This document shows positions 1 to 37,533 of a stretch of 37,533 nt of DNA, piece after piece. This DNA comes from Alphaproteobacteria bacterium (GTDB lineage Bacteria; Pseudomonadota; Alphaproteobacteria; Bin95). The stretch spans positions 1 to 37,533 of the forward strand of contig JAJDVH010000261.1 of the NCBI GenBank assembly GCA_022826185.1, written 5' to 3'. Numbering within the stretch: position 1 is the first letter of the stretch; each line of letters begins with the position of its first letter. The notes under the pieces were generated by a model. The model was not told the origin of the DNA. It did not search any database and was given only the letters and a program-made list of their open reading frames with translations. A program made the position numbers and the translations under genes.

Positions 1-348
1 GCACGCACCTCTCGCGCTTGCTCACGCCGGGGGCTTTTTCGGCCCCCAGCCGGTCGCTTTCTGCAGAAACGCCGAAAGGCGGCCCCGGAAGCCGCCTCTC
101 TCTACTTTCATCATACACCATACCGCCAAATGTCAAGCCCGGCTGGGAACAAAAAATGAAACTATCGGAGATTTTTCTCGGAATGCCTGTGGAATCGAAG
201 CCCGGCGCGACGGTTGGGGGCGTGGGTTGCGACGTCACCGGAAGCAGATGTGTAAATCCGGCAGGCCTGCGGGGGAGAGCCGCCCCTATTTGTCGGCGCC
301 TGCCCGGCTTGCTAGAAGGGCGGCCGATTTCTCCGGCCAGAGGCCCCG
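1..348. other. Non-coding leader upstream of efp with two GC-rich hairpins
   Basis: No convincing gene is seen in this stretch. It holds a perfect 6-bp stem (GGGGGC at 29-34 with GCCCCC at 42-47, loop TTTTTCG) and a second stem at 78-96. A moderately AT-rich segment (about 100-185) follows and may contain promoters. A weak sigma70-like pair lies at 227-232 (TTGCGA) and 251-256 (TGTAAA), with 18 bp between, about 90 bp before the efp start. Short ORFs here lack family resemblance. Confidence 0.5.
78..109 (+). terminator. Possible rho-independent terminator of an upstream gene
   Basis: The stem GGCGGC (78-83) pairs with GCCGCC (91-96) around a 7-nt loop and is followed by a pyrimidine-rich tract (97-109) that is not a pure T run. 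It could end a gene lying left of the window. The imperfect T tract keeps confidence low. Confidence 0.35.
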
Positions 349-915
349 ATGCGAATCCAGGCAAACACCATCCGTCCCGGCAATGTCATCGAGCATGACG
401 GCAAGCAGTGCGTCGTCATCAAGATCGACCTGATCCTGCCCGGCAAGGGCAATGCCTTCATCGCCGTCGAAATGCGCGACCTGAAGACCGGCGTGAAGAC
501 CCAGGAGCGCTGGCGCACCGCGGACAGCGTCGAACGGCTGACCACGGACGAGCGCGCCTGCCAGTTCCTCTATGCCGAGGCCGACGGCTACACCTTCATG
601 GATCAGGAGACCTACGAACAGTTCTCGCTCGACGCCGGCATGGTCGGCGACGGCGCGCCGTTCCTCCAGGACGGTCTGGAGGTCAAGGTGCTGACGGTGG
701 ACGGCAACCCGGTCAGCATCGAGTTGCCGACGCGGATCGCGCTGGAGGTCGTCGAGGCGGAGCCGGTGGTGAAGGGGCAGACGGCGTCCTCCTCCTACAA
801 GCCGGCCCTGCTGGAGAACGGGGTGAAGGTGATGGTGCCGCCGCATATCAAGATGGGCGCGCGCATCGTCGTCAATCCGAACGACCTCAGCTATGTCGAG
901 CGGGCCAAGGACTGA
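349..915 (+). CDS. efp: Translation elongation factor P (EF-P)
   Basis: EF-P binds ribosomes stalled at consecutive prolines and restores peptide-bond formation in the cytoplasm. The 188-residue product has the usual full length and the three-domain (KOW-like plus two OB-fold) pattern. The domain I loop reads LPGKGNAF, placing a lysine at residue 33 where the modified residue of EF-P sits; the PGKG form is the lysine type rather than the arginine (EarP) type. No epmA, epmB or other modifying gene is visible in the window. The C-terminal signature around NPNDLSYVERAKD is intact. A weak AGAGG lies 5' of the ATG. The monophosphatase-like gene starts 6 bp downstream, so the two are probably co-transcribed. 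Proline-rich proteins encoded nearby (1792 and 33448) are typical EF-P clients, which is suggestive only. Confidence 0.97.
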   Translation: MRIQANTIRPGNVIEHDGKQCVVIKIDLILPGKGNAFIAVEMRDLKTGVKTQERWRTADSVERLTTDERACQFLYAEADGYTFMDQETYEQFSLDAGMVGDGAPFLQDGLEVKVLTVDGNPVSIELPTRIALEVVEAEPVVKGQTASSSYKPALLENGVKVMVPPHIKMGARIVVNPNDLSYVERAKD

Positions 916-921
916 CCTGCG

Positions 922-1752
922 ATGCGCCGCCCGGCCGAGATCAATGTCATGCTGCGGGCGGCGCACGCCGCCGGGCGCGGGCTGGCGCGCGATTTCGGCG
1001 AGGTGGAGAACCTGCAGGTTTCCGAGAAAGGCCCCGGCGATTTCGTCTCGGTCGCCGACCGGCAGGCCGAACGCCGGATCGTCGAGGAGCTGGAGCGGGC
1101 GCGGCCCCGCTACGGCTTCCTGCTGGAGGAAAGCGGCGCCGTGGAAGGCGCCGACACCAGCAACCGCTGGGTCGTCGATCCGCTCGACGGGACGGGCAAT
1201 TTCCTGCACGGCATCCCGCATTTCTGCATATCCATCGCGCTGGAGCGGGACGGCGAACCGATTGCCGCGCTGGTCTACAACCCGCTCACCGACGACACAT
1301 ACTGGGCCGCGCGCGGCATCGGCGCCTATGCGAACAACCGGCGGCTGCGGGTGTCCGCGCGGGCGCGCCTGCCGCACTGCATCCTGGCGACGGGCGAGGA
1401 GGCGGGCGCCGGCAGCGAGGCCCTGGCCTGCTATCTCCGCCAGCACGCGGCGCTGAAGAATGCCGGTGTGAGCCTGCGCCGGTTCGGCGCGGCGGCGCTG
1501 GACCTCGCCTGGGTCGCGGACGGCCGCCTGGACGGCTTCTGGCACTCGGGCCTCAGGCGGTGGGACATCGCGGCCGGCATGCTGCTGGTGCGCGAGGCGG
1601 GCGGCGCGGTCACCGATACGGACGGGTCCGGCAGGGTGCTGGAGACAGGCAACATCCTCGCCGCCAACGACCGTCTGCACGGGCATTTGTGCCGGATCAT
1701 GGCGGAGACCGGGCGCCCCGCTCCGGTTGCGCCGTCGGGGCGGGCGGCATAG
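922..1752 (+). CDS. Inositol monophosphatase family protein (SuhB/CysQ-like)
   Basis: This is a Mg2+-dependent phosphatase of the inositol-monophosphatase superfamily, a family that hydrolyses inositol phosphates, PAP or related sugar phosphates. The 276-residue protein has the metal-binding signatures in order: LLEESG (Glu69/Glu70), WVVDPLDGTGNF (Asp86, Asp89) and RRWDIAAGMLLVREAGG (Asp215). All catalytic acidic residues are present, so it should be active. The substrate cannot be fixed from sequence; SuhB, HisN (histidinol-phosphatase) and CysQ paralogues share these motifs. The ATG at 922 follows the efp stop by 6 bp, with AAGGA about 10 nt upstream lying inside the end of efp, which suggests translational coupling. 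Placement directly after efp is a pattern I associate with Rhodospirillales (memory, not searched). Confidence 0.9.
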   Translation: MRRPAEINVMLRAAHAAGRGLARDFGEVENLQVSEKGPGDFVSVADRQAERRIVEELERARPRYGFLLEESGAVEGADTSNRWVVDPLDGTGNFLHGIPHFCISIALERDGEPIAALVYNPLTDDTYWAARGIGAYANNRRLRVSARARLPHCILATGEEAGAGSEALACYLRQHAALKNAGVSLRRFGAAALDLAWVADGRLDGFWHSGLRRWDIAAGMLLVREAGGAVTDTDGSGRVLETGNILAANDRLHGHLCRIMAETGRPAPVAPSGRAA

Positions 1753-1791
1753 AGTGCAAGCCATGCTGCCGACGCTGCGGCGGAAGGGGAG

Positions 1792-4020
1792 ATGGCGCGC
1801 TACCGAGGCATTCTACGAGCAGCAGTCGCGCTGGTTCTGCTCCTGCCGGCCTCGCAGCGGACCGATGCACAGGACATGCTGATTATCGATAGCGGCGGCG
1901 CGCGCTGGAAGAGCGGAGAAAGCCGGGAACCGCCCGTGACCGTCGATTTCGGCATCGTCGACTCGCTTGCGCCCGACCGCCGCCCGACCGCCGCCCGCAG
2001 GCAGGACCGCAGGCCGCGCAGATATCTGACTCTCAACATCCCGCAGCCGATAGCGCCAATCGCGATACCCCGGCCCGAGGCGCCTCCTCCGGCCGTGCAA
2101 CTCGGCGCAAGCCCGCCGGCGCCCACCGCTCCCGCCGCAAAGCCTCCGGCCGGCGACGCCCCGGACCCGGCGCTGGCCGCCGCCCCTGTCGCAGAGCCTC
2201 CGGCGGGCGATATTCCGGAAGCCGAGCAGGCCGCCGCCCCCGCCGCGAAACCTCCGGCCGGCGACGCCCCGGAACCGGAACTGGCCGCCGCTCCCGTCGG
2301 GGAGCCTCCCGCCGTCGACACCCCGGAGCCAGAATCGGCTGCCACTCCCGCTGCGGAGCCTCCGGCTGGCTACATTCCGGAGCCGGAGCTGGCCACCGCT
2401 CCCGCTACGGAGCCTTCTGTGGGCGATACCCCGAAAGCTGAGCGGGCTGTCGCACCCGCCGCGAAGCCGCCGGCGAGCTACATTCCGGATCCGGAGTTAG
2501 CCGCCGCTCCTGTCGCAGAGCCTCCTGCGAGCGACACCCCGGAACCGGAGCAGGCCGCCGCCCCCGCCGCGGAGCCTCCTGTGGGCGACACCCCGGAACC
2601 GGAGCTGGCCGTCGTTCCCGTCACGGAGCCTTCGGCTGGCGACGCCTCGGAACTGCAACTGGCTGCCGCTCCTGTCGCGGAGCCTCCGGTGGTCGAGACC
2701 CCGGAACCGGAACGGGCTGCCGCTCCCGTCGTGGAGCCTCCTGTGGGCGATACCCCGGAGCCAGAACTGGCGGCTGCTCCTGTCGAGGAGCCTCCGGCTG
2801 GTGAGACCTCGAAACCGGAACTGGCTGCCGCTCCCGTCACGGCGCCTCCGGCTGGCGACACTCCGGAACCGGAACTGGCCGCCGTCCCCGCCGCGAAACC
2901 TCCGGCGGGCGATATCCCGGAAGCTGAGCAGGTCGCCGCTCCCGCCACGGAGCCTCCGGTGGTCGAAACCCCGGAACCGGAACTGGCTGCCGCTGCTGTC
3001 GCGGAGCCTCCGGTGGTCGAGACCCCGGAACCGGAACTGGCTGTCGCTCCCGTCGCGAAGCCTCCGGCGGTCGAGACCCCGGAACCGGAGCGGGCCGCCA
3101 CTCCTGTCGCGAAGCCCCCGGCTGGCGACACTCCGGAACCGGAACTGGCTGCCGCTCCCGCCGTGAAGCCTCCGGTGGTCGAGACCCCGGAACCGGAACT
3201 GGCCGCCACTCCTGTCGCGGAGCCCCCGGTGGTCGAGACCTCGGAACCGGAACTGGCCGCCATTCCTGTCGCGGAGCCTCCGGCCGCCGGTACCGAGCGT
3301 CCGGAACCGCCTGCCATATCGGTGCTGCCGAGCCGGCCTGCGGCCCTGCCGGTGCAGCGGCCGCCGGAAGGGAAGACGGAGGCAACGCCCGCGCTCCGGG
3401 CCTTTCTCGACCGCGCCGCCGGGAAACAGGCGTCGCCCGGAACGCTTCCGCCCGCAAGGCCCAGGGGCGTGAAGCTCCCGCCGCCGCGCCCGATCGAGCA
3501 CCGGTTCCGGTTGCCGCCGCCGGCCCCGGTGACTGCTGCGCCCGCGCTGGCCTTCGCGGCCGGGCTGCCGCCGCCCCCGCCGGCGACCGGGGCGCCCGGA
3601 AACGGCATTCTGCCGCCGCCGGCCGAGACAAACGCCGGGGGGTCCGAAGTGCTGCGCCGCCCGCTGGCGCTGGACGCGGCCCGCCGCGCTGCCGACGCGG
3701 CGCCGGCGGAGGTCTATTCCGAGACGTTCTTCCACGAGGCGGGCGGACCGCCGCTCGGCGCGGACCAGCGCGAGCGGGTGCGCCGCCTGGCGGCAAGGGT
3801 GAACGGGGCCGAAGGGCTCAGTGTGGTGATTCGGGCCTATTCCGGCGCCGGGGAGGGAAACGGCGCCGACGCCCGGCGCAGGGCGCTGTCGCGCGCCATG
3901 GAGGTCCGCGGCCTGCTGATCGCCGCCGGCGTGCCGGACACCCGTATAACGGCGCGCGCAGCAGGCGCCGGCGAAGAGCCGGCCGGTCGCGTCGATATCG
4001 TCCTGGTCAAGCGAAGTTGA
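1792..4020 (+). CDS. Secreted proline-rich repeat protein with OmpA-like C-terminal domain
   Basis: The 742-residue protein begins with a signal peptide or uncleaved anchor (hydrophobic AAVALVLLLPAS, residues about 10-21). A short segment VTVDFGIVDSLAP (about 49-61) follows. Next come 21 complete copies and one partial copy of an 18-residue Pro/Ala/Glu repeat (residues 114-491, consensus PVAEPPAGDTPEPELAAA), then a Pro-rich linker. The end (about 640-742) resembles an OmpA/MotB peptidoglycan-binding domain: FHEAGGPPL, IRAYSGAG, an LSRAMEVRGLLIAAGV helix, and GRVDIVL. It probably spans the periplasm and contacts peptidoglycan. The ATG at 1792 directly abuts GGGGAG, so the start has a tight ribosome-binding site; no better in-frame start fits the signal peptide. 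It lies 50 bp before the MotA/TolQ-like gene and is probably its functional neighbour. Ligand binding by the OmpA-like tail is inferred. Confidence 0.8.
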   Translation: MARYRGILRAAVALVLLLPASQRTDAQDMLIIDSGGARWKSGESREPPVTVDFGIVDSLAPDRRPTAARRQDRRPRRYLTLNIPQPIAPIAIPRPEAPPPAVQLGASPPAPTAPAAKPPAGDAPDPALAAAPVAEPPAGDIPEAEQAAAPAAKPPAGDAPEPELAAAPVGEPPAVDTPEPESAATPAAEPPAGYIPEPELATAPATEPSVGDTPKAERAVAPAAKPPASYIPDPELAAAPVAEPPASDTPEPEQAAAPAAEPPVGDTPEPELAVVPVTEPSAGDASELQLAAAPVAEPPVVETPEPERAAAPVVEPPVGDTPEPELAAAPVEEPPAGETSKPELAAAPVTAPPAGDTPEPELAAVPAAKPPAGDIPEAEQVAAPATEPPVVETPEPELAAAAVAEPPVVETPEPELAVAPVAKPPAVETPEPERAATPVAKPPAGDTPEPELAAAPAVKPPVVETPEPELAATPVAEPPVVETSEPELAAIPVAEPPAAGTERPEPPAISVLPSRPAALPVQRPPEGKTEATPALRAFLDRAAGKQASPGTLPPARPRGVKLPPPRPIEHRFRLPPPAPVTAAPALAFAAGLPPPPPATGAPGNGILPPPAETNAGGSEVLRRPLALDAARRAADAAPAEVYSETFFHEAGGPPLGADQRERVRRLAARVNGAEGLSVVIRAYSGAGEGNGADARRRALSRAMEVRGLLIAAGVPDTRITARAAGAGEEPAGRVDIVLVKRS
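2131..3290 (+). repeat. 54-bp in-frame tandem repeat (about 21.5 copies)
   Basis: Twenty-one consecutive 54-bp units (2131-3264) plus a partial unit encode the 18-residue motif of the proline-rich protein. Units differ by substitutions, often in alternating sub-types (PPAGD versus PPVVE), but not in length, so the reading frame is kept throughout. The pattern fits growth by slippage or unequal crossing-over. It also creates long open frames on the other strand, which are artefacts. Confidence 0.95.
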
Positions 4021-4069
4021 GCGCGCGGGCCGAAGCCGCCGGACGCCCGGCAGGGACCGGCCGGGAACC

Positions 4070-5209
4070 ATGACCCGTCCGACCCAGTATCTGGTGCGGA
4101 TGGCCGTATTCGTTGCGGTGCTCGCCGCAGCGTCGGCGCTTCTGTTCGGCCCCATTGCGGACGCCTTCATGGCCAATCCGGCGCTGAACGGGCTGATCCT
4201 GGGCATCCTCCTGATCGGCATCGCCTACAATTTCCGCCATGTGCTGCGGCTGTTCCGGGAGATCGCCTGGATCGAGTCGAATCAGGGGCCGGCGCCCGGT
4301 CCGGGCGCTCCGGCGCCGGCGCGCCCGCGCCTGCTGGCGACCCTGGCGACGGCCTTTTCGGCCGAGGCCCCGGTCCGGTTTTCCGCCGTCTCGATGCGTT
4401 CGATCCTCGACGGCGTCGCGTCGCGCGTGGAGGAAGCGAGCGAAACGGCGCGCTATCTGGCCGGCCTGCTCATCTTTCTCGGCCTCATCGGCACATTCTG
4501 GGGCCTGATCCAGACGGTCTCCGCCATAGGCGACGTCATCGGCGGGCTGGAGATCGCCGCGGGCAGCCTCACCGGCGTCTTCGAAGAGTTGAAGACCGGC
4601 CTCGATGCGCCGCTCGCGGGCATGGGCACGGCCTTCAGCTCCTCGCTGTTCGGGCTTTCCGGCGCGCTGGTGCTGGGTTTCCTGGACCTCCAGGCGTCGC
4701 AGGCGTCGAGCCGGTTCGTGAACGAGCTGGAGGAGTGGCTGTCCTCGCTCACCCGCCTCGGCTCCAGCGGCGCGGGCTTCGCCGACGGCGACCATTCGGT
4801 GCCGACCTACATCCAGGCGCTGCTGGAGACGACGGCCGAGAACCTCGAGGACCTGCGCCGCATCGTCGGCCGGGCGGAAGAGGGCCGCCATTCGGTGAAC
4901 CGCAATATCGAGTCCCTGTCCGAGACGCTGGCGGGCCTTGCCGAGCAGTTGCGCACCAGCCAGGCCGCCCATGCCCGGCTCGCCGAGGAGCAGATCGAGA
5001 CGCAGACGCTGCTGCGCCGGATGCTCGAAAGCGGGCAGCGCGGCGGGCTCGACGAAACCACCCGCCGGCATATCGCAAGCCTGGATTCGCTGCTCTCGCA
5101 GATGCGCGACGAGGTGCGCGCCGGGCGCAACGAACTGGTCGAAGACCTGCGCAACGAGATCAAGCTGCTGGCCCGCACCGTATCTGCGCGCCTGGAGGAC
5201 CGCCGGTGA
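4070..5209 (+). CDS. MotA/TolQ/ExbB-family membrane protein with coiled-coil tail
   Basis: The 379-residue inner-membrane protein has four hydrophobic segments (about residues 9-28, 38-54, 125-145 and 185-205). The central part ([20 protein letters not shown] through [21 protein letters not shown]) matches the proton-channel fold shared by MotA, TolQ and ExbB. Residues about 210-379 are charged, heptad-like and lack Pro, so they are probably a cytoplasmic coiled coil. Family members form ion-driven stators with a TolR/MotB-type partner that holds peptidoglycan. The only OmpA-like candidate here is the proline-rich gene 50 bp upstream; no separate TolR/MotB gene follows, because guaA overlaps the stop by 4 bp. 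No flagellar or Tol genes are nearby, so a specific motility or Tol role is unsupported. Confidence 0.82.
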
Positions 5210-6756
5210 GCGAAAGGGTCCTGATCGTCGATTTCGGCAGTCAGGTTACGCAGCTCATCGCCCGCCGGGTTCGCGAGGCCGGGGTCTATTCCGAGGTTCA
5301 TCCCTTCAACAGGGTGGACGGGGCCTTCGTCGCGGACTTCGCGCCGATAGCGGTCATTCTTTCCGGCGGGCCGGCCTCGGTGCTCTCATCCTCGGCGCCG
5401 TCCGCCGATCCGGCGCTGTTCGAGGCCGGCGCGCCGGTGCTGGGCATCTGCTACGGGCAGCAGGTCATGGCGGCGCAGATGGGCGCCCATGTCCGGTCCG
5501 CCGACCACCGGGAGTTCGGGCGCGCAACGGTGGAGGCGGTCGCGGAGAGCGCGCTGTTCGAGGGCGTCTGGGAGCCGGGCGGGCGCTACCCGGTCTGGAT
5601 GAGCCACGGCGACCGGGTCGAGACGCTGCCCGAGGGGTTCCGGATCGCCGCGCGCAGCGAAGCCGCGCCCTATGCCGCCATCGCAAACGAGGACCGGCGG
5701 CTCTACGGCGTGCAGTTCCACCCCGAGGTCGTGCATACGCCCGATGGCGCCGGGCTGATCCGCAACTTCGTGCGCCGGATCGCCGGGGCCAAGGCCGACT
5801 GGTCGATGGCGGCCTTCCGGGAAACGGCTGTCGCCCGGATCCGGGCGGAGGTCGGCGGCGGACGGGTCGTCTGCGGGCTTTCCGGCGGCGTGGACAGCAC
5901 CGTTGCCGCGCTGCTGCTGCATGAGGCGGTCGGGGACCGGCTGCACTGCATCTTCGTGGATACCGGCCTGATGCGGGCGGGCGAGGCGGATGAGGTGGTG
6001 GGCCTGTTCCGCAGCCATTTCAACATCCCGCTCGTGCATGCCGATGCGGGACCGCTCTTCCTCGAGCGGCTGGCCGGCGTCGAGGACCCGGAGAGCAAGC
6101 GCAAGATCATCGGCGCGGCCTTCGTCGAGCTGTTCGAGGCGGAGGCGGCGAAGCTCGGCGGGGCGGACTTTCTCGCCCAGGGAACGCTCTACCCGGACGT
6201 CATCGAGTCGGTCGCGTTCGACGGCGGCCCGTCGGTCACGATCAAGTCGCACCACAATGTCGGCGGCCTGCCGGAGCGCATGGGGCTCGGGCTCGTCGAG
6301 CCGCTCAGGATGCTGTTCAAGGACGAGGTCCGCGCGCTCGGCCGGGAACTCGGCCTGCCGGACCGGTTTGTCGGGCGCCATCCCTTTCCGGGCCCGGGGC
6401 TGGCGATCCGGATGCCGGGCGCGGTGGAGCCGGACAAGCTGGAGGCGCTCCGGCGGGCCGACGCCATCTTCCTGGAGGAGATCCGGCGGGCGGGGCTCTA
6501 TGACGACATCTGGCAGGCCTTCGCGGTGCTGCTGCCGGTGCGCACGGTGGGCGTGATGGGCGACGACCGCACGTATGAGCAGGCCTGCGCGCTCCGCGCC
6601 GTCACCTCCTCCGACGGCATGACGGCGGACTTCTACCCCTTCGACGCGGGCTTTCTCGGCCGGGTCGCGGTCCGGATCGTCAACGAAGTGCCGGGCATCA
6701 ACCGCGTCGTTTACGACGTGACCTCGAAGCCCCCCGGCACCATCGAATGGGAATAG
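5206..6756 (+). CDS. guaA: GMP synthase (glutamine-hydrolysing)
   Basis: The enzyme converts XMP to GMP using ATP and glutamine, the last step of de novo GMP synthesis. The 516-residue protein contains a class I glutamine amidotransferase domain (Cys82 in GICYGQQ, His172 and Glu174 in QFHPEV). An ATP-pyrophosphatase domain follows (P-loop GLSGGVDST, about 224-232), then the dimerisation domain ending in the canonical KPPGTIEWE. All catalytic residues are present. The GTG at 5206 is chosen because it gives the conserved N-terminus VLIVDFGSQ and forms a GTGA overlap with the preceding stop, indicating translational coupling. The frame stays open far upstream, but that part reads as low-complexity shadow of the MotA-like gene. 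Confidence 0.98.
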
Positions 6757-6763
6757 CCGGGCC

Positions 6764-7804
6764 TCAGTCCACCGCCACGCCGTATTTCTCGCCCAATGCC
6801 CTGAACTGGCTCCAGGTGGCGTCCTCGATGTCGATGCCGTCCGCCCGGCGCGTTGCGGCGGTGCGCCGTTCGATCTCGCCGGGCGCGAGCACTTCCTCGA
6901 CGCCGGCGGCGGTCCGCGTGCCCTTGAGATAATCGACGAACTCGTCCACCTCGCGCCCGAACTCGTCCGGGTCGCGGAAGGCGGCGGCCTTGAAGAGCGC
7001 GAGGAAACAGCCGTCATTGTGCCGCCCCGTCGGCTCGACGCCGAAGCCGAGCCCGGTCAGGAGCCCTGAGAGGATTTCGACCATCGCGGAGAGGCCGTAG
7101 CCCTTGTGCCCTTCGCTGCCGCCGAGCGGCAGCAGCACCGCGCCCTTGCCGAAGTCGTTGGGGTCGGTGGAGGCCCCGCCGTCAGAGCGCACGATCCAGC
7201 CTTCCGGAATCGGCTTGCCGCGCGCCTGGGCAAGCTTGATCTTGCCGGCGGCGACGGCCGAGGTCGCCATGTCGATCAGCACCGGCTCGCCGCGCGCAGA
7301 CGGCACCGCCATGGCTATCGGATTGGTCCCGAGCCGCGCTTCCGCGCCGCCGAACGGCGCCACGCTCTTGGCCGAGCGGCCGGAATCGGCGGTCATCATG
7401 GCGATGAAGCCGGCCTTTGCCGCCATGGTCGGGTAGGCGCCGAGGCGCCCGACATGGCTCTGGCGGAAAATCGTGCAGGCGGCGACGTTCTGCGCTTCGG
7501 CCTTTTCCATGGTGAGCTTGAGCGCCCGCTCGGCAATGGCGTAGCCGAAGCCCCAATGGCCGTCCACCACCGTGGTCGTCGGGCTCTCGCGGACGATCTC
7601 GAAGGGCGCGCCGGGGATGATATGGCCCTTTTCCACCCGGTCGATATAGATCGGGATCTGGATCGCGCCGTGGCTGTCATGGCCGCACAGATTGGCGTCC
7701 ACCACATGGCGCGCGACGGTTTCCGCCTCGTCATCGGGCGTGCCGCAGGCGGCCAGCAGGCGGCGGATGGTGTCTTCCAGTTTCCCGGCGGCGATGATCG
7801 GCAT
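6764..7804 (-). CDS. Ldh2/MdhC-family NAD(P)-dependent 2-hydroxyacid dehydrogenase
   Basis: This belongs to the malate/L-lactate/ureidoglycolate dehydrogenase (Ldh2) family, which oxidises 2-hydroxyacids or reduces imines with NAD(P) using a fold unlike classical LDH. Family marks in the 346-residue protein are GHDSHGAIQIPIYIDR near the N-terminus, FRQSHVGRLG, LGTNPIAMAVP, PVLIDMATSAVAAGKI and GHKGYGLSAMVEILSGLLTG. The start at 7804 (MPIIAAGK) is preferred over a longer start at 7825 because GAGAGGAA lies 9 nt before it. It converges on guaA with a 7-bp gap and diverges from the M32 peptidase gene across 101 bp. The substrate is unknown. Confidence 0.9.
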   Translation of the reverse strand: MPIIAAGKLEDTIRRLLAACGTPDDEAETVARHVVDANLCGHDSHGAIQIPIYIDRVEKGHIIPGAPFEIVRESPTTTVVDGHWGFGYAIAERALKLTMEKAEAQNVAACTIFRQSHVGRLGAYPTMAAKAGFIAMMTADSGRSAKSVAPFGGAEARLGTNPIAMAVPSARGEPVLIDMATSAVAAGKIKLAQARGKPIPEGWIVRSDGGASTDPNDFGKGAVLLPLGGSEGHKGYGLSAMVEILSGLLTGLGFGVEPTGRHNDGCFLALFKAAAFRDPDEFGREVDEFVDYLKGTRTAAGVEEVLAPGEIERRTAATRRADGIDIEDATWSQFRALGEKYGVAVD

Positions 7805-7905
7805 GGGGCGCGGTTCCTCTCTCACATGGCGCGACTTCGGAGCATGGACCGGCTACGGTGCCGGGGTCCAGTCCGGAAAAGGGCATGCGCCGGGGGGAAC
7901 ATTGG

Positions 7906-9369
7906 ATGGGCAACGGGAGCTACGAGCGGCTGGAGCGCCGCTTTGCGCGCATCGGCGACCTGAATGCGGCGGCGCGGACGGTGCGCTGGTATTCGCTGAC
8001 CTACGGGCCGCCGGGGGGCGAGGCCTCGCGGGGACACCAGCTGGCCACTCTCGGCGGGCTCGCGCATGAGCTGCTGACCGCGCCGGAGGCCGCCGAGGCG
8101 CTGGCGGCTGCGGAGGCGGACGAGCCCTGGCAGGCGGCCAATCTCAGGGAAATGCGCCGCCTGCACACCGCCGCCAGCGCCGTGCCTTCAGAGCTGGTGG
8201 AAGCGAAGGCGCGGGCCGTCTCGAGGGCGCAGGCGGTGTGGCATGCGGCGCGCCCCGAAGGCGATTTCGCCGCGTTCCTGCCGGCGCTCCGCGACGTTGT
8301 GGAACGGACCCGGGAGGACGCGCAGATCAAGGGCGAGGCGCGGGGCCTTGCGCCCTACGATGCGCTGCTCGACATCTACGATCCGGGCCGGCGCAATGCG
8401 GAGGTCGCGGCCATGTTCGGGGAACTGGAAGCGGTCCTGCCGGGCGTGATCGACAGGGTGCGGGGCGGTCCGAAACCGCCGGGGCCGGAGGGGCCGCGGG
8501 AGGGCCTCGAGAGAATCGCCCGGCGGATGATGGCCATGCTGGGGCTGGAAGAGCGGCATGTAAGGCTCGACGAGTCCGCGCACCCGTTCTCCACGGGCGA
8601 GCAGGATGATGTGCGCATCACCACCCGCTGGTCGGGGCCGCCGGGCGAGGCCCTGATGGGGGTTCTGCACGAGAGTGGGCACGCGCTCTATACGCGCGGA
8701 CTGCCGGAGGACTGGCGCCGCCAGCCGGTCGGCCGGAACCGGGGCATGACGGCGCATGAGAGCCAGTCGCTGTCCATCGAGATGCAGGCCTGCCGTTCGC
8801 GGGCCTTCGCCGTCCACTATGCGCGCCTGCTGGAAGAGGAGTTCGGCCCGGAGGGCGCGTGGGAGCCGGGGAGGCTCTACGGCGTGCTGACCCATGTCGA
8901 GCCGGACCTGATCCGGGTCGAAGCCGACGAGGTCAGCTATCCCCTGCATATCGCGGTCCGCCACCGCTGCGAAACCGCCCTGATCTCGGGCGCGCTCGAC
9001 CCGGCGGACCTGCCGGACGCCTTCGACGATGCGGTCGAGGCCCTGCTCGGCATCCGCCCGCCGGGCCCGCGCGAAGGCTGCATGCAGGACATCCACTGGT
9101 CGGGCGGGTCCTTCGGCTATTTCCCCACCTACACGCTCGGCGCGCTGATGGCGGCGCAGCTCGCCGAAGCCATGCGCGCGGCGCTGCCCGATCTCGACCG
9201 GGAGATCGAGCGCGGCAATTTCCGCCCGCTGGTCGGCTGGCTCAGGGAAAATGTCCACAGCAGGGGCTGCCTCGATGCGTCCTCGGATGGTCTCGTCAAA
9301 CAGGCGACAGGCCGTCCGCTCGACACCGGCGCCTTCCTCCGCCATGTCGAGGAGCGCTACTCCGGCTGA
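7906..9369 (+). CDS. Metallocarboxypeptidase, M32 family (carboxypeptidase Taq type)
   Basis: M32 enzymes are cytoplasmic zinc carboxypeptidases that trim residues from peptide C-termini. The 487-residue protein has the zinc motif HESGH (His255, Glu256, His259) with Glu285 in HESQS as the third ligand. It also has the conserved HPFSTGEQDDVRITTR stretch (about 226-241), and a C-terminal part with IHWSGGSFGYFPTYTLGAL, all typical of the family. The start at 7906 is supported by GGGGGAA 6-7 nt upstream; a longer frame begins at 7858. Oddity: the N-terminal motif that usually reads W-D-x-x-T-x-M-P-P-G-G is WYSLTYGPPGG here, so the Asp after Trp is lost. Catalytic residues are intact, so activity is still expected. 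Confidence 0.93.
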   Translation: MGNGSYERLERRFARIGDLNAAARTVRWYSLTYGPPGGEASRGHQLATLGGLAHELLTAPEAAEALAAAEADEPWQAANLREMRRLHTAASAVPSELVEAKARAVSRAQAVWHAARPEGDFAAFLPALRDVVERTREDAQIKGEARGLAPYDALLDIYDPGRRNAEVAAMFGELEAVLPGVIDRVRGGPKPPGPEGPREGLERIARRMMAMLGLEERHVRLDESAHPFSTGEQDDVRITTRWSGPPGEALMGVLHESGHALYTRGLPEDWRRQPVGRNRGMTAHESQSLSIEMQACRSRAFAVHYARLLEEEFGPEGAWEPGRLYGVLTHVEPDLIRVEADEVSYPLHIAVRHRCETALISGALDPADLPDAFDDAVEALLGIRPPGPREGCMQDIHWSGGSFGYFPTYTLGALMAAQLAEAMRAALPDLDREIERGNFRPLVGWLRENVHSRGCLDASSDGLVKQATGRPLDTGAFLRHVEERYSG

Positions 9370-9415
9370 CGGCCCGCCGCGAAGGCCGCCGTAATTCCCC
9401 TTCCCGGTTGCGGGA

Positions 9416-9814
9416 TCATGGAAGTGTCCAGTCTTCGCAAAGCAGCCCCTCGACGCGCTCGAACTCCCGGCTGTTGGCAGTGACGAGGACCAGGTTCCGG
9501 GCGCGGGCCTGGCCGGCGATCATCAGGTCGTACGGGTCGATCGGCGTTCCTGCGGCTTCGAGTTCGCTGCGCACCGCGCCGGCCACGCGCGCATCGCCAG
9601 CGTCGAACGGCACGATCTCGAACGCCAGCCGGTCGAGCAATTCGAGATTGCGGTCGGCGTACCGGCTCTTGTAGGCGCCGTAGTAAAGTTCGTATGCAAC
9701 CGGCGCGGGCAGGCCGATATCTGCGGGAGCGAGGCGGCGCAGGCGCGCCTGCAGCGGCGGCGAGGCGTCGTTGAGCAGGGCGATGCAGGCGTTGGTGTCG
9801 AACAAGTAGCGCAT
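9416..9814 (-). CDS. vapC: PIN-domain ribonuclease toxin (VapC family)
   Basis: VapC toxins are Mg2+-dependent ribonucleases that cut tRNA or rRNA when freed from their antitoxin. The 132-residue protein shows the PIN pattern: YLFDTNACIALL with Asp6, YELYYGAYKS with Glu42, PIDPYDLMIAGQA with Asp96, then the VLVTANSREFERVEGL...EDW ending seen in the FitB/VapC branch. The acidic residues for metal binding are in place. The ATG overlaps the antitoxin stop by one base (TGATG), so the toxin is translationally coupled to its antitoxin. It lies at the edge of a repeat-rich intergenic region, a common place for toxin-antitoxin cassettes. Confidence 0.92.
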   Translation of the reverse strand: MRYLFDTNACIALLNDASPPLQARLRRLAPADIGLPAPVAYELYYGAYKSRYADRNLELLDRLAFEIVPFDAGDARVAGAVRSELEAAGTPIDPYDLMIAGQARARNLVLVTANSREFERVEGLLCEDWTLP

Positions 9815-10062
9815 CAGCGGAAGGCGCTGCCGAGTCGCGACCGCGGCGGAAGCGCCGGCTGGTTGCGGCCCGCGGCGAAGAAATCCTCCGAGAACCGGCC
9901 CGCAATATCGTCGAGCCAGTCCCAGTCCGATGCGACGGGTTCGAGGATTACTGCGGCGCCCTGCCGGCGGATGCGGACTTCGGCGCCTTCCATCCGGAAC
10001 TCCTTCGGCAGCCGGACGGCCTGCGAACGGCCCGACCAGAAGAGTTTGGCGGTTGCGGTCAT
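9814..10062 (-). CDS. vapB: AbrB/VagC-type antitoxin (VapB family)
   Basis: The 82-residue protein carries an N-terminal swapped-hairpin AbrB-like DNA-binding motif ([20 protein letters not shown], then [14 protein letters not shown]). An acidic, aromatic tail ([17 protein letters not shown]) is expected to wrap around and block the toxin. The start at 10062 (MTATAKLF) has GGAG 6 nt upstream; the frame extends to 10089 without a better ribosome site. It should repress its own operon together with VapC. The AT-rich stretch at 10084-10102, including ATGATATATATC, lies just upstream and is the likely promoter/operator region. Confidence 0.9.
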
Positions 10063-10118
10063 CGGAAGCTCCATGACGAGATATGGCAATGATATATATC
10101 TTGCCGGACCCCGGCAGT

Positions 10119-10231
10119 CCAGCCGCGTATCGAGGGACGGTCCTGAGCCTGTCGACGGAGGCGCGGGGAGCGGGACGTAGCCGGACCTCCGGGCGCACCG
10201 GATGCAGGCCGACGCGAGATGTGTGCATACG
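10119..10231 (+). repeat. 113-bp intergenic direct repeat, copy 1
   Basis: It begins CCAGCCGCGTATCGAGGG and ends GAGATGTGTGCATACG. It matches copy 2 at 10544-10656 without indels and with only a few substitutions (roughly nine in ten bases the same or better by eye). It includes TCGACAGGCTCAGGAC on the minus strand, a core that also occurs at 13042-13057. It resembles the dispersed intergenic repeats of alphaproteobacterial genomes. Confidence 0.9.
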
Positions 10232-10543
10232 CTAGCCCTGCAAGCGGGGAGGGAAGTCCCGAATCGGGGCCGTTGGCATGATGTCCGGCTGGCCCGGGCG
10301 GCGTTTTCGCTGCTTCCGCCGGCTTCGCCTCCTTTCCCGCCGGCCTCCCGACACCTTCAATTTTCCAGGATTTGCAGGTAAAACACCTTTTATGATGGGT
10401 ATAACATCCCCTTTTTGGTATCGTGTTCATCTGAAGAACCGTCTTGTGGACGAATATGGCGATCGGGAGGGGGACGATGTTGCAAACCTTCGAAGCGGAC
10501 GCCCCCTGTACGCCCGTTTCCCCCCTCATCCCGAGTAGCGGCG

Positions 10544-10656
10544 CCAGCCGCGTATCGAGGGATGGTCCTGAACCTGTCGAAGGAGGCGCGCGGAGCGGGG
10601 CGTAGCCGGACCTGCGGGCGCGCCGGATGCAGGCCGACGCGAGATGTGTGCATACG
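10544..10656 (+). repeat. 113-bp intergenic direct repeat, copy 2
   Basis: This is the second copy in the same orientation, starting 425 bp after copy 1. Differences are scattered single bases (for example GGATGG for GGACGG and GAAGGAG for GACGGAG). The minus strand reads CTCCTTCGACAGGTTCAGGA. The flanks differ from those of copy 1, so the duplicated unit is bounded fairly sharply. Confidence 0.9.
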
Positions 10657-10739
10657 GGAGTGTTCTTGCCGGAGGCCACCAGCGAATCGATAGACGAATT
10701 TCTCGAAGGTTTGCCGGTGGAAAACCGGGCAATAAGCCA

Positions 10740-10769
10740 TTGGACATGTTTAGCATGAAGTTCAGAATT
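10740..10769 (+). promoter_or_regulatory. Weak candidate promoter for the autotransporter gene
   Basis: TTGGAC (10740-10745) and AGAATT (10764-10769) are separated by 18 bp in the only AT-rich stretch before the gene at 10808. Both boxes deviate from consensus, and no other evidence supports them. Confidence 0.2.
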
Positions 10770-10807
10770 ATGAGAGCGCCAGAGCGCCCCGGTGCGTCCG
10801 CGCGGGC

Positions 10808-12889
10808 ATGACCGCGCCGCGCTCCGCATCATCGAGGCCGGCCCCCGGCTCGTCTGAGCGCCGTTTCCTTCCCCCTTCCCGTTTCCGGCTTGCCCTCGGA
10901 TGGCGGGCGGTTCCATGCGCGCTCGCCGCCATCCTGGCCCTCGGCGCCTGCGGCGGGGGCGGCGGCGGGACGCCGAGCGGCCCGGGCTCGCAGATCACCC
11001 CGGGCTCGCAGAACACCCGGACTCCATGGCCGCTTGCCGCGACGGTGCAGGGGGCGACGCTGACGATCACCTTCAACAGCCTCCTTAAATCGTCCCCGTC
11101 CCCGGCGGCGAACAGGTTCCGTCTTTATTTTAGGACCACCGTGCCGCTCGTTAAGTGGGTCCCCACCGGCACCAGGGTGGACGGCAAGACGGTCGTCCTG
11201 ACCCTGCCCTCGGCGGTGGCTGAAACCGACCATATGGAGTTCGAGTACATGTCGGCCAGCTGCTTCGATCCTGGTGAGCCCCCCTGTATCCAGGACCTCG
11301 CCGGCAACGTCGCGCCCCTTATCGAAATCTGGCGGGTGACCCACGGCCCGCCCCCGCCGGACGGCGGGCCGTATCCGTCGCGGGGCAGGGGCCTGCCGAA
11401 CATCCGCGGTACATACGAGGACATTGCGGAGGATCCGTTGGTGTCGCCGAGCGGGTCGGCGGCGAACGGGTTGGCGGCGATAGGCCATCACACGCTGACG
11501 AGCGTACTCGACAACATCGGCCCGCGAGTGACGGCCCCGGTTCCGTCGAGCGGGCTGACGCTGGCGGGCGAAACGGTGACGCTCGCCGCGCCCCCCGCGG
11601 CGGGCCTCGCCGACGGGGAGCGGACGTGTCTGGCGGCCGGGTCCGGCGGCCGGGCCGGCTTCGCCGGGGACCGCGAGGGCTGCGCCTCCGCCGCCGGGAG
11701 CCGGAGCGTGGAGGCCGGAGAACTCCTGTACGGGAGCGCCTTTTCGCTGACGCTGGGCGCGCCGGAGGGGTCCGGGGCGCCGTCGTCGCCGCTATGGTCC
11801 GTATGGGGCCGGGGCGATTACGGGCGCTTCGCGGGCCGCCCGGAGCCGGGGACGCGCTACGAGGGCCGGCTGCGGACGGGCTGGCTCGGCGTGGATGCGC
11901 GGGCCGGGCCGTGGGTGGCGGGCCTGGCGGTGAGCCGCGGGACGGGCGAGGCGGACTACGGCTTCGACGACGGGGGCGCGCCGGGGCGGGGCCGTTCGGA
12001 GACGGCGCTGACGGCGCTCTACCCCTACGGGCGCTGGACCCTGCCGGGCGGCCTGGAGCTGTCCGGCGTGCTGGGCGCGGGCCGGGGCGAGGCGCGGCGC
12101 AGCCTGAATGGGCGCGCGCCCGGGACGAGCCGCCTCTCCATGCGGATGGGATCGGTGGGGCTGCGCCACGAGTTTCCCCGGCTTGCGGAGACCCGCCTGG
12201 CGGCGCGGGGGGATGCCAGCCTCGTGCGCATGGAGACCGGGGACGGTCCGGGCCACGCGGACGGGCTGACGGCGGACGTCTGGCGGGCGCGTCTGGGTCT
12301 GGAGGCCTCGCGGCGCTTCGCGCTGGACGGGGAGACGGCGTTCACGCCCTTCGTCGAGGCGGCGGGCCGCCGCGACGGCGGCGACGGCCTTGCCGGGACC
12401 GGGCTCGAGGCGACGGGCGGGCTGCGCTACACGGCGCCGCGTCTGCACCTGGAGGCGCGCGGGCGCTGGCTGGCGGTGCACTCGGAAGAGGGCGCGCGCG
12501 AGAGCGGCGCGAGCGTGACGGCGCGGGTCGGCCCCGGGGCGCACGGGCGGGGTCTGTCGCTCGCGCTGAACCCGCGCTGGGGCGCCGGCACGGGCGGGGC
12601 GGAGGCGCTGTGGAAGGATGAGTTGCCGCGGCCGGCCGGAACCCGGGACGGCGAAGCGGGCGCGGTTGACGCGCGCGCCGGCTGGGGCTTCGGGCTGGCC
12701 CCGCACGGACTGCTGACGCCGTTCGCGGAGATCGGGCTCTCCGGCGGGGACAGCCGCCGGCTGCGGCTCGGCGCCCGGTTCGAGGCGCCGCGCATGGCTC
12801 TCGGCGCCGAGATCGCGGGCGAGCGCGTCGAGAGCGGCGCGGCCGAACCCGGGCACACGCTGAGACTCGGCCTCCAAATGCGGTTCTGA
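10808..12889 (+). CDS. Lipoprotein-like autotransporter with one SwmB-type domain
   Basis: The 693-residue protein has a long N-terminus ending in a hydrophobic stretch and lipobox (ALAAILALGAC, Cys48) followed by six glycines. Residues about 76-178 match the SwmB bacterial-surface repeat: VQGATLTITFN, then VDGKTVVLTLPSAV, then IQDLAGNVAP. A linker (about 180-320) contains a helix-like ANGLAAIGHHTLTSVLDNIG segment of the sort found before autotransporter barrels. The rest (about 328-693) is a beta-barrel: alternating WGRGDYGRF, WLGVDARAG and LSGVLGAGRGEARR strands, ending in LQMRF with the terminal aromatic that the BAM machinery recognises. It is probably outer-membrane, exposing the SwmB part. 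The signal would be unusually long (47 residues) if the ATG at 10808 is right; no better in-frame start is seen. The function of the exposed domain is unknown. Confidence 0.8.
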   Translation: MTAPRSASSRPAPGSSERRFLPPSRFRLALGWRAVPCALAAILALGACGGGGGGTPSGPGSQITPGSQNTRTPWPLAATVQGATLTITFNSLLKSSPSPAANRFRLYFRTTVPLVKWVPTGTRVDGKTVVLTLPSAVAETDHMEFEYMSASCFDPGEPPCIQDLAGNVAPLIEIWRVTHGPPPPDGGPYPSRGRGLPNIRGTYEDIAEDPLVSPSGSAANGLAAIGHHTLTSVLDNIGPRVTAPVPSSGLTLAGETVTLAAPPAAGLADGERTCLAAGSGGRAGFAGDREGCASAAGSRSVEAGELLYGSAFSLTLGAPEGSGAPSSPLWSVWGRGDYGRFAGRPEPGTRYEGRLRTGWLGVDARAGPWVAGLAVSRGTGEADYGFDDGGAPGRGRSETALTALYPYGRWTLPGGLELSGVLGAGRGEARRSLNGRAPGTSRLSMRMGSVGLRHEFPRLAETRLAARGDASLVRMETGDGPGHADGLTADVWRARLGLEASRRFALDGETAFTPFVEAAGRRDGGDGLAGTGLEATGGLRYTAPRLHLEARGRWLAVHSEEGARESGASVTARVGPGAHGRGLSLALNPRWGAGTGGAEALWKDELPRPAGTRDGEAGAVDARAGWGFGLAPHGLLTPFAEIGLSGGDSRRLRLGARFEAPRMALGAEIAGERVESGAAEPGHTLRLGLQMRF

Positions 12890-13475
12890 ACGGGCCGCCA
12901 ATTTCCTCCCTCCCCCTCTCTGAGAGCTACTGGATTCACACATCGTGTTTGAGCCGGTATCCGCGTTGAACAGCGCGGAATACCAACGGTCGTTGACTGG
13001 AACCCATGACGGATTCGACGCTTGCCGCCCGATCGTCCTCCTTCGACAGGCTCAGGACAGGCTCTTCCGTCATGCCCGGACTTGTTCCGGGCATCCACTT
13101 TCGCCGCTTACCCCGGACGGCCGCATGGATACCCGGAACAAGTCCACTGCTGTCCGGTTTAGATTTTGCGGACAGGGCGCATGGCTTGGATTCAACGGCG
13201 TTCCGAAGGGTCCCGCCGGATCGGGACTCGGATTGGCGCCCGGCATCCCGACCCACTCCGCGTCATGCCCGGACTTGTTCCGGGCATCCAAGCGGCCGTG
13301 CAGCAGAAGCGGTGGAAGTGGATGCCCGGAACAAGTCCGGGCATGACGACAAGAAGACATGAATCCCAAATCGAGGCCGTTGGTATTACATCCCCGGCGG
13401 TTTCCGTCCGGGGGGGAAAGGCGGTAGATTACGGCAGTCCGGCGGTCTGCCGCCAAACCGGGGAGGTTTCACGAC
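12890..13475. other. 586-bp intergenic region with palindromic repeat cluster
   Basis: No gene is supported. It contains four copies of a REP-like palindrome (separate entry). It also has a TCGACAGGCTCAGGAC core at 13042-13057 shared with the 113-bp repeats, and an imperfect inverted pair: AATACCAACGG at 12980-12990 faces CCGTTGGTATT at 13379-13389. The last 80 bp carries a strong ribosome site (GGGGAGGT) for the ABC binding-protein gene, so that operon's promoter probably lies between 13390 and 13460. I could not pick clear -35/-10 boxes. Confidence 0.7.
13069..13347. repeat. REP-like palindromic repeat cluster, four copies in alternating orientation
   Basis: The unit contains the perfect stem TGCCCGGA-CTTGT-TCCGGGCA. 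Forward copies lie at 13069-13097 and 13262-13290. Reverse copies lie at 13126-13145 (truncated and degenerate) and 13319-13347. Forward/reverse pairs could fold into larger cruciforms. Such elements are common in alphaproteobacterial intergenic DNA, where they are thought to be mobilised by REP-associated transposases. None of the copies has a coding role. Confidence 0.9.
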
Positions 13476-14660
13476 ATGAAGAAAACCGCGCTTGCGCTGG
13501 CGGCTGCCGCCGCGCTGCTTGCGTCACCGTCTTTCGGCGCCGACAAGGTGAAGATCGGCTTCGTCACCACCGTCACCACGCCTGCGGGCGTCATCGGGCG
13601 CGACATGGTCGATGCCGTCAATCTCGCCATGAAGGACATCGGCGGCATGATGGGCGGCCTGGAGGTCGAGCTCATCATCGAGGATGACGGCTTCAAGCCG
13701 GAGATCGGCAAGCAGAAGACCGACAAGCTGGTGAAGCAGGACGATGTGCATTTCGTCGCCGGGTTCATCTGGTCGCATGTGCTGCTCGCCTCGCGCAAAT
13801 CGGCGCTCGACGGCGGCAAATTCCTCATCAGCTCCAATGCCGGCCCCTCGCAGATCGCCGGCAAGCTCTGCCACGAGAACTTCTTCTCCACCTCCTGGCA
13901 GAACGACCAGACGCCGATGGCGATGGGCGAGGTGCTGAACCAGCGCGGCGTCAAGTCGCTCTATGTGATGGCGCCCAACTACGCCGCCGGCAAGAACATG
14001 GTCTCCGGCGTCGAGCGCACCTTCAAGGGCGAGATCCTCGGCAAGGACATGACCAAGTGGGGCAAGGACGCCCAGCTCGACTTCTCCGCCGAGCTCGCCA
14101 AGGCCAAGGCCTCCGGCGCGGACGGCATCTTCGTGTTCTATCCGGGCAAGGCCGGCGGCGCCTTCATCAAGCAGTATCAGCAGGCCGGCCTGCAGGGCGA
14201 AATCGCGCTCTACACGGTGTTCACCGTCGACTCGATTGCGCTGCCGAACCTCCAGAAGGCCGGCATGTCGGGCGTGCTCGGCTCGCTCAACACGCAGTTC
14301 TGGGGCCCCGATCTCGACACGCCGCAGAACAGGAAGTTCGTCTCCGGCTTCAAGGAGGCCTACGGGCGCTATCCGTCCTTCTACGCCGCGCAGTCCTACG
14401 ACACGATCTTCCTCATCAAGAGCGCGGTCGAGGCCGTCGGCGGGAACATGGACGACATGGACGGCATGCGCGCGGCCATGATGAAGGCCGACTTCCCCTC
14501 CGTGCGCGGGCCGTTCCGCTACGGCAACAACCACTTCCCGATCCAGAACTTCTACCTGCGGCAGGTGGTCGAGGACGCTGACGGCGTGTGGACGACGACG
14601 GTGGTCGATACGGTGCTGAAGGACCACCAGGACGTGTACGCCGCCGAGTGCAAGATGTAG
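13476..14660 (+). CDS. ABC importer substrate-binding protein, branched-chain amino-acid type
   Basis: This is a periplasmic type I binding protein of the LivJ/AmiC group. The 394-residue protein has a clean signal peptide (KKTALALAAAAALLASPSFGA, about residues 2-22). A mature domain starts VKIGFVTTVTTPAGVIGRDMVDAVNLA, followed by typical binding-protein segments (FKPEIGKQKTDKLV, YVMAPNYAAGKNMVSG). GGGGAGGT lies about 10 nt before the ATG. It opens a five-gene operon with both permeases and both ATPases, so the importer looks complete. The family also binds amides, aromatic acids and urea, so the substrate is open; YPSFYAAQSYDTIFLIKSAVE is generic. Confidence 0.94.
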   Translation: MKKTALALAAAAALLASPSFGADKVKIGFVTTVTTPAGVIGRDMVDAVNLAMKDIGGMMGGLEVELIIEDDGFKPEIGKQKTDKLVKQDDVHFVAGFIWSHVLLASRKSALDGGKFLISSNAGPSQIAGKLCHENFFSTSWQNDQTPMAMGEVLNQRGVKSLYVMAPNYAAGKNMVSGVERTFKGEILGKDMTKWGKDAQLDFSAELAKAKASGADGIFVFYPGKAGGAFIKQYQQAGLQGEIALYTVFTVDSIALPNLQKAGMSGVLGSLNTQFWGPDLDTPQNRKFVSGFKEAYGRYPSFYAAQSYDTIFLIKSAVEAVGGNMDDMDGMRAAMMKADFPSVRGPFRYGNNHFPIQNFYLRQVVEDADGVWTTTVVDTVLKDHQDVYAAECKM

Positions 14661-14679
14661 CGGAGGGAACGGCCCGCCC

Positions 14680-15603
14680 ATGGATGCGGGTCTCGTCGCC
14701 GCGCAATTGCTGAACGGGCTTCAGCTCGGAGTGCTGCTGTTCCTGCTGGCCTCCGGGCTGACGCTCATTTTCGGCATCATGGACTTCGTCAATCTGGCGC
14801 ATGGCTCGCTCTACATGGTGGGCGCCTATTTCTGCGCCACGCTGACGGATGCGACGGGCTCGTTCCTGCTGGCGGTGGCGCTGGCATTGCCGGCCACGGC
14901 GCTGGTCGGGGCTGCGGTCGAGCTTCTCGTGGTGCGCCGCCTCTACCGCCGCGATCACCTGGACCATGTGCTGGCGACCTTCGGGCTGATCCTCTGCTTC
15001 GATACGCTGGTGCAGATCCTCTGGGGGCCTGAGGGCATGGCGATCCGCCTGCCGGCCTGGGCGGACGGACAGCAGCACCTGCCGGGCGGGCTGGTGTTCC
15101 CGACCTACCGGCTGCTGATAATCGGGGCCGGGCTCGCCGTGGCCGCCGGGCTCTATGTGCTGGTGGTGAAGACGAAGCTCGGCATGCGCATCCGCGCCGG
15201 CGCCTCCAACCCGGCCATGGCCGGCGCGCTCGGCATCGACATCGGCCTCCTGTTCACGCTGGTGTTCGCGCTCGGCGCCGTCATGGCGGGGCTCGCCGGC
15301 ATGATGATCGCGCCCATTACCGAAGCCTCCATCGGCATGGGCAACGAGATCATCATCACGGCCTTCGTCGTCGTCATCGTGGGCGGCATCGGGTCGATCC
15401 GCGGCGCGTTCGTCGCGGCGCTGCTGATCGGGCTGATCGACACGATGGGCCGGTCCTTCCTCGACATGGGCCTCAAGCTGGTCATCGACGTCCAGGCCGC
15501 CGAGACCTCCGCGCCGGCGCTCTCGGCGATGCTGATCTACATCCTGATGGCGGCCGTGCTGGCGTTCCGTCCGCAGGGCCTCTTCCCGCCGAAGGCGCGA
15601 TGA
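14680..15603 (+). CDS. livH: ABC importer permease, LivH type
   Basis: The 307-residue inner-membrane permease has about eight hydrophobic segments. It has the LivH signature near the start (LASGLTLIFGIMDFVNLAHGSLYM) and the GGIGSIRGAFVAALLIGLIDT segment near the end. It pairs with the LivM-type permease, whose start overlaps this stop by 4 bp (ATGA). It begins 19 bp after the binding-protein gene. Confidence 0.94.
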   Translation: MDAGLVAAQLLNGLQLGVLLFLLASGLTLIFGIMDFVNLAHGSLYMVGAYFCATLTDATGSFLLAVALALPATALVGAAVELLVVRRLYRRDHLDHVLATFGLILCFDTLVQILWGPEGMAIRLPAWADGQQHLPGGLVFPTYRLLIIGAGLAVAAGLYVLVVKTKLGMRIRAGASNPAMAGALGIDIGLLFTLVFALGAVMAGLAGMMIAPITEASIGMGNEIIITAFVVVIVGGIGSIRGAFVAALLIGLIDTMGRSFLDMGLKLVIDVQAAETSAPALSAMLIYILMAAVLAFRPQGLFPPKAR

Positions 15604-16523
15604 GCCGGGCGGTCGGCTGGGCGCTGCTGGCCGCGCTTGCCGTCGGACCGCCGCTGGCGCTCGCCGCCGGCCAGCCCTTCTATGTCGATATCCTGACGCG
15701 CCTCGTCTGCCTCGCCGCGGCCGCCACCTCGCTCAACCTCATCCTCGGCCATGGCGGCATGATCAGCTTCGGCCATGCGGCCTATATCGGCATCGGCGCC
15801 TACGCGGTCGGCATCCCGGCCTATTACGAAATATATGACGGCTGGCTGCATATCCTGCTCGCCGTCGCACTCTCTGCCCTGTTCGCGCTCGCCACCGGCG
15901 CCATCGCGCTGCGCACGCGCGGCGTCTATTTCATCATGATCACGATGGCGTTCGCGCAGATGGTGTTCTTCGCCGTCGTCAGCATCGAGGAATATGGCGG
16001 CGACGACGGGCTGGTGATCGACATCCGCTCGGAGTTCCCGCTGGTCGATCTGGAGGGCAGCCTCACCCTCTACTATGCGTGTTTCGCGGTCCTGCTCGGC
16101 ACGCTCTACCTGGTGCACCGGCTCGTGCGGTCGCGCTTCGGCATGGTGATCGAGGGCGCCCGGGGCAATGAACGCCGGATGGCCGCGCTCGGCTTCGCGT
16201 TCTACCGCCATCGCCTCGCCGCCTATGTGCTGGCCGGCGCGCTCTGCGGCCTCAGCGGCGCCATGCTCGGCAATTTCACCAATTTCATCAGCCCCGAGAT
16301 GATGGACTGGACGCGCTCGGGCGAGCTGATCTTCATGGTGGTGCTGGGCGGGACGGGCGCGCTGTTCGGGCCGCTGATGGGCGCGGCCGCCTTCCTGCTG
16401 CTGGAGGAGCTGCTGTCCGGCTGGACCATCTACTGGCAGCTTCCCTTCGGCCTGTTGCTCATCCTGGTCGTGCTGTTCGCGCGCGGCGGGCTCGCGGGGC
16501 TGCTGGAGGGGCGCCGTGGCTGA
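15600..16523 (+). CDS. livM: ABC importer permease, LivM type
   Basis: This is the second permease subunit, 307 residues. It carries the LivM marks LNLILGHGGMISFGHAAYIGIGAY near the N-terminus, LRTRGVYFIMITMAFAQM in the middle and GGTGALFGPLMGAAAFLLLEE towards the end. The ATG overlaps the livH stop (ATGA), and the livG-type ATPase starts 8 bp before this stop. The tight overlaps indicate one mRNA with coupled translation. Confidence 0.94.
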   Translation: MSRAVGWALLAALAVGPPLALAAGQPFYVDILTRLVCLAAAATSLNLILGHGGMISFGHAAYIGIGAYAVGIPAYYEIYDGWLHILLAVALSALFALATGAIALRTRGVYFIMITMAFAQMVFFAVVSIEEYGGDDGLVIDIRSEFPLVDLEGSLTLYYACFAVLLGTLYLVHRLVRSRFGMVIEGARGNERRMAALGFAFYRHRLAAYVLAGALCGLSGAMLGNFTNFISPEMMDWTRSGELIFMVVLGGTGALFGPLMGAAAFLLLEELLSGWTIYWQLPFGLLLILVVLFARGGLAGLLEGRRG

Positions 16524-17271
16524 CCAACCGCTGCTCCGGGTCGAGGACCTGCAGAAGAGCTTCGGCGGCGTCGCCGCCGTCGACGGCGTGTCGATGGAGG
16601 TGCGCCGCGGCGAGGTCCATGCCGTGATCGGGCCGAACGGGGCCGGCAAGACGACCCTGATCTCCCTGCTTGCCGGGGAGTTGCGGCCGGACCGGGGCCG
16701 CGTGCTGTTCGACGGGCGCGACATTGCCCGCCGCCCGGCTCATGCAAGGGCGATGCTCGGTTTTGCGCGCTCGTTCCAGATCACCAGCGTCGTGCCCGGC
16801 ATGCGGGTGGTGGACAATGTGATGCTGGCGGTGCTCGCGCGGGACGGGCGGAGCTTCCGCTTCTGGCGCCCGGCGAGGAACGACCCGGCGCTCATCCGGC
16901 CGGCAATGGCGGCGCTTGAGCGGGTGGGCCTCTCCGAGGTGGCCGAAGAGCGGGCGGGCGCCGTCAGCCATGGCGAGCACCGCCAGCTGGAAATCGCCAT
17001 GACGCTTGCGGCGGAGCCGGAACTGCTGCTGCTGGACGAGCCGATGGCCGGCATGAGCGCCGACGAGAGCCGGCGCATGACCGGCATCCTCGAAGGCCTG
17101 AAGGGCGAGAAGACCATGCTGCTGGTCGAGCATGACATGGATGTCGTGTTCGCGCTTGCCGACCGGATCAGCGTGCTGGTCAGCGGGCGCATTGCGGCGT
17201 CGGGGGCCCCCGAGGCCGTGCGCGCCGACGAGGCCGTGCGCCGCGCCTATCTCGGCGACGAGGCGGCCTGA
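16516..17271 (+). CDS. livG: ABC importer ATPase, LivG type
   Basis: The 251-residue cytoplasmic ATPase has Walker A GPNGAGKTT, Walker B LLLLDEPMAG with the catalytic Glu, and the H-loop LLVEHDMDVVFALADR. The C-terminal tail (GAPEAVRADEAVRRAYLGDEA) is typical of LivG. The signature motif reads VSHGEHRQLEIA in place of LSxGQ, a variation frequent in LivG subunits. It overlaps livM by 8 bp and is followed after 1 bp by livF. Confidence 0.94.
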   Translation: MADQPLLRVEDLQKSFGGVAAVDGVSMEVRRGEVHAVIGPNGAGKTTLISLLAGELRPDRGRVLFDGRDIARRPAHARAMLGFARSFQITSVVPGMRVVDNVMLAVLARDGRSFRFWRPARNDPALIRPAMAALERVGLSEVAEERAGAVSHGEHRQLEIAMTLAAEPELLLLDEPMAGMSADESRRMTGILEGLKGEKTMLLVEHDMDVVFALADRISVLVSGRIAASGAPEAVRADEAVRRAYLGDEAA

Positions 17272-17272
17272 C

Positions 17273-17974
17273 ATGCTGCGGATCGAGGGACTGGAGACAT
17301 TCTACGGGCGCAGCCAGGCGCTGTTCGGCATTTCGCTGGAGGTCGGCGAGGGCGAGGCGGTGGGCTTCATGGGCCGCAACGGCATGGGCAAGACGACCAC
17401 CGTGAACTCGCTGTTCGGCATCGTGCCGTGTGCGGCGGGCGCGATCCTGTTCGAGGGCCGCGAGCTGCGCGCCATGCCCTCCCATCGCATCGGCCGCCTC
17501 GGCCTGGGGCTTGTGCCCGAGGGCCGGCAGGTGTTCCCCAACCTGACGGCGGAGGAGAACCTGGTCGCGGCGGCCGCCAACCGCGGCGGGCGCGCCAACC
17601 CGTGGACGGCCTCGCGCATCTTCGGGATGTTCCCGGAGCTGGAGGCGCGCCGGCGCAATATGGGCAACCTGCTTTCGGGGGGCGAGCAGCAGATGTTGGC
17701 GATCGGCCGCGCGCTGATGACCAACCCGAAGCTGCTGGTGCTGGACGAAGCGACCGAGGGGCTGGCGCCGCTGGTCCGACGGCGCATCTGGGAGTGCCTC
17801 GCCAGCCTGAAGGAGGAAGGGCAGGCGATCCTCGTCATCGACCGGAATGTGGCGGATCTCGCCCGCCTCGCCGACCGCCACTATATCGTCGAGAAGGGCC
17901 GCATCGTGTGGACCGGCAGCAGCGGGGACCTGACCGCCGGCCGCGCCGATCTCGAACGCTGGCTCGGCGTGTAG
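17273..17974 (+). CDS. livF: ABC importer ATPase, LivF type
   Basis: The 233-residue partner ATPase has Walker A GRNGMGKTT, signature LLSGGEQQMLAIGRAL, Walker B LLVLDEATEGLAP and a short LivF-type end. The ATG at 17273 gives the conserved start LRIEGLETFYGRSQALFGIS; the longer upstream frame is shadow within livG. It ends the operon and converges on the SnoaL-like gene with a 25-bp gap that contains a short CGCCG/CGGCG hairpin. Confidence 0.94.
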   Translation: MLRIEGLETFYGRSQALFGISLEVGEGEAVGFMGRNGMGKTTTVNSLFGIVPCAAGAILFEGRELRAMPSHRIGRLGLGLVPEGRQVFPNLTAEENLVAAAANRGGRANPWTASRIFGMFPELEARRRNMGNLLSGGEQQMLAIGRALMTNPKLLVLDEATEGLAPLVRRRIWECLASLKEEGQAILVIDRNVADLARLADRHYIVEKGRIVWTGSSGDLTAGRADLERWLGV

Positions 17975-17999
17975 CCGCCGGCCGCCCCCCGACGGCGCT

Positions 18000-18467
18000 T
18001 CAGTCCCAATGGCCGGTGCGCCGCGCCCGGTCCTGGTAGGCGCGGGCGTGGCGGGCGGCGATGCGGGCCACGCGCTCCGGCGCGAAACCGAGCTGGCCGA
18101 GCGCGATCGCAATGTCGAGCATCTCGTCATAGCGCGCGATCAGCCCGCTCCGGAGGCGGAAGCGCGACATGCCCTCGACGACCACCCGGCGCCCCGCCGC
18201 ATCCTCAAGGCGCGACCGGTAGCCGAACAGCCAGGAGGCATAGCCGATGTCGCCCGCTTCGCAGATGTCCTCGAAGCGCCAGCGGAAATCGTCCGCATCG
18301 CGCCAGAACCGGTTCTCCAGCATGTCCGCAATGGCGTCCCGGCCCTCGAACGCGCCGTAGAAGGTGTCGTGGTAGATGCCGTCCTCGGTAAAGCAGGCGG
18401 CCAGCGCCCGCCCGTCCCCCGCCTCCACGGCGGCGGCCAAGCGGGGCAGGAGGGTGCGTAGCGTCAT
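18000..18467 (-). CDS. SnoaL-like/NTF2-fold protein of unknown substrate
   Basis: The 155-residue protein fits the SnoaL-like cystatin/NTF2 fold (RTLLPRLAAAVEAGDGRALAACFTEDGIYHDTFYGAFEGRDAI, then the FRWRFEDICEAGDIGYASW strand set). The family includes small hydrolases, isomerases and binding proteins acting on hydrophobic pocket ligands. The start at 18467 is chosen because AAAGGAG sits 6 nt upstream; an ATG at 18485 lacks one. It stands alone on the minus strand, facing the ABC operon. Nothing links it to a pathway. Confidence 0.8.
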   Translation of the reverse strand: MTLRTLLPRLAAAVEAGDGRALAACFTEDGIYHDTFYGAFEGRDAIADMLENRFWRDADDFRWRFEDICEAGDIGYASWLFGYRSRLEDAAGRRVVVEGMSRFRLRSGLIARYDEMLDIAIALGQLGFAPERVARIAARHARAYQDRARRTGHWD

Positions 18468-18501
18468 CTCATGCTCCTTTCCCAAGCTTTTCGGAGTCTA
18501 T

Positions 18502-18521
18502 CCCGCATTTCTCACCAGGGT
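18502..18521. repeat. Possible solo IS end, similar to the IS1380-type end at 37303
   Basis: The 20-mer CCCGCATTTCTCACCAGGGT matches CCCGGATTTCTCACCGGGTG at 37303-37322 through the shared core ATTTCTCACC with CCCG and GGGT flanks (one substitution and one indel). No transposase lies nearby, so this may be a relic end or a chance match. Confidence 0.4.
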
Positions 18522-18619
18522 CACGGTCTGCGCTGCGATCCGTGACAGGCCACCGACCATGGGCTTGAACTCTGAATTGGCTGGCCGGTGAGGTTTCGTG
18601 TCGCGGCAAGCTGAAATAA

Positions 18620-18667
18620 ATAGAATATATTTTTATTTACATGTATTTTAGTGATGATATATTCTAT
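18620..18667. repeat. 11-bp inverted repeat in an AT-rich patch
   Basis: ATAGAATATAT (18620-18630) is exactly mirrored by ATATATTCTAT (18657-18667) around a 26-bp AT-rich spacer. In a two-thirds G+C genome this patch stands out. It could be an operator, a promoter zone or a mobile-element remnant 435 bp upstream of the kinase gene. Confidence 0.75.
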
Positions 18668-19102
18668 GACGGCAGCCGGGAGCTACTCGAGCGGTTACAT
18701 GACGTTGGAAAGTTGCATCATGCGGGCGATAGCGCGACATCGGCGATTCCCGCCGTTCACCGACGAAACGGGACCGCCCTGGCTTATTGCGACGCCGAGG
18801 CGCGAGCATCGGATTCGGCCGGTTGCCTGCAACGAGAATACAGAGGCCAAAGGCGATCTCGCCCGTATTGGCGCTAGAACGCGAGCAACCTCGCACCCTG
18901 GTGGGGCGTGGAACCTACCGGCCAGGCCGGCGGAGCCTGCGGCGTCGTTTCCGGCCTGCGGCATGCGAACCGGCACCGGCCAGCCAGCCTTCTCCAGGCG
19001 CGCGCGCCGCTTTGCCGGAGGCTGCAATAGGAAGCGGCCCGCCAGCGTCTCGGAGCGCCTCCGCCCACCGATCCAATCATAGACCGAAGGAATTCACGGA
19101 TC

Positions 19103-22100
19103 ATGGCAAAACAGAACCGCTCTATTCACCTGAGCCACCTATTTTCCGACCTCACCGGACAACTCGGCTTGGTCAATGTCAACTTTTCGCTAGCCCCTCA
19201 GTTCAACATTTACCGAACTCCGGCAGGCCGCTCGGGCGCCCCCTCTTCGCACCGGACGAATGACCAAAATACCCAAGCCAACGTGCCGGCCGCCGGGAAC
19301 ACCGGTCCTGCCGCCGACTCCCCAACAGCTTTTCATGTCGGGCCCGATCCTGTCCGGCAGACCCTGATTTCCGGAAAACGGCACACCCTTGTCCATCCAA
19401 GCCCCGATGGATCGTTCCGCATCGTATATACCAAGACGCAAAGCCTCTTTACCTTCACGCTCCCGTCGTCAGAGAGCGCGTCGCCACCCTCGGAGGCCGG
19501 GGAGGCCAAGGGGCCGATAACCAAAAACATCGACGGCTATCGGGTCAAATTCGATACTGTCCGGTCCATTGAGCAGGCGGACCCCAAAGACGCGAACCGC
19601 GAAAATGACCCCGATGCCCCCGTGTTGGTGGGACTTCCTCTCTCGATTTACCGGTCAGGCAGAGGAACGGAGTACTTTCTTCTTACCAATTTCTATTTCG
19701 ACCCTCCCGCCCAAGAACAGAACGAACCGGCGCAAGAATCCTCCCCAAATACGGAATCCCCGGGCGGAGCAACGACCCCTCCCAGCGACCCGGCAGATCA
19801 TCCCTCCATAGAAACCGGATCTGTCGATGGTCCAACAGCATCTCCTGACGGCTCGGCGGGAGGCCCCCCCCAACCTCCGCCTGTTGCAGTAGCGTCTCCT
19901 GGCGGTAACGAACCCCCGAATGGCCCCGATTACGTAGGCATTGCCAACCGTCGTCTCCAGATTACCTTATTCAGCGACTTAGGCGAAGTAACCAAGCGCA
20001 CCTTTTTCCTCGACGACCCTCCGAAAAAGCTCGGAGACGGTAGCTTCGGCGTAGTTTACCAGGTGCGCGAACTTCTAGGAACACCCTCCGAAACCTCAGG
20101 CAACGAAAGGTCGCCCCCTCCTCGGGCCGGTAGTGCGCAACCAGGCGCCCGGTACGCCTTAAAGGTGTTTTACAATAGGCAGATGATGACCCGTACCGGG
20201 CTCATTCGCGTGGAACCCGAATCATTCAATAAACTTGTGACTCACGAAGCCGATCAAATTACCGATGTTAGAGAAATATCAATTGCCAGCTTTATGGGGC
20301 ACATTTTTCAATCTATTAACACCAGCAAATCCCCAAACGATGTTCATGCCCAAGCTATGGCAATACTTGGACAGTCCGAACGACTTCAAAATGTATCTGC
20401 GAAACGATTTGGTAACGAAAGAAACATATCTCGCAGCATACGGGAAGTATTGGAATCCGAAGCAGGCGTGAACGTGAATGCCATCACATGTGTACAAACT
20501 GAATATGATACTACTCGCTTTCGCGACTCTGATATGTTTCGTTTTTTGCAAGAATACGAGCGCAAAAAGAACTCAAGTACTGCAGATAATCTCTCGGATT
20601 ATGCAATAGTGATGGAGCTATTTAACTTCACACTAGAAGATTTACTGGAAGCCCAATGGAGAATTTGGAGGGAGACAGGTGTCGATTCTGACAAAACACA
20701 TTCCGTCTCGGCATCAGGAGAGTATCGAGCAGCGCCTGTCCTTGGCGAAAACGTGATTGCAGGTAGGGACATAGGATCTAACAGAGACAACCGCCCTGTT
20801 GACGATCCGGCCCCTTTGGAGTATGAAAAAATAGTAACCGGATATGATATGGTGCAAAGCCTGCCATTTGCGCAGCGTCTAGCTGTCGTATATCCAATAA
20901 TGGAAGGGTTGTCAATCGCTCTACAAATGCTTCATGCCACGCGAAATTATCATCACGATATCAAGCCTGGTAATGTATTCATTAATGCAAGCTTGAAAAA
21001 ATTTTATGTGGCTTTGGGTGATTTCAGTTTTGTGGGGAGCGGAGTGGACAAGGGAACAACGGAGGCGGTACTCCGGGACTCGATTCAAACGGGGAGCCTG
21101 CATTTTCGTTCACCGGAGCAACGAGACTTCAATGACGCAGCATATGGGCTCGTGCGGCATTCCGGATGTTGTAAGAACCCTGGCCCGGAGTATGAGGATC
21201 GGAATGTCAGCGGTGGAGAGGGGTGGGCGTATGTTCGGATATCGGACCCGAAGTTTAGAGGCAGCACAATCGGTCTCAACGATGTGGTGGTTTTCCCGGC
21301 GGATCGCTATGGGACGGGCTATCGGGTTATCAAGGTGGAGAGTAAGAAGGATTACCGGGATGTTTGGTTGAATGTCGATGCGGGGGAATTTAAGAAACTT
21401 TTTCCCGAAGAAACCCGGACCAAGGTATTCCTGTATAAAGTCCCAACGGTTCGGTCGGATTTATTTGGCTTGGGAGCGGTGTTTTTCGATTTGCTTACCG
21501 GAGGACAGTCTGCGGAACGCTTTTACGAGGCGTTGAGGCCATTCGATGCACCCGAGGAATTGAACGGCAGGGAGGGGATCGGCTCAGAGGACGGAAACAA
21601 GCGTTTGACAGCAAAGGATATGGCGCAAAGATTCGATGCCTATCGGAGCGGAACGCGAGTAGGTAACTATGGGGAGTTTGGGGCCGCATTGTCGAATATG
21701 TTTCAGTTTTTCCGGAGGGGAGACGACTTTGCACCGCGGGAGGTGGTGGAGATTATAGTCAAGTTGATGGGAGGGAATTTAGCGGATTCTTATATGAATA
21801 CCAACGCTGCGGAGAGGCCAGTCCCGAAGCATTTGCAAAGGATTGCTCCCGAGGCGTTGCCGGTTTCGTGGGCCTTGCAGGATATTGAGGCGGTGGAGAA
21901 GAAGGGAATTTACGATTGGCGCGACGGTTTGGGGCAGAAGGGAGCGGATAATCTATTGTTGCGGCCCGAGCAGTCGCAGCAATTGTTGGAGATTGTGGTT
22001 GAAGCGCAAGGGGCTGTACCCGCGGGGTCGGAAGGCCAGGCCGAAAAGGACGTGTCAGGGGATAAAGATAAGGCGAAGCCAAAAAGCTGGATAGATAGGC

Positions 22101-22138
22101 TGGCCGAGAGGCTGGGCACTGTCCCGCGGACGAGCTGA
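19103..22138 (+). CDS. Large divergent protein kinase with proline-rich N-terminus (orphan)
   Basis: This 1011-residue protein carries a divergent Hanks-type kinase domain (about 305-890). Visible motifs are the glycine loop LGDGSFGVVY (310-319), the ATP lysine in YALK (Lys354), a hinge-like YAIVMELFNFTLEDLL (500-514), the catalytic loop HHDIKPGN (Asp619, Lys621, Asn624), the metal site DFS instead of DFG (Asp640), GSLHFRSPEQ (664-673) and SDLFGLGAVFFDLLTG (785-800). All core catalytic residues remain. Two long inserts are unusual: about 150 residues between Lys354 and the hinge, and about 110 residues (673-782) between the APE-like motif and the F-helix, partly beta-rich (YVRISDP, NDVVVFPAD, YRVIKVES). 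Residues 1-300 include a Pro-rich disordered linker (about 200-275). No transmembrane segment, PASTA or signal peptide is evident. G+C is about 52 % at the ends and about 40 % over 20221-20400, against about 68 % in neighbours, pointing to transfer. Function and substrate are unknown. Confidence 0.85.
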   Translation: MAKQNRSIHLSHLFSDLTGQLGLVNVNFSLAPQFNIYRTPAGRSGAPSSHRTNDQNTQANVPAAGNTGPAADSPTAFHVGPDPVRQTLISGKRHTLVHPSPDGSFRIVYTKTQSLFTFTLPSSESASPPSEAGEAKGPITKNIDGYRVKFDTVRSIEQADPKDANRENDPDAPVLVGLPLSIYRSGRGTEYFLLTNFYFDPPAQEQNEPAQESSPNTESPGGATTPPSDPADHPSIETGSVDGPTASPDGSAGGPPQPPPVAVASPGGNEPPNGPDYVGIANRRLQITLFSDLGEVTKRTFFLDDPPKKLGDGSFGVVYQVRELLGTPSETSGNERSPPPRAGSAQPGARYALKVFYNRQMMTRTGLIRVEPESFNKLVTHEADQITDVREISIASFMGHIFQSINTSKSPNDVHAQAMAILGQSERLQNVSAKRFGNERNISRSIREVLESEAGVNVNAITCVQTEYDTTRFRDSDMFRFLQEYERKKNSSTADNLSDYAIVMELFNFTLEDLLEAQWRIWRETGVDSDKTHSVSASGEYRAAPVLGENVIAGRDIGSNRDNRPVDDPAPLEYEKIVTGYDMVQSLPFAQRLAVVYPIMEGLSIALQMLHATRNYHHDIKPGNVFINASLKKFYVALGDFSFVGSGVDKGTTEAVLRDSIQTGSLHFRSPEQRDFNDAAYGLVRHSGCCKNPGPEYEDRNVSGGEGWAYVRISDPKFRGSTIGLNDVVVFPADRYGTGYRVIKVESKKDYRDVWLNVDAGEFKKLFPEETRTKVFLYKVPTVRSDLFGLGAVFFDLLTGGQSAERFYEALRPFDAPEELNGREGIGSEDGNKRLTAKDMAQRFDAYRSGTRVGNYGEFGAALSNMFQFFRRGDDFAPREVVEIIVKLMGGNLADSYMNTNAAERPVPKHLQRIAPEALPVSWALQDIEAVEKKGIYDWRDGLGQKGADNLLLRPEQSQQLLEIVVEAQGAVPAGSEGQAEKDVSGDKDKAKPKSWIDRLAERLGTVPRTS

Positions 22139-22150
22139 CGTTGCGCAGAT

Positions 22151-22173
22151 GGGGGACGGCACCGACCGCCCCC
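22151..22173. terminator. GC-rich hairpin between convergent genes
   Basis: GGGGGaCGG pairs with CCGCCCCC around a 6-nt loop, with one bulged A. It sits in the 43-bp gap between the kinase stop and the uxaA-type stop. No T tract follows on either strand, so it is at best a pause or weak bidirectional terminator. Confidence 0.35.
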
Positions 22174-22181
22174 GCGGCCCT

Positions 22182-23699
22182 TCACATCACCGCGCCGACC
22201 TGCCAGGGGATGAACTCCGCCGTGCCGAGGCCCTGGGCTTCGGACTTGGTGGCTTCGCCGGAGGCGACGGCGAGGAACTTGTCGAAGATCTCGCTTCCGA
22301 CCTCGGCCACGCTGGCCGCGCCGTCGGTAATCGTGCCGCAATTGATGTCCATGTCCTCTTCGAGGCGGCGGTACATCTCGGTGTTGGTGGCGAGCTTGAT
22401 CGAGGGCACCGGCTTGTTGCCATAGACCGAGCCGCGCCCGGTGGTGAAGCAGACCAGGTTCGCGCCTGACGCCACCTGCCCGGTGATGGAGCAGGGGTCG
22501 TAGCCGGGGCTGTCCATGAACACGAAGCCCTTGCGGTCGATGGGCTCGCCATAGCGGTAAACCCCGGCGAGATTGGTGGTGCCGCCCTTGGCCGCCGCGC
22601 CCAGCGACTTCTCCAGGATGGTCGTGAGGCCGCCCGCCTTGTTGCCGGGAGAGGGGTTGTTGTTCATCTCGCCACCATTGCGCTCGGTGTAGTCCTCCCA
22701 CCAGCGGATGCGCTCGATGAGCTTCCTGCCGGTGCGCTCGTCCACGGCCCGGCGGGTCAGCAGATGCTCCGCGCCGTAGATTTCCGGCGTCTCGGCCAGT
22801 ACGCCGGTGCCGCCATGGCGCACCAGCATGTCAACGGCCGCGCCCAGCGCCGGGTTCGCGGTAATGCCGGAATAGCCGTCCGAGCCGCCGCATTGCAGCG
22901 CAACGGTGAGTTCCGAGGCCGCGACCGGCCGGCGCCGCGCGCGGTCCGCCTCCGGCAGCATGTCGCGGATGAGGTCGCGGCCCCGCTCCACCGTGCGCCG
23001 GAGGCCGCCGGTCTCCTGGATGTTCATGGTCTGGAGGAAGGGGCCGCGCTCCAGCCCGTAGGCTTCGAGCAGGAAGTCGATCTGGTTGACCTCGCAGCCG
23101 AGCCCGACCAGCACGATGCCGGCGAAGTTCGGGTGGCGCGCATGGCCCCAGAGCACGCGCTGGAGGTTTTCGTAGCCGTCTCCCGCCCCGGCCATGCCGC
23201 AGCCGGTGGAGTGGGTGAGCGCCACGACGCCGTCCACATGGCTGTAGTCCGCCAGGATGCGGTCCTCCACCGCCTCGGCGATGAAGCGCGCGGCGGTGGC
23301 CGAGCAGTTCACGCTGGTCAGCACGCCGATATAGTTCCGCGTGCCGACGCTGCCGTTCGCACGCAGATATCCCCGGAAGCTCGCCCGGTTGCCTTCGGGC
23401 ACGAAATCGACGGGCTTCATGTCCCGCCCGATGGCGTAGTCGCGCTCGAAATCGCCCATCGCGCAGTTGTGGACATGGACATGCGCGCCGGCCTCCACCG
23501 GCTCGCTGGCGAAGCCGATGATCTGGTCGTATTTGCGGACCGGCTCGCCGACGGCTATCGGCCGCGTGGCGATCTTGTGGCCGGCCGGCACGACATCGAG
23601 CGCGGTGACGCCCTCGCCGGGTATCTCCGTTCCGGAAAGGACATCGACGCGGGCGACGACCACATTGTCTTCGGGCGCAAGGCGGATGGAGAGGGTCAT
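22182..23699 (-). CDS. UxaA-family altronate/galactarate-type dehydratase
   Basis: The family uses iron to dehydrate sugar acids such as altronate or galactarate to keto-deoxy acids. The 505-residue protein joins an N-terminal SAF domain (about 1-95, HVHNCAMGDFERDY) to the UxaA catalytic part. Conserved stretches there are VGTRNYIGVLTSVNCSATAA, HSTGCGMAGAG, LGCEVNQID, LQCGGSDGYSGITANPALG, NPSPGNKAGGLTTILEKSLG and DSPGYDPCSITGQVASGANL. The cysteines expected to bind the cluster or metal are kept. Length equals full-size UxaA. It is the last gene of a minus-strand operon, 15 bp after the MmgE/PrpD gene. The real substrate may be another hydroxy acid, since no hexuronate genes are nearby. Confidence 0.92.
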   Translation of the reverse strand: MTLSIRLAPEDNVVVARVDVLSGTEIPGEGVTALDVVPAGHKIATRPIAVGEPVRKYDQIIGFASEPVEAGAHVHVHNCAMGDFERDYAIGRDMKPVDFVPEGNRASFRGYLRANGSVGTRNYIGVLTSVNCSATAARFIAEAVEDRILADYSHVDGVVALTHSTGCGMAGAGDGYENLQRVLWGHARHPNFAGIVLVGLGCEVNQIDFLLEAYGLERGPFLQTMNIQETGGLRRTVERGRDLIRDMLPEADRARRRPVAASELTVALQCGGSDGYSGITANPALGAAVDMLVRHGGTGVLAETPEIYGAEHLLTRRAVDERTGRKLIERIRWWEDYTERNGGEMNNNPSPGNKAGGLTTILEKSLGAAAKGGTTNLAGVYRYGEPIDRKGFVFMDSPGYDPCSITGQVASGANLVCFTTGRGSVYGNKPVPSIKLATNTEMYRRLEEDMDINCGTITDGAASVAEVGSEIFDKFLAVASGEATKSEAQGLGTAEFIPWQVGAVM

Positions 23700-23714
23700 G
23701 GACGGACGCGCCTC

Positions 23715-25046
23715 CTAAGCGGCGAGCAGGTTGTGGAGTTCGCCGGCGCGGCCGGGGGCGTCGAAGTCCCAGGCGAGCGCGCTGAGCGTTTCGGCCGCCT
23801 TGCCCAGCGCCGGATCGGCGAGGGAGCGGAACTTGGCCTCCAGGTCGGCGCGGGAGAGCGGGTTGCCCGGATTGCCGCGCGCCATGGCCGTTTCGCGCCG
23901 GTCGGTGGCTCCGTCGAACCACCGGACTTCCAGCGCCGCCGAGCGCGTGTCCCGGCCGGGTTCGGCCACCGGCTCGACGCGGGCGAGCACCGAGCGCAGG
24001 TCCGGGTCGGCCAGCGTCCCGGCGGTGAAGTCGCCTTCCACCGCCGCCCGCCCCGCAAGGCCGAGCGCCGTGCAGAAGGCCAGGCTGAACTTGCCTTCGA
24101 GCGGGGTTTGCGGGTCCGCCTTGCCGGCACGGCGGATCGCGGCGGGATTGACGCGAAGCTCGATGCGCCGGGGCTCGCGGCCGGCCGCGTCGGCCGCCAG
24201 CGCCCGCGCGGCGTCGATGACCGGGTGGGTCAGCAGGCAGGCGGCATAGGGCTTGACCGTGTTGCGCAGCAGCTCCCAGCCATCGTCGAAATCCACCTCG
24301 CCAATGCCCGCCGCGCCGTCCTGCACCAGCGCGCTGCCGAGCCCGCCTTCGGCTTCCAGCAGGGTCTCGGACGCCTCGAAGCCGGCGGCCGCTAGCTCCG
24401 CCGCCAGCACGCCGTTCATCGCCGCCTTGCCGGCATGGAAGGGCTTGGCATGGGTGCCGAAGGAGCCGGTCAGGCCGCCGGCCTGCGTGGCGGCGGCGCC
24501 GAGCGCGCGCGCGATTCCGTTCTCGTCCAGCCGCAGCAGCACGGCCGCGGCGACCGCCGCGCCGAGCGCGCCGAAAATGCCGGTGGAGTGCCAGCCGCGC
24601 AGATTGGCCACCCCGCCGATGCCGTTGCCGAGGCGCGCGCCCGCTTCGAAGCCGGCAATGAAGGCGCCCATCATCTCCCGGCCCTCGGCGCCGGTCTGCT
24701 GCCCCACCGCCAGCGCGGCCGACCAGACCGGGGCGGAGAGATGCGCCGTCGCGCCGACATGGGTGTCGTCATAGTCGAGGCAGTGGGCGAAGGTGCCGTT
24801 GACGAGCGCCGCCCCGGCCGCGCAGGTCGTGCCGCCGAGCGCGATGCGCGCCCTGCCCTCGGCCCGCCAGCCCTCGACGACGCGGCGCACCGCCCGTCCC
24901 GCCGGCTCGCCGCGCGCGCCGAGCGTGACGCCCAGCGTGTCCAGCAGGCAGGCCCTCGCCGCTTCCATGACCTCGGGCGGCCAGTTCCGGCCGGGGGCTG
25001 CCGCCGCCCAGGACGCCACACGCCGGATCGTTTCGTTTTCGCTCAT
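23715..25046 (-). CDS. MmgE/PrpD family protein (2-methylcitrate dehydratase-like)
   Basis: MmgE/PrpD proteins dehydrate or isomerise tricarboxylic or related acids; PrpD acts on 2-methylcitrate. The 443-residue protein has the family pattern: ACLLDTLGVTLGARGEP, the VNGTFAHCLDYDDTHVGATAHLSAPVWSAALA region with the conserved D-D-T-H, GWHSTGIFGALGAAVAAAVLL, GSFGTHAKPFHAGKAAMNGVLAA and KPYAACLLTHPVIDAA. The start at 25046 (MSENETIRRV) has GGAAGGA 7 nt upstream; the frame continues upstream but without homology. No prpB or prpC is present, so methylcitrate breakdown is not supported. Together with the UxaA-type dehydratase it suggests catabolism of a hydroxy-polycarboxylate or sugar acid. Confidence 0.92.
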   Translation of the reverse strand: MSENETIRRVASWAAAAPGRNWPPEVMEAARACLLDTLGVTLGARGEPAGRAVRRVVEGWRAEGRARIALGGTTCAAGAALVNGTFAHCLDYDDTHVGATAHLSAPVWSAALAVGQQTGAEGREMMGAFIAGFEAGARLGNGIGGVANLRGWHSTGIFGALGAAVAAAVLLRLDENGIARALGAAATQAGGLTGSFGTHAKPFHAGKAAMNGVLAAELAAAGFEASETLLEAEGGLGSALVQDGAAGIGEVDFDDGWELLRNTVKPYAACLLTHPVIDAARALAADAAGREPRRIELRVNPAAIRRAGKADPQTPLEGKFSLAFCTALGLAGRAAVEGDFTAGTLADPDLRSVLARVEPVAEPGRDTRSAALEVRWFDGATDRRETAMARGNPGNPLSRADLEAKFRSLADPALGKAAETLSALAWDFDAPGRAGELHNLLAA

Positions 25047-25083
25047 GCCGTCGTCCTTCCTCGCGCCCCGGCCGCATCGCCGG

Positions 25084-25572
25084 TTACGGTTCGCCGCAGG
25101 CGCCCCAGACCTCGTCGCTCCTGAGCCAGCCTCTATAGCCTTCGACGGATACTTCGCACCAGCCTTCCCGGCGTTCGAGCACCGAGAGCAGCACGCCGGG
25201 CTCCAGCCGGGCCAGCCCGCCGGCATCGGGCGCGGGCGACCGCCGCAACAGCCGCAACGGCCGTTTCGCCCCGGTGACGATGGCGCGCGGCCAGTCCGAC
25301 AGCAGGTGCGCGCTCATCCAGCCGATCTCTCCCGAAGGGTCCTCGATCTGCCGCCAGTCGAAATGCTCCTTGACGATCCGCACCGGCAGGCCCCGCCGGC
25401 GGAATTGCCAGCGCACCGCATAGGTCGTGCTCGGCCCGACCCGGAGATTGGCCTCCGTCGCGCGGATCGCGGCATAGCGCGGCAATGGCAGGCCGGTGAG
25501 CCGGTCGCCGGCGGATGCGGCAACGCTCCAGAGGCAGGCGAGGGCCGCAACGATGCTCCGGCGGAACGTCAT
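25084..25572 (-). CDS. Periplasmic double bacterial-SH3 domain protein
   Basis: The 162-residue protein has a signal peptide (RSIVAALACLWSVAASAG, about 5-22) and two bacterial SH3-like modules. The first runs about 36-95 (RATEANLRVGPSTTYAVRWQF, then HFDWRQIEDPSGEIGWMSAHLL) and the second about 103-158 (RPLRLLRRSPAPDAGGLARLEPG, then GWCEVSVEGYRGWLRSDEVWG). Such proteins bind cell-wall or periplasmic ligands in alphaproteobacteria. The ATG overlaps the MFS stop by 4 bp (ATGA), so it is translated with that transporter, and MmgE/PrpD begins 37 bp later. Why an SH3 protein sits inside this operon is unclear. Confidence 0.88.
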   Translation of the reverse strand: MTFRRSIVAALACLWSVAASAGDRLTGLPLPRYAAIRATEANLRVGPSTTYAVRWQFRRRGLPVRIVKEHFDWRQIEDPSGEIGWMSAHLLSDWPRAIVTGAKRPLRLLRRSPAPDAGGLARLEPGVLLSVLERREGWCEVSVEGYRGWLRSDEVWGACGEP

Positions 25573-26780
25573 CGCCGGGCTTCCGGCCAGATAATCAGCA
25601 CCAGCGCCAGCATGGCCAGCCCCTCGACGGCGATGACGGTGACCGCCGTGTAGGCGCCCAGCCATTCCGCCAGCAGGCCGAGATGCAGGAAGCCGATGGG
25701 CGCGGTGCCGATGCAGATGGTCAGCACGCCCATGGCGCGGTTGCGCATTTCCGGACTGGCGCCCAGATATGTCAGGGTCGACTGCATGGTCGAGAAACAC
25801 GCGCCTCCGATGCCGGCCGCAACCAGAATTGTGCCAGAAAGCAGGAACCAGGGCGAGGCCGCGAACACGATGGCGGCCGCCATGTAGGACGCGACGCCGA
25901 GGAAATAGATGCGCCGGAACCAGGCCGCGCGGACGAACCAGGCGATGCCGAGCGCGCCGACCAGCGCCCCCAGCCCTTCGGCGCTCTGCAGCACGCCGAC
26001 GGGGAAGGCCGAGAGGCCCAGGCCCTCCTTGCCGATCACCGGCACCATGGAGGTCATCGGGAACCCCCAGACATTGAAGATGACGGTCACGGCCAGCGTG
26101 GCCACCAGCGGCCGGTTGGTGCGAACATAGCGGAAACCGTCCCGAAGGGCGGTCAACACGCCGGCGGGCGCCGCGCCCGGTCGTGCGAAACCGTCGACGC
26201 GCACGCGCACCATCAGCATCAGCGAGAGCATATTGAGCGCGGTGCCGGCAAAGAACGCCCCGGAAATGCCGATGCCCTCCAGCAGCGCCCCGCCCGCGAC
26301 GGGGCCGAGCATCCGGGTTGCGTTGTTGGTGGCGGTGTCGAACCCCATCGCCTGGGCAACCTGGCCGTCCCCGGCAATGTCCGCGAGCATGGTGCGCCTG
26401 AGCGGCATTTCGCCGGACCACACCATGCCGTTCACAAACGCGCCCAGCGCGACATGCCAGAGCTTCAGCTCGTCCAGGGCCGCCAGAACGCCCAGCGTCG
26501 TCGAACACGCGGCCAGGACGCACAGCCCCGCCATCACCAGCGCCCGGCGGTCGAAGCGCTCGGCCAGGGAGCCCGCCAGCGCCCCGAACAGCATGAGCGG
26601 CAGAAACCGCAGCACGAACATGAGCGTCACGTCGAACGCCGAGCCGGTCAGGTCGAACACCCACACGCCGACCGCGAGAACCTCCAGCCAGCGATGCACG
26701 TTGGAGAGCGAGCCGGAGATCCAGACGCGCCGGAACGCGACATTGCCGATGAGGGCGAAGGGGCTTATGGTCCGCGCCAC
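25569..26780 (-). CDS. MFS transporter (EntS/MFS_3-like)
   Basis: This inner-membrane major-facilitator protein of about 403 residues has roughly twelve hydrophobic helices. It carries the MFS loop pattern LAGSLAERFDRRALVMAG between helices 2 and 3, and the NGMVWSGEMPLRRTMLADIAG and NNATRMLGPVAGGALLE segments typical of the EntS/MFS_3 group, often exporters. The start is uncertain. A GTG at 26780 leaves 98 bp for the divergent promoters. An ATG at 26879 would add 33 residues of unlikely Arg/Pro-rich sequence and overlap the opposite gene's start codon. It is the first gene of the four-gene minus-strand operon. Confidence 0.88.
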   Translation of the reverse strand: MARTISPFALIGNVAFRRVWISGSLSNVHRWLEVLAVGVWVFDLTGSAFDVTLMFVLRFLPLMLFGALAGSLAERFDRRALVMAGLCVLAACSTTLGVLAALDELKLWHVALGAFVNGMVWSGEMPLRRTMLADIAGDGQVAQAMGFDTATNNATRMLGPVAGGALLEGIGISGAFFAGTALNMLSLMLMVRVRVDGFARPGAAPAGVLTALRDGFRYVRTNRPLVATLAVTVIFNVWGFPMTSMVPVIGKEGLGLSAFPVGVLQSAEGLGALVGALGIAWFVRAAWFRRIYFLGVASYMAAAIVFAASPWFLLSGTILVAAGIGGACFSTMQSTLTYLGASPEMRNRAMGVLTICIGTAPIGFLHLGLLAEWLGAYTAVTVIAVEGLAMLALVLIIWPEARR

Positions 26781-26878
26781 CGGATTGGAACACCCCAACC
26801 TGGGCCGGGGCGCTGTCCTGCAGGCCGGCCCGGCGGCTGGCTCCCGGGCGCATCCCGCCCGGAACAGGAACGGCCGCA

Positions 26879-28096
26879 ATGCTTTACGCGCTCCACGAAA
26901 TGCAGCGCATCGCCTGGGCGCCGGCCCGCGTGATGGCGGAGGCGGGGCGGCAGGCGGCGGCGAATCCGCTGTCGCCGGTTTCCTGGCATCCTGCGGGGCG
27001 GGCGCTCGGCGCGTTCTGCGAGATGTTCGAGCGCACGAGCCGCCGGCACGGCAAGCCCGAATTCGGCATTCGCCACGTGGAAACGGGCGGCCGCCGGTCG
27101 GCCGTCCGCGAGGAGGTGGCGGTTTCGCTGCCTTTCTGCGACCTGCTGCATTTCGCGCGCGACGACCGGGCGGGAGACCCGGCGGTTCTGGTTGTGGCGC
27201 CCCTTTCCGGACATTTCTCCACCCTGCTTCGCGACACGGTTCGCGGCCTGCTCGCGGAGCACGACGTCTATATCACCGACTGGCAGGATGCCCGCCAGGT
27301 GCCGGCCGTCCGGGGCCCGTTCACGCTCGACGACTATATCGACACTCTCCTCGCGTTTCTCGCCCATGTCGGGCCGGAAGCGCATGTCGTCGCGGTCTGC
27401 CAGCCGTCCGTGCCGGTTCTTGCGGCGACGGCGCTGCTTGCCGCCGCCGGCGAGCCCGGGCCCCGGTCGCTTGTCCTGATGGGCGGTCCCGTCGATACCC
27501 GCGTCGGCGTCACCAGGGTCAACCAATTCGCAAAGGCCCACAGCCGGCGCTGGTTCGAGCAGATGCTTATTCAGACCGTGCCTCCCCTTTATCCGGGATT
27601 CGGACGGCGGGTCTATCCGGGCTTCATGCAACTCTCCGGCTTCATGGGCATGAATCTGGACCGCCATGTGGGCGCGCATCTGCGCATGTTCGAGCATCTT
27701 GTCGCCGGAGACGGCGAGAGCGCCGAGGCGCACCGCCGCTTCTACGACGAATATCTTGCCGTCATGGACATGCCGGCGGAGTATTTCCTGGACACGGTGG
27801 AGCGGGTCTTCCGGGAGCACCATCTTCCGCGCGGCCTGTTCACCCACCGCGGCCGGCCGGTGGAGCCGGCGGCGATCCGGGATACGGCGCTGATGACCGT
27901 CGAAGGCGAACTCGACGACATTTCCGGCGTCGGGCAGACGGAAGCGGCCCACGCCCTTTGCCGCAACGTGCCGGCGGAGCGGCGCCGCCACCGCCTGCAA
28001 CCCGGCGTCGGCCATTACGGCATCTTCAACGGCAGGCGATGGCGGAACGAGATTCTGCCGGACATTGCCGATTTCATTCGCGCCGCCCATTCCTGA
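26879..28096 (+). CDS. phaZ: Intracellular polyhydroxyalkanoate depolymerase (PhaZ)
   Basis: This enzyme hydrolyses stored PHA granules inside the cell. The 405-residue protein has the intracellular short-chain PHA depolymerase layout: MLYALHEMQR start, VLVVAPLSGHFSTLLRDTV, VYITDWQDARQVP, then the nucleophile motif VCQPSVP with Cys174 in place of the lipase Ser. Asp346 (EGELDDISG) and His379 (GVGHYGIFNG) complete the triad. It is transcribed away from the MFS gene. No phaC, phaR or phasin gene is in the window. A DapA-family gene begins 15 bp downstream, so co-transcription is possible though functionally odd. Confidence 0.94.
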   Translation: MLYALHEMQRIAWAPARVMAEAGRQAAANPLSPVSWHPAGRALGAFCEMFERTSRRHGKPEFGIRHVETGGRRSAVREEVAVSLPFCDLLHFARDDRAGDPAVLVVAPLSGHFSTLLRDTVRGLLAEHDVYITDWQDARQVPAVRGPFTLDDYIDTLLAFLAHVGPEAHVVAVCQPSVPVLAATALLAAAGEPGPRSLVLMGGPVDTRVGVTRVNQFAKAHSRRWFEQMLIQTVPPLYPGFGRRVYPGFMQLSGFMGMNLDRHVGAHLRMFEHLVAGDGESAEAHRRFYDEYLAVMDMPAEYFLDTVERVFREHHLPRGLFTHRGRPVEPAAIRDTALMTVEGELDDISGVGQTEAAHALCRNVPAERRRHRLQPGVGHYGIFNGRRWRNEILPDIADFIRAAHS

Positions 28097-28111
28097 GGAG
28101 CCCGGAAGCCG

Positions 28112-29035
28112 ATGACCGAAACAGTGCGCGCAGGCGAACCGCAGGGCGTTGCCGTCGCAACCCTGACGCCGATGACCGCCGGGCTGGAGCCGGATTTCGA
28201 GCGGTTCGCCGCCCATTGCCGCCGGATGCTGGACCGGGGCGCCAACCTGCTGGCGGTGCTCGGCACGACGGGAGAGGCGAATTCGCTCGGCGTGGACGAG
28301 AAGCTCCGCCTGCTCGACGCGCTCGGCGACTCGGACATACCCGGCGAAACCCTGCTGCCCGGCACCGGGACCTGCTCCATCGCCGACACGGTGATCCTGA
28401 CCCGAAAGGCGCTCGAGGTCGGCTCCGCCGGCGTCGTCATGCTGCCGCCCTTCTATTACAAGGGCGTGTCGGATGCGGGCCTGCATGCCGCCTATGAGGA
28501 GGTCATCCAGCGCGTCGGGGATTCCCGCCTGCGGATCTATTTTTACAACTTCCCCTTCAATTCCGGCGTGCCGATCTCGCACGATCTGATCGAGGGCCTG
28601 CTGGCCGCCTATCCGGGCACGGTCGCCGGAATCAAGGACAGTTCCGGCGACCTCGACAACATGCTGGCGATGTGCCGGCGCTTCCCGGGCTTCGGCGTCT
28701 TTGCCGGCTCGGAGCAATTCCTGCTGCCGGTGCTGGAGGCGGGCGGCGCCGGCTGCATTTCCGCCACGGCGAACGTCACCATCCAGCTCTGCGCGGAGGT
28801 GCTGGCGGCGGCAAAGGCGGGCGAGGACGCCGGTCCCCTGCAGGAACGCCTGTCCGCGTGGCGCCTCGCGATCCAGTCGCAGCCGCTGATCCCGGCGCTC
28901 AAGGCGATCGTGGCCCGGAGCACCGGCGACGACGAATGGCTTCCGCTCCGGCCGCCGCTCACGGCCCTCGACCGGGCGTCCGGCGCGGCGCTGACCGAGG
29001 CGCTGGATGCGGCCGGATTCGCGCCGGCGGCCTGA
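28112..29035 (+). CDS. DapA-family class I aldolase/lyase (dihydrodipicolinate synthase-like)
   Basis: The 307-residue TIM-barrel protein belongs to the DHDPS/N-acetylneuraminate lyase superfamily, which forms a Schiff base with pyruvate or related keto acids. The Schiff-base lysine is Lys175 in VAGIKDSSGD. GTTGE (51-55) binds the carboxylate, and Tyr145 lies in FYNFP. The protein ends without the extra residues of DapA proper. Its setting (next to a Bug-type binding protein, far from lysine genes) suggests a catabolic aldolase or dehydratase, for example on a sugar acid, rather than lysine synthesis. GAGGAG lies about 13 nt before the ATG. Confidence 0.9.
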   Translation: MTETVRAGEPQGVAVATLTPMTAGLEPDFERFAAHCRRMLDRGANLLAVLGTTGEANSLGVDEKLRLLDALGDSDIPGETLLPGTGTCSIADTVILTRKALEVGSAGVVMLPPFYYKGVSDAGLHAAYEEVIQRVGDSRLRIYFYNFPFNSGVPISHDLIEGLLAAYPGTVAGIKDSSGDLDNMLAMCRRFPGFGVFAGSEQFLLPVLEAGGAGCISATANVTIQLCAEVLAAAKAGEDAGPLQERLSAWRLAIQSQPLIPALKAIVARSTGDDEWLPLRPPLTALDRASGAALTEALDAAGFAPAA

Positions 29036-29116
29036 GAGGCGTTCGGGAGGCTTGTCGGCCTTGCCCAAGTGCGACAATTTGTGCTAGCAGGAAAGCCGCT
29101 TCCGGCGGAGGTGCTT

Positions 29117-30064
29117 GTGCCCCTGAGAGCCCTGCTGCTTTGTATCGCGGCTGCGGCGGCGATGCTGCCGGGGGCGGTCCGGGCCGATGACGGCTATCCC
29201 GCCCGCACCGTGGAATGGGTGGTGCCCTTCGGTCCCGGCGGCGGCTCGGACCGCTGGGCGCGCATCATGTCTTCGGCGGCGATCGATGCGTTCGGCCAGG
29301 CCTGGCATGTGCGCAACCGGGGCGGCGAGGAAGGCCGGCTCGGCTGGCGCTACATGCTCTCCCGGCCGTCCAACGGATATACCGTCCTCCAGGGCAGCAT
29401 GACGCCGGCCATCGCGGCGCTCAGGGACCCGGACTCCGGCTTCAGCCCGGAAGACGTGAAAATCGCGGCCTTCATCTCCTCCATAAAGACGCACCTGGTC
29501 GCCCTGCCGGAGTCCGGTTTCGACAGCTGGGACGCGCTGACGGCCCGCGCGCCTTCGGCCGCCCCGCCGCGAATCGGGGGAACGCCGGCGGTTCTGCTTG
29601 CCGCCGCGACCGGCCTCGACAGGCTCGGCGTCTCCGCCACGCTGCACACCTATTCCGGCACCGGCGAGGCCGTGGAGGCGCTGATGGCGGGGCAGGTCGA
29701 CATGGCGGCCGTGAGCACCTCGACGGTGTTCTCGCTTGCCGGGCGGGCATCTCCGGTCATCAATATCGGCGCGCGGGACAACACGCCGGCGATCAAGGAG
29801 AAGATCGGCGATGTGCCCTGGATCGGCGCGCTGGGGGCGGTCGGCATCGGGGTTCCGCGCTGGGTGGGCGTCCACCCGGACACGCCGGACGAGGTGGTGG
29901 AGCGCATTTCCGAAGGCGTGGGCAAGGTCCTTGCCGACAAGTCGGTCGTCAAGCTGATGGCCAAGCTCGGCGAGGAGATCCACTTTCTGCCGCAGGACGC
30001 GGCCGCCGCCGCCTACGGCGAGCTGCTGGCGCGCATGAAGGAACTTCTCGACCGGATGCCGTAG
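29117..30064 (+). CDS. Bug/TctC-family tripartite tricarboxylate transporter binding protein
   Basis: This is a periplasmic solute receptor of the Bug (TctC) family, which delivers carboxylates to TctAB-type permeases or acts as a sensor. From the GTG at 29117, which has GGAGGT just upstream, the 315-residue product begins with a signal peptide (LRALLLCIAAAAAMLPGAVRA). The mature part opens with the family hallmark YPARTVEWVVPFGPGGGSDRWAR. Later parts (GTPAVLLAAATGLDRLG, STSTVFSLAG, IGVPRWVGVHPDTPDEVVERIS) also fit. An earlier GTG at 29069 lacks a ribosome site. No tctA or tctB gene is in the window, so it is an orphan receptor as far as can be seen. The upstream DapA-like gene may act on the imported compound. 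Confidence 0.9.
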   Translation: MPLRALLLCIAAAAAMLPGAVRADDGYPARTVEWVVPFGPGGGSDRWARIMSSAAIDAFGQAWHVRNRGGEEGRLGWRYMLSRPSNGYTVLQGSMTPAIAALRDPDSGFSPEDVKIAAFISSIKTHLVALPESGFDSWDALTARAPSAAPPRIGGTPAVLLAAATGLDRLGVSATLHTYSGTGEAVEALMAGQVDMAAVSTSTVFSLAGRASPVINIGARDNTPAIKEKIGDVPWIGALGAVGIGVPRWVGVHPDTPDEVVERISEGVGKVLADKSVVKLMAKLGEEIHFLPQDAAAAAYGELLARMKELLDRMP

Positions 30065-30124
30065 GCTGGCGGCTATTCGTTTGCGCTATGGCGAGGCTGC
30101 CGGGTTTCGGTTAGCATTTGCAGG

Positions 30125-30559
30125 ATGACCGGGAAGGTAGAAGTGCCGCTTGCCGCCGACCTTGGCGAGCTGTCCCGCCTGGCGGAGGCCGTGGAGGACT
30201 TCGGCGGGGCGAACGGCCTGCCGCCCGGCGCGGTGTTCAAGCTCAATCTCTGTTTCGACGAACTGATCACCAACGCCATTTCCTACGGGTTCGACGCGCT
30301 GGACGAGGCGGCCCTCTCCGTCGAGCTGTCGGTGCGCGACGGCGCCGTGATTGCGGAGATTCGCGACAACGGCCGCCCGTTCGATCCGTTCACCGAAGCG
30401 CCGGACGCCGACACGACGCTGCGCGTGGAGGAGCGGCCCGTCGGCGGGCTCGGCGTCCTGCTGGTGCGCGAATCGATGGACGGTTTTTCCTATGAGCGGC
30501 GCGACGGTTTCAATGTGGTCACTCTGCGCCTGAAGCTCGACGGGGCGGAGACTCCGTGA
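30125..30559 (+). CDS. RsbW-like GHKL ATPase (anti-sigma factor/serine kinase type)
   Basis: The 144-residue cytoplasmic protein is a stand-alone HATPase domain of the RsbW/SpoIIAB group. It has an N-box FDELITNAISYGF (Glu46, Asn50), a G1 box RDNGRPFDP (Asp81, Asn82, Gly83) and a G2-like GGLGVLLVRESMD (107-119). Family members bind and inhibit sigma factors or phosphorylate STAS antagonists. No STAS protein, PP2C phosphatase or sigma factor is nearby. The stop overlaps the next gene's GTG (GTGA), so it is translated with the SDR gene. Whether it truly regulates a sigma factor is open. Confidence 0.88.
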   Translation: MTGKVEVPLAADLGELSRLAEAVEDFGGANGLPPGAVFKLNLCFDELITNAISYGFDALDEAALSVELSVRDGAVIAEIRDNGRPFDPFTEAPDADTTLRVEERPVGGLGVLLVRESMDGFSYERRDGFNVVTLRLKLDGAETP

Positions 30560-31401
30560 CGGAGGAAGCCCGCCGGTCGCTTTTCGACGAGTCGGTCGGC
30601 CGGGCTCCCGGACGCGGCAGGCTCGCCGGGCGGCGAATCCTGGTCGTGGGCGCCGGCCAGCGCGACATCGACGATCCCGACCCGCCGATCGGCAACGGCC
30701 GCGCGGCGTCCGTCCTTTATGCCCGGGAAGGCGCCAGGGTCGCCTGTGCGGACTTATCCGGCCCGGCGGCCGGGGCGACGGCGGACGCGATTGCAGCGGA
30801 GGGCGGACGCGCCCTCGCCATCGACGCGGACGTGGCGGACCCGTTGGCGGTCGAAGCCATGACGGCCCGCGCCGCAGAGTGGCTGGGCGGGCTGGACGGG
30901 CTGCTGCTGAATGTGGGCGTCAGCGGCCCTCCACTGGGTCTGGACGGCGAGACCCCGGATGAGTGGGACCGGGTGATGGCGATCAATCTGCGCAGCCACA
31001 TGCTCGCCTGCCGGGCCGCCATGCCGAGGATGGCCGACGGCTCCAGCATCGTGTTCATCGCGTCGATCTCCGGCATGCGCCCCAACAGCCGCAAACCTTC
31101 CTACGACACGTCCAAGACGGCGTTGAAGGGGCTTTGCGGCCATGTCGCCCAAGAGGGCCACGAGCGGGGAATCCGCGCCAACATCGTGGCCCCCGGCCTG
31201 ATGGATACCGCGCTCGGCCGCGACGCCAGCCGCAGGCGCCCCGCCCGGAACGAGGGCCCGCTGCCCTTCGGCCGCCAGGGCACGGGCTGGGAGACCGCCT
31301 ATGCGTCCCTGTTCCTGATGTCGAACGAGAGCGCCTACATCACCGCGCAGACCCTGGTGGTCGATGGCGGCCTGATCGACCTGTGGTGGCGCGCCGGTTG
31401 A
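30556..31401 (+). CDS. SDR-family oxidoreductase
   Basis: This is a short-chain dehydrogenase of 281 residues. The Rossmann start is ILVVGAGQRD, but the glycine motif is interrupted by a DIDDPDPPIGNG insertion (about 37-48). The catalytic pattern is present: LLLNVGVSGP (Asn119), IVFIASISG (Ser170/Ser172), Tyr183 and Lys187 in SYDTSKTALKGL, and AQTLVVDGGLID at the C-terminus. The GTG start at 30556 overlaps the preceding ATPase. Substrate and cofactor preference cannot be told; the Asp in ACADLSG after beta-2 favours NAD(H). Confidence 0.9.
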   Translation: MTEEARRSLFDESVGRAPGRGRLAGRRILVVGAGQRDIDDPDPPIGNGRAASVLYAREGARVACADLSGPAAGATADAIAAEGGRALAIDADVADPLAVEAMTARAAEWLGGLDGLLLNVGVSGPPLGLDGETPDEWDRVMAINLRSHMLACRAAMPRMADGSSIVFIASISGMRPNSRKPSYDTSKTALKGLCGHVAQEGHERGIRANIVAPGLMDTALGRDASRRRPARNEGPLPFGRQGTGWETAYASLFLMSNESAYITAQTLVVDGGLIDLWWRAG

Positions 31402-31479
31402 CGGCCGGCGGCGCTGGAGCGCCGGAGCGCCCGGTTCTATAAGGAGCGGCCGGAACCGCGGGGCGCAAAAGGCGGAAGG

Positions 31480-32748
31480 ATGCTGGACCTCAGGTGGATA
31501 AGGGAGAGCCCGGAGGCGCTCGACCGGGCGCTGGCGCGCCGGGGAGAGCCGCCGGCGGCGGCCCGGGCGAACGCGCTCGACGCCGAGCGGCGCGGCTGCC
31601 AGACCCGTTTTCAGGAGTGCCGCCAGCGCCGCAATGCGCTGTCGCGCGAGATCGGCAAGGCCAAGGCCGCCGGCGAGCCGGCGGACGCGCTGATCGCGGA
31701 GGTCTCGCGCCTCAAGGATGCGGAGCGCGAAGCGGAGGACGCCGAGCGCAAGGCCGCTGCGGAGCTGGACGCGCTGCTCGCCGGCCTGCCCAATCCGCCG
31801 GGCGACGACGTGCCGGACGGCGCCGGCGAAGAGGACAATGTCGAGCTGCGCCGGACCGGCGCGCCGCCTGAATTCGATTTCGCGCCGAAGGACCATGTCG
31901 AGCTGGGCGAGGCGCTCGGCCTGATGGATTTCGAACGCGCGGCCTTTCTTTCCGGCGCCCGTTTCGTCCTGCTGCGCGGCGCTCTGGCCCGCCTGGAGCG
32001 GGCGCTTGCCCAGTTCATGCTGGACACGCACACGGAGGAATTCGGCTATGAGGAGATCTCGCCGCCCTCGCTGGTGCGCAGCCCGGCGCTGTTCGGCACG
32101 GGCCAGCTTCCCAAATTCGAGCATGACCTGTTCAGGACCGATACGGATCACTGGCTGATCCCGACCGCGGAAGTGCCCCTGACCAACATGGCGGCGGGCC
32201 GCATCCTGCCGGAGGAGGACCTGCCGCTGCGTTTTGCCGCCTTCACGCCCTGCTATCGTTCGGAAGCCGGGTCGGCCGGGCGCGATACGCGCGGCATGAT
32301 CCGCCAGCACCAGTTTTACAAGGTCGAGATCGTTTCGGTGGCCCATCCCGACAGGTCGGCCGAAGAGCATGAGCGGATGACGCTGGCGGCGGAAGCGATC
32401 CTGGAGCGCCTGGAGCTTCCCTACCGCCGCGTCCTGCTCTGCGCGGGCGACATGGGGGACGCCGCCCGCAAGACCTACGATCTGGAAGTCTGGCTGCCGG
32501 GGCAGGGCGCCTACCGGGAAATCTCCAGCTGCTCCAATTGCGGCGATTACCAGGCGCGGCGGATGAATGCGCGCTTCCGCCCGGCCGGCGGCAAGGGAAC
32601 CCGCTTCGTGCATACGCTGAACGGTTCCGGCCTTGCGATCGGCCGGACCCTGATCGCCCTGCTCGAAAACGGCCAGCAGCCGGACGGGTCCATCCTCCTG
32701 CCGCCGGCGGTCCGTCCCTATATGGGCGGATGCGAGCGCCTTGAATAG
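31480..32748 (+). CDS. serS: Seryl-tRNA synthetase
   Basis: The enzyme charges tRNA-Ser (and tRNA-Sec) with serine. The 422-residue protein has the N-terminal helical arm (residues about 25-105, heptad-like). The class II core follows: PTAEVPLTN, motif 2 in [20 protein letters not shown] and [27 protein letters not shown], and motif 3 [20 protein letters not shown]. All hallmarks are intact. The pcm-like gene overlaps its end by 8 bp. In alphaproteobacteria surE usually follows serS (recalled, not searched); it is absent here. Confidence 0.98.
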
Positions 32749-33451
32749 GAAACGGCCGGGCGCCGCAAAGCGCGGCGGGCAGGACGCGCCCCCGACGCCG
32801 GGCGCCACGCGCGCGCGGATGCTCATGATGCTGCGCCGGTCGGGGGTGATCGACGCGGACGTGCTGGCGGCCATCGAACGCACGCCGCGGGACGCCTTCG
32901 TGCCGGCCCTGTTCCGCGACCGGGCCTATGAGGACACGGCATTGCCCATCGGCAACGGCCAGACGATCAGCCGCCCGAGCGTCGTCGCCTTCATGACGGC
33001 CATGCTGGCGGCCGGGCCGCGGATGCGCGTGCTGGAGATCGGAACCGGCTCGGGCTACCAGGCGGCCGTGCTGACCCGGCTCTGCCGCAGGGTCTACACC
33101 ATGGAGCGGCACCGCTCCCTCCTCTCCGAGGCGGAGGCGCGGTTCGAGCGGCTCGGGCTGACCAACATCACCACGCGCTGCGGCGACGGCGTGCGCGGCT
33201 GGCCCCGCGCGGGCCAGTTCGACCGCATTCTGGTCACTGCGGCGGCGGACGACGTGCCCACCGCGCTCGTCGAGCAGCTCGCCGAGGGCGGGCGGATGCT
33301 GGTCCCCATCCGGGAGCATGACGGCGTGCAACGGCTGGTCTGCCTGTCCCGGACGGCGGACGGCGTTCAGGTCGAAACCCTGCGCGAAGCCTCGTTCGTC
33401 CCGCTGGTCGGCGCCTATGACGAGACGGCGCCGCAGGAGGCCGCGCCATGA
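32741..33451 (+). CDS. pcm: Protein-L-isoaspartate O-methyltransferase
   Basis: The enzyme methylates L-isoaspartyl residues so that damaged proteins can be repaired. The 236-residue product has the PCMT pattern: [44 protein letters not shown] motif [16 protein letters not shown], post-[21 protein letters not shown] and GGRMLVPI. The TTG at 32741 overlaps the serS stop and gives about 26 residues before the first conserved block. The next ATG (32819) would cut into family sequence only slightly, so the start is uncertain. It overlaps the following lipoprotein gene by 4 bp (ATGA). Confidence 0.93.
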
Positions 33452-34569
33452 TGCGGGCGGGCGCCCTCCTTGCGGCGCTGCTGCTTTGCGCCTGCGGCTG
33501 GGTCGAAGTCGGCGACCCCGGCAAGGCGGACCGCAAGCCCCGGGCGGCGGACCCTCCGAAGGCCGTTTCGGAGGCTGGCCGGATCCGGGTGCGAAAGGGC
33601 GACAGCGTCTATCTGATCGCGAGGCGCCACGGCGTGGCGATGCGCGACATCATCGAGCGCAACGGACTGACGGCGCCCTACCGCCTTCGGGAAGGGCAGA
33701 TGCTGGTCCTGCCGGCCCCGCGCAAACATCTGGTGCAGGCCGGCGACTCGGTGTGGCTGCTGTCCCGCCGCTACGACGTGCCGTTCGCCGCGCTGGTGCG
33801 CGCCAACGGGTTGAAGAAGCCCTACACGATCTACAAGGGCGCGACGCTCCGCATCCCCAGGGGACCGGAGCCCCTGCCCAAGGATGTCGTGAAGCCGCGC
33901 GCAAGGCCGGCGCCCGATCCGGCCCCGAAAGCGACCGGTCCGAAAACCGCCGCCGGGACGCCGCCGCTCCCCAGCCCGTCGCCGGTCGCCGCGGCGGACG
34001 CGGCCCCGCCCGCCCGGTCGGGAGACGCCACGCCCGTTCCGCGGTCTACCCCGCCGTCCGCCGCGACCGCCGCCTCGACATCCGCCCCGGCGCCGCGCGC
34101 GCCGGCTGCGGAGAAACCCGCGCCGAGGACCGTGGCCGAGCCGCCCCGGTCGCCGGTCCAGACGGCCCTGAAGCCGCTGCCGCCCCGCGCGGGACGGTTC
34201 CTGCGCCCCGTGACCGGGCCCGTCGTCACCGGTTTCGGGCCGCAGCCGGACGGCCTGCACAATGACGGGATCAACATAGCCGCGCCGCGCGGCGCGGCCG
34301 TGCATTCGGCCGAAGCGGGGCGGGTGGCCTATTCCGGCAACGAGCTTCCGGGCTACGGCAACCTGCTGCTCATCAGGCACCGGGGAGGCTGGGTGTCCGC
34401 CTATGCCCACAATGACCGCCTCCTGGTCGGACGGGGCGACGAGGTCCGGCGCGGCCAGAGGATCGCCGTGGTGGGCAGCAGCGGCCGGGTGACGACCCCG
34501 CAACTCCATTTCGAGCTTCGAAGACAGGGACGGGCCGTCGACCCGGTCCCGCATCTCGAAGGCGGCTAG
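33448..34569 (+). CDS. NlpD-like lipoprotein: two LysM domains plus degenerate M23 (LytM) domain
   Basis: The 373-residue protein starts with a lipoprotein signal (ALLLCAC, Cys16). It has two LysM modules (about 46-89 and 93-137), a Pro/Ala-rich linker (about 140-248), and a C-terminal LytM/M23 domain (about 262-366). Active M23 enzymes use HxxxD and HxH ligands. Here the first pair aligns as Asn272 and Asn276 (HNDGIN) and the HxH becomes QLH (Gln352, His354), with only His321 kept. The domain is therefore probably non-catalytic, like E. coli NlpD/EnvC, which activate amidases during division. It would bind peptidoglycan from the outer membrane. Its position after serS-pcm matches the usual alphaproteobacterial cluster; yajC-secDF does not follow. 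Confidence 0.9.
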   Translation: MMRAGALLAALLLCACGWVEVGDPGKADRKPRAADPPKAVSEAGRIRVRKGDSVYLIARRHGVAMRDIIERNGLTAPYRLREGQMLVLPAPRKHLVQAGDSVWLLSRRYDVPFAALVRANGLKKPYTIYKGATLRIPRGPEPLPKDVVKPRARPAPDPAPKATGPKTAAGTPPLPSPSPVAAADAAPPARSGDATPVPRSTPPSAATAASTSAPAPRAPAAEKPAPRTVAEPPRSPVQTALKPLPPRAGRFLRPVTGPVVTGFGPQPDGLHNDGINIAAPRGAAVHSAEAGRVAYSGNELPGYGNLLLIRHRGGWVSAYAHNDRLLVGRGDEVRRGQRIAVVGSSGRVTTPQLHFELRRQGRAVDPVPHLEGG

Positions 34570-34588
34570 GGGGCCGGGAGGCGAAACG

Positions 34589-36019
34589 ATGAGCGACAAT
34601 ACGATCGTTATCCGCAATGCGTCCTGGATCGCGGCCTGGGACGGCGACCGCCACCGCTACCTCCGCGACGGGGACGTGGCCTTTACCGGGGACCGCATCG
34701 TGCAGGTAGGCGGCCGCTACGAGGGCGCCGCGGACCGGAGCATCGACGGCTCGCGCCGCTTCGTCATGCCGGGCCTCGTCAACCTCCATTCGCACCCGCA
34801 CACGGAGCCCGCCTACAAGGGCGTGCGGGAGGACCACGGCGTGCCCGAGATGTACGACACCGGGCTCTATGAGCGCATGTGCGCCTTCGTGCTCGACGCG
34901 GACGGCCGCCGGGCGGGGATGGAGATGGCCTATGCCGAGCTGCTGCTCTCCGGCGTCACCACGGTGGTCGATCTCTCCGGGCCGGTGGAAGGGTGGCTCG
35001 ACTGCGCGGGCCGCAGCGGCCTTCGCTACTATATCGGCCCCTATTTCGCCGACGCCGGCTGGTCGCTGCGGGACCGGCACCGGCTCCGCTTCGACTGGGA
35101 CGAGGCCGCCGGGCGCCGCGCCTTCGAGGCGGCCGTTGGCGTCATCGAGGAGGCGGAGCGCCATCCCGGCGGCCGGCTGCGCGGAATCGTCTTTCCCGGA
35201 CAGATCGAGACCTGCTCCGAATCGACGCTCCGCGATGCGGCCGCGTTTGCGCGCGAGACGGGGCGTCCGCTCACCACCCACATTTCGCAATCGAAGGTCG
35301 AGTTCCACGAGATCGTGGACCGGCACGGCAAGACGCCGCTCGAATACGCCGCCGATATCGGCTTTCTCGGCCCCGACGCCATTCTCGGCCATGCCATGTT
35401 CATCGACGAGCACCCCGACATCCGCTGGCGCGGCGGCGCCGATCTCGGCCGCCTCGCGGAGTCCGGCGCGTCGGTGGCGCACTGCCCCTCGCCCTTCGCC
35501 CGCTACGGGCAGGCGATGAGCCATTTCGGCCGCTACCGGGCGCGCGGGGTCAATGTCGGCATCGGCACCGATGTCGCGCCCCACAATCTCGCCGAGGAGA
35601 TGCGCCTCGCCATCCTGCTGGCCCGCGTGATGGCGGGCGACTACCGCGCGGTCGACACCGGCGAAATGTTCCGCGCCGCCACGGTGGGCGGGGCGGATGC
35701 GCTCGGGCGCGGCGATCTCGGCAGGCTGGAGGCCGGCGCGAAGGCGGACATCGTGCTGCTCGACCTCGACCATCCCGCCATGCGCCCGGCGCGCGACCCG
35801 CTGCGGACGTTCCTGTTCGAGGCGGCGGATCGGGCGGTCCGGGAGGTCTTCGTGGACGGATTGCCGGTCGTGGAGAACGGCAGGCCGCTCTATCTCGATC
35901 CGGAGCGGGCCGGGGAACAGCTTGAGGAATCCCAGGCGCGGATGCTCGCGGAAGCCCCCGCGCGGGACTTCCTGGGACGCGCCGGAGACGAGATCGCGCC
36001 CCGTTCGCTTCCCCTCTGA
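34589..36019 (+). CDS. Metal-dependent amidohydrolase (ATZ/TRZ/SsnA-like)
   Basis: This amidohydrolase-superfamily enzyme typically deaminates or hydrolyses ring compounds (guanine, adenosine derivatives, triazines, hydantoins). The 476-residue protein has VMPGLVNLHSHPH (metal ligands His67 and His69), TTHISQSK (His231), ILGHAMFIDE (His268) and GIGTDVAPHNL (catalytic Asp328), all expected for the mononuclear subtype. A C-terminal AGAKADIVLLDLD region closes the composite beta domain. It starts 19 bp after the NlpD-like gene, and an M20 amidase gene starts 25 bp after it. The pair suggests breakdown of a cyclic amide or ureido compound. Exact substrate unknown. Confidence 0.92.
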   Translation: MSDNTIVIRNASWIAAWDGDRHRYLRDGDVAFTGDRIVQVGGRYEGAADRSIDGSRRFVMPGLVNLHSHPHTEPAYKGVREDHGVPEMYDTGLYERMCAFVLDADGRRAGMEMAYAELLLSGVTTVVDLSGPVEGWLDCAGRSGLRYYIGPYFADAGWSLRDRHRLRFDWDEAAGRRAFEAAVGVIEEAERHPGGRLRGIVFPGQIETCSESTLRDAAAFARETGRPLTTHISQSKVEFHEIVDRHGKTPLEYAADIGFLGPDAILGHAMFIDEHPDIRWRGGADLGRLAESGASVAHCPSPFARYGQAMSHFGRYRARGVNVGIGTDVAPHNLAEEMRLAILLARVMAGDYRAVDTGEMFRAATVGGADALGRGDLGRLEAGAKADIVLLDLDHPAMRPARDPLRTFLFEAADRAVREVFVDGLPVVENGRPLYLDPERAGEQLEESQARMLAEAPARDFLGRAGDEIAPRSLPL

Positions 36020-36044
36020 CCCTCCCCGCCGCAGGAGCGCCACC

Positions 36045-37289
36045 ATGCCGACGCCGCGTCCCAACCTTTCCATCGACGCCGAACGCCTCCGGTCCACGCT
36101 CGACCGTTCGTCCGCAATCGGGACCGGCCCGAAGGGCGGCTTGCGGCGCCTGGCCCTCTCGGACAGCGACGGGGAGATGCGCGACCAGTTCGTGGAATGG
36201 TGCGAGGCCGGCGGCTTCCGGGTCGCGGTGGATGCCGCCGGCAGCATCTTCGCCCGGCGCGCGGGACGGGACGACAGCCTGCCGCCGGTCGTCATCGGCA
36301 GCCATCTCGACACCCAGGCGGCGGGCGGGCGCTTCGACGGAATCCTGGGGGTGCTGGCGGGGCTGGAGGTCCTGCGCACGCTCGACGACAACGGCATTGT
36401 GACGAAGCGGCCCGTCGAGGTCGTCAACTGGACCAATGAGGAGGGCGCGCGCTTCGCCCCGCCCATGGCGGCCTCGCGCGTCTTCGCGGGCCTCGCGACC
36501 GTGGAGTGGCTGCACGACCTCAAGGACGATGACGGCATCCGCTATGGCGACGAGCTCCGGCGGATCGGCTATCTGGGCGACACGCCGGTCGGCGGGCGGG
36601 CGCTCGATTCCTATTTCGAGCTGCATATCGAGCAGGACTCGCTGCTGGAGGAAGCGGGCGTGTCGGTCGGCGTGGTGACGGGCGGCTATTACAGCCATGC
36701 GCTCAACTGCGTCTTCCGCGGCGAGTGCGCCCATACCGGGCCGACCGAGATGAAGCTGCGCCGGAATGCGATGATGGGCGCGGCCTATTTCCTCGCCGCC
36801 GTCAACGACATCGGCTGGGACTACGAGCCGGTCGGGCGCACTTCCGCCTCGCGCATGCAGATCTGGCCGAACCGCTTCGGCATCCTGCCGGAATATGCCG
36901 AGGTCACCGTGGACATGCGCCACAAGGACCGCGCGGTCACGGACGAGATGGTGGAGAAGACGCGCGCGGCGCTGGACCGGGCGGCGGAAAGGGCGCAGGT
37001 CGAGGCCGAAGTCACCGCCGAATGGACCTTCGGCGACGAGGTGTTCGACCCCGAATGCGCCGGCCTGGTGCGGCGGGCGGCCGAGGCGCGCGGCGCGTCC
37101 TGCATGGACATGCGCAGCATCGCCGGCCACGACGCCTATTACATTTCGCGCATCGCGCCGACGGCGCTCATATTCAGCCCCTGCATCGGCGGCATCACCC
37201 ACAATGAGGCGGAGGACATCCCCTGGGAGCCGACCGTCGAGGCGGTCAACGTGCTGCTCGACGCCGTCCTCGCCCGCGCCGACCGGTAG
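36045..37289 (+). CDS. M20-family amidase (N-carbamoyl-L-amino acid hydrolase/allantoate-type)
   Basis: This zinc hydrolase of the carbamoylase/beta-ureidopropionase/allantoate amidohydrolase group releases CO2 and NH3 from N-carbamoyl compounds. The 414-residue protein carries VIGSHLDTQAAGGRFDGILG (His87, Asp98), NWTNEEGARFAP (Glu132/Glu133), YFELHIEQDSLLEEAG, CAHTGPTEMKLRRNAM and the C-terminal AGHDAYYISRIAPTALIFSP with GGITHNEAE. The start at 36045 follows GGAG and gives the expected length; the frame runs upstream inside the amidohydrolase gene as shadow. It probably acts after the amidohydrolase. It ends 13 bp before an IS1380-type element, so any downstream operon partner may have been separated. 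Confidence 0.93.
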   Translation: MPTPRPNLSIDAERLRSTLDRSSAIGTGPKGGLRRLALSDSDGEMRDQFVEWCEAGGFRVAVDAAGSIFARRAGRDDSLPPVVIGSHLDTQAAGGRFDGILGVLAGLEVLRTLDDNGIVTKRPVEVVNWTNEEGARFAPPMAASRVFAGLATVEWLHDLKDDDGIRYGDELRRIGYLGDTPVGGRALDSYFELHIEQDSLLEEAGVSVGVVTGGYYSHALNCVFRGECAHTGPTEMKLRRNAMMGAAYFLAAVNDIGWDYEPVGRTSASRMQIWPNRFGILPEYAEVTVDMRHKDRAVTDEMVEKTRAALDRAAERAQVEAEVTAEWTFGDEVFDPECAGLVRRAAEARGASCMDMRSIAGHDAYYISRIAPTALIFSPCIGGITHNEAEDIPWEPTVEAVNVLLDAVLARADR

Positions 37290-37302
37290 GGCGTCCGGCT
37301 AA

Positions 37303-37533
37303 CCCGGATTTCTCACCGGGTGTAGGTGCATCGGGGCTCTGCATATGAGAAAGTTCTTTTGCAACAAAGCCTTGCCCGGTTGCAGAGGAGCTCCCCGATG
37401 CGCACAGAGTGTAACCTGACCCCGATGCGATTTGCACGCCTGAAAGGCCGCGATGTCGTGGCCGATTTCGGCGGCGGGAGGATGACCTCGGATGCCGGCG
37501 CGCTGCTTCTGGGGGCGACCGACCGGGCGATAG
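37303..37533 (+). mobile_element. IS1380-family insertion sequence, left part only
   Basis: The transposase reading frame (from 37398) identifies the family. The left boundary is placed at the imperfect palindrome CCCGGATTTCTCACCGGG (37303-37320), a plausible terminal repeat. The element is cut by the window edge, so its length, right end and target duplication cannot be seen. The exact left end is inferred. Confidence 0.7.
37398..37533 (+). CDS. IS1380-family transposase, N-terminal fragment at window edge
   Basis: The 45 visible residues include VVADFGGGRMTSDAGALLL and GATDRAI, the N-terminal hallmark of IS1380-group DDE transposases (family pattern: DFGGG-x-x-TSDAG-x-LLL-R-x-x-D). GAGGAG lies about 7 nt before the ATG. 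The gene continues beyond 37533, so intactness cannot be judged. Confidence 0.85.
   Translation, partial: MRTECNLTPMRFARLKGRDVVADFGGGRMTSDAGALLLGATDRAI

What the first reader, a model, noticed from the sequence alone, without database searches (positions are those of the whole stretch)
18486..22181. Low-GC islet inserted between ordinary genes
Hand counts give 40 % G+C over 20221-20400, about 52 % at 19141-19200 and 53 % at 21301-21360, against 68 % in a neighbouring gene (22261-22320). The islet starts near an IS-end-like sequence (18502) and an AT-rich patch (18604-18670) and ends 43 bp before the next stop. This looks like a single-gene horizontal acquisition, with a gradient suggesting partial amelioration or a composite origin.
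Basis: partly seen in the sequence, partly recalled or inferred. Interest (0 to 1): 0.55.

Follow-up and report, generated by a model that had tools for sequence, protein, structure and literature searches.

The report
Inserted kinase gene in variable slot
A bacterium's chromosome carries one foreign, GC-poor gene for an unusual protein kinase, dropped into a spot that is empty in some close relatives and holds other genes in others; it may be a virus-defence gene, but that has not been tested.

Summary
In detail: all four hand counts reproduce. The islet (18486-22181, G+C 0.544 against 0.702 for the rest) holds one 1011-codon kinase ORF with foreign codon usage (GC3 0.55 against 0.83-0.94 in 13 neighbours). 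Insertion is shown: in three congeners (G004, G005, G006) the flanking uxaA and snoaL-like genes are adjacent. The slot is variable: sister G003 (flanks 96-98 % identical) carries a different kinase of the same family, 27 % identical over 422 positions, same orientation; G002 carries a probable outer-membrane-barrel gene; in G001 uxaA adjoins a type I methylase. The 'IS-end' is real but single: one terminal repeat of a genus-wide MITE-like element.

The kinase belongs to a rare family (3 members found) with about 86-102 extra residues, a predicted beta-barrel, between the APE motif and helix F. Five of 11 other GC-poor stretches scanned in this genome carry genes matching defence families. Most likely reading: a horizontally exchanged, single-protein, kinase-based defence gene. 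Insertion is well supported; defence function is inferred.

The parts
18486..22181 (.). Inserted islet between the snoaL-like gene and uxaA
   Evidence: blastn homology to congeners stops at 18456-18482 and resumes at 22151-22184; G+C 0.544
18499..18532 (+). Solo terminal repeat of a multi-copy MITE-like element at the left border
   Evidence: 32 of 34 matches to the family consensus; 63 matches (the window's own included) in 8 of 8 genus genomes; no partner at the right border
18620..18667 (+). AT-rich patch: promoter-like site 18636-18663 (10 of 12) inside a perfect 11-bp inverted repeat (18620-18630 / 18657-18667); possible operator
   Evidence: 5 promoter-like sites in 18400-22300 against 2.1 (sd 1.6) in shuffles; function not shown
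19103..22138 (+). Kinase gene, 1011 aa
   Evidence: ORF; Pfam Pkinase E 3.9e-7, 30.2 bits, just below the cut-off 31.7; its relatives in G003 and G490 score 54.2 and 50 bits
19103..19954 (+). N-terminal extension (aa 1-284), Pro-rich linkers, no known domain
   Evidence: no Pfam match at E 1 or better; no significant match to the upstream ORFs of G003 and G490
20033..20164 (+). Glycine loop GDGSFG (aa 311-316) and ATP lysine K354
   Evidence: G311, D312, G313, F315 and K354 invariant in three members
20951..21022 (+). Catalytic loop HHDIKPGN (aa 617-624) and metal-binding D640 (GDFSF)
   Evidence: HRD is HHD and DFG is DFS in this copy
21110..21460 (+). APE motif SPEQ (670-673), inserted domain aa 674-785, then helix-F Asp D786
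   Evidence: 112 residues between Q and D here, 106 and 96 in the relatives, 10-11 in 11 ordinary kinases; AF2 of the G003 relative gives six strands in the insertion, 10-residue mean pLDDT 42-82
21800..22135 (+). C-terminal tail (aa 900-1011), shorter than in the relatives
   Evidence: alignment and ORF lengths
18000..18485 (-). Left neighbour: SnoaL-like gene, downstream of uxaA in empty-site relatives
   Evidence: (SnoaL_2 2.8e-19)
22182..23699 (-). Right neighbour: uxaA (altronate/galactarate dehydratase family)
   Evidence: (GD_AH_C 5.4e-103)

Best explanation
A 3.7-kb foreign islet carrying one kinase gene, with a promoter-like site of its own, has been inserted into the short gap (41 bp in G005) of a uxaA-snoaL gene pair. 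The gap is a variable slot in this genus, and its content is probably exchanged between strains by homologous recombination in the conserved flanks. The protein is a eukaryotic-like Ser/Thr-type kinase with an extra beta-barrel domain next to where substrates bind. Most likely it is a single-protein defence gene: the barrel and N-terminal region would sense an infection cue, and the kinase would then phosphorylate host or phage targets and halt growth or phage development. Shown: insertion, variable slot, foreign composition, conserved catalytic residues, extra residues at that place. Inferred: exchange by flank recombination, kinase activity, barrel fold in the window copy, sensing role, defence function.
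For: Empty sites in G004, G005, G006. Other contents in G003, G002, G001, the last a type I methylase. Kinases 27 % identical over 422 positions between flanks 96-98 % identical, which speaks against plain vertical divergence. Flank mismatches between window and G003 rise left of the slot (29 of 481 against 95 of 4614 further left), as a recombination tract could give. Alien codon usage. Catalytic Lys, Asp, Asn, metal Asp, APE Glu and helix-F Asp kept in 3 of 3 members. Five of 11 other GC-poor stretches scanned match defence families: dCTP deaminase 5e-141, three AAA_21 ATPase genes at 5e-155, 1e-91 and 6e-63, type IIG R-M 1e-230. Controls: 0 of 10 GC-rich ORFs, 1 of 10 neighbour genes. Single-protein kinase defence exists: Stk2, as described in PMC11341870 (passages seen).
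Against: The PADLOC matches (PD-T4-6 1e-9, mad6 1e-7) cover only the catalytic core, so they show 'a kinase', not 'a defence kinase'; a plain ABC ATPase of the window also hits a defence model at 1e-22. The immediate neighbours are metabolic genes. G002's slot content is not a known defence gene. HHD and DFS substitutions could mean weak or altered activity. Six of 11 GC-poor stretches scanned gave no defence match, one of them nuoL/nuoM-type genes. PD-T4-6, the nearest lone kinase system, gave only a very mild phenotype in PMC11514479 (passages seen). Flank divergence also rises at places away from the slot (59 of 750 at 23500-24250). No experiment.
Confidence: 0.5

Rival explanations
1. Horizontally acquired kinase with a non-defence role, for example signalling towards a eukaryotic host or regulation of nearby metabolism; the slot is merely permissive.
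For: G002's slot holds a probable outer-membrane-barrel gene, not a known defence gene. The profile's best solved matches are eIF2-alpha kinases such as PERK, 6e-16, ahead of PDK1 and PknB.
Against: Rare, very divergent, swapped cargo that runs against its neighbours fits defence better (inference). Signal peptides and secretion were not tested.
Confidence: 0.3
2. Ancestral genus gene that diverged fast and was lost in most species; no horizontal transfer.
For: Two congeners carry family members at the same place in the same orientation.
Against: 27 % identity between flanks 96-98 % identical; foreign codon usage; found in 2 of 14 genomes of the order and 1 of 385 class genomes.
Confidence: 0.06
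3. Cargo of a transposable element: the left end repeat mobilised the gene, and the other end decayed.
For: Terminal repeat 32 of 34 at the left border.
Against: No second end at the right border (best 18 of 34) and none at G003's islet (best in L023 21 of 34, elsewhere); paired copies of the family are about 0.17-0.33 kb and I saw no transposase by eye beside the unpaired ones, without a family search.
Confidence: 0.12
4. Assembly or binning artefact joining foreign DNA to the contig.
For: The genomes are fragmented drafts.
Against: In two species, window and G003, family members lie inside continuous contigs between the same two genes, with open reading frames on each side.
Confidence: 0.02

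Closest known systems
Stk2-type single-gene kinase defence (described from passages of PMC11341870; primary paper not seen)
   Same: one locus, one kinase, host-encoded
   Different: sequence relation not tested; the extra domain between APE and helix F and the N-terminal extension are not mentioned in what I saw
PD-T4-6 (PADLOC; passages of PMC11514479)
   Same: kinase-like, often a lone gene outside defence islands
   Different: only about 75-80 residues of the catalytic core match; the published model there has a compact N-terminal domain (1-278, hit 4eqm, which I recall as a PknB-type kinase) followed by tandem modules, not a domain inside the kinase
KKP kinase-kinase-phosphatase module (passages of PMC11341870)
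   Same: kinases in phage defence
   Different: three genes including a phosphatase, prophage-borne; here one gene
Core defence hotspots of Pseudomonas aeruginosa (abstract and outline of PMC10250203)
   Same: fixed core-gene borders with changing content
   Different: those have median sizes of 26 and 6 kb and more than 20 systems each; here 0-4.8 kb with one or two genes, and only 5 informative relatives

Membership tests
Eukaryotic-like protein kinase superfamily | Glycine loop, ATP lysine, catalytic Asp and Asn, metal Asp, APE Glu, helix-F Asp (list recalled) | tested here: met
   Present in 3 of 3 members; the last loop glycine is Ala in G490
Eukaryotic-like protein kinase superfamily | Score above the Pfam Pkinase cut-off | tested here: inconclusive
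   Window copy 30.2 against 31.7 bits; relatives 54.2 and 50
Eukaryotic-like protein kinase superfamily | Kinase fold in a confident model | tested here: inconclusive
   Full-length model pLDDT 30; core model 41, only parts of the insertion confident
PD-T4-6 defence kinase | Match over the whole family profile | tested here: inconclusive
   Best stretch covers positions 111-184 of 292
PD-T4-6 defence kinase | Phage protection | not testable with these tools
   -
Stk2 | Sequence similarity to Stk2 and phage-triggered killing | not tested
   No Stk2 sequence was compared
KKP module | Two kinases plus a phosphatase side by side | tested here: not met
   Neighbours are SnoaL-like and uxaA; one PF00069 match in this genome at E 0.01
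MADS | mad6 kinase inside an operon with the other mad genes (recalled) | tested here: not met
   Lone gene between metabolic genes
Insertion sequence or composite transposon | Terminal repeats at both ends and a transposase | tested here: not met
   One end only; the long ORF is a kinase
Variable genomic hotspot | Same flanking core genes with different or no content between them in relatives | tested here: met
   Of 5 relatives with both flanks on one contig: 3 empty, 1 other kinase, 1 barrel gene
HAS/OB-like beta-barrel (for the inserted domain) | Structural match clearly above background | tested here: inconclusive
   Z 7-8 to Sen1/Upf1, F1-ATPase and HerA chains, within the range the tool calls a common arrangement; Foldseek none at E 1e-3

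The most novel reading that the evidence does not exclude
A previously undescribed, rare single-protein immune kinase family whose sensor is a beta-barrel built into the kinase itself between the APE motif and helix F, so that binding of a phage component directly reshapes the substrate groove; alleles 27 % identical are swapped at one chromosomal slot, as expected of fast-evolving recognition genes.
Probability: 0.35. Interest if true: 0.65.

Novelty: new variant of a known kind. Interest (0 to 1): 0.42.

Why it matters
It suggests that GC-poor single-gene islets flag exchangeable defence-like cargo in a genus known here only from draft genomes, and gives a precise slot (the uxaA-snoaL gap) where further strains can be read for new systems. 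If the kinase is an immune sensor, the inserted barrel offers a direct, testable idea of how a kinase can be switched by ligand binding without a separate receptor.

Tried and rejected
Close homologues: pattern search of genome contigs with the window protein found none, with the two-kinase alignment only the contig of G003. Viral contigs (two-kinase alignment, G490 protein), plasmids (window and G490 proteins) and phages (window protein) gave none. Phylum search: 12 of 398 genomes matched, own genome included; of the 11 others G490 has the extra domain and the other 10 are ordinary kinases with a gap of 10-11 residues.

Fusion idea: that the window's N-terminal extension equals the separate upstream ORF of G490 or G003. 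BLASTP E 0.05 and 1.2; not supported.

Second barrel copy in the C-terminal part of the relatives: hhalign probability 1.7 %, and 1 of 60 shuffles scored higher; dropped.

Skew switch as a family signature: strong in the window gene (fourfold G/C swing +0.63, p 3e-6; 42 control genes mean -0.04, sd 0.20, range -0.44 to 0.35), but +0.25 (p 0.09) in G003 and 0.03 in G490; the unrelated dCTP deaminase gene shows +0.66 (p 0.006). Real for this gene, cause unknown.

Full-length structure prediction: no use. Viral and PDB fold searches of the core model: no match at E 1e-3. The 382 bases between the AT-rich patch and the ORF (18721-19102) match nothing else in the 8 genus genomes.
Full report
What is there. 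The contig is about 70 % G+C except for one marked dip. It contains one long ORF on the plus strand, 19103-22138, 1011 codons, between a SnoaL-like gene (18000-18485, minus) and uxaA (22182-23699, minus). GC3 of the ORF is 0.55; 13 neighbouring genes range from 0.83 to 0.94, and its mean log-likelihood under their codon usage is -0.53 per codon against +0.37 to +0.59 for them.

It was inserted. I compared the locus in the seven same-genus genomes G001-G007. Their lineage is known here only through one record title, 'Alphaproteobacteria bacterium isolate jk18x7bins.95', a contig of the same length and content as G003's. In G004, G005 and G006 uxaA and the SnoaL-like gene are directly adjacent; in G005 the gap is 41 bp (my count). 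In G006 the SnoaL-like gene is itself cut short further on. In G003 the gap holds a different kinase gene of 1040 aa in the same orientation plus an upstream ORF (about 4.8 kb); its flanks are 97.6 and 96.2 % identical to the window's, while the kinases share 27 % over 422 aligned positions. In G002 the gap holds 0.9 kb with a probable outer-membrane-barrel ORF (E 2e-6, 28.5 against a cut-off of 28.7 bits). In G001 the SnoaL-like gene was not found in the 15 kb read, and a type I DNA methylase (E 2e-207) lies beside uxaA. In G007 the contig ends inside uxaA, so nothing can be said. Thus of five relatives with both flanks on one contig, three are empty and two hold something else. The gap lies between two genes of the same direction, and both kinases run against them.

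How it may have come in. The left border is not anonymous: 18499-18532 is one terminal repeat (32 of 34 positions) of a short inverted-repeat element with 63 matches, the window's own included, in 8 of 8 genus genomes; 16 of 20 fetched places show paired ends, about 0.17-0.33 kb in all. No partner is found at the right border or at G003's islet, so the islet is not a complete transposon. Window and G003 differ more in the 481 bases next to the left border (29 mismatches, 6.0 %) than further left (95 of 4614, 2.1 %), as could be if alleles were exchanged by recombination in the flanks; but divergence also rises elsewhere (59 of 750 at 23500-24250).

What the protein is. Pfam gives only a sub-threshold Pkinase match, but the two relatives, in G003 and in G490 (1000 aa, from another class), score clearly, and the catalytic residues align. 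The window copy reads HHD for HRD and DFS for DFG. All three carry extra residues between the APE motif and the helix-F aspartate: 112, 106 and 96, against 10-11 in the 11 ordinary kinases measured; a twelfth ORF had no recognisable APE motif and was not counted. AlphaFold2 on the G003 core with two sequences gave a poor overall model (mean pLDDT 41) but six strands within the insertion at 10-residue mean pLDDT 42-82. Its closest solved matches (Sen1/Upf1, F1-ATPase and HerA chains, Z 7-8) are within the range the tool calls a common arrangement. The family is rare: own genome only among 385 class genomes, own and G490 among 398 phylum genomes once ordinary kinases are set aside, own and G003 in the 14-genome order, G490 alone in its 48-genome class once ordinary kinases are set aside. 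The profile's best solved relatives by sequence are eIF2-alpha kinases (PERK 6e-16); I take this as likeness in the catalytic core only.

What it may do. Lone-kinase defences are described: Stk2 (PMC11341870) and PD-T4-6 (PMC11514479, where its effect was very mild), and a eukaryotic-like kinase among the systems of PMC9519451; for all three papers I saw passages only. The PADLOC hits of this protein are to the catalytic core only and carry little weight; a plain ABC ATPase in the same window also hits a defence model. Better support comes from context. In 687 kb of this genome there are 15 other stretches below 0.55 G+C. I scanned 17 proteins from 11 of them (4 stretches were not scanned): 6 proteins from 5 stretches match defence families at 1e-5 or better, among them a dCTP deaminase (5e-141), AAA_21 ATPase genes (5e-155, 1e-91, 6e-63) and a type IIG enzyme (1e-230); 11 proteins do not, including nuoL/nuoM-type genes. 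Controls at the same threshold: 0 of 10 GC-rich ORFs (10 given of 14 drawn from 290, some possibly not genes) and 1 of 10 neighbour genes. Together with a rare, very divergent, swapped, single-gene cargo and a type I methylase beside uxaA in G001, defence is the likeliest function, at about even odds.

Working model. The AT-rich patch 18604-18670 (G+C 0.239) holds a promoter-like site inside a perfect inverted repeat, suggesting own, possibly repressed, expression. The barrel would sit near the substrate groove and act as a sensor that opens or closes it; the active kinase then blocks a host or phage process. Sensing, target and outcome are inference.

Open point. The 5' third of the gene is C-rich and the 3' third G-rich at fourfold sites (p 3e-6; outside the range of 42 control genes), with the A+T-rich centre between. 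It is weak in G003 and absent in G490, while the dCTP deaminase gene shows a similar swing. A composite origin or a local strand-specific mutation pattern is possible.

Literature. Searches of the held library showed no description of a bacterial kinase with this insertion in the listings I saw; this is weak evidence of absence. PMC10250203 (abstract and outline) describes core defence hotspots, the known kind that this slot resembles on a small scale.

Noticed in passing
window 18499-18532; L126-L128, L131-L142, L145: A short inverted-repeat element family (MITE-like, about 0.17-0.33 kb) is scattered through all 8 genomes of the genus searched; the window's second, weak match is at 37300 (23 of 34). 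I saw no copy with a transposase, by eye only.
   Followed up: partly
L055 9045-10562 (own genome, contig C20): Another GC-poor single-gene islet carrying a dCTP deaminase-type anti-phage gene (PADLOC 5e-141), with strong G excess at its 3' end.
   Followed up: partly
L087 2123-5367; L050 5697-6983; L051 884-2176; L080 4687-5919 (own genome): GC-poor stretches with a type IIG restriction enzyme plus a methylase piece and three AAA_21 ATPase genes matching candidate defence families.
   Followed up: partly
L026 about 9270-9900 (G006): The SnoaL-like gene next to the empty slot is cut short; the adjoining sequence looks like a transposase remnant by eye (not tested).
   Followed up: no
window 18620-18667: Perfect 11-bp inverted repeat 26 bp apart enclosing the promoter-like site: possible operator for an unknown repressor.
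   Followed up: no
L095 9001-13918 (own genome): NADH dehydrogenase-type genes (Proton_antipo_M matches) are unusually GC-poor for this genome, about 0.53-0.54 in the flagged windows.
   Followed up: no
L068 10013-13891 (G490): The third family member lies 27 bp behind a 282-aa ORF of unknown family, suggesting a two-gene unit; G003 also has an upstream ORF.
   Followed up: partly

Follow-up and report, generated by a model that had tools for sequence, protein, structure and literature searches.

A new family of bacterial Hanks-type kinases with a folded beta domain inserted ahead of helix F

Introduction

In JAK-type tandems, an active kinase is coupled to a degenerate copy within one chain. 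The described bacterial systems closest to the locus presented here are the PASTA kinases PknB/Stk1, the MAD6 kinase of the MADS defence system and the PD-T4-6 defence kinases. Insertions in kinase domains were reported in a 2025 survey of bacterial pseudokinase families for ActPs2, a non-catalytic group in which the beta3 Lys and the catalytic Asp are substituted and the insertions were modelled as disordered (PMC12599244).

Here, we describe P0001, a kinase encoded in a 37,533-nt alphaproteobacterial contig (JAJDVH010000261.1, hereafter the window), which had been singled out by a sequence-only reading as an orphan kinase with two large insertions. P0001 and its insert-bearing relatives form a new, previously unnamed family, whose hallmark is a folded beta domain (~90-115 residues) located after the APE motif and before helix F.

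A Hanks-type kinase with an intact catalytic core

The P0001 ORF starts with ATG, is free of internal stops over 1011 aa and is present as a single copy within its genome (Table 1). The beta3 Lys, the HxD catalytic Asp, the Asn and the DxG Asp of Hanks-type Ser/Thr kinases are all present. The five core residues named in the sequence-only reading (Lys354, Asp619, Lys621, Asn624 and Asp640) were found at exactly these positions and are invariant in 15 of the 15 aligned family sequences; the DFS (640-642), RSPEQ (669-673) and SDLFGLG (785-791) motifs had likewise been placed correctly. DFS is common only to P0001 and its relative from Robiginitomaculum, the other members having D[LFY]G.

Pfam recognises a mere Pkinase fragment in P0001 (residues 598-672, below the cut-off) because the inserts interrupt the domain. 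Despite these inserts, the bilobal kinase fold was recovered whole by structure comparison of an AlphaFold2 (AF2) model built with the relatives as alignment: residues 282-917 superimposed on PknB (5u94) with a Z score of 17.9 and an rmsd of 2.9 over 249 aligned residues, and the model compared to PknB and Aurora A at Z ~17.9 over ~247-249 residues. The kinase is mostly modelled at pLDDT 75-90, residues 1-277 and 915-1011 mostly at low confidence. Hence, by sequence and fold, P0001 is a Hanks-type Ser/Thr kinase and, with its catalytic motifs intact, it is apparently catalytically competent.

Table 1. Features of the P0001 locus (positions in the window)
Feature	Positions	Strand	Evidence
P0001, 1011-aa kinase	19103..22138	+	ORF and translation, kinase fold, family alignment
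N-terminal extension, residues 1-285	19103..19957	+	AF2
First expansion, between beta3 and hinge (residues 358-495), helical for the most part in AF2	20174..20587	+	
Catalytic loop HHDIKPGN (from D619), DFS and RSPEQ, residues 619-673	20957..21121	+	
Beta-domain insert conserved in the family (residues 674-783), flanked by RSPEQ and SDLFGLG	21122..21451	+	
Remainder of the kinase C-lobe, starting with helix F (residues 784-905)	21452..21817	+	alignment, AF2, structure comparison
Foreign segment (approximate, ~3.7 kb), bounded by the KSI-like and galD genes	18469..22183	.	GC3
Left flank, SnoaL/KSI-like gene	18000..18485	-	
Right flank, galD, galactarate/altronate dehydratase	22182..23699	-	Pfam, site comparison

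One conserved insert and one variable expansion

The second insert, predicted to span about 110 residues between the APE-like motif and helix F, measures 110 residues in P0001; counted between EQ and the helix-F motif, its length is 91-116 residues throughout the 15 aligned sequences. P0001 therefore carries the mark of the family, a beta insert of 91-116 residues between [PI]EQ and [RQN][ST]D[LIV]F[GS]. Its description as a small beta domain is borne out by AF2, which models the insert as an ordered beta domain both in P0001 (strands at 680-687, 708-713, 728-730, 739-747, 752-757 and 771-778) and in the member from Nostoc mirabile. The framing motifs DPKF, D..VVF and K.....RTDLFG are conserved in the family, and DPKF and D..VVF contain a D, a K and a D that are invariant. 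Hence, the refuting case of a disordered or strain-specific insert does not apply, as it is folded and shared across several phyla, and its proposed position beside the activation segment is supported, in an apparently active kinase. A profile of the insert found no match among the sequences of solved structures.

The first insert fared differently as a candidate conserved domain. Between the beta3 Lys and the catalytic loop, the aligned relatives have anywhere from 143 to 266 residues, and this expansion is therefore not a fixed module.

Members and distribution of the family

When a single sequence or a two-sequence profile was used, close-relative scans of genome contigs and of viral contigs were empty. 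The search for homologues keeping the insert, as suggested in the sequence-only reading, succeeded when a profile was run against 398 Pseudomonadota genomes and uncovered a Magnetococcales relative with the same insert. The peptide G..H[FY]RSPEQxD, scanned as a DNA pattern over 84,980 species genomes, gave 19 stretches, 13 of which are full-length members and two partial or broken; the pattern matches L039, L048, L052 and L053 were attributed to chance. The phylum matches L032-L036 and the viral-contig matches L090-L093 were rejected as kinases without the insert, the only kind found in viral contigs, and zero members were found in phage and plasmid collections. One of the rejected stretches, from a congener (L035 6526-9074, G002:C383), encodes a low-GC kinase without the insert followed by a UvrD-like helicase gene, possibly a separate two-gene defence unit.

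Members were found in Nostoc, Anabaena, Cyanothece and other cyanobacteria, in Robiginitomaculum (Maricaulales, Alphaproteobacteria), a Gammaproteobacterium and Magnetococcales, as well as in a 'Deltaproteobacteria' bin and the bacterium p16x63bins.49. P0001 aligns with the Robiginitomaculum relative continuously through the insert (E 5e-77, 32% over 281-898), and the two are grouped in the tree with 99-100% support, on long branches. At E <1e-20, members were present in one of 385 Alphaproteobacteria, which is the genome of P0001 itself, and, among 291 genomes from one cyanobacterial class, in three, each of them a seed genome. One Nostoc copy of the cassette is broken and interrupted (L087 8104-10103, also L038). 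The cassette is rare, patchy and inserted at variable places. No described family matched in the libraries and the open-access literature searched by words, and the earlier reservation that the protein could fall inside a well-described kinase family found no support there.

Companion genes and a degenerate second lobe

The designation of P0001 as an orphan kinase is only partly right: P0001 has no upstream companion gene, a majority feature of the family, and no second lobe, but most relatives have both. The sequence-only reading had mentioned neither these two features nor the foreign origin and the occupied and empty sites described below. Eleven members with enough sequence have an ORF of 235-282 aa immediately upstream of the kinase gene. 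It is missing in one member, from an uncultured cyanobacterium, and the Robiginitomaculum relative lacks both the companion and the second lobe. Divergence among the upstream proteins is far more rapid than in the kinase. The companions of cyanobacteria are mutually related, and the gammaproteobacterial one is related to them (E 1.5e-4); the deltaproteobacterial and p16x63 companions are related to each other, while those of Magnetococcales and of a congener of the P0001 host (G003) have no detectable relation to other companions. By profile comparison, the companions thus do not all belong to one detectable family, and none has a convincing match in Pfam or PDB.

An N-terminal extension is present in P0001 and in its closest relative, from Robiginitomaculum. 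Homology of the P0001 extension to the upstream companion genes was unsupported by three profile tests. In the AF2 model, the extension contains low-confidence beta strands at 87-199, the rest being mostly low-confidence Pro-rich sequence. It stands where relatives have the upstream companion gene and, judging from this position, may be a fused companion.

In members other than P0001 and the Robiginitomaculum relative, ~510-610 residues follow the helix-F motif. The profile of this C-terminal half matched the kinase profile (probability 93.9, E 2.6e-8, 293 columns), the C-lobe alone giving E 2e-6 and the insert against the insert E 3e-5; reversed and ten column-shuffled profiles, used as controls, gave E 0.14 or worse. 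In the second lobe, FSELHPTNL replaces HLDLKPANI, and neither a DFG nor the N-lobe motifs were recognised. In the AF2 model for the member from Nostoc mirabile, with a mean pLDDT of 78, the strand order is the same in both inserts (260-343 and 607-708). Because of the C-lobe-like profile match and the matching strand order, the second half is best read as a degenerate kinase C-lobe with its own copy of the beta domain. The majority of the other members have this second C-lobe, whereas P0001 ends ~110 residues past the kinase. A homologue of the second lobe (41% over 119 residues) is encoded on plasmid pTB1 of Roseobacter denitrificans as the 205-aa hypothetical protein RD1_RS19715 (L025 1314-1931), adjoining a tyrosine recombinase gene, and is probably a remnant.

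Foreign origin and exchange at the galD-KSI site

The P0001 gene was acquired horizontally. Its GC content falls as low as 0.46 compared to ~0.70 for the window, and its GC3 is 0.55 compared to ~0.90 in the nearest neighbours. The site between galD and the KSI-like gene is empty in three congeners (G004, G005 and G006), in which the two genes are 26-80 bp apart, and is occupied in G002 by ~0.9 kb of different DNA whose GC content resembles that of the host (L012 1575-2496). In G003, where the proteins flanking the site are 93-97% identical, the gap holds the kinase P0005, of 1040 aa and 27% identical to P0001, together with an upstream ORF. P0005 is a different subfamily member at the site of P0001. 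A clade of P0001 and P0005 was rejected (AU p 0.0017, with long branches), and the site most likely therefore received two different members of one family. No terminal inverted repeats or recombinase are evident in the inserted segment.

Elsewhere in the window, an OmpA-like gene (742 aa) is followed by a MotA/ExbB-like gene (379 aa) with a weak ZorA match at 1792-5209 (+), which are possibly a ZorAB-like pair, and an autotransporter beta-domain protein with an SWM-type repeat is encoded at 10808-12889 (+).

Proposed role and alternative explanations

The whole is best explained, and on balance probably so, by a self-contained sensor-kinase switch for responses to stress or to invaders (phage or plasmid). 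In such a switch, the beta domain on the substrate side of the C-lobe would serve as a docking and gating element, controlling the access of a substrate or partner kinase to the P+1/activation-segment surface; its position is what suggests the gating role. In tandem members, the degenerate lobe would restrain the active lobe or present the substrate, in the manner of a pseudokinase, and in P0001, which has no second lobe, the N-terminal extension or another protein would take its part. The arrival of a signal would release the kinase from restraint, and as its output it would phosphorylate proteins of the host. The patchiness, the exchange at one site and the fast-changing companions favour a role in conflict or stress.

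The genes around the cassettes are mostly ordinary, counts being without background control. HicAB (L077 13360-13774) and FitA-like/PIN (L083 7565-8178) pairs lie directly beside two cyanobacterial cassettes, the kinase gene of Robiginitomaculum is immediately preceded by HTH and Fic genes (L042 170-1287), and NACHT-GUN4 adjoins another cassette, so that each of the four adjoins one cassette, again without background control. A defence role is plausible in view of the mobility, the variability of the insertion site and some of these toxin-antitoxin, NACHT and Fic neighbours; defence against phages specifically can be put forward only tentatively. The sequence-only reading had also named toxicity and interaction with a host, for neither of which the analysis gave any evidence.

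It is possible, if doubtful, that the cassette is an anti-phage kinase system, in which infection would be sensed by the companion or the N-terminal domain and growth halted through phosphorylation of host targets that the beta domain selects. The gene is accessory, low in GC and exchanged at one site between sister species, its kinase core resembles the PD-T4-6 and MAD6 models, the upstream proteins outpace the kinase in divergence as sensors do, and four cassettes adjoin the genes listed above. However, the defence-profile matches of the family end at the generic kinase core, no defence island was recognised within the window and the neighbour counts are those without background control. The conserved active site would also suit an ordinary, transferred kinase that regulates metabolism or development and uses its insert as a substrate-docking domain, and in four Nostoc-group genomes the cassette occupies the same place beside a histidine kinase gene, as a resident regulator would. 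Yet the gene is absent from nearly all relatives, is broken in one Nostoc (L038) and shares its galD-KSI site with a different member, and we regard this explanation as rather unlikely. Extremely improbable is that P0001 is a decaying or chance ORF, its insert being meaningless foreign DNA in a broken kinase: the mean pLDDT is low outside the kinase and the genome has one copy, but the position, length and motif of the insert are conserved across phyla, the catalytic residues are intact and 1011 codons are open, and the family alignment refutes this reading.

The sensor-kinase switch could be carried further to a new kinase-based bacterial immune module, with a fast-changing companion or N-terminal sensor, active and pseudokinase lobes each bearing the same beta domain, which would pair or dock targets, and a cassette exchanged at shared sites; in this full form the proposal is speculative and rather unlikely. 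Control of a kinase by a folded domain that sits ahead of helix F, after the APE motif, and is duplicated along with a degenerate lobe would be unusual. Since there are members in culturable Nostoc and Anabaena, the family is open to testing. If the cassettes are defence systems, they add to bacterial immunity a class of kinases that current profile libraries do not resolve.

Comparison with described kinases

The PknB/Stk1 PASTA kinases share the Hanks fold and the catalytic motifs with P0001, which differs from them by the insert before helix F. The absence of a PASTA domain, deduced earlier from the sequence, agrees with the Pfam matches, which include none, and P0001 scores 26.6 bits with the NCBIfam PASTA kinase model NF033483, below its cut-off of 450 bits. 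MAD6 of the MADS defence system is the best PADLOC match of the family (E 9e-20), over the kinase core only; P0001 reaches 28.2 bits with NF047741 (MAD6), below the cut-off of 460 bits, and no MADS partner genes were recognised in the window, the neighbours being an ABC transporter, the KSI-like gene and galD. The PD-T4-6 defence kinases match ~75 residues of the P0001 kinase core (E 1e-9; residues 596-674 on positions 111-184 of 292 in a profile without a curated cut-off), and this match ends at the APE motif.

Similarly to P0001, ActPs2 has large insertions in the kinase domain, one of which spans ~250 residues in the activation loop (PMC12599244). In P0001, by contrast, K354 and D619 are present in an intact active lobe, whose folded insert comes after the APE motif. 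Finally, the tandem members of the family, P0001 itself being without a degenerate lobe, would work like JAK-type tandems, and the family is set apart from these by the different order of its lobes, its different origin and its duplicated C-lobe insert.
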